Shown here: positions 1 to 64,000 of the stretch, piece by piece
Numbering within the stretch: the first letter of the stretch is position 1
Layout: every line of letters begins with the position of its first letter
Origin: Siphonodentalium dalli
Lineage: Eukaryota > Mollusca > Scaphopoda > Gadilida > Siphonodentaliidae
DNA: 64,000 nucleotides
NCBI GenBank assembly: GCA_032622095.1
Contig: CP136061.1
Location: 190,842,369-190,906,368 of the forward strand
Direction of reading: 5' to 3'
The notes under the pieces: generated by a model
What the model saw: only the letters and a program-made list of their open reading frames with translations
Database searches by the model: none
What the model was told of the DNA's origin: nothing
Program-made: the position numbers and the translations under genes

Positions 1-47
1 AAATTCATATATACACGTTCTTCTCCAATGCTATACGAGGAATTAAA

Positions 48-178
48 ACACGTGGGTTGAAGACGCCACATTTGGTGCCGCTTGGGTCAGGGATGGAGAT
101 GAGAAGGACACAAGCAATGACAATGTTATAGTCGCCGATATTCACCAAAGTTATATATATATATATAGTCATCTCCAC
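48..178 (-). repeat. satellite-related fragment
   Basis: The reverse complement carries the hallmark phrases of the ~145-bp satellite arrayed at 43.95-45.3 kb: GGAGATGACTATATA, then a TTTGGTGAATATCGGCGAC-like string, then a phrase ending in a GGCACCAAATGTGGCG-like string. It is a single degenerate unit with no coding content. Confidence 0.5.
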
Positions 179-499
179 AATTCGTTGAAAGGAGTTTTTG
201 GCGTTCGAACTACACGATCTCGAAAATGGTGATCGAATTAAGTAACTTGAACAATTATATCTTCTCAACTGTCATATTTATATGGGGGCGGGAATCAGGG
301 CATCCATGTAGGCCATTTCGTGTGCTAGGAATAACAGATACATATAAGAAAGCATTAACAGTATCATTCTATTTAAGAGATACATATATTCTTGCAAAAT
401 GAGGGACCTTGAACCGTCAGAGGATGTCATATTAGAATGGCTCACGTATATATTATAAAACAATTTAGTCTGTCCCACTAAAGATATTTTCCACAAAAA

Positions 500-2080
500 A
501 GGATATCAATTTTGTCAAGAGAGATGGAAAAGTATAGAATTAAGGCCTGTTCAAAAACGTCTGAAGTACGCGCAGTTATAAATAAATAAATAAATAAATA
601 AATACTTCTTTATTGGTGGTTATTATAAAACACCAAAGCCAAATTCTGGACAAATTCTGCGCACCATTTGCCGACTTTCTTTATACTGTTATCAGTGGTG
701 CAACGATGACGATATTTTCCTACGTGTAACGTTTGTCACCCGTCATTTTTGACGGGCAATCTCCCATTATATAGATTTCATAAAAAGCGTGACGCTTTCT
801 GACTGAAACCACACTATAACAATTCACTTGCATACGTTTCAATTAAATATCCGTTTTCTAATGTTTCCATGTTAAATTCATTTAAGAACATTACTGACAT
901 ACATATAACTAATACTAATATTGTAGCAAAGCAATCAGTTTCAACTATCATATCACACTATATAGACGGTAAATCAATCCGCCTCTTCTGAAAATTGTCG
1001 GTGTTGGGGTTAGGGTAAGTTCTAGTCTCATTGCAAGATCAATTGATAACAGTCCCATCAGTGTCGTACAAAATTAACGATTTTTTTACAATAATTGCTT
1101 GACTTTTTTTCAATGCAGCACCCAGTATCATTTATTTAATCATATTATGTTTGGGCAATACATAATTGACATATTTAGCTCAAAAGAGATATCTATGTCA
1201 GACATATTTAGTTTGCTATTATTTTACTATTTCGTGATATCGTATTTTGAACCAGTTTTTCCGCGAAAAATGTTGCCACATCGAAAAGGTGTTGTACAAT
1301 GCCATTATCAGGTACCTTTTGTGATACTGATTAGAAATAAATCGGAAGCACGTCAGTTTGCTTCAGTGCCATGCTGACTTCAAAATGGCTGTGCATGCAA
1401 CGGCATGTGCCGTCTCCTATTTCCGAAGCAAACAGTGAAAACATGAATATAACTATAATAATAGATGGATATAACTATAATAGTTTAATTAGTATAGTTG
1501 AATCCAGGATGTGCCAGACCTGTAAACCTATAACATAATAACAAACCTCGTGATAAGCACCACATTCGGCCCATTCGTCGTAACAAGAGACCACATGCAT
1601 GTGGGTTACATCTTTCTTGAACAGCCGCTGTAAGTACTTTTCATTGGCCGCAATATTCTCCTCCATATTTGTTATTTAAGAATAAGAAATTTTCTAAAAT
1701 TACTCTGCGCACTGTCGCATGTGAAGTGATCTGTTTGTGTCTAGGTGTTATATAAGACAGTAGTACGGTAGGTGTCGGGGCCAGAAATAAAAACATATAC
1801 GTGCAGAATAGCATAATTATCATAATGTTCACCGAGTCCTGGTTAGGTCATGTACCCACTGGCGATGAACCAGCCGCATGCATGGTTGGTTGGCAATACC
1901 ACTCACAGCGCGTTAACATGGAGCTGCAAGACTATAATGGTGTCGTTTAAAGAAAGTTTTAGAAACCAAAGCGTCGCCATCCGAGCCAGGAACGGGAAAT
2001 AACAGAAAAGTGCTATAATTAATATGACGATGGCGTCAGGGGATTGGAGGAAGAAAGGTACCGCAACTGATTTCAAAGCC
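500..2080. other. no gene recognised; AAAT microsatellite
   Basis: AT-rich sequence without convincing coding. An (AAAT)n microsatellite occupies about 578-604 and could be the tail of an old retroposed element. The short open frames here have no recognisable motif and look like chance. Confidence 0.5.
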
Positions 2081-2084
2081 GATT

Positions 2085-2340
2085 ACCCCCAATTTAATAT
2101 ATATATATGTGTATGCGGAGAATCTAATCTTAAAAGCGGCGTATTATGGGGAGGAGGGCACCATAATTGATAAAATATTTTACTGACAATTATTACTAAA
2201 ATTAGATATAGATGTAGGTATACCCCCATAAGTAATACCAATGTGGTTTGAAGATGACAAAGTGGCATCCTCCGAATTATAGGGGTGGGGTCGCGGTACC
2301 AAAATTGATATACAAAAAATTGCCAATAGAAACATTAACC
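2085..2340. repeat. degenerate satellite-like units
   Basis: Two loosely similar stretches share phrases like GGGCACCATAATTGATA and GGTACCAAAATTGATA, about 150 bp apart. These resemble the 'price-tag' phrase of the 44-45 kb satellite (GTGCCCCTCCCC region). The match is weak and by eye. Confidence 0.3.
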
Positions 2341-2400
2341 ATATACAATGTTTGGTTACATTTTAACGGCAAACTGTGTATCAATGGTGTCGTCCCTTTT

Positions 2401-2562
2401 TCCGAAGGTCCGATACCCCGAAGGTCCAATACCCCGAAGGTCCGATACTCCGACAGTCGAATACGACGAAGGTACGATATATATATCGTACCTTCGTCGT
2501 ATTTGACATTCGGCGTATCGGACCTTCGGGGTATTGGACCTTCGGAGTATCGGACCTTCGGA
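2401..2562. repeat. large palindrome built of 16-bp tandem units
   Basis: A perfect 44-bp core palindrome (2460-2503, centred on an alternating AT stretch at 2481/2482) is extended on both sides by imperfect arms of about 60 bp. The arms consist of tandem 16-bp units such as CCGAAGGTCCGATACC. Further units in mixed orientation continue to about 2655. Open frames on both strands here simply follow the repeat. The DNA would form a long stable hairpin. Confidence 0.9.
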
Positions 2563-2891
2563 CGATCGGTATGTATACGCCAAAGGCCCGATAGTCCGAA
2601 GGTCCGATACCACGAATTAGATCCGATCGTCCGAAAGTCCCATACTCCGATTTTTATAAGGGTGATCAATTGATAGCGTAAATTTAATTATTTTAAAGCC
2701 TCTATCATTATATTATGCAAACGATGTATTCACTCAGTGACGTCGCGGCAGGGAAGGGGAGTTGAAGAAGTACTAGTCCCACCTATTTAGCCACAGCATA
2801 CATGCACTTGACCACGGGGTAAAATACTAGAATACCAACCAGTATAGAATATGAAGCTACTGCCGTCTCTTAAACTGTTTATGTCAATGGT

Positions 2892-2905
2892 GGGGGGGGG
2901 GGGGG
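2892..2905 (+). repeat. poly-G tract (14)
   Basis: Uninterrupted run of G. The reference length of such runs is unreliable because they slip in sequencing. Confidence 0.9.
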
Positions 2906-2949
2906 ATTTGAGCTTACATTTGACGAAGCTTTGTCGAGTCTATGAAACG

Positions 2950-3120
2950 CCACAGCTGCCTTATGTGGTCCCGTCCTTATGTGGTTTCCTTATTATATGA
3001 AGTGGTTTCACCATTATATTATGTGGTTACGCCATTATATGAGGTCGTGTCTTCATTATATTAGGTGGTTACGCCTTTATACAAAGCACATAAGGACGGG
3101 ACCACATAAGGCAGCTGTGG
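2950..3120. mobile_element. miniature TIR element (171 bp)
   Basis: A 34-bp sequence beginning CCACAGCTGCCTTATGTGGT at 2950-2983 is repeated exactly inverted at 3087-3120. The interior is a short tandem array of TTATATGANGTGGTTACGCC-like units. This is the architecture of a miniature inverted-repeat transposable element. It has no coding capacity, and I could not identify a convincing target-site duplication. Confidence 0.75.
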
Positions 3121-3256
3121 TATTCCATACGAGTCCATGCATGCATCATGCAATAGATGCCAATTCACCCGAACGGACATCATAACAGATTATTAGCTAT
3201 AATACATATTTTATCAATCGCACATACTTGCATTTTGTGGGGGGAATTTCGTTAAA

Positions 3257-4586
3257 CCCCTGTCACACTCAGGCTGGCGCTTGCATTGCGCTGAAAAGGT
3301 ACCAACATATGAGTAACACGCAGGAGGAGCGCGGGAAACTGTCCAAAATTGTCAAACTTTAAAAACAAAATATGCTCATATTGCGTTCCTACTTTGTCAA
3401 GTCTCACGCTCTTGGTGCGTCCAAGTCGCTGTCATTGTGTTGCTAGTACGTTCTCAATAAGTTTGCACAACGTTCTCTGCGCGGGCGCGGAGAGTATAGC
3501 TAGCGCCTCCTGCGTTCTCCAGGCATAGTCAGTTTTTAGGTTGTGGGGGAAAATACCTAACAATCCGCAATATATTAGCTGTCCGTTTAAACCACTGTCA
3601 CACTCCGCTGCGATCAGGCCGGCGCTTGCCTTGCGCTGAAAAATAATCAAAGCGCCAAGCGAAGCGCACTAAGGTATCCAATAACCTATTGGTGACGCAG
3701 TTGATACTGGCTAGGACGGGAGAGGGTTCCCGTAATCGCACCAGAGCGCCAGAGCGCCGCACTTGTTTTGTGCATGCACAAAAACAAGCGCAGAGGTTCG
3801 GCGTTCTGACCAGGACGCAGTGCTGTCGCCGTGGCAACGAAAAACGAGCGGCGTGAGCGTCCCGTTGACGTAGCAAGGATGCATACAACCTACTCGTGAT
3901 CGCAGCAAGAAATCATCTCTTTCGTCTCTCTCCCGACCTGATTGCGCTCTTTTTGCGCTACCACGTGTTATTGTGGACTGGTTCCCGATCATAGAACGTC
4001 CACACGATATTGCCACTGCAAATATGGCCCTCGCTATATGTCCAAGCGTGACAAATGGCGTTCTTACAACGCTTTCAGCAGGTTTACACTACGATCCCAC
4101 TTCTCACACACACTATCGGAGTTTGAATATAATATGTAAATTTAAACTGGAATCAGATGTACATGTATTTCGTCGCGAATGTGGAACATAATATAGGACA
4201 TGGAATACGCAATAAGAACAGTGCACGTGAAGTGGCACCTAAAGGAATCCAATGTATTCCGTATATACATGTGCTACAGTCATAAACAACATGGGAATGC
4301 TGCTGTCACCCCCCATATGTCATGTAATTCAAAAATAAGAAAGGCATATATTAAGCCGATCTATTTAGCCCTGACGAAATTCCGACTTATCACTATTATA
4401 CTAGTGGAAAATTTAATCGAAACAGATGCTCAATTTAAATTATGACTACATATCCGGAACATATAAAACATATAAGTTTGACAATTTCTGACACTTTTCT
4501 GCGCTTCTCCTGTGTGTTACTCGTATTTTGATACTATTTCAACTCAAAGCAAGCGCCAGCGTGATCGCAGCTGAGTGTGACAGGGG
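3257..4586. mobile_element. TIR element(s) of the CCTGTCACACTC family
   Basis: The terminal sequence CCCCTGTCACACTC followed by a GGCGCTTGCATTGCGCTG phrase occurs at 3257. It recurs at 3592 with an extra GCTGCGATCAGG insert, and in inverted orientation ending at about 4586. The 3592-4586 unit therefore has matching inverted ends, about 1 kb apart. Subterminal sequence (3960-4100) recurs inverted at about 4587-4900. No transposase frame is present, so these would be non-autonomous. A further inverted end lies at about 12351. Confidence 0.65.
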
Positions 4587-4665
4587 TGTGAGCAGATCGC
4601 ATTTCAAAGTGGGACCGTACTGTAAACCTGCTGTAAACGCCGGAAGAACGCCATTTATAACGCTT

Positions 4666-5664
4666 GGGCGTATAGCGAGTGCCACAGTCGCAGTGGCAGC
4701 ACAGCGTGGACGTTCTATGAGCGGGAACCAGTCTATATAACGCCTCATGACAGCGCAGAAAGATCGCGATAAGTTTGTGAGATAATCGCAAAGGGCGTAA
4801 TAATGACGGGAAAGACACGTAGTGAGTGCTGATTAAGCTTACTGTAGTAGCAAAGGACAAGATTGATTTCTTGCTGCGACCACGAGTAGCTAATATGCGC
4901 TGTTGCTACGTCCACACTACGCTCACGTCGCTCGCTTTGCGCTTTGCATTGCGTTGCCACGGCGAGAGTACTACGGAGCGGTCCTACTAAAACCCGACCG
5001 CACCCGACCGCACCGACCGGACCGCCCCAGGGGTCCGAGCGAGATGGGGTTTGCACTATCGTGTACAATGGACCCGAATGTACTAAAGTTCCAATCCCCA
5101 TGTCGATAGCTCGAGCGGACACGGCACTGTTAACCCCTGACTTGCGGCCGTTTCCGCCAGGTACGGGAAATCCAAAAAGGCGCCGACCGCACCTCCCCTG
5201 ACTGCCTGACCACGGAAATGGACATTATATCATGAAGGAAATACGGCTATTCATTCATGCGCGATCGGACAAGTCGAAAGCTGCAGCGGAAGTGAATAAA
5301 TTAACCCATACGCTGCTGCCGAATTCGCTATAAATGTACGCAAAAACGCCGCAATTAACACCCGCCGACCGGACCGCCCCAGGGGTCCGAGCGAGATGGG
5401 GTTTGCACTATCGTGTAGAATGGACCCGAATGTACCAGTGTTCCAATCTCCAAGTCGATAGCTCGAGCGGACACGGCACTGTTAACCCCTGACTTGCGGC
5501 CGTTTCCGTCAGGTACGGGAAATCCAAAAAGGCGCCGACCGCACCTCCCCTGACTGCCTGACCACGGAAATGGACATGTTATTGTCACATATTAATGAGA
5601 TGATACGACGACCCCGAGAGTATAGAAATAAAAGAAGTAATATCTGACTAAACACAAACTACAT
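4666..5664 (+). repeat. left ~1 kb direct repeat abutting the LINE
   Basis: This 999-bp block is repeated in the same orientation at 8808-9798. By eye there are about nine substitutions and five small indels, roughly 98-99% identity. Its left edge continues smoothly into the TIR-family sequence, because the inverted relative at about 3960-4095 spans the same junction. Its right edge is exactly where LINE endonuclease coding begins. Inside it is a shorter tandem duplication with a 352-bp period (phrases starting at 5014 and 5366). It is GC-richer than its surroundings and has no recognised product. Confidence 0.9.
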
Positions 5665-5723
5665 ACGTCCCTTACTATGACGGCGCGACTCCTTCGCTGC
5701 TCGATCACATTGTCATCTCCGAC

Positions 5724-7787
5724 ATGATGGTTAATTGTGTATCTAAAACTCATGTCACAGAAGATGCAGCAACTAATAGTTCAAACCACAGACCAGTGTT
5801 CTGTTGTATAGATGTAGCTCCTACACTAAAACCACCATCAAATTACACGAGGAAAAAATATCGCTGGAAATGTGAATACATGAAGTCTTATCAAGACAAT
5901 CTAACTTCCCTGTGCAAACCGTTACTGACCAAAGAGATAAACGACAAAAATGACCTTGATTCGTATTATCGCAATTGTGTCGACATTTTAATTGATAGCG
6001 CAGAAAAGACTATCCCTCCAATGTCCTACCACGCACACTTGAAACCATACTGGAATAAACAACTCAGCAGTCTGAGCTCTGATTGCAAGTCAAAATACAA
6101 ATTGTGGTCGCTTGCTGGTCGCCCACGAGTATTTACCTCATCCACGTATGTTCAGTATAAAGACGCTAAAAGGACTTTTAGGAAAGCTCATCGCTCTGCG
6201 TTCAATGCGTACCTATCCGATCAACAAAACAAACTTGAGTGCGACGCTGCCTCCAACCAAACGTCCTTCTGGCGGTCTATCAACCGAAACCGTTCGCATG
6301 TCTCTCAAATCGGATCGGTTATGGAATTCAATGGGTCTCTGACACGTGACGCAGATGAAACACTTTCTGGCTGGTCTGAGTACTTCAGAGAATTGTTCAA
6401 TCCACCACCCCACTCTGAGCCAGAGTTTGAGGACCACGTTACCAGAGAAGTTGTTAGCTGTGTTTCTCTTGCTAAAGATCCCGTGCAACCGAACTGCCCA
6501 CAGTGTCAACCAGTCGAACTCACCGAAATCGTTCTTCATGTGAGGAAACTGAAAAAGAACAAAGCGGGTGGCGCAGATGACTTATTGAATGAACATTTGT
6601 TGCACGCTCCGACTTCCTTCATAGAATGCATCAAAAGACTATATGACGGTATATTCCGCATGGGGTGGATTCCACCAACGATGAAAGAAGGAATAGTCAT
6701 TCCGTTATACAAAGGACCGCCTAAACCACCGACATCTCCTGATAGTTACCGTGCTATAACACTTCTATCGGTCCTATACAAACTATTCGAGTCCATTCTG
6801 TTGAGCCGTCTTCTTCAAAGCCACCAAATGAAACGATTTCCGAATGCACAACAAATGGGTTTTCAGAAAGGTATCAGCTGTTCGATGACGTCATTCATTC
6901 TCACGGAATCTGTATCATATGCCAAAGACAATAACTCCAATTTATATGTTGCCTTCCTTGACTCCAAGAAAGCCTTTGATAAAGTATGGCACACTGGCCT
7001 CCTGTACAAATTCATTCAGCTCGGATTTTCGCCACACTTTGTCAGTTTGTTGGAGAACATCCATTCGGATGTGACTAGCAAAGTACTATATGACGGCCGC
7101 ATGTCGCAAAGTTTCAAAATACTGCAATCTACTCGACAAGGTGGCGTTCTGTCACCTCTCTGCTATCTCGTCTTCATAGACGACCTACTTAACGAACTAG
7201 CAACTTCTCCATACGGACTAAGAATCTGCAATATCCCATGTGGCGCTCCTACTACTGCCGACGACATCGCTCTTCTGTCGCTATCGAAATCCGGTCTAGA
7301 ATCCTTGTTGAACATATGTGTGAAATATAGCAGGCGGTGGCGATTCGAATTCTCCTCCACGAAGAGCAAAATTGTTGTATTCAACGAGAATAAAAACTCA
7401 TATGACCCCTCGGGAAGGATATGGAGGTTGGGCAATCAAACTATTCAGGAAGTTACAGAATGTGCCCATCTTGGTTTAATTCAGGACAAGTTTGCGAAGC
7501 AGGTCAATTCCGCCTCTTCTGTGTCGACAAAAATGAGGAACAACTTTTTCAATATCATGGGTAACAAACTTATGAAATCCACTACACCCATCACCATGAC
7601 AAATGTCCTCAAAACTGTTGTTCTACCGAGAGCTCTCTACGGTGTCGAGGTGGTTCCTTTTTATCAAAGTTCCGCCATCACCATTATGAACAAAGCCGCC
7701 AGAACATGTCTCAAATACGCACAATCCCTCCCAAAACGAGCGTCAACTAGGCTATCGCTAGGTCTTCTTGGATTTCTACCAATTTAA
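5724..7787 (+). CDS. LINE endonuclease (C-end) / reverse transcriptase
   Basis: The 687-codon frame encodes the main part of a non-LTR retrotransposon polyprotein. The start is nominal: coding similarity continues upstream in the same frame to 5665, where the element is truncated. Residues ~20-35 close the endonuclease (NSSNHRP). A linker of about 250 residues follows, then reverse transcriptase: PLYKG, SYRAITLL, motif A FLDSKKAFDKVW near residue 413, motif B RQGGVLSP near 470, and motif C TADD near 510 in place of the more usual YADD/FADD. The catalytic aspartates are present. The frame stops at a TAA, but the matching protein continues in the same frame at 7788, so this is a nonsense codon rather than the natural end. 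Without the endonuclease start the copy is probably dead. Confidence 0.88.
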   Translation: MMVNCVSKTHVTEDAATNSSNHRPVFCCIDVAPTLKPPSNYTRKKYRWKCEYMKSYQDNLTSLCKPLLTKEINDKNDLDSYYRNCVDILIDSAEKTIPPMSYHAHLKPYWNKQLSSLSSDCKSKYKLWSLAGRPRVFTSSTYVQYKDAKRTFRKAHRSAFNAYLSDQQNKLECDAASNQTSFWRSINRNRSHVSQIGSVMEFNGSLTRDADETLSGWSEYFRELFNPPPHSEPEFEDHVTREVVSCVSLAKDPVQPNCPQCQPVELTEIVLHVRKLKKNKAGGADDLLNEHLLHAPTSFIECIKRLYDGIFRMGWIPPTMKEGIVIPLYKGPPKPPTSPDSYRAITLLSVLYKLFESILLSRLLQSHQMKRFPNAQQMGFQKGISCSMTSFILTESVSYAKDNNSNLYVAFLDSKKAFDKVWHTGLLYKFIQLGFSPHFVSLLENIHSDVTSKVLYDGRMSQSFKILQSTRQGGVLSPLCYLVFIDDLLNELATSPYGLRICNIPCGAPTTADDIALLSLSKSGLESLLNICVKYSRRWRFEFSSTKSKIVVFNENKNSYDPSGRIWRLGNQTIQEVTECAHLGLIQDKFAKQVNSASSVSTKMRNNFFNIMGNKLMKSTTPITMTNVLKTVVLPRALYGVEVVPFYQSSAITIMNKAARTCLKYAQSLPKRASTRLSLGLLGFLPI

Positions 7788-8477
7788 TATCAACTGCATA
7801 TCAAAAAACTTTGCTTTATGGGACGTCTTATCCATCTACCGTTCGGCCATCAATTACCATTACGACTGTTTGTCCTGAAAGCACACCTCTACAGACTATA
7901 CAGTCGCTCCAGTGGTTTTGTACAGGAAATGTTCTCCATATTAGCCAAATACGATCTTTTGAACTATTTGAACGACTACCTGGACATTGGGGTCTTCCCA
8001 AAACTGTCAACGTGGATAACTCTTGTGAAGGCAGCTGTCAGGGGAACGTTCATTTCCTCGTGGCAGACCAAAGTTTCGTCCGATCCATCCTTGCGAATTC
8101 TGTGGAAAGTTCACCCTAATCCCCTATCAAACTGGGCAGTCTGGAAACTTCTCCATGGAAACGCTCACATGTTGAAATATCTCAAAAACTTAGTACTGCT
8201 TCTCAACAGGACTACCTATGCCAACAATTTAGTGTGTCATCTCTGCAGCGAAGTGTACTCGAACGAAATCGACCACGCCATGTTCGTATGCTCTTCTCCA
8301 GCCGCACTCATTATTAGAAACTCTTTTTGGGAAGGGATTATCTCTCGTTTCGGCATACCCGAATATTTTCACCTTGCGTCGTTAGCCAGAGATGACCTGG
8401 TAGCAACCCTCCTCGGAAGTTCTCTGGAAACCCTAACAGAACACATATCTCACTGCCTCAAGAAACTAGTACTATAA
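7788..8477 (+). CDS. LINE C-terminal part with zinc knuckle, after a nonsense codon
   Basis: In-frame continuation of the reverse transcriptase polyprotein beyond the TAA at 7785-7787. The second LINE copy reads through the equivalent position, where this copy has the stop and that one has lysine (PVKQQIHLKKL). The segment contains the thumb/connection region and, near its end, a CHLC...H...C knuckle of the kind found at the C-terminus of many LINE proteins and thought to bind nucleic acid. The same arrangement is present in copy 2 (CAAC...H...C) and copy 3 (CKHC...H...C), which supports the reading. The first in-frame methionine after the stop is at 7818, but independent translation is not implied. 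The frame ends in a natural TAA; a 3' untranslated region of about 330 bp follows. Confidence 0.85.
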   Translation, partial: YQLHIKKLCFMGRLIHLPFGHQLPLRLFVLKAHLYRLYSRSSGFVQEMFSILAKYDLLNYLNDYLDIGVFPKLSTWITLVKAAVRGTFISSWQTKVSSDPSLRILWKVHPNPLSNWAVWKLLHGNAHMLKYLKNLVLLLNRTTYANNLVCHLCSEVYSNEIDHAMFVCSSPAALIIRNSFWEGIISRFGIPEYFHLASLARDDLVATLLGSSLETLTEHISHCLKKLVL

Positions 8478-8807
8478 TCTGCGAAGTTCCTGTACGTTCT
8501 CAGCACAATGATAAGGAATGGCGTACAGCAACCCGTGCCTCGTCCATTGTAATTATCTTCTCAACACCCACGCATGTTGTAACGACTAACTGTCATATCT
8601 GTTGGACAAATCAGATTTTCCTGCAACAAAAGCTGTTGTGAACATTCAAATGCATATATGCTTCACTCTCGTGGTTTCCAACACCTCTCCATACTTGTAC
8701 ATAACGGCCCACCACATTGGTCAGGGGAGCCCACTTTAATCCAACTGTATTTATATGTCATGTGTATCGATCTCTCCTATACTTGGAGGTAATAAAGATA
8801 TCTCTCT

Positions 8808-9798
8808 GGGCGTATAGCGAGTGCCACAGTCGCAGTGGCAGCACAGCGTGGACGTTCTATGAGCGGGAACCAGTCTATAACGCCTCATGACAGCGCAGAA
8901 AGATCGCGATAAGTTTGTGAGATAATCGCAAAGGGCGTAATAATGACGGGAAAGACACGTAGTGAGTGTCTGATTAAGCTTACTGTAGTAGCAAAGGACA
9001 AGATTGATTTCTTGCTGCGACCACGAGTAGCTAATATGCGCTGTTGCAACGTCCACACTACGCTCACGTCGCTCGCTTTGCATTGCGTTGCCACGGCGAG
9101 AGTACTACGGAGCGGTCCTACTAAAACCCGACCGCACCCGACCGCACCGACCGGACCGCCCCAGGGGTCCGAGCGAGATGGGGTTTGCACTATCGTGTAC
9201 AATGGACCCGAATGTACTAAAGTTCCAATCCCCAAGTCGATAGCTCGAGCGGACACGGCACTGTTAACCCCTGACTTGCGGCCGTTTCCGCCAGGTACGG
9301 GAAATCCAAAAAGGCGCCGACCGCACCTCCCCTGACTGCCTGACCACGGAAATGGACATTATATCATGAAGGAAATACGGCTATTTATCCATGCGCGATC
9401 GGACAAGTCGCAAGCTGCAGCGGAAGTGAATAAATTAATCCATACGCTGCTGCCGAATTCGCTATAAATGTACGCAAAAACGCGCAATTAACACCCGCCG
9501 ACCGGACCGCCCCCAGGGGTCCGAGCGAGATGGGGTTTGCACTATCGTGTAGAATGGACCCGAATGTACCAGTGTTCCAATCTCCAAGTCGATAGCTCGA
9601 GCGGACACGGCACTGTTAACCCCTGACTTGCGGTCGTTTCCGTCAGGTACGGGAAATCAAAAAAGGCGCCGACCGCACCTCCCCTGACTGCCTGACCACG
9701 GAAATGGACATGTTATTGTCACATATTAATGAGATGATACGACGACCCAGAGAGTATAGAAATAAAAGAAGTAATATCTGACTAAACACAAACTACAT
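8808..9798 (+). repeat. right ~1 kb direct repeat abutting the LINE
   Basis: A 991-bp direct copy of 4666-5664. It begins immediately at the 3' end of the LINE, at a point in the middle of the TIR-family sequence rather than at an element terminus, and ends where ordinary AT-rich DNA starts. The long open frames in both strands of this block occur equally in the left copy and show no known protein. Confidence 0.9.
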
Positions 9799-11095
9799 GT
9801 AAAGTAGAGTTGAATTTTCATCCTCGTTGCGTTTTTGTGATAAAATTACCAAGACTCCAGAAATAGTGGTGCAGTTATACAATTTAAGCATATCTCACAA
9901 AGTTAACGGGATTTTAATATTCAATTTTGGCAAGTGATAGCCATCATTGAGAACTATTAATACTGGTGGTGGTCATTTGTTTTCGCAAAATATACTTGGT
10001 TGCTTCGCATGAAATGTGGTGTAACCATTTATCACATCTCCAACCATAGTAACTCTATCACACAATTCATGGAACATGACTAACTTTTTTCACACAAAAA
10101 AAAAAACAACAAAAAACAACGAGAATGAACCATTCACATGTAGTAGGCCTATCCATGTAGATGTTAGTCAGATGATGGTGGTGTATATAGTTGTGTTTGT
10201 CTAAGTTTGCTAATGTGTCTTTAGAACTTACTTGGCATCTGTGCTTGTATGTATTTTTACTGTGGTCATATATACATGTGTTATATTACCGTTGATTTAT
10301 TCAGATTGTATGTTATCTTGTTTTGTAATTTGATCGGATACATTATCACGAAATAAAATTATTTCATATACTGACTGCGTTTTGTTTTCATCACTGAACA
10401 CATTATTCACATATATATGACACTGTCGTGTACATTCCTGTTAAAATCCAGCCTGAAACTATGAGCAAAGCAATATGAAATGTTACAGACATGATTGAGA
10501 TGCCATCTATAAGATAGCTATCGAATTTGAACGCGTGTTGGTGAGAAACAAGCCACCTACAGTCCTCTTGGGTTTTTAACCATTTCATCACTATAGATGT
10601 ATGCACGTATGCACACTTTAATGTTAAATCTTTCCGAATTTTGTTGAAAAATCACGGTCTCAAGTGGCCATCTTATCTTTTTAATATCTCTGGATATATC
10701 TGAAATGTTGCAAGCGCAATGAATAAAATTAAATACAACATCTATAGGCCGGAGTTATACAGTGTGTGTGTAATTTATTTTAGATGAAAAACATGACTGT
10801 TGGAAGGAAACTTGAAACTGATTCTTTGCCTACATGTATCTATATCTAACAGAATGTTTGTTGGCTGTTAACATTGAAGTTGATTACAACACTTTGAGCC
10901 GGAGTGTCAGTGATATGTTCAAACGCAAACAGAGGCAAATGTATAATGACAAAATCGACAAATTATAATGCACGAGAAGCATGCATGGTGTTTCACAAAC
11001 ATAGAAACACTTATGTTGAGATATGTCAAAGTTAGCACATGGAAGCAGGCTTTATTATGATAAGAACGCATATTTTCTCGCGTGATATCCCACAG
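9799..11095. other. no gene recognised
   Basis: AT-rich unique-looking sequence. There is an A-rich run at about 10096-10125 and an AATAAAATTATT phrase near 10354, but neither is attached to a coding frame. I see no repeats I can match elsewhere in the window. Confidence 0.5.
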
Positions 11096-11097
11096 AC

Positions 11098-11167
11098 CCC
11101 TGGCACAATAGACCCCAACCACCCAAATACATATATGTCTTTGAGTGGTTTGGGTGTATTGTGCCAG
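11098..11167. repeat. imperfect hairpin
   Basis: CCCTGGCACAATA... on the left is mirrored by ...TATTGTGCCAGGG on the right, with CCAACCACCC / GTGGTTTGGG also pairing. The loop is a short AT stretch. The total span is about 70 bp. Confidence 0.75.
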
Positions 11168-11465
11168 GGACCTGTGTGATATCCCTCCGAAACATTGATA
11201 TTTCTCTCGGTAATTTCCTCGATGATCTCGTACACCTGCTTATCGCGCATTATCATTATTTTTCGATTTCTGAGATTGGGTGAATCAATATAGCTCCAAA
11301 AGTAATTTCCGTTAAACAATGGAAACGAAATCCAGGTTAATGGTCCGAATGTTGACAATTTTCAACGTCAATCTTGGATGAACAGGAAACACTTTGCTCG
11401 TTTATCCTTTCACATCTTTATGTTGTAGATAACGGTTGTCTGTGCGAAAACAAAAATCATCTGGA

Positions 11466-11492
11466 CCCCCCCCCCCCCCCCCCCCCCCCCCC
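11466..11492 (+). repeat. poly-C tract (27)
   Basis: The longest homopolymer of the window. It inflates a small open frame here that should not be read as a gene. Confidence 0.9.
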
Positions 11493-11589
11493 ACATACGG
11501 ACACGCTTCGCAGGCACAATTCACACGAAAACTTTCCTACTAAAGATTTCTCACTTAAATAGATTGTTGAAAAGTGTCATATTGCAGTT

Positions 11590-12351
11590 GGGGTTAGCAG
11601 TGCCGTATCCGCTATCGACTTGGGGGTTGGAACTTTGGTATATTCGGGTCCATTCTACACGATAGTGCAAACCCCATCTCGCTCGGACCCCTGGGGGCGG
11701 TCCGGTCGGCGGCGGTTAATATTGGCGTTTTTGCGTACATTCATAGCTAATTCGGCAGCAGCGTATGGGCTAATTTATTCACTTCCGCTGCAGCTAGCGA
11801 CTTGTCCGATCGCCCATGTATGCATATGGGTATTCACTTCATTATATAATGTCCATTTCCGTGGTCATGCAGTCAGGGGAGGTGCGGTCGGCGCCTTTTT
11901 GGATTTCCCGCGCGTACCTGGCGGAAACGGCCGTAAGTCAGGGGTTAACAGTGCCGTGTCCGCTCGAGCAATCGACTTGGGGATTGGAACTTTGGTACAT
12001 TCAGGTCCATTGTACACGATAGTGCAAACCCCATCTCGCTTGGACCACTGGGGGCTGTCCGGTCGTGTCCGGTCGGGTGCGGTCGGGTGCGATCAGGTGC
12101 AGTCGGGTTTTAGTAGGACCCCTACGCCCTGGTCAGAACGCCGAGCCTCTGCGCTTGTTTTGTGCATGCACAAAACAAACGCGGCGCTCTGGCGCCTATG
12201 TGCGATCACGGTGACCCTCTCCCGTCGTAGCCAGTGTTCACTGCGTCACCAATCGGTTCTTGGATACCTTAGTGCGTTTAGGTGGGCGCTGTGATAATTT
12301 TGCAGCGCAATGCAAGCGCCAACCTGATCGCAGCGGAGTGTGACAAGGGCT
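11590..12351 (-). mobile_element. inverted copy of the GC-rich TIR-family sequence
   Basis: Read on the minus strand, this block begins with the family end (CCTTGTCACACTCCGCTGCG, ending at 12351). It then runs through the subterminal segment seen at 3590-3850 and the ~350-bp tandem sub-repeat found within the 4666-5664 block. It lacks the last ~180 bp of that block. With the end at 3257 it brackets a 9.1-kb interval whose outermost sequences are inverted relative to each other. A 224-codon open frame on the plus strand follows the repeat and has no recognised product. Confidence 0.7.
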
Positions 12352-12360
12352 TTACTTTGA

Positions 12361-12729
12361 TGACGCCCTTATACATTTATGAGGCCTAGCAAACTAATTA
12401 GTATTCATGACGTGGGAAAAACTGACGTGCAGCTTAGCGTGAAATAGTTCGTTATTTCGTATAGTTATTATTTATAAGCTGGCATTGTTCAAATGGTTTA
12501 GGCTATGTATGTTTTAGAGCGAAAACACATATCCGTTTATGAATTTTTGTATCAATTGCTGTGGATTATGGACGATAAAAACGTCCCAAAATATCAATGA
12601 CGTCATTTTGGCCGGTTGACGTCCCTAGAAACCTGCGCAATTTGCATATAAAATTACGTCATGAAAGTAGTACCATACTAATAAAGCTACATTGACGTTA
12701 TTAGCAACCTTGACGTAATAGACGTGACG
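12361..12729. promoter_or_regulatory. cluster of TGACG (CRE/ATF-like) motifs
   Basis: Nine TGACG motifs lie within 370 bp: at 12361, 12408, 12423, 12598 (a full TGACGTCA palindrome), 12617, 12657 (reverse), 12693, 12711 and 12725. The palindrome matches the cAMP-response element bound by CREB/ATF bZIP proteins in animals. No adjacent coding exon was found, so a regulatory role is an inference from motif density alone. Confidence 0.35.
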
Positions 12730-12794
12730 TCTATTGTGTATACGTAGCCTTTGTGTAGGCAATAACGGCAGTGAGCAGTGATAAATAGATGATA

Positions 12795-12949
12795 TCTAGT
12801 GTTTTTTTTAGTGAATACCGTAAATTATCTCACGAGTGACCGAGACAATATTAATGTCTAGTTTTTCGCCAGTGGCTTGCCACGAGCATCAATAAACATT
12901 TGTCGCGGTCACGAATGAGATAATTATCGGTATCCGCTCAACACACTAG
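12795..12949. mobile_element. miniature TIR element (~155 bp)
   Basis: Imperfect inverted ends of about 50 bp: CTAGTG...ATACCG.AATTATCTCA...GTGACCG.GACA on the left, and its reverse complement ending CACACTAG on the right. No coding content. Confidence 0.65.
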
Positions 12950-13509
12950 ATTTTATTTTAATTTTAGCATGATAGCCGGGTCATATTTAAATCTAATACT
13001 TCATAATAGCATTATATATATACTAATGCTACCGTATACGGTACGGTACTATATATTTTGCAATTGAAAGTGTAAATTTCTATTTCATGCACTGTTGATA
13101 TTATTATCTGTTAGCAATTTCTGCTATAATCTATTGTTGAGCGTAAAATAAATGTATATACAATACGAGAGACCAGACTCACAAGTCCCAAATTTGAAAT
13201 TTATGACTGGAAACTAGGTTGAGATTGTGCTGAAAGACGATTTATTTGAACAAATACTTCTCCCGATGTAAAACCAGATCGTTGTGTTCACTGTAGTGCT
13301 CGTTCTCTGTTAAAATCTGTGTTCTTGGAGCTGTCCGTGACATCAGATAGATTATTGACGGACATCGTAATGTATGGCTTTCTTGAAACATTACTATAGT
13401 ATATTTCCCCTGTGTAAAATAAGGCAACGTGCATGGGGTCGCTCATAAATTTGAGAATCTCCTGATTAGTTAGAACTGTCCAACCGCCGAAAAGTATGCA
13501 CTACTATTT

Positions 13510-13953
13510 TTGTTATAGTGCCTTGATATACGGTTTTAATAACAATCTATGCCATAAAATATGATTAAATTACTATAATCCATCACCATTTGGAACGTCT
13601 CAGAGGGTGCATGCCCATATAGAGTAATAGAAATAGCTGAAATCATAAAATCGTTTCTCCCGTTATGGCTCCCAGAATGCAAAAGAGTTCAAACTGTAGT
13701 TTATTTTCAATGGAAGGGGAATAACTATATATCTAAATATTATTTAGTTATTCCCCTTCCATTGAAAATAATCGACTTTGTGCAGAAACTTTAGCACAGA
13801 ACAGACGTCGATGTCTCAACAAAAAACAACATGTTCACAGTTTATTATATCGAAAATACAATGTTTTGAAGCTTCTTATTTCAAATGGTATATAATATGG
13901 CATATTTTATATAATGTGATCTGGGGGTTCGAAAATTAAGAGGGCCTTTAATA
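13510..13953 (+). mobile_element. miniature element, family A copy 1
   Basis: One of six copies in the window. Shared landmarks in order: TAGTGCCTTGATATACGG, ATCACCATTTGG, CCCAGAATGCAA, TTCAATGGAAGGGGAATAAC, AACATGTTCACAGTTTATTA, and the end GTTCGAAAATTAAGAGGGCC. This copy has a perfect 27-bp hairpin at 13701-13727 / 13745-13771. The left terminal repeat seen in other copies is missing here. Confidence 0.8.
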
Positions 13954-15338
13954 TCTCTTATATAGTCAATAAAATCATTCCAAAAGGAGGTATATTTAGT
14001 AGTGGCCAGTTTGCACAGGTAAAACAGGATACTTAATGATCATTTTGAAATACAATTCTAACATCGTGTGGCACGTGTTACTCATATTGAATACCAATGG
14101 CTATATAACGTGCATTGGTCGAACGATTCATAATATCGAAAAGGAAACGGATATATTGTTCTTCGACGTCAAAGAATTCCTTGTTGATTTTTCTCCTCCA
14201 TGTGGTAAGAATGAAGAGCGTTTGTCCTAATTATATGCGGCAAATCTGACTTCGTTATATGAGAAATCCGAGATTCACAATGCAAACAAACTACGGGCTC
14301 ACAACATCACAGACATAAAACTGAAAGTAATACTTTAAAAAACATTCGTTTTGTACAAATTAGTACATCATAGTACTCAAAGGTGAAGAGAGTTGTTTGT
14401 TGTCGAGATGGGGAATATTTTTTCAGAAATTAACCATTATATTCTTGATGCTGGAGGAGCACTCCGTTTCAGATACTAAATGAAGAAGCATGTCGATATC
14501 ATCATGTTCATTTCATTCATAAAATATCATCATATTGATTTCAACGAAACTCGGCGAACAACGTCATTATGTAGCTTTCCCAACCTTTTCTGCTTTGTTC
14601 ATAATTATGTGTTCCATGTCGATTCAAGAAAATAGAAAGGCATATGAGTTATCAGATGCATGTATTTACTATGTAGTACATGTAATATCATAATAAGGCA
14701 AGGCCCATAGAACGACCCGGCATGATAATAAAGGGAATTAAGGGCCACGTGATGGATCGCCAGAACAGGTCAGAACATCAAAACGTTCCCATGTTGTGTA
14801 CTGGTGGAATATAATCTCTACGGGTATATCTACACGGAGTAGAGTTTCATGTCATGGTCCGGCGGTCTATAATTGTCCATGGCAATATATTATCGTTACA
14901 CATGGCATTATCTTCAGTAAGTCATGACCTTCTGTCTAGGTAAATTCCGTAAATGTGCAGGCATGCATGCACGCCAGATTAATGATTAGTAACGATATAA
15001 CAAACGCCCCAAACGTACCGCTATTGCACAATGCCATCACTGTGTTTGATCAAATTATTTATTCACCCCTCGTTTGAACCCGATACATATAGTTTTGGGT
15101 CAGCATTTTATGTATGCAAGTTCATGAAGTTATTGTATTTATAAGAAATTCTAACGCATACAATCTAATGTGTCAGTAAACTTACTGAAAAGGAAATATA
15201 TATCTTCTGACAACTTTTTTCATTTCCTTTGTATACATATATATATATTTTGAAATTCTATTCTAATGGGTTCACAATCAACAACCAGTTATCAAATTTC
15301 CATGTACCTGCATTGCTGACTGAGATAAAACATAATGT
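13954..15338. other. no gene recognised
   Basis: AT-rich sequence with no recognisable protein, RNA gene or repeat match in the window. Confidence 0.5.
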
Positions 15339-15795
15339 AAAGGTACTCAATCCGATCAGACGGTCCGCATATCATCAAGATACAAAAACAACAAAACATT
15401 TCTTAAAAATTCGCTTTAGTTATTTTAATCGATTAATTGCAACAAAATAATGCTAACCACTATCAACTATTGTACCAAATTTCCCAAAACGTGTTATTTA
15501 TCAACATTTTGTTCAACGAAATATGGCCGTAGTATCACTTGAGTATCACGAAATTTGGCCGTATATAGTACCACTTGATTTTAGAGTTATCCATCTTCAT
15601 CCGCAATTTTGTCCGAGACCGTCCGTTTGACGACGTTTTTCTGGGCCACAAATAATTGCACATCTCGAGAAATAACAAACTTCAAAAAATCTATCTGAGC
15701 TTTGATGAGTGGGTTCCTCAACTCGAATCAAATAATTTTTTGCCCACCCGAAGCCAAATAAATAGTAATTTAGGAGCGTTAAATCGGATAATGCT
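15339..15795 (+). mobile_element. miniature TIR element, family B copy 1
   Basis: Begins with AAAGGTACTCAATCCGATCA and ends with a decayed inverted form (GGAGCGTTAAATCGGAT). The interior has CGAATCAAATAATTTTTTGC and GCCAAATAAATAGTAATTTA, phrases shared with copies at 18.3, 34.5 and 54.6 kb. It is non-coding. Confidence 0.7.
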
Positions 15796-15869
15796 TCATT
15801 AATGCATCATTAATGGAAGTCTTTTTGTTTGGTCTCGGACCATTCCGCATGATCATTCACATGATGTAT

Positions 15870-16030
15870 ACACAAGTTGACGATTTGGTCCCCGACTATC
15901 ACAATTTGGTCAAACTCACGATCTACACTTTTTTTTAAAATTTGGTCGGGGATCAGATAATAGTCCCCGACCAATTGCATTAACGTGATGATATTTAGGT
16001 CCCCGACTATTTTTTTTTTGGTCCCCAGAC
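15870..16030. repeat. short repeats of GGTCCCCGACTA
   Basis: The phrase (T)TTGGTCCCCGACTA or its complement AGTCCCCGACCAA appears four or five times in both orientations within 160 bp. The order is irregular, so this looks like collapsed palindromic debris. Confidence 0.55.
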
Positions 16031-17570
16031 AGCAAATACAAAACATGGTTGAAATGCGGACTATGTTCTGCATCATGATTTGAAGGCATGGATGAGAAAG
16101 TGCATTCTCGTCAAATCTAAACACAATGGTGATCAAACAGAGTTACTGTCATTTTATACCACCCGGTGAAAGGCCTACACAAATACCAGTGATTCCCATT
16201 TGTCATATAAGTGTTGAACAAGCAGTCGAGATTTACACTAAACGCTATATAAGTCCTGGTATATTGTCATATAGTATTCTCTTTCAAGAGTTACGACTCT
16301 TGAGATCGGTTTTTATGTGGCGCCCAACACACATTTATGTCTGTGTACATTTGTTTCTTGTTTCCTGGTGGTCTGACTATATAGCTTCGCACCCTCAAGT
16401 GGACGGTTGTCATTCGGTGGAATTGAAGACTGGAAACATGACAAAGTGTCTCTTGCATGTGAGTGCAATATACCCTTATACTTAGTAGCTGAATGTGTGC
16501 GATTCATTGACATTCTGGTGGTTTGGTATCTACGGTATCTTCGACAATGTGTGATTCCGATATTCATTTTTGGTCATGCTATATATCATCTTTTTTTGAA
16601 AACTTAAAGAGATTCGTGTTAATTGTATTGAAGATCTATTCAGAGTTTCGGGCCATTGTTTTGTTTTATTTTACTTCATATTTAGATCATATTGTATGAA
16701 ATAACTAAATTTGCAAAGAGAAATGTTACATGAAAGACACTTTCTTTGTTTTATATTGAATTTTCTATCAAATTATTTCATATAGATCTTATGTTATAGA
16801 CAGACAGCAATATCTATTGTGTCATTTTTTCAATAATTAAATGACATTCTTTGTATTTTTGTCACATTTTTTTCAGCAAACTAAGCAAACTTTTTCTTTA
16901 CTAAATACTCATTGACGAGTAGTTGCCTTAGCAAATGCATAAATTCTGTTCAGATAATAAGTTAAACTAACGACCTTATTATCGGAAAAATCCCCATGCA
17001 CCAATGGATATGAATCATTCTGCTCTTGTATTATCTGTTTTTCTGTCTGTCGTCTGCTTTTACCTTGAACAGCCATCTAAAAGAATAATACACCATTCCA
17101 ATGTACACTTTTGTAGTTGAATGGAAGAATCCATTCGGTATATAAAGGGTTAAATTAGACTTTGAATCTTGTTGTACATGGAGGTCTGAATACATTTTTA
17201 ATTGTTATCAGGCTTATTATCACTTTTTTTTTATGAAAATTAATAATAATCGATCTATATTCGTCTGAAAAGATACTCTTTTTCGATATTAAATTATTGC
17301 AGATAGTCATAGAGAAAATTTGACATTTTCATATAGTTTTAGAGTTTCTAGTCATATTGTACCACCGATTTTTCCAATCTGCATGTGAATGCCGTGGATT
17401 TGAGACGAAAAATAGTTTTAAAACTGCAAACATTGAGGGATAAATGAAAGACAAAAAAATATTACAAATTATAATCTGGCTTTGACTAATTCGTACCTTC
17501 ATATTACGCATACATTATAATTTATGTTGGATAACATCAGTTATATGAAGATATGACTTTACATCGGTGG
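16031..17570. other. no gene recognised
   Basis: AT-rich sequence. Overlapping open frames of up to 119 codons at 16.1-16.6 kb run on both strands without any recognisable motif. The fragment GTTCAGATAATAAGTT near 16.95 kb also occurs in the repeat pair at 51.2 and 54.3 kb. Confidence 0.45.
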
Positions 17571-17574
17571 TTTC

Positions 17575-17790
17575 CTACCGAATCCGCCAATATCGACGAT
17601 GGTCACCCCATCGGACGGGACTTCCACGGTATGGGCTCGCAGCCTGAGGAGGACGAGTTGTCCTGACTGACTGACGGACTTCCGCTTCTAGCGGGGACTG
17701 ACCCCGACGGGCACTTTGACCATCTCGTAAGGGTGGGTCACCTCTTTTGTGGGTGCTCAGCCGATAAGAGTGGAAGGGGTTACCTATCGA
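17575..17790. other. GC-rich island of unknown origin
   Basis: About 215 bp much richer in G and C than its surroundings. One minus-strand frame stays open for about 50 codons (arginine- and serine-rich), but I recognise no domain. It could be a fragment of a mobile element or an exon piece. Confidence 0.3.
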
Positions 17791-18259
17791 TTTTCAAGAC
17801 CCAAGCGCGCGCGTTTTGCACAAATCCAAATGCAAGAAAGTTTTCACCAAAGAATTTTTCTGGAATAACAGCGAATACTCTCGAATTTTACTTGCATGTA
17901 ATTATATATCTACATTGTTAGGTCTTTCCAAATCATCAATACTTGGAACTACATCTTGTTAAATGATCCTGCCAATTTGCTATGATGCTGGTTGGTTCTG
18001 CTGAATTGCTACCACGTTGGTGTGGCAAAGTGATGCGGTTAAGAACGTGATACAGTTTTGTTTTCGAAAGTTGTCATTTTCACGGCCTTTGGTTAATCTT
18101 AATGAATGGATGCAAAGCGATTTGTGGATCCACATTACAAAAATATATATTGGACAATATTTTAATAATGGCACTTTTGTTGTTGCAAATTGACCATAAT
18201 CAAGATGGCTAATCGGCCTGTCGTTTCCAAATGCCAGAGCATTGATTAAAATGTTTTTA

Positions 18260-18660
18260 AACGTATACACAATCCGATGGTCCCCGTATCATCAAGATTC
18301 AAACAACACCAACACCAACAACAACACCAACAATAACAACAACAACAACAACAACAACAACGTTTCTACCAAAGAACCTTTAGTTATCAGAATCGATTAA
18401 TAACCAAAAGAAAAAACAATGCTAGCCACTGTCAACTCTAATTTTCCAAAGCGTGTTATATATCAACAGTTTGTTCAACGCAATTTGGCATCGAGAGCAT
18501 GTCGGTCAGCTCGTCTAATATTTGCTAGGCCGCCAAATATTCCAGGCGGTGAAAAATAATATATTTAAAAAAATGATATCGGACTCGAATCAAATAAATT
18601 TTACCCCCGAAGCCAAAGAAATAGTAATTTAGGAGCATTGAATCGGATTATGTATCTTTA
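18260..18660 (+). mobile_element. miniature element, family B copy 2, with (CAA)n
   Basis: Starts near AATCCGATGGTCCCCGTATC and ends with AGGAGCATTGAATCGGATTA, the same landmarks as the copy at 15.3 kb. A (CAA)n microsatellite at 18300-18361 has expanded in the position where copy 1 has ACAAAAACAACAAAAC. Confidence 0.65.
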
Positions 18661-18674
18661 AATATATGTGTGAC

Positions 18675-18744
18675 GAATATCTCATACAGAATATCTCATA
18701 CAGAATATCTCATACAGAATATTTCATACAGAATATCTCATACA
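18675..18744 (+). repeat. 14-bp minisatellite, five units
   Basis: Five head-to-tail copies of GAATATCTCATACA. The fourth has a C-to-T change. Confidence 0.95.
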
Positions 18745-19051
18745 GATACTGGTTTTTTCTAAAATTACTCTGAGTAGCCAAACACTGCGAAGGGGACAAC
18801 TTTAGAAGCAATAACGGTACATTTTGCCAGCATCAAAAGAATTAAGTAGGACGACATAATCAGGGGTGGAAATTATGCGCAGGTATTATTACTTCACAAT
18901 AATCTCAAGTATTCGGGGTTAGCATGCTTATACACCCTAACCATTCGGGGTTTATGCTCAATAAATACAGAACCCTTATACGAAATACAATGTAACCTGT
19001 TTGCCGACCAGAGAGGTATATAGTTATGCATGTTACTCGACTTGTAAATCC

Positions 19052-19384
19052 TTTATTAGCGCGCGCCGCGTGTATAGTGTTCTCCAAATTCTTGATTGCT
19101 GTGGCCCGCTAGGTATTTTATTTATAGATAATGGGGTTTTCCGGTTTAAAAGTCGAACTGCGCGACCAGGAGGCCGAGTCCGGTAAAAGGTGTATTGGGA
19201 ATTTCAATTTCGTTTGTTGTCCTTTACATTATTATGTCAATAATGTTGGTTTTTGGTTTGTGACAAGCTATGTCAATTACCAATTACCAATAAAAGAAAT
19301 TAAAAAGATAATTTGTAAGTCCTATATTTCAACTTTTATAGATAAGTTTCGTTCTGCAGCCCACTGATGGTTGTGGTCGGAGAT
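19052..19384 (+). repeat. left arm of a ~333-bp inverted repeat
   Basis: From TTTATTAGCGCGCGCCGCGT to the phrase GATGGTTGTGGT this arm matches the reverse complement of 20143-20477 along its whole length, with scattered mismatches. It contains TTTATTTATAGATA and CGCGACCAGGAG landmarks. It ends exactly where LINE-type reverse-transcriptase similarity begins. Confidence 0.85.
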
Positions 19385-19990
19385 TTTGCTTCTCTAAAAC
19401 AAAAAGTGCTGTCGTCGTATTCAACGAGACTCGGTCTCAACATATCAAGAATAAGAGAACTTGGTCTATCGGCCTCAGTGATATAACTGAGACAACTGAA
19501 TGTCGCCACCTTGGAATAACTCAGCATAAGTTCAACCATAACCACACACGTGCGACTGAAATGGCAGATACGATGCGGAAAGCATATATACTTTACAGTT
19601 GCCGGTAGAAAAGCTTTGGAATTGTGCACGCCTCTGTCGATGTCAAAACTGGTCCTCACAGTTGCTATTCCAAAAGCACTATACGGTGGCGAACTACTAT
19701 ACTCGCCAAGTAAAGATACTTCATATATACTGGAAAAATCTCTCCGTACGTGCGTGAAACACATCCAGAGTCTAACAGCGAGAGTCAGTACAAACCTGTC
19801 ACTCACATTACTTGGAATCCAACCCGTCAAACAACAGATCCATCTGAAGAAACTTGCTTTCTTAGGAGATCTTATCCGTTTGCCAGAGTCACACGAAACA
19901 CCACTGATAATATTCGTTTTCACAGTTTACCAGCAAAGACTATTCAATACCAACACAACAGGTTTCGCGGCAGATATAACAAGAAAACCA
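19376..19990 (+). pseudogene. LINE copy 2, reverse transcriptase C-terminal half
   Basis: The similarity to LINE copy 1 starts just after motif C, at an S.TKS.VVVFNE phrase. It proceeds through TECRHLGI, an ALYGGELLYSPS-like phrase in a shifted frame, SLRTCVKHIQSLTARVST and LLGIQPVKQQIHLKKLAFLG, to TTGF. At least two frame changes are needed. The endonuclease, the fingers/palm and both catalytic motifs are missing, replaced upstream by the left inverted-repeat arm. It is dead and represents the same family as copies 1 and 3, but is more diverged than copy 1. Confidence 0.8.
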
Positions 19991-20142
19991 TAGTCAGAAA
20001 TGGTAACGCGCTCAAGATCATATATTATATATACCCATGCTTGTAATTATAGAATATAATTTTTTTTTTTTTCGCGAATGACCAACTCAGAATTCCATTA
20101 AAATAACAATAACAACCAGCACCTAATTAACGAACCGGCGGT

Positions 20143-20477
20143 CGACTCGGCCGTCTCCCACCACAACCATCAGTGGGCTGCAGAACGAAACATATCTATA
20201 AAAGTTGAAATATAAGACTTACAAATTATCTTTTAAATTTCTTTTATTGGTAATTGACATTGCTTGTCACAAACCAAAAATCAACATTATTGACTTAATA
20301 ATGTAAAGGACAATAAACGAAATTGAAATTCCCAACTACACCTTTTACCGGACTCGGTCTCCTGGTCGCGCAGTTCGATTTTTAAACCGGAAAAACCCAT
20401 TATCTATAAATAAAATGCCCATCGGACCACAGCTTTCAACAATTTGCAGAACAGTATACACGCGGCGCGCGCTAATA
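20143..20477 (-). repeat. right arm of the ~333-bp inverted repeat
   Basis: Mirror copy of 19052-19384. It splits LINE copy 2: reverse-transcriptase similarity halts about 150 bp before this arm and resumes at its outer edge (ALINILQLYG). The octamer CTAATAAA at the outer boundary is shared by arm and LINE, and TAATAAA flanks the other arm. Confidence 0.85.
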
Positions 20478-21101
20478 AACATCCTTCAGCTTTACGGGCT
20501 TGATAATTACCTAAACGTCTTCCTCAACGAAGGAATCTTCCCATCGAAGAACTACTGGAAGCGCATCATCAACACATATGTGCGATTTAATTACAATAAT
20601 CAGTGGTTACTGTCAAACTCTGGTGATTTCCAATGGTATACACACAAACACAGAGACCCGTTATCGACTTGGAGTATTTGGAAACTTCTAGCCGGGAACC
20701 CGAGTCATTCTCAAGAACTGAAGAACCTAGCTTTGTTACTGAATAGAACTACATATAAGAATAATTCATCATGTGCAGCCTGCAAACACCACTACGACAA
20801 TCAGTTAGTTCACATACTTTTCTCGTGTAATTCAGCCGAAATTCTACAACTGAGGTATATTTTCTGGTGCGAACTAATTGATCGTCTCGGCATAGAAAAT
20901 TTCGTATATCTTGACTCCCTTCATCACGATCAACTACAGGAGTTCTTATTAGGTGGAATTGACTTGTTATTGCCCACTCAGTCTGTGCAATATAATTGGG
21001 GCCGCATAATCATATTCACGGCAAAATTTCTACACACAGCATGCGTGGTGGTACGATTGTCAGAAGTAAGAGGAAATACACACCAGATCATATCCGTGTG
21101 A
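20460..21101 (+). pseudogene. LINE copy 2, C-terminal part with zinc knuckle
   Basis: Continues the polyprotein interrupted by the inverted-repeat arm. LINILQLYGLDNYLNVFLNE corresponds to the phrase ending LLNYLNDYLD in copy 1. LLNRTTYKNNSSCAACKHHY with a downstream H...C corresponds to LLNRTTYANNLVCHLC, so the knuckle cysteines and histidine are kept. The frame from 20415 is open for 228 codons, but the first ~15 residues come from the inverted repeat. A 3' tail with TTGGAGGTCAATAAA lies near 21.3 kb, matching the end of copy 1. Confidence 0.85.
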
Positions 21102-21353
21102 CACGGTCAACATAATATACTGATATGTGCGGGTGAAAATTCGGACGTGACATTCTTTTGACTCTCTAAATGTGTATAAATATTATGTATATTCACAATG
21201 CACTCTATATATATGGTCATTATTTAACCTGTGTGCACATACATGCATGCTTTGTTTTACACAACAAACTAAACGTATGCTCTTCATGTTGGAGGTCAAT
21301 AAATCATATATATTGTATGACTTATATGTTCGATTAATGCACCCTAAAAACTG

Positions 21354-21716
21354 AGTCTGAGTTTAGTGTGCCTGTCATTTGCAAAATGAGGTCCCCGGAG
21401 GGTGAATTTAAGGACGCTATCCCGCATAGCGGGCTAGCATCACCAAATTCACCCTTTGTGGACCTCATTATACACGCCTCATTGTATGGGAGACATAGAC
21501 TCAGATTGAAGTTTCCAAATGGTGAATATTGTGATGTACACCCATTTGGGAACCTCGATTGTGCAATGTGTCGTCTGCCAATTTGGGGTTATAGAGAAAC
21601 TAAACTAAAAAGAAATAGAATCTATGTGAAGAAGTTTCTATATGCGGGATAGCGTCACTAAATTCACCCTCTGGGGACCTCATTCTGCAAATGACAGGCA
21701 CACTAAACTCAGACTT
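21354..21716. mobile_element. TIR element with 75-bp inverted ends (family C)
   Basis: Left end GTCTGAGTTTAGTGTGCCTG through GAATGAGGTCCCC-like and GAGGGTGAATTTA to CGCTATCCCGCATA is mirrored at 21641-21716, ending TAAACTCAGAC. The interior repeats weaker versions of the same phrases (CCAAATGGTGAATATTGTGA). A 94-codon frame inside is a by-product of the repeat. Confidence 0.85.
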
Positions 21717-22080
21717 GGTTTGGGCCCATATAAATGTACATGTATGTATCCACGGATAATGAAAATAAATGGACATTCGACGAAGCTATAATTTCGGGCT
21801 ATCATTTACAGTGTTTACAGCTGTATCTGATTTTAATTCGATAATAGCCGGAAACGATCTTATCAGCATTCGTAATGTCAAAATCATCGTTGGTGGTGAA
21901 TATATCGTTGTTCGTTGGGATATAATTGCATTCGATTTGCACATTATCCTCGTATTTTACACAAACATTCTTATCTCTAACATGTATACTTCGCGGATTA
22001 ATAGCCCCCTCTGTGTCCCGCAATAAGGACCACATAATATCGACTATACCATAAAACTTCGTAACCGCCATTACGCAGAG
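21717..22080. other. no gene recognised
   Basis: Short overlapping frames on both strands (85-89 codons) are mutual shadows with no recognisable motif. Confidence 0.45.
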
Positions 22081-22335
22081 TGGAGTGTATGCTTAGGGTG
22101 TCTTGCATGGGGGCCATCCAACAATACGCTTTGTGTTAATTTCTACCCATGTGGACGGTGGCCATTTTGATCGAGTGAGTGTATGTTTATGGTGTCTTGA
22201 TGGGCACACTACAACACTATTTGTTTGACCTAAATCGGTCAAGAGTAGAAAAATGGCACGTGCCCCCTATTTGCAGACGTCCGCTGGACGGCGGCCATTT
22301 TGGATCTCCTACAGTCAACAATTTCGTCAATGACC
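22080..22335 (+). repeat. tandem units related to 30.3-30.85 kb
   Basis: Contains GTGTATG...GGTGTCTTG, TTTGTTTGACCTAAATCGGT, CAAGAG and GGACGGCGGCCATTTTG, in the same order as the ~150-bp units at 30.3-30.85 kb. About one and a half units. Confidence 0.65.
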
Positions 22336-22664
22336 TCTCATTGTAGACACAATGATGTTCACAACCCCTGCACACATGCATAAAGGGTGTATAAAGGGGT
22401 GGTAGAAGGACAGGGGCGTGGCTAGAGGGTATCCGTTTGGGATGTCCACCTTGCGAAATTCATCACTGCACCCACATTGACTCAGAATAAACACAAGATT
22501 TGCAGAATTTCATTTGCACCCCCCCCCTTTGCACCTCAGCCTGTTCATGAACCAATGAACCATGGTGCTATATACCTGGTATGAGAACATTCAGATTTTT
22601 GAACCTGAAAATTGCATAAATCCTAACATCTACGTGTAAGTCCAGACAAATGCGCACAGCTACG

Positions 22665-23460
22665 GGCGAGAGACCAGGACACACCGGGGCCGACCATGGT
22701 TCGGCCAGGTCATGGTCGGCCCGGTGTGAGAATTTTAAAATCTTAAAAAGAAAATCTTAGCATCTTGGCATCATTCTGTCAAGCTTTCCTGGTGTCGGAA
22801 AATTTTCAAATCTCATACTCAGCCTTAGGTTGGAAAATGTCCAACTGATGACATTTCAGTCCACAATTTGGACCAAATGTAGTAAAATATTGTTTACTTA
22901 CACTAATTAGCAGTGTTTTATTAACCATGGGGAGAGACCAGGACACACCGACCCGACCATGTTTCGGCCCGGTGTGAGAAAATTTTGAAATATGAACAAG
23001 ATAATCGCAAATTCCTATAGCACCTAAGTCTGGCCTCAAGCCTTCCTAGAGTTGGAAATTTCAAATCTGACACCCCACTTAGGTTGGAAAATTTCCAACT
23101 GATGATAGTTCCAATGACAATTTTGACGAAATGTAGGAAAATATTGTTGGGGGGGGGAGGGGGGGGGGGGGGAGACCAGGACACAAGCTTTCCAATTGTT
23201 GGAAATTTCGAACCTGACACCCCCCCCCTAAGTTTGGAAAATTTCCAACTGATGGCCGTTTCAGTTTCCAAATTTTTTACCAAAGGTAGGAAAATATGCA
23301 AATATTGGTCCAAAAACAATAAATCCCCCCCAAATAAATTATTTGAAAATCAAACAAGAACAATTTCAATCTACTGTTGGGGTGAAATGTACAACTGTTA
23401 AAAATGTTGACCAAAGTTGGGGGGGGGGGGCACCCCAACCCCCTGTCGCCATGTCCCTAC
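22665..23460 (+). repeat. tandem repeat, ~250-bp period, with poly-G
   Basis: The phrase GAGACCAGGACACA starts units at about 22670, 22926 and 23173 (periods of about 256 and 247). Each unit carries CGGCCCGGTGTGAGAA or a decayed form, TTAGGTTGGAAAATTTCCAACTGATG in varied spelling, and AAATGTAGGAAAATAT. Poly-G runs interrupt the third unit (about 23149-23172). Open frames here follow the repeat. Confidence 0.75.
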
Positions 23461-24638
23461 ATAAGGGTAGTATATATAGCCCGTTGGCAGCTAATATGTA
23501 GACTGGTTAGGAATGAGTAATCTGAGAAACGTTTAAGACAGTTCTGATGAAAAAAGATTAAAATCAAATATCTAAATCTGGTTTATAATGAAATAAAAAT
23601 ATAAATAAAACAGAATCAAATACAATAAAACACAGAGCTCTGGCGCTATCTGACGTAAATCACAACATGTTGATATAATTATGTCAAATTATCTTTAAAA
23701 TGTAACCTGATGTAAGAGTAGAATATGAATGTCTATCTATATGTCTGTCTGTCCGAAATTTTCTCCCAGACCCCTGGACCGATTAAAAACAAATTTGGTG
23801 TGGTGACTCGGCTACACTGGCGGATGTAAAAACGGGGTTAGATTTTTTTTTTTAATTTAAAAAAAAAAAAAAAATTCTTAACAAAATAAAAAGACTGAAT
23901 AGATTTAAAAAAAATTAGCAATGAGTTCAATCTAAAATTAAAATAATATCTATTTGTTTTAATTATTTAAAAAATTTGTTTTAATCAAAATGTTTAAACG
24001 ATCAAAATGTGAGTGAAGCGCACATAGGGGGCGCCGCTGAATAAAGACTCTGTCTTAGATCAAAATGTGCGTAAAGCGCACACAGAGCGCATGCCCCTCC
24101 GACGCGGAATAAAGGATCCAACAGATTTGCAGCTAATAACAAATGAAAATAAAAGATGTATAAGGTACCGCAAACTGCCTTCATGGAAGGACTCTGTACT
24201 CTTTTTTGCATTTCCCCTGTCTCTATTATTTAACCCGAACTGTATAGATCGAAAACTTATGACCAAATATTCATTAACAATTGCTATCAGTTTGTATGTT
24301 TATTGTGATGATATTGGCAGATCTATATATGGTTGCTAGTTTAGGAAAATGGGATTTCTCTTTTTATTTCGTGGCCACGAAATAACTAATTCGCGGCCAA
24401 AAAATATATATTTTATCCCCATCCAGTCAGATACTCTTCATATACACATACGTGTACATGCGTGTGTTGGCTGCATGGCAAAAACCAAATGCCATGTATG
24501 TCCCATTACTAAAGAGTGCCGCTATTGAAGCGAAGCAAAGCAAGGAATGAGCACCTACCTAATGAGGGTAAGGGGGTAATGTGTCAAGAGTACATGGCTA
24601 TGCATGAAAACATGTAGGGTCCCGTGAGTTCCAGTATC
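23461..24638. other. AT-rich repeat debris, no gene recognised
   Basis: Contains ATGTCTGTCTGTCCGAAATT near 23.74 kb, a phrase style shared with 32.5 kb, and A/T homopolymers at 23.84-23.88 kb. Two phrases with GTGAAGCGCACA or GTAAAGCGCACA lie 60 bp apart. A hairpin motif TTTCGTGGCCACGAAATAA lies at about 24366. Confidence 0.45.
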
Positions 24639-25885
24639 AAAGGCCCACTTAATTTTCGAGTCACCGATTAGTTTGTTATAGTGCCTTGATATACGTTTTG
24701 GAGCGTCTCAGATGGTGCCCATAGAGCAATAGAAACTAGCTGAAGTCATAGAAATATTTCTCCCGTCTCGCTCCCAGAATGCAACATAATTCAAACTAAG
24801 ATATAGAGTTATTCCCCTTCCATTGCAAATTATAGACTTTGCAGTACAAATCAGATGAAGCGTAAGTACAAAAACACGTCGGTACATCAACACAAACAGC
24901 ATGTTCACAGTTTATTACACCGGATAAGTTGACAAACAATGTTTTGGCGCGTCCTCTTTCAAATGGTATATAATATGACATATATTGTATACTAGCAGAG
25001 GTACCCGGCGTTGCTCTGGTGAGAAATGCGTAATTAATTAGTGGCCCTTCAAGTACTTTTTAAAAATTACTAGTCATCTGGGGTAAACAGCTAATATTGC
25101 GCGACTCTCTGGATAGTTACATCATCTATCTTTTAAGTTGATGACACACGCTCTTTATTGCTAAATGTTAGTGCCTCTTTAAGTCATTTGAGATCAACAG
25201 CACCTATCCCGCGACACCCCCAGTCAATGTACTGTTGTACACCCCCACATATAGTCTGGGCTAATTATTAAACGCTTTTTATTGATCATATAAGTTATTA
25301 GCACCCATTTAAGTCATACGAGGTCAAAGGCGCCTATCACATGACAATCCCCTGGTCAGGTAACCATCTGCACCAATGCTCCTACATATATTCTAAGCTG
25401 ATAAGAAACGCTCTTTATTGCTTATAGTTCCCCCTTTAAGTCGACTGAGTTCAACGGCATCTACCTCATGGCATTATCGGGCCAATTTAATCCCATGTTT
25501 CATTTTCACCGACCCTATTGCAACCATTTTGCGTATGTATAGTTAATTAGTTAGTTAAAGTAATACGTAGTGCCCCTTTAAGACATCTGATGTCAACGGG
25601 ACCTATCTAATAAGATTCACATGGTCAGTAACGATGGTCCAACCATTTGGCCGCCTCTAGCCAAAATATATATAAAATAATTATTAGTGCCCATTTAAGA
25701 GATCTGAGGTGAACGGAACCTATCTAATAATGCTCCCGGGTCAAATTACTCATATATGCAAATGTTCAGTTCCGATGGTCCAGCCGTTTGGTCGCATATA
25801 AGCGGACAAACAAACAAACACAGTTGAGTTTTATTAGTACATGTATAGATATATATGCGATCTGGGGGGGGGGGGGGGGGTTGAA
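24639..25885 (+). mobile_element. family A copy 2, interrupted by another element
   Basis: Starts with the intact left end AAAGGCCCACTTAATTTTCG and follows the family order to AAATGGTATATAATATGACA at about 24980. The matching right end (GCGATCTGGGGG...TTGAAAATTA, with the G-run expanded to 17) does not appear until 25859-25885. The intervening ~850 bp is foreign (see 24999-25850). Confidence 0.75.
24999..25850 (+). mobile_element. insertion of ~130-bp tandem units inside family A copy 2
   Basis: Begins TAGCAGAGGTACCCGGCGTT and ends GTTGAGTTTTATTAGTACAT followed by an AT-rich stretch. In between are about six variants of a ~130-bp unit with TTAGTGCCCCTTTAAGTCAT, CTGAGGTCAACGGCACCTAT and GGTCCAGCCGTTTGG-like phrases. 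The ends are typical of non-autonomous elements in invertebrates, but I cannot assign a class. A related piece lies at 26.6-26.9 kb. Confidence 0.6.
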
Positions 25886-26359
25886 AATTAATTTTCGAGT
25901 CACCGGTTATTTTTTTTTTATAGTGCCTTGATATACGGCTTTAATAACAATATATGCCATACAATATGATTAAAATACTATAATTCATCACCATTTGGGA
26001 CACCTGACAGTGTGTCTCAGAAGGTGCCCATAGAGAACATGAAATCATAAAATCATTTTTCCCGTTATGTATTCCAGAATGCAACACAATTCAAACTGTA
26101 GTTTATTTTCAATGGAAGGGAATAACTCTATATCTAAATATATAGAGTTATTCCCCTTCCATTGAAAATAATCGACTTTGCGCAGAAACTTTAGCACATC
26201 GATTTAGACGTCGATTTCAGAACAAAAACAACATGTTCACAGTTTATTACATCGAATTAGTTGAAAATGCAATGTTTTGGAGCTTCCTCTTTCAAATGGT
26301 ACATAATATTGGATATTTTATATAATTTGATCTGGGAGTTCGAAACTTAAGAGGGCCTT
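25883..26359 (+). mobile_element. miniature element, family A copy 3
   Basis: Starts AATTTTCGAGTCACCGG, directly joined to the right end of copy 2, and ends TTCGAAACTTAAGAGGGCCT. It carries the hairpin of copy 1 (TTCAATGGAAGGG-AATAACT and its mirror) at about 26103-26171. Confidence 0.8.
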
Positions 26360-26599
26360 CCAGGCCATGGTTAGTATATTTTCTGTTCAGCGTTATGCAT
26401 GGTTGTGAGAACAAATATATGTAAATATTAACTAATTTCTTGTGCGGTGACAGTGCATTGCTTCCCACGTTATAAGCTGCATGTTTTATCATGCTCATGC
26501 ACAGCTTCTTTGCATATGTATGTTGTCTCAGATGGTATTTATATATTTTATGTTTGGTAGGGGAAACACGTTTTAGCGACCGTCTTCATAATGCCCCGA

Positions 26600-26910
26600 T
26601 TTAAATTAATTATTAGTCACCCGAGGTAAACATCACCTGTTACAAGACACTCCCCGGATATTTACTTTTAAGTTGATAGTAAACGATTTTTATTGCTAAT
26701 TATTAGTGCCTTCAACTATGTTAATATAATTTATTAGTACCCCCTTACATCATCTGATGTCAATGGCGCCTATGACATGAAATAATCTGCTAAGAAATTC
26801 TCTTTTTTTGCTCATATATGATAACTTCCCGACCACCGACACCTATCCAATGGGATAATTCGGGTCAATTTACCCATGTGTATCAGTTTCCAGCGATCGT
26901 GGTCCAACCA
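26600..26910 (+). repeat. fragment of the 25.0-25.85 kb tandem unit
   Basis: Shares ATTATTAGT, CACCCGAGGTAAACATCACC, GGTCAATTTACCCATGTGTA and GTGGTCCAACCATTTTGGG with the units inside family A copy 2. About two decayed units. Confidence 0.6.
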
Positions 26911-28999
26911 TTTTGGGTATACATGGTTACAAAATTGTACAGGTGCACCGGACCTAAACGATGTGATATCCGTTGCATCGCATAGAGTCTTTCCCTTAAC
27001 ACACATAGGGACATGACAATCTGCGGGAAAGCCTTGATTGCAACAATTTTATGTTAGGTCAGTTGTCGATCGAATAATGCAACTTTTGGTGTTCGGTCAG
27101 TGGCGGGGTTAATATGTGTGGCTAGGGCGAATATCAGCCTTTCGTTGGACACCAAAGGGAGCCCTCTACGTGCTGTATTACTCGAGATATCGGCCGTTCC
27201 ACACAATTTGAACTTCTGTTCCGCAGATTGTCATTCTATTCCATATTCCATCCCATCCCTCAGATTGTCATGTCCCCACACCGATGAAAACAAAAGTCTT
27301 TTATGCTGGATAATATAACTGTTTCCAACTTTGAAGCCGGTTTATATATAGTTTGATACATTTATTTTAACAGTTGGTATACCATCTATAGTATTTACGA
27401 GTGGAATTACAATGACGAAATCGCCAAGTTGCAAGCAGCGAAGGAATAATACCAGGATGAATTTTGGTGAAACACCTCGGTGACTTTGTAAGCTGATAGC
27501 TGAGGAAAAAATACCAGGGTGAATTTTGGCAAAAATAGCAAGATAAATTTACACGGTACAATTAATTGTGATGAAATATACTAGGGTTATATACCCTGGG
27601 AATTTTAACAGATCTACCGCGTGAATTTTGTATAGGTGTCTGTATTAATTCAGATTAAAGAGGATTCGTCTCAAATTCATCTGACATAATACCAAAGGCT
27701 GTCAACGAACGAACGAAATATCGTCATGACTCATACCAAGATGGTGGGAACACAACAACCAGACCATTTCTATCTGCGTCCATTACAATAATGCAACTGA
27801 CGGCCATATTACACATATACTATTTCGTGGCCACGAATTATTTATTTCGTGGTTACGAAATAAAAATATATATTCCCCATGCCATAAACCAGCCACCGCG
27901 TACATCCAGAAAGAGAGTACAAAGATAACAAAACCTTCAAAACTGTCTGGGGAATTTCATCACTATTTATTAAAGCTTGTCTACAAATTGGCAATTCGCG
28001 AAAATTTCAGTTTCGTTAAATTCACATTTAGTTGCTTTAGCTAACAGTTTCGGATCACCTATATATACAATTATCTCATGCTTGACTTCATAAGGGGTGT
28101 GAGTATAAAATTATGTAACTATTGTGATCCTAATTATTAGAACCCAGAATATATATTTAGCTAAAATATTTATGTAAATATCATATTTTAAGAACAAAAT
28201 AAATGGAAATAAGTAGTCATACTATACCTCAAACAGATAGTGAAGTATTCATAATAATACATTGGATGGTTATTATATAATACTATGCAAGTATCGGCGA
28301 AAATTCGCCGAAAGGGGGAAGAGTGTGAAACAATTTGAATAAAAAATAAAGGGATGTGTATCCGAAAACAAATAGTCAAAAACATGTAACATGAAAAATG
28401 GGGTGGATGTCGATTCAATCTTCATGCCTCCATAAACAGTTGTATCCCGGAAGTTACCAAAATGAAAAAAATAGCCGACGTGTCTTGATTTTTTTTGTAT
28501 GACCCCCCCCCCCCCTCCCCATCACACCGACTGGAAAGTTAAAAATGTGTCACACTTATCCCAACATGACTGTTTCAGCGATATAGGCAATCAATTCGCT
28601 TGAATAATTGAGTGCATTATGTACCCTATATTTACCGGCTATGGGGAGCTATCGACCAATATCATACACAAAGTAGTCGCCACTATACACTCATCTTTCA
28701 AACACATCCAACGAGTAGCTTTCTGTCGCGAAAGGCAGCACTCGTTTTATAATGATCCGAATACTTGATATTTCTATAGGACCTGGAGGAGATATTGTCC
28801 CAGTGTGAATAGGGAGTCTTTGATGTATCTTTAACAAGAATGACATATCGGGTGAGTTCCTTTTGATGTTAGCTTGTCATAAGCCAGAAGGTTTTCTTTT
28901 TATACTTGCTCTCGGCAGAAAATTTTCTATCGACGTAGATTCACAGACACTGTCATGCAGTTAATCCTTTCGTGACTGGAGCTGTGCTGATGCAGCATT
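26911..28999. other. no gene recognised; a hairpin motif and poly-C
   Basis: AT-rich DNA. The phrase ATTTCGTGGCCACGAATTAT followed by ATTTCGTGGTTACGAAATAA lies at 27824-27867, and C14 lies at 28503-28516. Repeated phrases TACCAGG-TGAATTTTGG near 27.45-27.53 kb suggest a short decayed tandem repeat. Small frames have no recognisable motif. Confidence 0.45.
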
Positions 29000-29344
29000 A
29001 AAGGCCCACATAATTTTCGAACCCCCGGATCACATTAATAAAATATATACCATTTGAACGAGGAAGCTCCAAAACATTGTATTATCAACTTATCCGGTGT
29101 AATAAACTGTGAACATGTTGTTTGTGTTGAGGTACCGACGTGTTTTTGTGCTTGAGTTTCATCTGGTTTGTACTGAAACTCTATTTTTTTCAATTTTCTA
29201 TTACTCTATGGACACCTTCTGAGACACAGACGCTCCAAATGGTGATGAATTATAGTATTTTAGTCATATTTTATGTAATTTTATGCTATTAAAACCGTAT
29301 TTCAAGGCATTATAAAAATAATCGGTAACTCAAAAATTAAGTAG
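29000..29344 (-). mobile_element. miniature element, family A copy 4
   Basis: Minus orientation. It starts at the family right end (AAAGGCCCACATAATTTTCG), runs through ATTATCAACTTATCCGGTGT and AACATGTTG, then CTCCAAATGGTGATGAATTA, and ends CGGTAACTCAAAAATTAAGT. The central hairpin is collapsed. Confidence 0.75.
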
Positions 29345-29397
29345 ATCATTTGCCAATGCATTCTCTTATATATGCGAGTCAAGGTAAATATTGTCAG

Positions 29398-29452
29398 GCC
29401 AATGTATTCTCTTATATATTCGGGAGACTCGTATATAAGAAAATACATTGGC
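29398..29452. repeat. hairpin
   Basis: GCCAATGTATTCTCTTATAT on the left and the near-exact mirror ending AAATACATTGGC on the right, separated by a 13-bp loop. One mismatch. Confidence 0.8.
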
Positions 29453-29666
29453 ACAGTGTTTTCGCAAAAATTCAGGACGCTCCAGTCATGGAAGGGTTAA
29501 CATATATTGAGTATATATATATATATATATATATATGGGTTAACAACTAAGGCTACGTTCACACAGCCAACACAATTGGCCGGCAAATTTCGAAAGCCCA
29601 GTGCAGTCTCATTAACCATATAAATAATAGTTTAAAGATTATTCGCAATTGTTTTTCGTTTATTCG

Positions 29667-29739
29667 CAATTGTTTTGCGTTTATTCGCAACAGTAGAGGA
29701 GAGTCTCCTCTACTATTGCGAATAAACGCAAAACAATTG
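29667..29739. repeat. 36-bp-arm hairpin
   Basis: Arms of 36 nt (left starts CAATTGTTTTGCGTTTATTC) pair with one mismatch around a single-base loop at 29703. An extra direct copy of TATTCGCAATTGTTTTTCG precedes it. The surroundings (GGCTACGTTCACACAGCC at about 29550, ACCAGTGTGAATCTG at 29741) suggest a decayed TIR element. Confidence 0.85.
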
Positions 29740-30059
29740 TACCAGTGTGAATCTGTGAATCTACAGCCATTGTCTGCAGTAGTTCCAATAATATTTAATC
29801 CTAATTGAAGTTGGATAGCCTATGTATTCACATTAAAACATTTCATTTTCTGCATCACAAGTGTATTGCCATACATATAGTGTATTCAATATTTCAGCAA
29901 GTGTGTGTTGATATCTGCGTCCACTGCCAGAATTACACAGTGTACCACTAACATAACACATGAACAAATTGTACTAACTTTCTGATATGGTGTTTGTGTA
30001 TGTGCACACTCCACAGTACGACAGTATGAGACTATGAGTATCCAATATCCATCCATATG

Positions 30060-30215
30060 GATATTTTAGTAAAAGTAATCAAAATGTAATCATTATTACA
30101 TGTACATTTGAAAGTAATCGATTACGATTACTTGTAATAAAAAAATGTCATGATTACTGATTACAGGCGATTACTCCACATTTTGTAATCGATTACTTTG
30201 ATTACGATTACACCA
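30060..30215. repeat. ATTAC-rich repeat
   Basis: About a dozen occurrences of ATTAC or GTAAT in both orientations in 150 bp, including TAATCGATTACGATTACTTG and TAATCGATTACTTTGATTAC, ending CACCAACCCTGG. It probably marks the end of a dispersed element. Confidence 0.7.
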
Positions 30216-30299
30216 ACCCTGGAGGAGACAACGTATGCCAATAACACTGTATAGCTACGTGTATAGGCTACATCAGTGAAACACCAGTAATCAGTCTGC

Positions 30300-30860
30300 T
30301 CGTGTTGCATTTTTGTTCAGGTGGGGTGTTGGGTGATTGGAAAAGTGGTCCTGTGTGCCAGCCCACAACACCCATCGAATTACCTAAATCGATCAAGGGA
30401 CTGAGAAATGACAGGCTGCTCTATTTGGAACCAGCTGGGCGGCGGTCATTTCGTATTGGGGTGGTGTTGGAATGGAGGGGGGTTGAATGTGTGTAATGGG
30501 ACCACAATACAAACACCCTTTGTTTGACCGAAATCGGGCAAGAGGGTTGAGCAATGACATCGGTGACCGATCCGGACTCCTCCGGGCGGCGTCCATTTTT
30601 AATCGGGTGGGGTGTATGGATGTTTCAAAAGACTGTCTTGTCGGACCACCTTACAAAACCCTACTTCGTCAGATATCGGTCAAGGGGCCGAGGAATGACA
30701 TGGGTGCCCTATTCGACTCATCTGGGCGGCGTCCATTTTTAATCGGGTTGAGTTTTTGTGTGTTTCAAAAGGCTGTCTTGTGGTTCACAAAACAACATCC
30801 TATTTTTCCCAAAATAGGTCAAGGGGCTGAGAAATGACTTGGGGCCCTATATATTCGGAC
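30300..30860 (+). repeat. ~150-bp tandem array
   Basis: Three to four units each with CGGGCGGCGTCCATTTTTAA or TGGGCGGCGGTCATTTCGTA, TTTGTTTGACCGAAATCGGG-like and GGGCTGAGAAATGAC phrases. Frames of 60-116 codons here repeat the same words and are not independent genes. Confidence 0.8.
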
Positions 30861-31317
30861 CCATTTCTCAAAAATTCGTCGCAAATATCCTATTTGATAT
30901 ATGTTTGTTTGCATCATTTCACTGGTCTTCCTCAGTATATCATCGGACATGTTCAAATTTCAGGTTATAATTATCCAACGTCAAAAGTGATCAATTTATA
31001 CTCTTCGGTGTACACATTATCACATTTGAACCGAGCACCAATTATAGTCCCTTATTTAAGGCTTAAATCGATTGTGACTTTAGTGACTAACGCATGGAAC
31101 TTTAAAGATGTGTTGTTTAATTATATGGGGAACTTGGGGGGGGGGGTGCCCGGGCTGGGTCCTGGCTCCCATAACATATTTTAGCGCCCACTTCCACAAA
31201 TTAATATATTCTGCGTGATACGGAAGACCGAGCGGACTCTTATTTTACTCTCTATATAGACTTGCGTGATGAATGTATAGCTGGTTATATATCGTCCTTT
31301 TCTAGTATGTCGGCTTT

Positions 31318-31761
31318 AAAGGCCCACTTAATTTTCTAACCTCCACATTATATAAAATATATGCCATATATTATAGAACATTTGAAAGAGGAAGCTCCAA
31401 CAAATTGTATTATCAACTTGTTCGGTGTAATAAACAATAAACATGTTGTTTTTGTTTAGGTACCGACGTGTTTTCTACGCTTAAGTTTCATATGGGCAGT
31501 ACTGTAAATTCTAGTATTTTCAATGGAAGGGGAATAACCCTATATCTGTTTGAATTATGTTGCATTCTGGGAGTGAGGCGGGGAAATGTTTCTATGATTT
31601 TAGCTATTTTCTATTTCTCTATGGGCACCTTCTGGGACACAGACGTTCCAAATGGTGAATGAATTATAGTATTTTAATCATATTTTATAGATTGTTATTA
31701 AAACCGTATATCAAGGCACTATAAAAATAAAGTCGGTGACTCGAAAATAAAATGGGCTTTT
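31318..31761 (-). mobile_element. miniature element, family A copy 5
   Basis: Minus orientation with both ends present: AAAGGCCCACTTAATTTTCT at 31318 and TCGAAAATAAAATGGGCTTT near 31760. The flanks TTTAAAGG and CTTTTAAC suggest a TTAA or TA target. The 64-codon frame inside is element sequence. Confidence 0.8.
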
Positions 31762-32470
31762 AACATACACAACGAAGAGGAAAGTTCGATATTTTTTTCC
31801 ACCGATATAGACGCATGCACTATGTGCAAATGTTCCCCGCCAATCTCTTTATATTAAAACAGAATCCCCGCAGTACTGTAAATGATTACAGAGGCGAGGT
31901 TTAATAGATACAAGTTAAAGAACCGCTTGCAATCAAATAACGCTTTTATTATTTTACAATAGACGCATATAGACGCTGCGATATATTGTTGTAGGTATTT
32001 TTCTAAAGTGTGCCAATTATCTATATACCCATTTTTTATATTGACCGTTATAAGTCTCTAAAAGGTTGTTGCTTGACTTGAAACTCACCACCACTGTGCA
32101 GCACAATAATTTTACTTTAAGGTATGGCTATCAGCTGAAATATCAAGGGACAATGTACCTTAGTATGTTAGCCACATGATCAGAGTCAGTTTAAAATAAG
32201 CGGGGATATTTTCTATAATGAGTATGATATATCGCTGCGAGAAAGCAATCGGATTCGTCCATTCTTGCAAGAAGAACTAATACCAGTGACCTTGACCCAC
32301 TGTGACTTCGACCCATAGTTAATCAGATATTCATAACATTGTGTCTCAGGGGTTATACCTTCCTGTAATTTCAGTCTGTATTATCGATAATAATGATAAT
32401 TCATGCACATGTGATGCAATGAACACATACATCTACTGATGAGCCTCTGCGTCCACTCATTCTGCATGAA
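31762..32470. other. no gene recognised
   Basis: AT-rich sequence without matches in the window. Confidence 0.45.
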
Positions 32471-33190
32471 TCTAATATATATTTTGGGACTTATGTCTGT
32501 CTGTCTGTTTGTTAGCTATGGCCGTGAAAACTGCCGGACGGATTTAGCCCAAACTTCCTATATCTAAGGGTAAAATCCCACACGAAGTATTATCGCACCG
32601 CTTCTGAGAACGTCAGAGCACTCCTTCTCCATTCACAGTCACCAAAATGACCGTCATTGGCACTGAGGAGTTAATCGCGTTGATAGTTAAAGAGCGTTCG
32701 TATCCGCAGTGTCGTTGATAAAGAGCGTATGCGTATAGTGTGATTCTTATGTCTGGGGCCAGACGTGAGTGTGTCTGTATCCAGACATGAGCGTGTTCTT
32801 ATTTCTGTCTTCGTAATTAGGGGTTCCAAGGAACGGGGGAGATTTTCATCGGGTAAGTTTTTCCGCCCGAGGTGATCTTCACCTTGAAACGGGTACCCAC
32901 AAACGTGCCTCTTTTAGGGACGGGTACCATCACGGGACGGGTTCCATCATTTCTCTTGATTAAAAAGGCAGAATTATCTCAAATTAAATAAAAGAAAATG
33001 ACGGATTTCGACGAAATTTGATACCTAGGGATACTTTTGTCGGGGGAGTGTTTTCGACGGGTCAAACCGTGACCCCGACATGACCTTGACCTTCAAAATG
33101 GTCAATTCAAGGTCAAAGCCCGGACGAAGTCGGATCACCTGCTAGATATATATATTTGCGAATGTTTGTCTGCCTATATATATCAAACTC
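32471..33190. repeat. decayed repeat with TCAAGGTCA-type phrases
   Basis: Contains CTTATGTCTGTCTGTCTGTT and GGACGGATTTAGCCCAAAC. Near 33.03-33.13 kb it has GGGGGAGTGTTTTCGACGGG, GACATGACCTTGACCTTCAA and CAATTCAAGGTCAAAGCC. The latter block is the reverse complement of the ~124-bp unit arrayed at 39.78-40.12 kb. Confidence 0.55.
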
Positions 33191-33479
33191 CATGCAGGGT
33201 TTACATCCCTTGGTGACTCGGTAAGACCGCTGCTACCGGCGACATTTTACCCACATTTGGTGGACATCCGCGATATTAAGATATATACTAAGCGAACAGA
33301 GCCGCATGCTGCCTTTGTTAAGCACACAAAATATCGAACATAATTTGTACAAATTTTGAACCTTAAGTTTGAAAAATCCCACTAAAACCGAAGAACTATA
33401 TTTCGAAACGGTGTGATTCGGTTCTCCGATTATTTTATCACCACAAAAGTCTAAACGCAACCACGTTATCACAACTCGC

Positions 33480-34291
33480 ACGGCAAGTCAAACACAAGAC
33501 TGCTTGCGAAAATCGTCAATACAACTACCGCTCTGATTTCCATTCTGTCATTATGTTTTAGTGCGGGAATTGTTTTCAAGCACATAGAAAATTTGACTTT
33601 GGAGCGATCGGGTTTCGCCATTTTTGCTGGAAAACCCCATGCTAAATATAAACACACAGACCAGTACCCAGCCGGTGACACAGTCAGAAAGGAAGTATAA
33701 CTGGTGCGCTCTGGTAGAGATTGTATATATATGGAAATGTCGGGAAACACTGACGGAAAGAAGAGGGGGCACCATAATTGTTTTTATTTTTTTCGCGGAT
33801 GTCCACCGTCAACTCCGTGAAACATTTAATGCCAAATGAGGTGGCGGAACCCACCAGTTTACACAACAACGCCAATTTTGTGTAAAAGCCTCTATCGCTT
33901 CGGTGCCGGGTCACCACCATCGTGAATCGAACCCGTGACACTTGGTTGGTAAATTGCTTGCAAATCTGTCAATATCATGATTTCCCCAAGTTTCATTAAT
34001 GTCTGTGAAATATTTTTCAGAAATTTCCCAGTCATTTTTTTCGTAAACTCTACTTAATGCATCTGCTCTAGTGTTTACGTTTCTTGGAATCCATTTAAAA
34101 TCAATATTTATCTTATTATTGTCGCATGTCTCTAAAACATCCAAAGCAATGTTTTGAAGACCCAAAATTGAACTTCCGGCATTGAACAAATAACATAAAT
34201 TTAAAATATCAACAAATATCATTACATGTTTTCCTTTGAATGCTTGCGCAAAAGATTTTAAACCTCGGCTTCTCTCCAGGTTGAGTGCCAA
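33480..34291 (-). pseudogene. DIRS-like retrotransposon relic, RNase H region
   Basis: The minus-strand frame from 34291 reads GLKSF...LKGKHV-like, then a D-containing beta strand, then WIPRNVNTRADALSR. This last phrase closely matches the RNase H tail of DIRS-type tyrosine-recombinase retrotransposons. HDIDRFASNLPTKCHGFDSR follows, the equally typical post-RNase H block. A stop interrupts it, and similarity continues with PGTEAIEAF.QNW and WVPPP, then in shifted frames to about 33480. The reverse-transcriptase palm, the methyltransferase-like domain and the recombinase are not seen. It is a short dead fragment. It could alternatively belong to a relative such as Ngaro. Confidence 0.7.
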
Positions 34292-34478
34292 AGTGGAGTT
34301 GTCCGATCAGCACCAAAAAAATTTCCGTGTCAGGGATTGGTTTGGGGTCGAGGGTACCGAAATTGCTGACAAAAACATTTCCGCCGAGTTTCACTAAACG
34401 TATATAATGGGATCTCCTTATATATGATAAATTCAATGGTGCTGTTGGTGTAAACATATTTATTTCCAATCCAAAGTT

Positions 34479-34790
34479 AAAGGTACTCAATCCGATCAGA
34501 CACTCCTAAATTACTATTTCTTTGGCTTCGGTGGTAAAAAAATTTGATTCGAGTCGAGGAACCAACCCGTCAAAGCTCAGAGTGATTAGATATCGATGTT
34601 TGAAGTTTGCTGTTTCTATTGTTGTGTACCAGAACTTTCCCAGAACCACGTGCTCAAACGGACAAATTGCGCTTGTAAGATGGATAACTCTAAAATCAAG
34701 TGGTTATTATTGTTAATAGTAACCACTTGATTTTCGAGTTATCCATCTTACAACCGCAATTTGTCCGTTTGAGCATATAGGTGCCATATA
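34479..34790 (+). mobile_element. family B copy 3 with hairpin
   Basis: Starts AAAGGTACTCAATCCGATCA and contains TTACTATTTCTTTGGCTTCG and GATTCGAGTCGAGGAACC. Near 34.67-34.77 kb a hairpin forms from GTAAGATGGATAACTC and its mirror GAGTTATCCATCTTAC around AAATCAAGTGGTTA / TAACCACTTGATTTT. The far TIR is lost. Confidence 0.7.
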
Positions 34791-37690
34791 GGAGAAACTG
34801 ACTTTCTCTACAAGGACATTATAACGGGGAATAACTCTGCAAGGCAAGTTAAGACAACGACAATCAGTTGTAGCTTAACATGATGTACATACCTACCAAA
34901 ATGTCAAGTCTCAATCTTTTAAACTTTCTGATAAATAAGAATTACAAAACGTATTAAGTATAATAAATAATAGAGAAAAATAAAAAAAAATAATAAGAAT
35001 ATACGTATGGTAAAACATGGTGAAAAATAGTCGTAAAAGGGAGATAACTCCCTGAAAAAAAACGTTGAGCCGAAATCATGACTGGAAGATATATATACTA
35101 GTTTATGAGTATTTTCAATTCGTAAACAGAAAACGGCCCCAATAGAAAAACAATATACTTCCTTGGTTACACCATGAAAGTATAATAAATATCCACAATA
35201 CGAGCAATTTAATTGTATGCATGGCTAAGATGACACCATCTGAGTCAGGGATGATGCTTGGTGAAGTGCAACAAAATCTTGCCAAAATCAACAGAGCTCT
35301 CTTAGTATGCAATGCGGATTATGTTTCATCTAACGGTGTAGTTTATAGTTGTCCGAGTCAGGAATGAAGACCGATTGACAGGATGCGAACCTGTTGAAAA
35401 AATGTGCCCACAAATTCACGAGTTGAGACTGAGATATATTCGCCCTTATTATTTTCGAAGACCAAACTCACATAAGTTAATGCAATTATTTAATTCCCGA
35501 AATGAAAAAACACAATGAATCTTATGATTTTCGTCGGAAAGGTCTTAGACTTGTTTATAAGTCCTCTTGAGGCTAAGTAACATTCATATAACATAAACTC
35601 CACTAACTGACCACATAGAACAAACCTATTAGTATTATTATTACCATCTATGATAGCAACACGAATAAATATTACTATATTTTCGCATATATACTCTATA
35701 TATTATAACGCATGTACATGCATATATACTACGTATCTGATTCTGTAATTCTATAATCTGTAATATCACTATATGACGACCAGAATAAATTGAATTGAAT
35801 TGACCGATTTCACCAATAAGGTTATCTCCATCATGCGACATATATATGATATAGCGAATCGGGAATCGGGAATGGGGGTTCTGGTAACAATAACAGTTAA
35901 GTATTCGGCTTATTCTTTGGAATCGATTAAGAAAACAGAACTACATAGCGAATTCGTATGTGCATACATGTAGTTGTTATAGCCGATAGGAAACATATAT
36001 AAGTTTTCGTTACTTTTTTTACCTGGCGAACTCCAGATAAACATCTCAGTGTTATATATATCTGTCTGTCCGCTATATACATTGACGGGGCCATATATAG
36101 GCTACAATGGGATCAAACAGGGTTGTCATTTTACGAGGAAGATAATTGTGCAGGTGTAAAATTTCTAAAATGACGCTTCAGAATAAGGGTGGAAAATGAG
36201 AGATACACAAAAATTCAATGGAAATGTTTTGACGCCAATGTCTAACTAATATATAGTTATGTCCATGACATGTGGGGCCTTATGGTGTTATTTAAAGATA
36301 TAAACTGGTGCCAATCGAGTCAGGGATGGGGGATGGGAGGGGTGTCAAAATTAATAATAAAAAATAAAATTGTCGCCGAATTCTACCAAACTTAGATCTA
36401 TGGACACACCCGGCCATGTTTGGAATCTAATTGGGTGGTATATAGATACATAATCAGCACAGTAAGTAATGCTTTACTATTCTGGGCCATTATACATGGT
36501 GCATGAGAAAACGTACATACACTATATACACATTAGAACTGTCCAGGGTTTGTTCGGAATATTGGAACTTACTGTAATTACAAGTATACATAAATACAAT
36601 ACAATGGAAACAATAATCAGTTACGATCCAATATTGCATTGCCCGGAATAGAAACATAAAATTTCGACAGACCCATGAGACCTATCTAAAGATTCTAAGC
36701 GAACGTTATACATCAATCAATATATCGACGCTATAGTGCTGTTATGTCATTGTTTTTGAAGCCAAGCTATGGTACATAGGTTGTACATCAATTACGTTAA
36801 ACTAGTAATTAATATGTGGCGATCGATGTCCATGTCAGAAATGGATTTATCGCTTATATAGAGACATTTCCGTGATTTATGAGACCCAAAAGTGTAGTTT
36901 AAATTATCGGAAAGGGCACAATTCCAGACCGGCATGGGGATCAGATGAGGGAGCAAATAAATTGATAAAAAAAATCTTTCCGCCGATATTCCTACTCCGT
37001 ATATAGTGTCGCCGTCATACGTTGAACCCTCCAATGACAACATAACGCCCATTGCTCTAAAATGCAAAGCAAAGTTCAGCGCTGTGATTCAAACAATGTT
37101 AATACAATGCGTAATATACCATGTCGTTTCTTTAGAAAGTGAACATTATCGACATTGCTTGTCGAAAATTACATGTTGGTTTTTGTGTATTCCGTTTTCC
37201 AATTTTAAGTAATCAATGTCATTCGCATGGCAATATTTTTTTTTAATAGTTTTTATTTCGGCCAATTTGGCCGGTTACTTCATGTGAGTTTTTCATCTGA
37301 CGTGTGTGTCGGAATAATGATATGGAGGATTTATGTAAATGTTAGCCCAAACTACATTTCCAAGTAACGATGGTTTTGTTGTTTATTTTGAGGAATAATA
37401 CCGCGTCAGATGAATTCAGCCCAAATATGTTAACAGTTGTCGTGTAAAACATTCGGCAGTAAGTTAGCGTTATTTAGTATTTGTGGATGTCCTTTAACAT
37501 GGGGAAAATAGACTACTGCGCTTGAACGAGCATGTGAATTGTCGTTTTTAATGTATAGCAACTTTATAATCAATAACAGAGGCATTCTCTGTCAAATAAG
37601 GTCGCTCTATTTACGATACCAATTGGGGAACTTTGTAAATTAACTTACGCGTAAACTTAACCTGCTGCAAATAGAAAAGGTGTCGGAATC
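34791..37690. other. no gene recognised
   Basis: AT-rich DNA. A single satellite-like fragment occurs near 36.27-36.43 kb (CTGGTGCCAATCGAGTCAGG, then TTGTCGCCGAATTCTACCAA, minus orientation). Near 37.70 kb a GC-richer phrase CTAACTCGCCCAATCGGCGC appears. No convincing coding. Confidence 0.45.
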
Positions 37691-37879
37691 GGCGTACTCG
37701 CCCCAGGGCTAACTCGCCCAATCGGCGCGTGCCAACTCGGAATAAAAGGCCAACTTTGGTGTATATGTCCGGGCTGGGACATGGAATACAACAACGTTTG
37801 AATTGTTTTTAAATTTACAAATTTGTTGATTTTATTCATTTTGTTTTCGTTCTGAAACACATTATAAAGTGTATATAAT

Positions 37880-38187
37880 ATAATAACGAACACGAGACAT
37901 ACATAATTTATGAACTGTTAACAAAAGATATCAAATTCAATACATGACAAAGATGACCCAGTGGAGTTTATAAATTGAACATAAAAACATTGAGGTAAGA
38001 ATCTTTTTAAGGAATTCAACTTTATTTAATGATAATAAACACATAAATTAAAATAACAAACATGAGACATACATGATTTATAAACTGTTAACAAAAGATA
38101 TCAAACTCAATACATGACAAAGATGACTCAGTGAAGTTTATAAAGTGAACATAAAAATATTAAGGTAAAAATCTTTTTAAGCATTAC
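37880..38187 (+). repeat. two-copy tandem duplication (~175-bp period)
   Basis: The block from ACGAGACATACATAATTTAT through ACAAAGATGACCCAGTGGAG to AAATCTTTTTAAG is repeated once, about 175 bp downstream, with scattered substitutions. Confidence 0.85.
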
Positions 38188-39560
38188 TAAACCGTTTAGC
38201 ACAGTCCACTTCACTCATCCGATCATCACTAAACTTCATATTTATCTTGATATTGATCTATCAGATGAGAGCTATCAAATATTTTTTTAATTTTATAGGA
38301 AAAAATGGTCGCCAGCGGCCATATTACATTTACGTTATATGTTATCGCGTCATGTCGATATCTAGTATTACTTAGAAATTTCACCTTTCCAGATTCATAA
38401 TTGCTCCATTGACTGTAACAAATGGAATTATTCCCCTCTTCGGATAGAGTGTCACTGAAACTTTATTTTGTCAGACTATCTGTATAGTCACTGATTATAT
38501 ATGGCAATAATCTGTAATAAGATGTAGCACTATTTTATTTTATATTTACATGCAGTGCTGTTTTTATACAACAATTCTAATCCCCCCTAGATCATCATGT
38601 GATCGACCATACATCGCGCGAGGACCTGGTTGAATTAAGGGGGGTTTTTATGGATAACTTCTGTCCTCAAGCTAGATTATACTTATGACATTTAATGGCA
38701 TGTTTCTAACATGGAGGGTTAGATATGCGTGAGACACCACCACTCTTCAATTCACACCAAGTTATCAGCTGTCATATTCGGATATTAGAACCCATAGCCA
38801 TGATATATGGTTTATTTTGTGTATACTAGTAATATTGTTATTTGCAGTACCTTTATATACCAGTACTGTGTATAACAATGCATATACATTAATCCATGTA
38901 TACATGTATATTGATTCAACGGATTCAGTGGTTTTGTCCATCAGTCTGTCAAATTTGCGGGGAAAACATGGCCACAAGCAGTACACCCTGTTAAATTTCG
39001 AATTTGAATCAATTGGCTCACCCTGCAGCCAGCTTTTATTGGAGAACTTTTTCTCATGTGGATAGTTTGGGTCACCGCTAGATGTGAGCCATGTTTTGTT
39101 CTCAAGCTGTCCTTGTGAAGACATCACTGCCAGCGGTGATCTTGAATTTTACTATTTTTATGGCTAAATAATTTGGTTGATCCTACAGACGACACCCCTT
39201 GTCCGATCGTCACCAGATTCCACAATGATCTTCTGGATAACCAGGGGGAGAGTAATATAATTTTCCCGAATTTCGTTAAAAAACATTACCACAGGCAGCA
39301 ATTTGGTATCTTACTGTTTGATCCTCTTTTGCGTGACTGAATTGTTTAGCAACTGTACAGTCATATCCCTCATCTGATAGTCACCACACTTTATATTGAT
39401 CTTCGGGCTGACAACTAGATGGGAGCTATCGAATGCTTTGAATTTTTTTGGAAAACATTGTCGCCAGCAGTCATCTTCTATTTTGGTTTTTATATACATG
39501 TATATCTCTTCATTCGGATAGCCAGTATTACGTAGGTACTTCAACTTTCCGCATTCCTGT
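38188..39560. repeat. decayed tandem/dispersed repeat
   Basis: Recurrent phrases are CTCATCNGATNNTCAC, TTATATTGATCTT, AACTAGATGGGAGCTATCGA (38.26 and 39.41 kb) and GGTCGCCAGCGGCCAT or GTCGCCAGCAGTCAT. Units are about 150-200 bp but too worn to delimit. Small frames are repeat shadows. Confidence 0.5.
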
Positions 39561-39779
39561 CATCATTTGAAATATAAAAAATTACCTGATACCATGCACC
39601 CTTCAAAATTTGTTTCGTCGTATCTATTTTAATGACCCGTATGGTAATATTGATACAGATATATTTGTCAAACATTTCTTTGTACAATATACAGGTATTT
39701 AGTTTGTAACTAAATCTAGAAATATATAATAGTAGCTGGTGGACCCTACTTCGTCCGGGATGTTCCCCTCTGATTTTCG

Positions 39780-40125
39780 GAGAATTGCGCGATTTAACCT
39801 TGAATTGACCATTTTAAAGGTGAACGTCATGTCGGGTCACGATTTGACCCGCCCAAAACACTCCCCGGACAAAAGTCACGACAAAAGTACCCGTCGAAAT
39901 CCGCCCGGCTTTACCCGATTTGACCTTGAATTGACAATTTTGAATGTCAAGATCAGGTCAGGGTCATAATTTGACCCACCCGAAACACTCCTGGGACAAA
40001 AGTAACAGTAGGTATTATATTTCGTTGAAATACTTCGTTTTACCAGATTTGACCTTGAATTGATCTTTTTGAATGTCAAAGTCAGGTCGGGATCAAGATT
40101 TGACCCGTCCAAATAGTCCAGAAAC
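39780..40125 (+). repeat. ~124-bp tandem array with TGACCTTGA motifs
   Basis: Three units, each with a GATTTGACCTTGAATTGA phrase (first copy TTAACCTTGAATTGACC), GGGTCANGATTTGACCCG and CACTCCCNGGACAAAAGT. The complement TCAAGGTCA is the known monomer response element of ERR/NR5A nuclear receptors. Whether that matters here is unknown. Confidence 0.75.
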
Positions 40126-41109
40126 ATGCCTACATCAGCACGTTCGAGAACATGGTCCCACGTGAAATTGGACCCGTCAATATTGCTCCCGGGATCGAAG
40201 TAGTCCTACACACAAATTTTTAGTCGGATCGGTCAAGGTCCAGAAACATGCCTATGCGCGAGGTCAAGTTGACACGTTAAATACCAAATCCGAGTCGGAT
40301 CAGTCGAGCAGTGTTAGAGTCTATAACACATACACACATGCATTCATGCATACACACATACATACAGACAGGTGTTCCAAAATGTATAATCGATAGCTAC
40401 AACAATTCTATTGTAGATAGTTCACGGCCGACCTGATGCATGCATCTTAGTTTTCTTGTATCTAAGTTACAGTGCACTTGCACCCTGGACTGTGTACACA
40501 CACAGAGAGAGAGAGATAAAGTGTTGGCTCATTCCGCCGGTGATAATAGTTCGCTTATGATTATTCTTGTTAGCTTATCAATCTAGAATTTTGAGACATT
40601 ATGCTATTACAATGTCGATACAGTTTTACACAAATTGATTTTGAATAATGAGGTATGAATGAATCATTGTCGCGAACTTCTTCTGCATGGGATTCTAACC
40701 ATAAAACGAGCAGAAAATGTGTGAATGAAGTGAATATTACCTGTTGCTGTATTCCACCCCTTATGTGAACAGTACAGTAAAAAGTGACCAACATGGTAAC
40801 ATTGGAAACTTTTTCTATTGAAACAGGAGTGTTTCTATTGAAACAGGAGCATTGTGTCCACTCCATGAGGTAGTATAGTAATACACCAAACAGTTCATTA
40901 AAATCACAATTTGCTATGGAAACTATATTATGAAATATGACCTGTTAAAATTAATTCAGGACGAAATTGGGGAAATTATTTTAAAATCTAATAATTTTCA
41001 ATCGAAGATGTCCATTTTGCAGCATTTACGATTACAGTTGCCATTGTAACAATAAATTTTCAATCAGGACAATTCAGTACAAACCCAACCTAAAACAAAT
41101 AATAATAAA
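40126..41109. other. no gene recognised
   Basis: Contains a short (GA)n at about 40504-40516 and an immediate duplication of TGTTTCTATTGAAACAGGAG near 40.83 kb. Otherwise AT-rich unmatched sequence. Confidence 0.45.
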
Positions 41110-41473
41110 AACAATCTATGGCATAAAATATAACAATCTATGGCATAAAATATGATTAAAATACTATAATTCATCACCATATGGAGCGTATGTGTCTCAG
41201 AAGATGCACATAGAGCAATAGAAAATAGCTGAAATCATTTCCCCAGTCTCGCTCCCAGAATGCAACAGAATTGAAACTAAGATATAGATTTAATCCCCTT
41301 CCATTGAAAATTATAGACTTTGCAGTACAAACCAGATGAAACTTAAGCACAAAACACGTCGGTACCTCAACACAAACAACATGTTCTCTATTTATTACAC
41401 CGGATAAATGGTATATAATATGCATATATTCTGTATAATGTGACCAGGGGGTTCGAACATTAAGTAGGCCTTT
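41110..41473 (+). mobile_element. miniature element, family A copy 6
   Basis: Contains AACAATCTATGGCATAAAAT (duplicated at its left edge), ATCACCATATGGAGCGT, CTCGCTCCCAGAATGCAA, TTCCATTGAAAATTATAGAC and AACATGTTC, and ends GTTCGAACATTAAGTAGGCC. The left TIR is absent. Confidence 0.75.
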
Positions 41474-41639
41474 AAATGTTTTGTTCATAAGAATAAACTT
41501 AAAAATCACTTGATTTATCTTTAACGTATTATGCAGGTCGTTAAAATTTTGCCACAAATGCCATAAACAAATACTTTAATTATATTTTTGGGAAGAAATA
41601 AATATTGTTTAAACCAAAAACGACTTTTACCAGAGTAAA

Positions 41640-42190
41640 GCCATGTAAACTATGCTTTTACCAGAGTATAACATGTTATACCATGACTCCATCAAGAGAT
41701 TACTTGAGCATGTTCTGATTTACATGGTTTCACATATGTTTTACGAAAGTATAGAGGGGTGCGCCAGGCTTGTACTAGGAATTTACAAGGGTATCTCCTT
41801 TTTGCATGGTCTTTACATGGCTTTTACAATAGTAGATCCATGTAAACCATGGATTATGTTCTGATGTACATGGGTTTACATGTGTTTTACCCATGTATGT
41901 CTTGTTTAACCAACATTTTACGAGAGTAAATTGGGGTACACCATGCATTTACTTGGAATTTACAAGGGTTTGTCATTTGTACATGGGCTTTATACCTGAC
42001 TTTTATCAGAGTAGAGCCATGTATGTCCTGTTTCCCCAGCATTGTACCAGAGTAAAGTGGGGTACACCATGCATTTACGTGGACTCTACAAGGGTATGTC
42101 CCTTTTACATGGACTTGACATGGCTTTTACCAGAGTATATATCATTTAATATATTTTACCAGAGTAGAGCTATGTAAACCAGACCGCATT
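41640..42190 (+). repeat. 126-bp tandem array (about four units)
   Basis: Units share TTTTACCAGAGTAAAGCCAT, GGGGTACACCATGCATTTAC and TTTACAAGGGTNTGTC. In the last two units the period is 126 bp, a multiple of three, so a frame stays open across 41893-42177 and encodes a 42-residue repeat. This looks like a periodicity effect rather than a gene. Confidence 0.85.
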
Positions 42191-43949
42191 TTCATAAGGG
42201 TGTAGTTGCTATTGTTTGGGGGGGGGGCAATGTGCTCCACGATGGGCAATTCCATTATAGAATGCCTATAGAAAATAATAGAAAATTATGTATGTATGCG
42301 GTTAACACGTGGATATATCCAAGTTAGTTTCATTTAAGAAAATATGGCTGAACCCCAAAATTTGGTTCTGGCCACTAAAATAGGAAATCGACCCTTTTTT
42401 AAAACAACTAGCATGTTTGCCCGTCGTAGCCCGGGTAAAAATATGACATCGACTATGCCACTTTTAAAAGTATATTTTAAACCCCATCACTATCACGGAG
42501 AATACTATCTAGCAGTGTGGTGGAAATCGCCGACAGAAAAGTGATTTTTATTGTTGCACCCCTCGCCCGATCCCAACCATTGACACATGTGTCTGTAAAC
42601 CACACCATAATAGTGCCCATATCATGGAGATTACTATAGTATAAGTTTTCCGCCAGGGACGTTGCTATTGTTGATTCGTGGGATCGCTCGGAATATTAAA
42701 GACATGATATTATGGACCTGTTCGAGTGTGTTAAACTGATAAGTTAGTATTCAGGCGCTATGCCAACCCGGGGAATGTAGCATTCCAATAACATCACCGA
42801 AAATTGAAAAGAAATTGACCATACCACTCCATAGAAAACATCGTCTGAACTACGCACAAATTTAAATATTTACATCTCGATTCCGGACGCAACTTTCGAC
42901 GATAAACTAACATTAATGGTTTCGCCATTGAGAGTAATTGCATTTAGTTAATATATATATATATACGAATGGCGGTGTGTGTTGTAAATTTTAATTAATA
43001 TTCGTAAAAATAACAACTTTGAGCTAGAATATTCTCAATTTCTGTTTGATCATCCTACCGGAGTGTTTCACATCACTTTAAATTGAATCCCTCCTGACTC
43101 AACCACAGAAAGATGACATTTTACAATACAAAGAAGAACATTTGGGAAGGCATTTCTAAATGAACCAACAAGATCGATGGCCAGCAAAACGTTATCGTGA
43201 ACTGGATGTACTGACAGACTCCAATACTTGAAACACGTATATCACTCGTTGGGAAAATGTCAACACGGTACTCATAAAGTGTTTATGACGACAGTTTGTG
43301 TGTAAAATCGACAAAACTGACCACAACAGGCAAGATGGAAAACATCCACGGCGTCAACTATTGACAGTTTCTGTAAACTCAAGAATGACTCTGGCTTGTC
43401 GTTAAAAGCTATATACATTGTACGCATTTTGGTAGGGCTCTGATATCAGCAATCAAAGTCCGCGCCTTGTTTATTCTTAACGTCGTTTCGCGAGAAAATG
43501 TCTTGTTCCATATTCCGGGTGTATGCGTACCTGATATGTACTCAATTACACTTAAAAAAACGAACCAAACTTAGTTATAATAGTTCTATTTGGTTAACAA
43601 ATTCAGATAAGAACTTGGCTTATTAACGCTAATGATTATCCCGTATCATTAACTTGTATTGTGCTGCGACCAAACCCAAGCCCTTGACACGGACGGTGCC
43701 ACTTGGGAATTTGAAACTAATAACATCACCACTACACAAGTTAGTGAAAAAAAAACAGTTTTATCAATATTGGTGCCCGCCTTCACTGATCCGCAATTCT
43801 GGCCCGTATAACGCAACTTCGGAAAATGTAAACTATACGCCATTCGGTTTCCTATATGTTTCTTAGATGTCTTTATATTCTTTTGGAAATAATTCGGGAT
43901 CAATATTATAGTTCTCATCCCTTCACCAAATCACAGTGTCTGTGTACGA
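42191..43949. other. no gene recognised; one satellite unit
   Basis: A satellite-like unit lies at about 42.59-42.68 kb (ATATCATGGAGATTACTATA, AAGTTTTCCGCC). The rest, including 42.7-43.6 kb, is unmatched AT-rich DNA. Confidence 0.45.
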
Positions 43950-45300
43950 TGTATAGTTTCATTGCACGGTGGAGATAACTATACATGTTTGATGGAAATC
44001 AGCGACAAAGTGATTTTTATCAGTTTGTGTGACCCTTCCCCGAACCATGTCCCTAATATGGGTGGTGTAACTTATAGGTATATTTGAGAAGATATAAGTG
44101 TTGAATTTACCTAATTCGGTCACCTTTTTAGAGGTTGTGAAAACTCATTGAAACGAATCTGTTCGTGAAGTTTTTGAAGTATCCGCGATGAGTTATTGTG
44201 AGAGCTCATTAGTCCAATCATTATTGATATATTTGGAAAATATAAAAAAAACGAATGTTGATCATTTAGAGCAATTATGACTTAGGTGCCTGACCCTGGC
44301 ACTGCTCTATAAACTTTGAACCACACAATTAGACTCATGGGGGTGCCTAGATTTATATTTAATTTTGGTTATAATTGGCGGTAAAATGTTTTATCGCGGT
44401 ATTCTGGTGCCCTCCTTTTTCCAATCCTGGCCATATGCCACCGCCTTTAAGAACACATCGTTATAATTCCATGTATAGATTATGATTGTGTAAGTTTGGT
44501 TAAAACGGCGACAATCGTTTGTTCATGCACTATTGGCGCCCTTCTCCTCCATATCACTGAACAGAATAGGGCCATTACACTTACTGTGTCTTTAATCCAC
44601 ATCATACGGTTCCCTGTATCATGGAGATGACTATATATCACTTTGGTGAAAATCGGCGACTAAAACATTCTTATCAGTGTTACTGCATGCCTCTCCCCAT
44701 CACATCGCTGACACAAATGACACCAATATGGTGGTTTCTGTCTTTAAACCACACGACTAGATTCGTCGTATCATGGAGAAGAATATATATACATGTTGGA
44801 AATCGGCGCCAAAATATGTTGATCAATTTCGGTGCCCCTCCCCATCGCTGACTCGAGCGGCGCCACTTTTGACAGCTTTAAACCACACCATTAGAAGCCG
44901 CATATCATGGAGATAACTATATATAAGTTTGGTGGATATTGACGACTAAATACATTGTTATCAATTCACACCATAATATATCTTGTAGAAGAATATGTAT
45001 CAATTTGGTGAAAATCGACAACCGCCCCACTTTCGGCATCTTCAAACTACGCCATTAGTCTTCTCAATCGCACGATTATATCTGGATAATAATATGTATC
45101 AATTTGGTTTAAATCGGAGCAAAAGAAAAAAACAAACCAGACTCGAACGGCGCCACTTTTGACATCTTTAAATCACACCAATAGACTCCTCATATCATGG
45201 CTATATATGTATAAGTTTGGGTGAAATCGGGAACAAACACATGTCTTCGATTTTGTTGCCCCTCCCCGTGTCGTCTATATTGTCCCCCCGTTAATTTCTA
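43950..45300 (+). repeat. ~145-bp satellite array
   Basis: Eight or so units in tandem, some shortened. Each has CATCTTTAAACCACACCATT, AGACTCNTCATATCATGGAG, ATAACTATATATAAGTTTGG, TGAAAATCGGCGAC and GGTGCCCCTCCCCATCGCTG. Anchor phrases lie near 43965, 44610, 44765, 44905, 44985, 45085 and 45197. The array ends in an ACAGACAGACAGATGTTCGC motif. Fragments occur elsewhere in the window. Confidence 0.8.
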
Positions 45301-45465
45301 TAGCACACAGACAGACAGATGTTCGCAAATATAGATATAGATATGGACGGGGCCAATACACTCCTCATAAAATAAGTACTCCCAATCACTATTAACTTGT
45401 CCCATATTCCGCAAAGAACCCAATAACGAGACAACTAATAATAACTCAATGGCAAAATTCAGAAT

Positions 45466-45484
45466 GGGGGGGGGGGGGGGGGGG
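45466..45484 (+). repeat. poly-G tract (19)
   Basis: Uninterrupted run of G close to the 3' side of LINE copy 3. Confidence 0.9.
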
Positions 45485-45759
45485 TCGTTTTATTTTTGGA
45501 GATTCTGGGTACAAATGTTGGACCAAGTATATTCTGTATTCTGTAATTATTCGCGTGAGCCGACAAGGCCAGTATCGTTTTTAAGACAAAACAAAGGCTG
45601 AGAAAATGTTTACATAATGTATATGCAAGAGATAGAGACTGTTTATTCCTGCACTCTAGGGAGACGCTATATACAACATAATATGCAATTACATAATATA
45701 GAGACAATACGTTGGGGTGATATTCAGGATACCATAACGTTATACATGCGTGTTCTACC

Positions 45760-48700
45760 AAGAACAAAAGTGATATTTCTCGCTGCACGTATCTCCATAC
45801 ACGAGAACTAAATGGTGCACAAAATGCATATGAATGAAACACATTCTCCAAAAAAGTTCACCCTCGTTGTTTATGGTGAAGGAATCCATCCCACTCAGCG
45901 ACTGACAGCCAGGTGAATACACCAAGAAATCTTGTGGCAATAGGCGATCCATAATTATCAACGTCGATAAATCGAAGATATTAATCATTCGATACCCGGA
46001 AAGTGGTTTTTGAGATAAGTGATATGCGGAGAAAAGCAGTACAAGAACATATGATCTTCTTGAGTATGGTACAATTGTCCGCAATGTTTGCAAAGAGAAT
46101 TTGTTGTCATATAAGTCGTCCTGTTGAGGATGTTAGCCATTCGAACTGATATGGTGAGATAGTTAATGTTGGTCCGACATAGCTCCCACCCTCACCAAGA
46201 GGACATATATACGACGAGGCTTCACATTCCGAAAGAAATCGAGAGCGGCTACATTTTCCATTGAAGTGTAATTTCGATGTGGACGTCATATATTGTTTAT
46301 CTGTAGCATTCCATTGCGATTGGTTGGAGAAAAAGCCCGTTTCTCCAAACGTGGTCAGGTACTAATACAAGTTGTGATTCTGCTGAATGGGGATAATATC
46401 TCCCAGAAATCCAAAATGAGGGCGATAATATAAGAATCCGTGAAGATTGAACAGAAAAATTCAAAGAGTTGCTCGGTGTGTGCGTGTAAATTTATCAGAG
46501 TAAGCCTACCCATGAAAAAGAGTTTCCTCTTTTCAATTTCTACTCTCAGTGGGTTGATACCCAAACAGGGACAGGACCATTTCCGTACTCGTCCTTGTCG
46601 GTAAACACTGGGCTGTTTTGAGACACAAGCGGTAAGATCGTTCGAGTTGCAGGAAATTTGCGCCTGATAGCTGATACCACATCTGACAGCTATATAAAGC
46701 TTTTGGGAGAACAACATGCTTTATAATGATAAGCTGAGAGATAGGCGATATATATTTTGTGTTGGCCGACCTGCAACCACCAAAAAAGGATTTACGCATT
46801 AGTTCACATGCCTTGTCGGCAGTTGCTTGTCGCGATCGGACTTCTGGTTTTGGGGGTATCCCAAGATGTACCACGCTCTCCACTTCTTTAAGTGCGTTTT
46901 CGCCGAGTTTCCATCTCGAGCTCTGTCGTGTTTGCCTTGCCCTGAGCGGTATGTATTTGGCCCGAAGACAAAGTACCTCGCTTTTTGAAAAATAGTACTC
47001 GAATTTCCAGGTTATACTATAGTTGTGACATATACTTAGCATTTTCTTTAAGCCACCCCCTTCAGAATAAGATAACAAGCATATATGATCGGTGGTGGTG
47101 GGGCAACTGCATGCAAGAGACAGCATCGATGTGTAGACCTTCGAGTGCTTTGGATAAAGTTTGGAGGAGATCGTAGATATAGATAAGGTATAGAACAGGT
47201 GACATGAACCTACCTTGTCTTAGTCCCTTGTTCTTTATCGAGTGACAGGGTGAATACCATTGTATCTCACGACACTCTTCATGCCACTGTACATGTCATC
47301 AATAACTCTGAGTATACGTCCCGCGAGGCCTTTTATGTGCAAATTATATATCAAACCACCATACCAAACGCGATCGAAAGTCTTTTGCGAGTCTAGAAAA
47401 GCGGCATATACACCAGAGTTATTGCTGCATGCAAACTCTATATTACCCTGTAAATAAGAAAGATGTTACATGGCATCCCTTCTGGGAGCTATTTTGGAGA
47501 TTATTGGGGACATTTTCAAAGAGCACCGAGTTCAAATGCCTATCGAGGAGAATTGTTTCAAATAGTGTATTGATGACTGGCAGTATTGTAACTGCCCTGT
47601 ATCTATCTAGACTTTCGACAGGCTTCGGGTCACCATTATAGATAAACACTATACTACACCAACGTTCGTGTCTCGGGTATAAACTCAAAGTCCAGCAAAT
47701 AATTTCCCACGGACATGCATCGTGAAGTTTGAGTGGACTATAATATGTATCAAATGCCCGTTCATGATATGAGAGAGTCCTCCAGATTTCTTTTTAAAGT
47801 TTGTGAATACAAGACCTAATTTCATTGCCTGATACAGGCAAAATTCAAACTCAGATACTTGGTCTGCAGAATTTGAAAGCTGTTTGACAATGTTTCACAA
47901 TGTGAGCTTCGAACCGGCGATAACTGCGATGACCACTTTTGAAGAGATTTTGAAAATAAACCCTCCAACCAGTAACGATATCTTCGGGACTCCTGCGTAT
48001 GGAGTCGCCGAATTTCATTTCATAGCCTTGTTTAATTCCATATCTTGAATTGCTCTTTACGGCTTTCCAAAATAAGCCCGATCACATTGTGCATAGGATT
48101 CAATTCTTCTCTCAGATTAAGTTTTAAGAGAATTGGCTGATGCTCGGTGGCATCGACGAAATTCACGTTTCAATTCCCTATAGGCACGGAAACATCGGTT
48201 AATTAGGTCAGTTGGACGTCCGTTAGCTATCCAGAACCTCCTGCATTGTCGCATACGTTTATGAACAGATTTGAAATGATTCCAATGGGATTTAATGTTG
48301 CGTTTTGATGTCCATTCTAGGACATGCTTTCTGTGCAGCATTGAGGAGAATGTCAATCACCCTGGTGTATAGGGCAATAATGCAGGATTTACTGGACATC
48401 GTTGCGTCCAACAGACTTAGCTCGTATTCTACAGCCGCATTGACAGTTTTTGTGTTTTCCATTCAAGGCTTATCCTTCTTTGTTTATGTGGAAAGTATAG
48501 TTTACTGTCAGTCCACGCTGATATCTCAACCGTGGTTGTTCTGATCTCTATGAATGTTGGTAGATCATGTCATGGATCTCTACTCCAGCTACGCCCGTGG
48601 AGATCATATTCCACACTGGTAAAAGTCAACCTCTGGCTTCTACCAGGAAATACATGCTTTGTTATTAATAGTATCGCCGCAATACGATTTTGAGATATCA

Positions 48701-49210
48701 AGGGAGATATATGGAGCATACCATTGGCCTATGGTTGGATGTATTTAGTGAGTCGTCCACTATATGGACACGTTGGGTCATGTCTGATTTACACCTGTGA
48801 GTTACGATATGATCATTCATAGATGTGGAAACGCTGGTGTTCTAAGGTACGTATGCAAGATCCGATCCTTCACATATATCCAAAGTGACGAGTGACACCA
48901 GCCCATTTGAGTAAAAAATATTTTTCGAAGAATTACCACCTCTGGTCGCGCTTGGGTTAACTATTAATGATCCCGTCCGCTTTTCTTTGAAATTGGCATT
49001 GAAAAATATCCCCCATAAGGTCAACGAGGCCTTGTAGCGAGTATTCAGACACAAGATCAGCGAGTGTGTTTAGACCTGCTGTGATATCGGGTTGAGGGTA
49101 ATTTCTGTTCGGGAGATATATCTGAAAGAAAAACACATACTCGTTCTTGTCAATCTGACGCCTCGCACCGATAATTCTTTCATGACCAATGGTCACCATT
49201 TGAAAATACA
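45760..49210 (-). pseudogene. LINE copy 3, decayed, nearly full domain set
   Basis: Read on the minus strand, the domains appear in order. Endonuclease pieces lie at 49.19-48.96 kb (IYLPNRNYP, then GLVDLMGD) and at 48.83-48.70 kb (SMNDHIVTHRC, then NTSNHRP). The linker is at 48.36-48.12 kb. Reverse transcriptase starts near 47.69 kb (SLDRYRAVTILPVI) with motif A LDSQKTFDRVW near 47.38 kb. The motif C region at 47.1 kb reads TTTDH where an active enzyme has ADD. LPKALYSCQMW and LPTRTSTEMVLSLFGYQP follow, then the knuckle CKHC...H...C at 46.10-46.03 kb. Several frameshifts and stops separate the pieces, and the second catalytic aspartate is gone. It is the same family as copies 1 and 2. Confidence 0.85.
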
Positions 49211-49559
49211 GTGTGAACAATAAAATTTTAAATGATTTTTTTCTCAACTGATTTTCTGCTTGAAAATTCATGTTTTTTAACCACATATATATTATTAACA
49301 TCATGAAATACTAAATATGTGAACTATACAAGGAAGTTTATGTTCCATGAGTCTTCATTACTTTGTGCCTTAATTTTTTGGAATCGCCTGGATACCAAAA
49401 ATGTCGCATAACTCAAAATGTTCGGGGACACTTTGGCTCTTTTTGGCCTAATGTTCCTGCCCGACTTGGCCTGTTGATATCCGCACAAGAGGCACATTAC
49501 AGAAACGGCATGAACGCTCTTTATCATACTTTATCGAGGACAAATAACGACATGTAGGC

Positions 49560-49909
49560 TCTTTATCTTAACAAAATAATTCAGTCTCCGGTGAAAATGA
49601 CTTTCGCTATATATGACAATCAATAAAGCCCAAGTGCAATTAACGCTCAGAGTTGTCTGTCTTGGTCTGGTTTCTGGTTCGAGATTGCTCTTGTTGACGT
49701 CATGCAGGAAAGATCAAGACACCACGAATTTAATTATGTCTGTTATATGTGATATGTTTCAGAGCTTGACCATTTTAACATTATACACATGCATTGAATA
49801 TCACGTTATGAAATTGTTTATTCACTGATTGTTCTAGATGACAATGAAAACATACTACAGACACCAGAAAATAAAAAGTGTTTCTGTTGTCTGAAATGGT
49901 TATTATGAT
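49560..49909. other. no gene recognised
   Basis: No motif or repeat match was found. The endonuclease N-terminus of LINE copy 3, if it survives, would lie in or just before this stretch, but I could not read it. Confidence 0.4.
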
Positions 49910-50585
49910 GACCCCAACCCTCCGAAAGAGGATTTGGGGGTTTATAATGTAAACCTTTGTCCGTCCGTCCGTAACAAACATTTCACAACCCAGATCAAGT
50001 ATCGATAGTCCAATTTGGATGTCCATTGGTATGCCGCTAGACCAGCATTGTGGAAAGGATCTCCGCATAGTGCAGGTTTTGTCGCTCTTTTTCTCCGAGT
50101 TATAGCCCTTTGCTGGACTTAGTGTAAAACGCGTCAACGCGTCCATAACAAACATGATGCTGCAGATGTCTTTATTATTTCATTTCGGTGTCCTTTTGGT
50201 ATGGTGATAGAACAGGTTGGGGAAAGGATATCCACATACTACGGGTTTTTTTTTCATTAAATATACGGCCCTTGTTTTACTTGGAAATTTTAGAATGTTG
50301 TGTCCGAAAGAACACCTCAGCTTGTAACTTGGGCAAGGATCTTCTGATTCAGTTGTGCTTTGGTGTGTTGTTAGCACAGCTCGGGGAAAGGATACCGACT
50401 TACTACAGGTTTAGTTTATTCATGTTTACGAATTTCGGAATTTTGTCTCTATGAACATATCAGCTTGTACATTGGGCATGGATCATCGGATTTGGTTGTG
50501 CTTTGGTGTATTGATAGCCTAGTTAAAGGGAAAGGATACCCACTTCTTGGATTTAGAAAAAAAAATCCATCCATTGCCCAATCTT
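49910..50585 (+). repeat. ~120-130-bp tandem array
   Basis: Starts CCAACCCTCCGAAAGAGGAT and CTTTGTCCGTCCGTCCGTAA, then about four units with TTGGTNTGNTGATAGNNCAG, GGGGAAAGGATATCCACATA and CTACNGGTTT phrases, and CAGCTTGTAACTTGGGCA / CAGCTTGTACATTGGGCA. Non-coding. Confidence 0.7.
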
Positions 50586-51059
50586 TAAACTGAGCGTCGG
50601 GGGCATATCGGTATGCCACGCTTGGTGTCGCCCTTGTTTATTAGATTCATTTTCTGGGGGGGGCAATTATACACGAAATTTTGGTTTAATTACGGACATG
50701 TGTTATTTCTGTCGACAATACATAAGTACCAAGTGGCGTAACATGGTGGAAATTTAGTTTTATGTATTTGGAGCATATTTCTTTGAGCTCCAGGGCGGTG
50801 AATAGTCTTAACAATGTGTAGCGAGGTATGCATGTTATGTGATTTCTTTATTTTATGTGATTCATAGGTCACAGGATAGGGGAGGTTAAAGTCGATGTAC
50901 AAATGGCGGCCACCATATCGCTGGAAATGATAGAATCCAAGTAAGTTGAAATAATTACATCTCTCATTACTTTTCTGTCGACGTGCTCATATAAAAATTC
51001 AACAACAGAACAGGACTTTCTATATAAATATAGGTTTAACCCTGTCTTCATACTAAATG

Positions 51060-51310
51060 AATTATCCATCAATTATAAACGTACGTGTATGTTGCTATGG
51101 TCTGTTCTTCATCTGGAGGAATGTTCAGCAAAATATAAGAAGATGACAGGCAGGTGAAGAGATAATAAAACTGCAGAATGATTCCTATTCATTTGGCGGA
51201 AAATGTTCAGATAATAAGTTCCACACACGGCATATGGTCGTGAGTTGAACTTATCATCCGAACATTTCCCAAGGGATAACTACTCATCAATGAGAATATA
51301 GTAAAGAAAG
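51060..51310. repeat. paired dispersed repeat, copy 1 (see 54.17 kb)
   Basis: Shares with 54.17-54.40 kb the phrases AAATGAATTATCCATCAATT, GATTCCTATTCATTTGGCGG and AAATGTTCAGATAATAAGTT. The last is mirrored 40 bp later as GAACTTATCATCCGAACATT, giving a hairpin. Confidence 0.65.
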
Positions 51311-51512
51311 GGATAACCCAAACCGAAAATTGAACCACAACTGGAATCCCCCCACAGTGACAACAAAAACAAATTTAAAAAAAAACAAAACAATTTCTAT
51401 AACAGTTTTTACTTGCGGGAACCATTATAAAGCGCAGTCTAAGTTACTACAGACACAGGCACATATAACTAGACTTAGTGTATCCGTATGAATATGAGTG
51501 TATGTTAACACA

Positions 51513-51986
51513 TGGGAGGCCGTTTTCACATTTATTAAATAATTGCGCTCAAGTGCAATTAGTTGAACACAAATGAAATTCAATTGGGCTTAAGCGCAAT
51601 TAATTTAACATTATGCGGGCAGCAATTGCGCTTAAGCGGAGTTAACAACTCTGTGATTTCAATTGCACTTAAGCGCAATTGAATTGCGTATAAGCGCAAC
51701 TATTGATCATCGTAAACAAAACCCCCTTAATTCTTATCCAGTAGCCCGCAGGATGACTATCCATCCAAACCTGATAATGAACCTCATTTGATCTTCGAGG
51801 GGTGAAAACTTGTTATGGTAACTGCGCTTTAAAATTGTGCTTAAAGCTTTAAGCGCAATTGGGTAAAGATGTAAGCAATTGCGCTTAAGCGAATTTGAAT
51901 TTCGCTTAAGTGTAATTGTATTTCGCTTAAGTGCAATTGAATTGCGCTTAATTCCAATTATTTAATAAATGTGAAGCGGCCTCCCA
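51513..51986. mobile_element. TIR element filled with GCGCTTAAGCGC palindromes
   Basis: The inverted ends TGGGAGGCCG...ACATTTATTAAATAATTG and mirror lie at 51513 and 51986. Both halves of the interior consist of variants of the 20-bp palindrome AATTGCGCTTAAGCGCAATT, about a dozen in all, around a unique centre at about 51.70-51.82 kb. No coding capacity. Confidence 0.85.
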
Positions 51987-52040
51987 TAATGTATAAAATG
52001 ATACACCACGCGAACGTTGGGTAAATTGGCAATGTTTAAT

Positions 52041-52129
52041 GTAGCATGCCATATATGGAGTTGTGAATATTTATGAATTCCATATATGGAATTCATGAAT
52101 ATTCAAAAGCTCCATATATGGAATGCTAC
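52041..52129. repeat. ~43-bp-arm hairpin
   Basis: GTAGCATGCCATATATGGAG at the left is mirrored by CTCCATATATGGAATGCTAC at the right. The middle GAATTCCATATATGGAATTC is itself a palindrome, and CCATATATGG occurs three times. Confidence 0.9.
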
Positions 52130-53010
52130 TCCAAAACTTTGACCATTTTAGCTACAATCCGAGATTATACTGAATGACCACTTGTGATAGCAGAAGTCAA
52201 TTCTATCGGGTTTGGAACCGGCCTGTTTATGTTCATCCCATTCAGTCTATTCTGGTCAGAACTCAAGTTTTGTTGCTCTTTGTTGCATTACGTCGTTCAA
52301 TGGAGTTTATCGACCCAAGCCATTTCGGGACAAGCAATATTTTCTCATGTTTACAAAGAATATCGTCTTCAAATTTTCTTGATAGATTTTCGATTCCAAT
52401 ATTTATACAAGGCATGGCATTTTCTTTCATTAAAATATCCATTATTCAACTTACTGGCGTATAGACGTTGAACAACCTTGACCAACCATCTAGTTTTATC
52501 ATGCTCAGATGCACGTTTGTCATAAATATAGGCAAGAATTGCAAGAGACTTTCACCCAAGAATTTCTCCCGAAGTTGTCAGTTAAACATCCTGTTATCAT
52601 TTCAGTCCATGTAGAATTTGGAAACATGTGCCTGAAGAAGATAAAAAAACATGGATTTTAATATATTTCAGCGGTTGAAAGTTTAACACTTTTTCGATTT
52701 TTTAAAGGGTTACAGATGGACCCAAGGCAGTGGATAAAAGTTCAAAACATATTAAAGTCTATAAAAGCATCACCACTGAGAAGAACATGGAGAAATAAAT
52801 AAACTTTGTTTTCTTATATTCATTATTGATAGTTCTCCAATAACAACATTTCGTGTGTTGAAACCATTGTTATGTAAAGAAAACAGTTACAGTCACAGTG
52901 ATTTGTCAACAAACATCGCTATTTGTGTAGTGAGTTCAAATATTTTAGTCTGAATGTGATTTTTCAGAATATTGTTCAAGTTAAATTAACTTTGGTACAA
53001 GCCTTGAAAT
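52130..53010. other. no gene recognised
   Basis: Two overlapping plus-strand frames (95-96 codons) at 52.17-52.47 kb have hydrophobic composition but no motif I recognise, and neither is supported by splice or start context. Otherwise unmatched. Confidence 0.4.
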
Positions 53011-53027
53011 AGGGTGTCTGTCATTTG

Positions 53028-53213
53028 CAGAATGAGGTCCCCAGAGGGTGAATTTAGTTATGCTACCCCGCATAGCGGGCTAGCATCACCAAATTCACCC
53101 TCTGGGAACCTCATTCTGCTGAGGTGTAAGCACTAAGCAGAATGAGGTCCCCAGAGGGTGAATTTGGTGATGCTAGCCCGCTATGCGGGGTAGCATCACT
53201 AAATTCACCCTCT
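53028..53213. repeat. palindrome of palindromes (family C relative)
   Basis: Hairpin 1 (53028-53119) runs from GCAGAATGAGGTCCCCAGAG to its own mirror with the centre CCCCGCATAGCGGG. Hairpin 2 (53138-53213) is the reverse complement of hairpin 1. The words match the ends of the TIR element at 21354-21716. Confidence 0.9.
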
Positions 53214-54612
53214 GAGTTATTTCTCATTTGTCAATTTAATGTGTCAAATATCGTGAAAAATCGTAGAGATCTGTTATTCCTAATTCTGATTTAGGCTAAG
53301 GTGGCTGCAGCAAGTATAGTGGTCTATGATACAGCAACAAAACAACAATACAAACAATTTAATTACTACACATCACCTTAACTTGTAATTATAAGTTATT
53401 AATTGTTGGATTCAACAAATACAAATATGACACATCAGGCTATGGAATAATGCAGAACGTGAGGTGCATGCAAATCTCTCTAAACTGTAGTTGATCTGGC
53501 TGCGATCGCGTATATATAATCATATTTCAATCGGTGTTTCAATCGGGGCTTTTAGCTGTTGTGAACTACAGTCACATATTACATGGAAATACTTGATAAA
53601 AAATTTAGATTCAAATTCCCGTCGCGGGTTCCGACTGTATCTATATATACAACTCATTTCGTCACATTGGCAATCTTACAATTAATCATTTCAGGGTACG
53701 CGGGATCAATATGTTTCAATTTGTTGATATGCACGCTTCGTGTCACCACAATGGCAAGTGTTATCTTTTAGAGACCGTAAAAGCGCACATGGCTTTATGA
53801 ACACCCAGTTAAACCATTGATCGACACAAATGACACAAGAGACTGCAACTCGAGCTTTAAACAACCCACATCTGATGATCGATGAACGGCGCTAAACAGA
53901 AAAGGCCACTGTCTTTGTACATTATTGTACCACCAGTGTTTCCCTGCACTATTGTACTAGTACTACCAGAATATACCAGACATGACGTGATAAGAGAATT
54001 GATTCTCCAAGTACTGGAGCCTTGTAGTCTAATATTTGTTCTAAAACACGATGAGTTGAAGATGTTATTTTCTGTGGGATGAATCTAGGATAGGACGGAG
54101 TCACTGATATTTTCCTTCGTGAGCAGTAAGTTAACGAACATCTTAACCCTTTTATACTAAATTGATTCCCCCATCAGTTATAAAAAGTATTCATTGGAAT
54201 GGTATAATATTCGTTTGGAGGGGTGTCCAGAAAAATAAGCAGACGACGGCCAGACGAAAATATAATACAATTGCACCGCAGAAGCATTCCTATATCCATT
54301 GGTGGGAAATGTTCAGATAATAAGTTCAACAAACTACCTATATATATATACGAAATTATTATCTGAACATATCCCGAGGGAATTTCGACTGATTAGGATA
54401 TAATGGGCTAAATGGGTATGGAACTCTCCGCTGAATGGGGGATAGAATGTGTGAATATAGAATAACTTTTATATCCAAATTGGCAATACGAAACGAAGGA
54501 TTTAACCCACAAATCAACAGAGAACAGGGAATGTTCACAAAGAGATTTTCACAAAGAGAATACCGCCTTCAAAGTTCATACCATTAAGTTGCATTTCAGC
54601 CTGTGCCTTCTT
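53214..54612. other. no gene recognised; second copy of the 51.06 kb repeat
   Basis: At 54.17-54.40 kb lies the partner of the 51.06-51.31 kb repeat, with GTTCAGATAATAAGTTCAAC and mirror ATTATTATCTGAACAT. The rest is unmatched. Confidence 0.5.
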
Positions 54613-55086
54613 AAAGGTACTCAACCCGTAAAGAGGGTCCCCATCTCAACAGATTCCAACAACAACAATCCGATCGGAGGATCCTATATTACTATTTCTT
54701 TGGCTTTGGGGGTAAAAAATATTTGATTCGAGTCGAGGAACCCATCAAACAAAGCTCAGAGTTATTAGATATTGATTTTTGAAATTTGTTATAAACTCGA
54801 GATGAGTACTGCTAACTGCCGTAATCTGCTCTGGATGTGTTCTCCAAATCTATTCAAACAGACAAGGATGGATAACTCTAAAATCAAGTGGTAATTTTAA
54901 CGCAATTTTGACTGAGTTCTGGGCCAGATAGTATTCCCGATAATGAAAAATAATAGATTTCTAAAATCGATATCTAACAAATCTGAGCTTTGATGGGTGA
55001 CTTCCTCGACTCGAATCAAATATTTTTGACCCCCGAAGCCATTGAAATAGTAATTGAGAGGAGTTTTATCGGGTTGAGTACCTTTA
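54613..55086. mobile_element. miniature TIR element, family B copy 4 (both ends)
   Basis: The best-preserved copy. It begins AAAGGTACTCAACCCG and ends in its mirror CGGGTTGAGTACCTTT, and the subterminal GATTCGAGTCGAGGAA / CTCGACTCGAATC is also mirrored. Length is 474 bp. Confidence 0.85.
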
Positions 55087-55089
55087 AAT

Positions 55090-57780
55090 GATCCATTGAC
55101 ATAAAATGTTATACCAATGTAGTTGTACTCTTTTATCACATCTGCTATAGCCCCATTTATGGGAAAATTTGGTGTAAACATATTTATTCTCAAAATCATG
55201 CACATGAATTAACAAAATAATGGTACAAATATAACATAAAGACAATTTTATTAGAGAATGGGATTTGGAAGAAAGCAGGATGCTTATATCAGCCATGTCC
55301 CCATCTTTAGCATTCACAGGTGGTGTCTTTATTGATTATTCATAATGTTCTTTTCTCAGTTAGATTTTGCTTTCATGTTCAATGTTTCTATCTTATTGGC
55401 TTTGTCGGCCATCTGGGGCATATATAGGCTGTCAAACAGTAACTAATCATGAGTCACTGCTGGGCAGTCCATGCATCAGATGACCGGAATTGTTACATGT
55501 ATGTGACCTGACCCCAGACCCCACCCCACTGCAGAAGGGTATTCTAAGATCATCTGATCTCGTGTCATATCCACTAGTACGCGATACTTTATTCGGAACA
55601 GCATTGTATAAGTAAGGGGGAGTGAGTTTTTTAGTCATTTAAAAAAAGAGCACGAGTTTAGTCTTTTCTCTCCGTTTTGATAATTTTTCACACCCAACTT
55701 CTTGAAGAACTATGCATTTATAACAACTTCGTTTCGCTTGTTTCAATTACTTAAATCAGCGGTTGCGTAAAAATCACACCTGTAGACAATGGGAAGAAAT
55801 TCTATAGATGTCTTCGCTCTGAAACGTTTATGGTACTACATGATTTTGATGATTAAAACGAAGAGAAACGCAGTGCGTGGCGACATTTTTTAAATAGTTC
55901 CATGTTAAGATAACGTAATATAATATTCCCTTTTCCGGACAGTCGCGCGTTATTCCGTTTCCGATTCCAGAAATGCAATGCATACATATATATACACATG
56001 GCACATTAATTGCTCGCAGGGCTGCGCGGGGATAGATTTCTGTGTTCGATGTGGTATTTGTATTATGTGAGTGCGTTTTTCTGGGACATATAATGTTCGT
56101 AGAAAGGTATAATTCAAGTATTTATCGACCTATATCGATACCGGGAACAATTCAAACGCAAACATTATTAGGTGTATTTTGGTGCACAAACAACAATGTG
56201 GCTTTAAATGCTACCTTCCTTTAGTGTCACCAATGTAGTCAGTTTAAATCATTGTGAAAATAAACGTTCAAATATGTCTTTCATAGTTCGAGGAAGAATT
56301 TACTTTGAACTATCAATATAGCGGATTGTTTGATACAAAACTCTCGAAAATTAATATTATCGAATATATATATGTTTGTTTTGTTCCATCTGGTGCGAAC
56401 CGGAGACATCACGGGTGTTGGCTGTCATATACATACGTTTTAGTTGACACCAACTCAGGACATCTATGACTCGTTTTATTGAACTTATGTTATGTATTTT
56501 TGGCTGTTCGTCACCATGTAGAAAGTTATGATGCACCTATTCATTTTTTTTATTGAATTACTAATTACTTATTACAATTATTAATTGGGGTATTGCAGGC
56601 ATAATAGATTGTATCCTTTCTTCGCATTTATTGATTGATTGATTGATTTATTATGTTTTATACAGATTATGAGTGGTAGAAATATTTTATTCTGAATTGT
56701 CCATGCCAATGTTGGCTGCTTTCACGGGTATATATATATATAATATCCTCATATACATTGTTTTGATGTTCGTTCTATAGTTTACACATCATGGATGGGT
56801 CCAGTACTTTAGTAATTCATTACCATTACCCGCCATTGCACTACAGTTATCATTATGCTTTTCAAAAATGAGAAGTTATACGTGTACATTACCATTACTT
56901 TCAAAAGAAATGCATTATACTATTGTCATTACTTTCAGTATCGTAGCGTTATAGGTTTAAAAATAATAAATACTATGTTTGGGGTCTCTCTAACTACCAT
57001 AGAAAGCCTGACGACCCTATTCTGTCCAATTTCATTTTGAAATGAAAGTTTCAATAAAAATCTCAACTTATTTTTGTTATCCATGCATGGGAATGAGATA
57101 ATGGTAGAGATGATTTCCCTTGTAATTATAAATATAACCAATATACACGTGTATTACATGTCTGCACGTACAACAAATTGTAAAAAAAAAAAAAAAATAC
57201 ATCCCTACCAATCCCCCTTTTTCAAGGGAATGTGACACTATTTAGCAAATCAGGCCTTATATACATGCCGAAAACAGATATTGTGCTGAAGAACTCTTTT
57301 TCAATTTAGCATATCTGATGCAGTATATACCAATACACCATGGCTACATATACATACTAATCTCGGTGCTGGTATAATACACAGTATCCGTGTAAACTAT
57401 ATTGAGTTATATATTAATAGTTATTCACCACTAATTCAGTCAATGAAACCCCGCTTATGTACATGTAAATATTTCAGTTTCATCCTATTTCACCACAAGA
57501 ACAGAAATACAAGCATGAATTTAGCAGAAAAAGAAGAGTTTGCACCTTTAAATGCCGGGTGGGGGGGGGGGGGGCTATAATTATCCGTTCCAAAAAATTG
57601 CTAATGTTCTTGAAGAAGAATATTTCTTTGTAGTATTCACTGATAAGTAAGCATCATTTTTCGTTTACTTTTTAAAGGTACATTTTCATAGCAAACACTT
57701 CTTATCTGATTTAATATGATTTTGCGACAATTGCAATAAGTTGGCAGCTGCTACAACACCATATATCGAACAAATGAATG
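55090..57780. other. no gene recognised; TGAT repeat, poly-G
   Basis: AT-rich. It holds a (TTGA)n stretch near 56.63 kb, a run of A (57181-57196) and G14 at 57561-57574. Small frames without recognisable motifs. Confidence 0.45.
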
Positions 57781-57895
57781 GACACGGGGCCCATAGAGAC
57801 CCCATAAGACCCATTGAGACCCAATATATATTGACCCACGTCCAGAGACCAATTGGGACCACTTGAGACCCCATATAGAGAGAGAGAGACGATTT
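57777..57895 (+). repeat. GAGACCCCAT-type short repeats
   Basis: Six or seven loose copies of (G)AGACC(CCAT) within 110 bp, followed by (GA)n at about 57878-57889. Confidence 0.6.
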
Positions 57896-58678
57896 GAGCA
57901 TCTGACTTACTTGGTCCACGACACTCGTAACGGGCATACGATATTTAGAAGAAAAATCAACAAGACAACAGGATGTGTATCATTGATACATTTGGGCACG
58001 CATGGAGTGCATTATATAGTGTGTCTTCCATTGGCGACCGAGGCTATATACTTATGTTGTCCGTGAAGTCATTTTCATTTTACGTGAAGAATATCAATAA
58101 CCAAAAACGAGACTATTTTGCTCGGCAACACGCCTGCTTGCTGGGTTATCGGTGCCTCCACACATCAGATATATATACTAATAATAATAGTAATAATTCT
58201 GATAAACCCATCCACTAACATCAGGGGGCATGATTTATAGATTGGGAAAAGTGTACTTCTGAAGGTATAATGTCCCCTTGTCCTTCATTGCTCCGCCACA
58301 CTGTCGGTCTCAAGCTGCAAAACAGAGCTCAGTCCCCTCGCTACGCGATGTCAGAACGCTGCCGGCAAATGTATTTTCTTAATTAAATCTAACATTTTTA
58401 TTGAAGTGTTTTGCCAGTTACAATTCATTCTGGCTTGATCTAGACATTTTCAAATGAATATGGACAGTTCAGTTTCTCATAATAATCTTGATGCAGAATG
58501 AATTATATATAACTTATAAAAATCTAAAATAATAAATGAGACATTTCTTCACATTACGTGTAGGTGCGGGCAGCGGTAAGTCCTGCGCAGGTGACTGAAC
58601 TATGCATAGATCTTGTGTCGGTCTATGCACCAAAAATTCACGACCGGTCTCAACACATTAAAGTGAACATAACCAGAA

Positions 58679-59092
58679 GTGTCGAATCCGCACACCTTTC
58701 ACACGTGTTTTATTATACAGTATACGTGTACTATAACGCATGTGCATCACAAACCGTGTATACACGCGCACCTATGTAGGCATTATATGTGTCTACATCG
58801 CCCATCAATTGTTGCGAATAACCGATACAAACAGCCCAGGCCACCGTGTGACATCCCAAGTTCCGGTGATGATATATTCGTCGTTAAACCACGCGCACAT
58901 CCGTTCTGCTGGGATCTAATTGCATCCGGTTCAGCCGACCGATCGCACGTAGACGACAACAACTGGTATAGGCAGAACACTGACTATACCAGGGCTTTGG
59001 GTAAATATGGCTTTCCGAAGCTAAATTCAGAGTGCATGAATGGATTCAAATTTTCACCCATGCTGCAGAGGGCTCGTTTTGGTGTCAATTGA
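58679..59092 (+). CDS. candidate exon, product not recognised
   Basis: A 137-codon frame whose second half has protein-like composition (PSSGDDIFVVKPRAHPFCWD, then NNWYRQNTDYTRALGKYGF). The first ~45 residues look like translated non-coding DNA. No strong acceptor was found. A GGTAAAT donor-like site follows a TTTG near 58997, but its phase does not join the 62601 exon directly. It lies upstream of, and on the same strand as, the terminal exon at 62.6 kb, so it may belong to that gene with further exons outside the window or unseen. It may also be chance. I do not recognise a domain. Confidence 0.25.
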   Translation: MSNPHTFHTCFIIQYTCTITHVHHKPCIHAHLCRHYMCLHRPSIVANNRYKQPRPPCDIPSSGDDIFVVKPRAHPFCWDLIASGSADRSHVDDNNWYRQNTDYTRALGKYGFPKLNSECMNGFKFSPMLQRARFGVN

Positions 59093-59099
59093 TAGGCCG

Positions 59100-60200
59100 A
59101 TATTCGATTTTATTATTCGGTCGACGACTGACCAACCATAAACTTGTCGCTATCAAGGCTGCGGAACAACTGTATAATTGTATTTTACAGAGATAAAGAT
59201 AATCCAACAAGCAAACCTGGTATTAAAATGAGGTTTAACATTTATTGCACAACATAAATGGATTCATTCGACCGTCGGGATTGTTTTTTTGTACATCTAG
59301 AGTCCGATTAACCCACACATGCGAAGGTGCCACGAAACATCGAAAACTTCTTTCGACATCAATGTTTAGAATTTAGATTTCTCGATGAATACGCTAGTAA
59401 ACAACAAGTATTAGACATCAAATGACGCACTGTAATACTACGCATTCATGTTCATATGGCTGTAGTAAAACAACTTCTGACTACTACTGCGAACATGCAA
59501 ACTATATACGCCCATAGAAAAAAGCTAAAAAATAGACTATTATTTTGGTTTCCGGATGATAACTTGAGTTTTTGTAATCTGATTGTTTTTTTATTTGGCA
59601 CGTGGATTAACCACATGAAGATACAGGTCAAGTTCGAATTTGGGTTTAGTCCGCCAATTTTTGCCGGAGTTATGGTCCTTGTCGACTTAAAATTTGTCGA
59701 TTATTTTGGTTTCCGGATGATAACTTTACTTTTAGTTACCTGATTGTTTTTAAAGTCAACGACAAGACGTGCACTATTTATTATATTATATCGAACATTG
59801 GTATCAATTGTCACACAATTTCTGTGTGTGATTTTTCCACATTTTTATTTATCGTGAATTTTGGAAATTGTTCTAAGATTTTACAATTTACGGCAATCTT
59901 TTGACGATGACAAGAGAGCATAACTATGTTATTAGTTACAACTAACATAATCTCTTCGTGATTCATGTCTCTATTTTTATAAATACGTCATTAGTAAATC
60001 CATTTTGGCGAAATTTCAGAAGTTAAGATTGTATATCTTCGATCGATGAAAACGGAAAATGAAGTTATACATAATGTTCACTGGCATTACAAAAATAGGA
60101 CTGTCCGTCGATTGCCAACTAAATGGACAAACTCTTAAACACATTGGATAGCTATGATCGGACGTTCATTAAGATAATTAAAATTCACCAATACGTCTCA
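59100..60200. other. no gene recognised, probable intron
   Basis: AT-rich. A phrase TTATTTTGGTTTCCGGATGA occurs twice, at about 59.54 and 59.70 kb, indicating a short duplication of about 160 bp. Confidence 0.4.
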
Positions 60201-60221
60201 TTGTAAAAGCAATTAAAATCC

Positions 60222-62050
60222 GTGAAACAAAGTACCGTTGTGACAAATTTCAACAATGATGATATAACTAAAGGCGAGATATTAGATAACTTGTATCAAC
60301 TTAAAAATAACAAAGCGAGTGGACCAGATAACATTTCAAATGAATTATTAAAATCAGTAATTCCATTTATGTTGGACGAGGTCACAAAATTTTTCAACAC
60401 AGTTTTACACTCAGGTCATTACCCTGTATGCTGGAGCGAGTCAACAATCAAAACCCTATATAAAAAGGGCAATAGACATGACCCTAACAATTATATACCT
60501 ATTGCTTTAAGTAGTAAATTGGTCCCCCTATATTTTCTACAATAGGTGTCCGTCAAGGGTATTCTCTATCCCCTACGTTGTTCAAGATTTTCATTGATGA
60601 TATACTAGTAGCTAATATTTTTGACGAAACATGTGACCCCGTACACGTTCATGATCATAACCTCAACCATTTGCTTTTCGCAGACGATCTGGTGATATTA
60701 TCTGAATCACCAACAGGTTTACAATCGGGAATTAAGAAGTTAGAGCAATACGCGCTTGACAATGGACTATCTGTTAATGTAAGCAAAACAAAATGTATGA
60801 TCTTTCGTTCAAGGAAAACAAAACATGGTCCTGTATTTAACATTAATGATATGCCAATAGAAGTAGTGGATGAATATAAATATTTAGGACTAATTTTCAC
60901 ATCTAATGGAAAAATGAAAATAATACAGGATAATCTGAGCGCAAAAGCATCAAAAGCCATGTTCTTTTTAACAAAATTAACAAAAACAACACCGGTGTTA
61001 CCTATCGCCATTAAATGCAAATTATTCGATAAACTAATTAAGCCTATTTTATTGTATGGATGTGAGATATGGTCCACTGACCTTAATTTGCCGTTCAAAG
61101 ATACCATACCATGTGAACAAACACATCTAAAGTTTTGTAAACGGGCTCTATGTTTGAATAGAAAGGCCTCAAATCACGCTTCTAGAGCAGAGTTAGGCCG
61201 TTTCCCTATCGCGAATGATACCATTTTACAACTCTTCAGGTACATGCTAAAACTATCAAAAGTAGATGACCATAATATCTTATCGCATGCTACAAAGAAT
61301 CTCTGAATTGTAAATTACCTTTAACATGGCTCACCCAATTGTCGCGTTATAACATTGTAATCAATAACGCAGGCCAACTATCAGGGCAGCGTGAACAAAT
61401 GCTGACTAAGAAATTGAAATCAGAACACATGGAAATGTTTCGCAATGATATATTCAATGACGATAGACCGACAGGGAAAAATAAACTACGAACCTATAGG
61501 ATATTTAAAGATGAATAAAAAATTGAGCCATATGTCATTCACACACGATCACAAATTGCTTGCGAAATGTTTTCTAGATTGCGAGTGAGCAACCACATAT
61601 TGGCAATAGAAAAAGGGAGGCATAGACAACCAGCAATACCATTAGAAAATCGGCTGTGTTCCATGTGTGACAAACAATGTGTCGAATCTGAAATGCATTT
61701 TATCATTGAATGTAACGCATACGATGATTTAAGATCTAATTTATTCAGCGAAATTGAGAAACACGATAGTGAATTCAATAATTTGAATGATGCAGATAAA
61801 TTTGCACTGATTATGAGAAATGATAACATTAAATTAATTAATAAGGATTGCAACATAGTCCGGCTATTCTTCCTTCGGCGGAATAATAAAACTTGAAGAA
61901 ATTGTTGAGGGAATGTTGATAAGAACTGTGTTTGTTATAATAATTTTGTTATGTATTGGTTATTTATGTATATGATATTCATCAGTATCTTGCAACTGCC
62001 CATTGGGGTGTTTTGCAATAAATTCTTGTATCTTGTATCTTGTATACCGA
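60222..62050 (+). pseudogene. LINE of a second family, internally deleted
   Basis: A reverse-transcriptase relic different from copies 1-3. The first part (60222-60545) reads LKNNKASGPDNISNELLK and TIKTLYKKGNRHDPNNYIPI. It then jumps to the motif B phrase GVRQGYSLSPTLFKIF in another frame at about 60547, so everything between, including motif A with its catalytic aspartate, is absent. Motif C FADD is intact at about 60.68 kb, followed by GLSVNVSKTKCMIF and KYLGLIF. A frameshift near 61.30 kb and a TAA near 61.52 kb break the C-terminal part, which carries a CSMC...H...C knuckle near 61.67 kb. The 3' end is AATAAA followed by (TTGTATC)n, ending at about 62.05 kb. Endonuclease is missing. Confidence 0.88.
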
Positions 62051-62600
62051 TATTGCAACAAGTATATATCGTACAATGCATAGTTTCAGATTTGTCGTGT
62101 CTTCAGGCAGGCGGCAATCAGATTTCTCGAAATGAGTCTGTTACTATAAATAGAAATAATAGGAATGCAACTGGGGTGCTATCGTAAAATAGTATAGCAG
62201 TGTGCAGCCAATCAGAACGCGAGAAAGTCACGTGAGATATAATATTATATGATACACCTCTTCTATAGTGGAACAAATTTAGCTAGTTAATTATATGCAA
62301 AAGTTATGCCCATGCAGTATTATGGTAACGACTTGCCCCTACCACACTGAAATGTACAATTTCGACAAATATGCCAAAAACATATAAAATTCGAATGCGA
62401 CACTTCTCAGATGACAAACAAGCTTCAAAAGATGCGGATTGTTATGATCTATATATCATACAAATCGTATCTTCACCATTCCGCAGCTCGGGGTGGGGGT
62501 CAACAATTATGTATGTTGGTTCAGGGTCTAATGCGTTTCCTAGTGAATATGTGTTTAAAATTCAATTGTCCCTGACCAAGCTTTTGTTTTTAACTTCCAG

Positions 62601-63675
62601 GTCTTGTTTGAGGCGGCCACACACAACCCATGGGGTGACATCAGCATTTCCGCCTTCAGCCAGAATCAAGTCTGCGCGATACGGTATCCACGCAGACGAT
62701 ATGCAGCGGAACAACGTGAGCATCGCGAAGTTTTGTGATTGGTCGAGTGACGTCGGTCCTTCCACGTCTGTGTCAAGGTTATACCGAGATATAGCACGGC
62801 TTCCAAGATTAGCCGAGAAAATTTACAAGCGCTATCAGCACTTTAACAGGAAAGAACAAATTCCAACGAACACGGGAAGGCTATTCACGACAGACAAGCG
62901 AATTCTTACAAAAGGCGAAAAAGACCTCATAGAAGGTATATATAAAAATCGCAGAGGAGTTGCTCATGAAATGATGCTAACATTGGGGGACATTCCAGAA
63001 GTGCAGAATCGCTCCTCGTTTGAACAGGTGAGCTCGTCTATGCCAAGCTTGTTCGGAGACAAAGACACAACAATGCATTTCGAACCCGACGGATTGGCCA
63101 GGCAGAAACCCGCACCCTCTCAAGTAATAGACGCACATAGACGGCGCGAAGGTTTATATAGTGGGCGTTACTATCGGTATTCGGAGTATGTTAATAAGAA
63201 CAGAACAAAACTGCAGAAATCCGAGCAACATAGACAAAATAAGGATGGTTTTGTCTTGGACACTGAAGGTCCGGTCTGCAGAAGGTGCTTAATTTTCAAC
63301 GTTGAATTGGAGATTCGTAATAATAATAATTTGACCAATAAAGATCCCACCGATGAGTATGAAACCAATGTTGTTGCGGACGACGACAGACCTTCTGCCC
63401 CACCGTCCACTCCAGACCTCATACTCAACAATCAGAAACGCATTCCTCCTATCAAACCAGCCCAAAGGAAAAAGAATTTTGGTGACACTCATAGGACATT
63501 GCGGTATCCGGTGAACAAAAGGAAGGTAACATTAGACATTTACCTCCCGCAGATAGAAAAGGAAAATACCGGACTAGAAAGGTGCCCAACGTGTCATTCG
63601 GTGATGGACAAAGATAAATGGTTCAACGACGAAAACGAGGCTTATCACAGCGTCGACGTCGCGGTAGCAGAGTAA
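62601..63675 (+). CDS. terminal coding exon of an unrecognised host gene
   Basis: An uninterrupted 358-codon frame ends at TAA (63673-63675), in DNA where open frames are otherwise short. The frame is open from 62371, but a good splice acceptor (TTTTGTTTTTAACTTCCAG, ending at 62600) makes 62601 the likelier exon start, with one base completing a split codon. The product is hydrophilic and rich in K, R, E and S. It has a helix-prone segment LYRDIARLPRLAEKIYKRYQ about 55-75 residues into the exon, then a stretch with TKGEKDLIEGIYKNRRG. There are two CxxC pairs (VCRRC near exon residue 225; RCPTC near 328) and an acidic-proline linker between them. The pairs could bind zinc together. No signal peptide or membrane segment is visible. 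I do not recognise the family. Confidence 0.65.
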
Positions 63676-63884
63676 GCCGGGTATTGGGATTCGATTTCTT
63701 GGGCTGAGGAATAAGGTTTCTAGCCTGGACCGCTGAGCACCATTGTGTTTATATTGATGGGCCCAGTATAGTTTGCATTCTTTTTAGGACCTGGTGCCTA
63801 ACATAAATGCTAGCTTTGTTGTTGTTCGCCATCCTGGAACTCGCTGCGTTAACACTGTTTTGTGACTCTTTCATGCAGTTTACA

Positions 63885-63890
63885 AATAAA
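63885..63890 (+). terminator. polyadenylation signal AATAAA
   Basis: AATAAA in the context TACAAATAAAGTTTTATA, 210 bp after the stop codon of the 62601-63675 exon. This is a suitable distance for a short 3' untranslated region. Confidence 0.6.
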
Positions 63891-64000
63891 GTTTTATAAA
63901 CTATATCCGATGACGGTTCCAACAATGTTCTGACCTATATATAGATTCATGACAGGCGTGGATCGGCACTTGAGGATCAGGAAAATACTTTAAAACGTCC
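63891..64000. other. window end, nothing recognised
   Basis: Presumed sequence beyond the cleavage site of the preceding gene. No feature seen. Confidence 0.4.

Follow-up and report, generated by a model that had tools for sequence, protein, structure and literature searches.

A 5'-truncated LINE in the analysed window (64,000 nucleotides of a contig of the scaphopod Siphonodentalium dalli) is flanked edge to edge by direct repeats of about 1 kb. These are best read as a genuine target-site duplication, left by an APE-type LINE inserting by target-primed reverse transcription and typical of its family, a reading to which we assign a probability of about 0.82. The repeats show two traits of such a duplication: they lie flush with both ends of the element, and their sequence differs between insertions.

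Structure of the window locus

The direct repeat adjoins both LINE ends, as the original prediction held, and comprises 4665-5664 and 8807-9798 (1002 columns in a self-BLAST, 97.9% identity with gaps). Global alignment of the two blocks gives 990 aligned bases with 9 substitutions (0.9%), 5 gap events and 12 gap bases, in agreement with the 98-99% identity earlier judged by eye, and the alignment stops sharply at both ends.

4665-5664, no strand assigned: duplicated target, left copy; its first base T is common to the LINE tail and its last three bases CAT are common to the LINE
5665-8806, forward strand: LINE, 5'-truncated; 5662-5664 are ambiguous, and the 3' terminus ...AATAAAGATATCTCTC is the same in other copies
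8807-9798, no strand assigned: duplicated target, right copy, from self-BLAST and global alignment

The 3' edge had been placed at the LINE end and the 5' edge at the start of truncated endonuclease coding, and these placements prove exact within 1 and 3 bases, respectively. At the left edge of the repeat, which reads ...AACGCT[TGGGCG..., a single T is common to target and LINE tail; at its right edge the CAT of 5662-5664 occurs in both block and LINE. The 3' junction of the LINE reads GATATCTCTC[TGGGCG..., and the right edge reads ...AACTACAT], after which the left copy runs into the LINE and the right copy into GTAAAG. The 3' edge falls at the 3' terminus of the family, ...AATAAAGATAT(CT)n. 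The 5' edge is the truncation point of this particular copy, and all ten other copies first compared extend upstream of window position 5662; none of the ten carries the block as internal LINE sequence, a possibility that had been raised beforehand. A natural LINE 5' end at 5662 was suggested by the first LINE search, in which nearly all copies start at query position 23, and was rejected because the flanks show that other copies continue upstream and the window copy alone stops there.

Continuity of the edges in host repeats

The locus lies in repetitive host DNA, and both edges of the block were compared with paralogous places.

4300-4975, forward strand: dispersed repeat E1, unbroken across the left edge 4664/4665 in 39 of 39 other scored places
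4980-5577, forward strand: satellite part of E2, with a unit of ~352 bp; found again at 9114-9711, inverted at 11590-12088, and in many genomic arrays
9710-10400, forward strand: right part of E2, unbroken across the right edge 9798/9799 in 8 other places at 94-97%

The places matching the left-edge query (4300-4990) all pass through the edge, eight of them spanning 4301-4975 at 88-92%, so that the suspected unit naturally starting at 8808 is found in none of the 39. The eight places crossing the right edge were recovered with the query 9700-10400. Since the host repeats run unbroken across both outer edges elsewhere in the genome, the block represents duplicated target without a terminus of its own; since the junction of E1 (to ~4975) and E2 (from ~4980) lies inside both copies of the block, the duplication was made at the window locus. 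An inverted relative near 4.0 kb (3929-4102 against 4782-4607, 78.5%) is continuous across the block-edge point, as had been observed before. With both edges crossed unbroken in paralogous host repeats, the target-site duplication pattern noted in the original prediction stands as the best reading.

Thirteen weaker matches to the right-edge query have their start at query 114-116 (window ~9813); this point lies within the right flank, 15 bases from the edge of the block, and is a sub-unit boundary. A further copy of the LINE, c025, sits in another LINE-like repeat; matches at 38 other places extend across the right edge of its block, and the left block copy at the locus matches only as far as that edge. 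Altogether the edges are ancestral and continuous at three sites, as judged by comparison with paralogous repeats.

The LINE family

The window copy retains two open frames on the forward strand.

5652-7787, forward strand: C-terminal remnant of the endonuclease, then reverse transcriptase; stop at 7785-7787
7788-8477, forward strand: second open frame, past the stop, which encodes the C-terminal part of the LINE protein; no Pfam match

The RVT_1 domain occupies residues 333-567 of the 687-amino-acid ORF that starts at 5724 (E 3.1e-28), and the best PDB relatives of the reverse transcriptase are the LINE-1 ORF2 and R2 proteins. The endonuclease domain is truncated in the window copy; the upstream part of another copy (L007) matches Exo_endo_phos at E 3e-8, above the cut-off, and a PDB search with this endonuclease piece returned nothing at E 0.001. 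The catalytic motif of the reverse transcriptase is TADD in all four distinct copies in which it is readable, the usual form being [FY]ADD, and the endonuclease motif is SNH in all five readable copies, the usual form being SDH. Nearly all copies end at AATAAAGATAT plus a few CT bases, with 5' ends scattered over ~6.6 kb; the longest copies (c007, c013 and L059) start at about one base, which gives an element of ~6.6 kb. With a LINE-kind reverse transcriptase, an EEP-fold endonuclease, and a constant 3' end combined with variable 5' truncation, the element is classified from its sequence as an APE-type LINE (non-LTR retrotransposon), presumably resembling L2/CR1-like elements. The genome assembly comprises 2.23 Gb in 9 contigs, and the family is present in many copies at 97-100%, with 505 first-look candidates for its 3' end.

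Survey of copies with flush repeats

Flanks were fetched for 36 further copies (10 + 10 + 11 + 5), being the best-scoring rows of two match lists and not a random sample. One of them, c031 (L031/L032), was left out before counting, as its query break is an internal deletion and its real 5' end was not placed, so that 36 copies including the window copy were counted. Repeats were called flush when a plus-strand match of at least 20 bases at E 0.01 started no more than 12 bases from the constant LINE end and ended no more than 15 bases from the LINE start. The flank lengths tested were uneven (left flank of 580 bases in L059 and 695 in L091).

Repeats flush at both ends were found in 11 of the 36 same-locus flank pairs and in none of 1,260 cross-locus pairs, and they are therefore not due to chance. 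A twelfth copy (c017) falls outside the criterion and brings the total to 12/36, with repeats from 33 bp to ~2.28 kb; leaving out the window copy, itself selected because of its repeat, gives 11/35. The search for other copies of this LINE with long flanking repeats, proposed as a check beforehand, thus yielded 11. Measured to the start of the LINE, the left copies have lengths of 33 (L093), 76 (L053), 79 (c007), 218 (L092), 374 (c011), 727 (c025), 834 (c015), 997 (window), 1025 (c033), 1223 (c035) and 2281 bases (c003), a broad distribution without a peak. The ~2.28 kb repeat of c003 contains 2 mismatches. The 12 blocks give no match to one another at E 0.01, and the flush structure occurs on contigs C1, C2, C4, C5 and C7 with block divergence of 0 to 1.9% (4/88 bases in L053). 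At most left edges the cut lies between two T bases, and the 5' joins carry between 0 and 14 bases of microhomology.

The repeat of c017 abuts the LINE at its 5' edge; the initial portion of the block, missing from that place, is located ~5.8 kb farther upstream, is 96% identical and starts at the LINE edge; the block is ~1,583 bp long with its left copy split by ~5.8 kb. A 3' transduction was considered for this copy and rejected, as the 862 additional bases represent the start of the block and recur upstream. Later insertions lie within the LINE or one block copy in c015, c025, c035 and c017. L092 carries an extra tandem duplication of 2,066 bp that takes in 206 bases of the LINE, and in L058 one flank resembles an inverted copy of the other.

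Copies without a proven duplication

In 24 of the 36 copies there is no proven duplication: four show probable deletions, four show similarity at the 5' edge only (L052, L094, c023, which lies in satellite, and c039), and 16 show nothing (L054, L055, L057-L062, L091, L095, c005, c009, c013, c021, c037 and c041). Deletions were called by comparing both flanks with paralogous sites among the sequences collected, and the probable target deletions amount to 15 bp in c019 (two sites), 32-34 bp in L056 (two sites), 87 bp in c027 (against its own inverted neighbour) and ~116 bp in c029 (short matches only). In 18 copies the longest short exact repeat has 6 bases, whereas 306 cross pairs yield repeats of as many as 9; in L091 and L095 it has 4 bases, which belong to the CT tail. 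Duplications of 3-6 bp would escape this test. A short clade-specific duplication (3-20 bp) was not found in most copies, the 20 repeat-less copies never rising above the cross-locus pairs. No long duplication was found in c013, where, among the matches listed, only the locus itself covers the first ~360 bases of the right flank.

Proposed mechanism and alternative explanations

Under target-primed reverse transcription, the LINE endonuclease would nick the bottom strand between 4664 and 4665, the tail of the LINE RNA (CUCUCU) would prime at this nick, and cDNA would be made. Its synthesis would stop early, giving the 5' truncation at window 5662/5665 with CAT microhomology. The other strand would not be cut a few bases away; it would break far off, at a varying distance (~1 kb downstream in the present case), leaving two long 3' overhangs whose filling-in would duplicate everything between both breaks. 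A second break on the other side would yield a target deletion instead. The polarity of the junctions agrees with target-primed reverse transcription. Because the upstream block edge adjoins the constant 3' end, the first nick is assigned to that edge, on the bottom strand, with the second break lying 33-2,281 bases from it. We infer the order of the nicks, the fill-in and the uncoupling of the second break from the first; a second break not positioned by the element is the simplest course.

It is unlikely, on the present evidence, that the duplications arose by a route other than two nicks, such as template switching, break-induced replication, or re-replication at a fork while the cDNA was attached. 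Such a route would agree with the broad, peakless lengths, with the microhomology at some 5' joins (3 bases in the window, 7 in c035 and 14 in L093) and with the inverted appearance of the L058 flanks. However, the endpoints are simple: each of the 11 copies found by the criterion carries a single clean direct duplication (plus one extra tandem event at L092), and no copied filler was found. Two-nick fill-in accounts for this in fewer steps.

That the block was already tandem and the LINE inserted exactly between its copies, or that some later, unrelated event duplicated the locus, is very improbable. The host region is rich in repeats and a tandem duplication including LINE sequence did occur at L092, but insertion at an exact boundary would be needed at 12 separate loci, the cross-locus pairs gave none, and neither edge is a natural boundary in the paralogous host repeats. 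An assembly artefact, in which haplotypes or repeat contigs were misjoined around a high-copy LINE, is scarcely credible. The family's 505 first-look candidates make it a high-copy one, and the locus is judged from the assembly alone; yet the same flush structure recurs on five contigs with varying block divergence, and the later insertions within LINEs or single block copies indicate that these structures have a history. The flush repeats in 11 other copies likewise make it unlikely that the window locus results from misassembly or from a single exceptional repair. That the repeats are terminal repeats of the element itself (LTR-like or Penelope-like), as their position adjoining both ends might suggest, is practically negligible: the blocks are mutually unrelated and were on this account rejected as part of the element, the window block spans the E1/E2 host-repeat junction, and both protein domains, reverse transcriptase and endonuclease, mark the element as an APE-type LINE.

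Element or host

The long duplications may be caused by the element itself or by a host-wide trait. Two other LINE families of the same genome were considered. Family A (window 60.4-62.0 kb) was represented by 8 truncated copies, each taken with a left flank of 2 kb and a right flank of 0.6 kb, and shows no short duplication above cross pairs in these 8. One of them, L080, has an imperfect long repeat, flush with the 3' end and stopping ~150 bases before the matched LINE start, and L084 shows a probable target deletion of 5 bp. In family B (window 19.4-21.3 kb), L088 and L090 are without duplication and L089, with satellite in both flanks, is ambiguous. The lack of short duplications in families A and B suggests that the host rather than the element may be the cause. 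Loss of nucleotide excision repair is unsupported as such a cause as regards two of its genes, since XPA_C (E 3.2e-19) and BHD_1 of XPC type (E 1.9e-7) are both present in the genome.

It is quite possible, although put forward tentatively, that this LINE family works without a coupled second-strand cut and finishes at any distant break or fork, and that it is a natural maker of segmental duplications of 0.1-2.3 kb, the cause being perhaps its own endonuclease (SNH for SDH) or perhaps a host-wide trait.

Comparison with known systems and significance

R9 is a site-specific element. Its stagger of 126 bp makes it, like the present family, a LINE with an unusually distant second cut, but its distance is single and fixed, in contrast to the 33 bp to ~2.28 kb found here (PMC6895275). 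Human L1 in cells deficient in nucleotide excision repair gives duplications of 5 bp to 5.3 kb (median 1,495 bp) and also deletions, and the authors suggest that a distal, unrelated nick completes the insertion; duplications above 100 bp occurred in 3/9 insertions in complemented cells and in at most 10% in earlier HeLa work (PMC5223499). That system resembles the present one in its duplications of hundreds of bases to several kb, with ordinary first-nick sites in L1, and differs in that engineered L1 was followed in cultured mutant human cells whereas the scaphopod copies are fixed in an animal genome (PMC5223499). Extremely long duplications have also been noted with 5'-truncated L1 in HeLa cells (PMC2912911).

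Zebrafish ZfL2-2 in chicken DT40 cells gave a long duplication (1,228 bp) in 1/25 wild-type inserts; target truncations occur, and 24/25 alterations were of 20 bp or less (PMC2666801). Against this 1/25, 12/36 copies here have duplications of at least 33 bp (Fisher p = 0.009, or 0.0096 without the window copy), in a comparison across different species and settings (PMC2666801). The 'specific-cleavage model' describes duplication peaks of 3-5 bp for L2 and CR1, 10-12 for RTE and ~15 for L1 (PMC4245944). Like the LINEs of that study, the present element is of APE type, is 5'-truncated, has joins with microhomology and keeps a conserved 3' end; it shows no such clade-specific peak and comes closer to the 'random-cleavage model' (PMC4245944). 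In the open-access literature searched, no natural LINE family with kilobase duplications was found, and we make no claim of priority.

Second-strand cutting by LINEs is a long-standing gap, for which random-cleavage and clade-specific models compete in the literature cited. The present family has hundreds of candidate places and includes young copies; many of its duplications can be measured, and they form no visible short peak, which makes the question testable in a natural genome. It also offers a route by which a retrotransposon may duplicate host segments up to the scale of gene exons in one step, and the flanking repeats would provide each insertion with its own clock, in the manner of LTR pairs. 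The studied relatives mostly copy a handful of bases, and this family may therefore serve as a natural test case for how LINEs finish inserting.

Motifs and host repeat

The main LINE family, which is of the APE type, carries the RT motif TADD (window 7255-7275; four of four readable distinct copies) and the endonuclease motif SNH (endonuclease end, window approximately 5770-5805; five of five readable copies), which depart from the usual consensus motifs, [FY]ADD for RT and SDH for the endonuclease.

E2, the host repeat spanning the right part of the duplicated block, is a satellite with a unit of about 352 bp and is located in the window at:
4980-5577, E2 satellite
9114-9711, E2 satellite
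11590-12088, E2 satellite
The unit sits within a dispersed element with inverted arms, and E2 arrays are numerous across the genome in both orientations.

Duplications and flanks of other LINE copies

The main-family copy L092 (L092:1-3464; C2:147508305-147511768) possesses, in addition to its 218-bp flush duplication, a tandem duplication of 2,066 bp, whose copies are 99.93% identical and which takes in 206 bases at the 5' end of the LINE; this is either a recent event or an assembly error. In another copy, L058 (C7:30152213-30157520), 158 bases are deleted within the LINE, and its right and left flanks resemble one another in inverted orientation. Among the matches listed, main-family 3' ends are found at C3:212629399, 212635170 and 212640903 (genome G000), all on the same strand and about 5.7 kb apart, possibly a tandem array of LINEs. 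In L080/L081 (C1:62442198-62445907), a copy from a different LINE family (family A), a repeat of 182/200 bases directly abuts the 3' end and may represent a long duplication of greater age.
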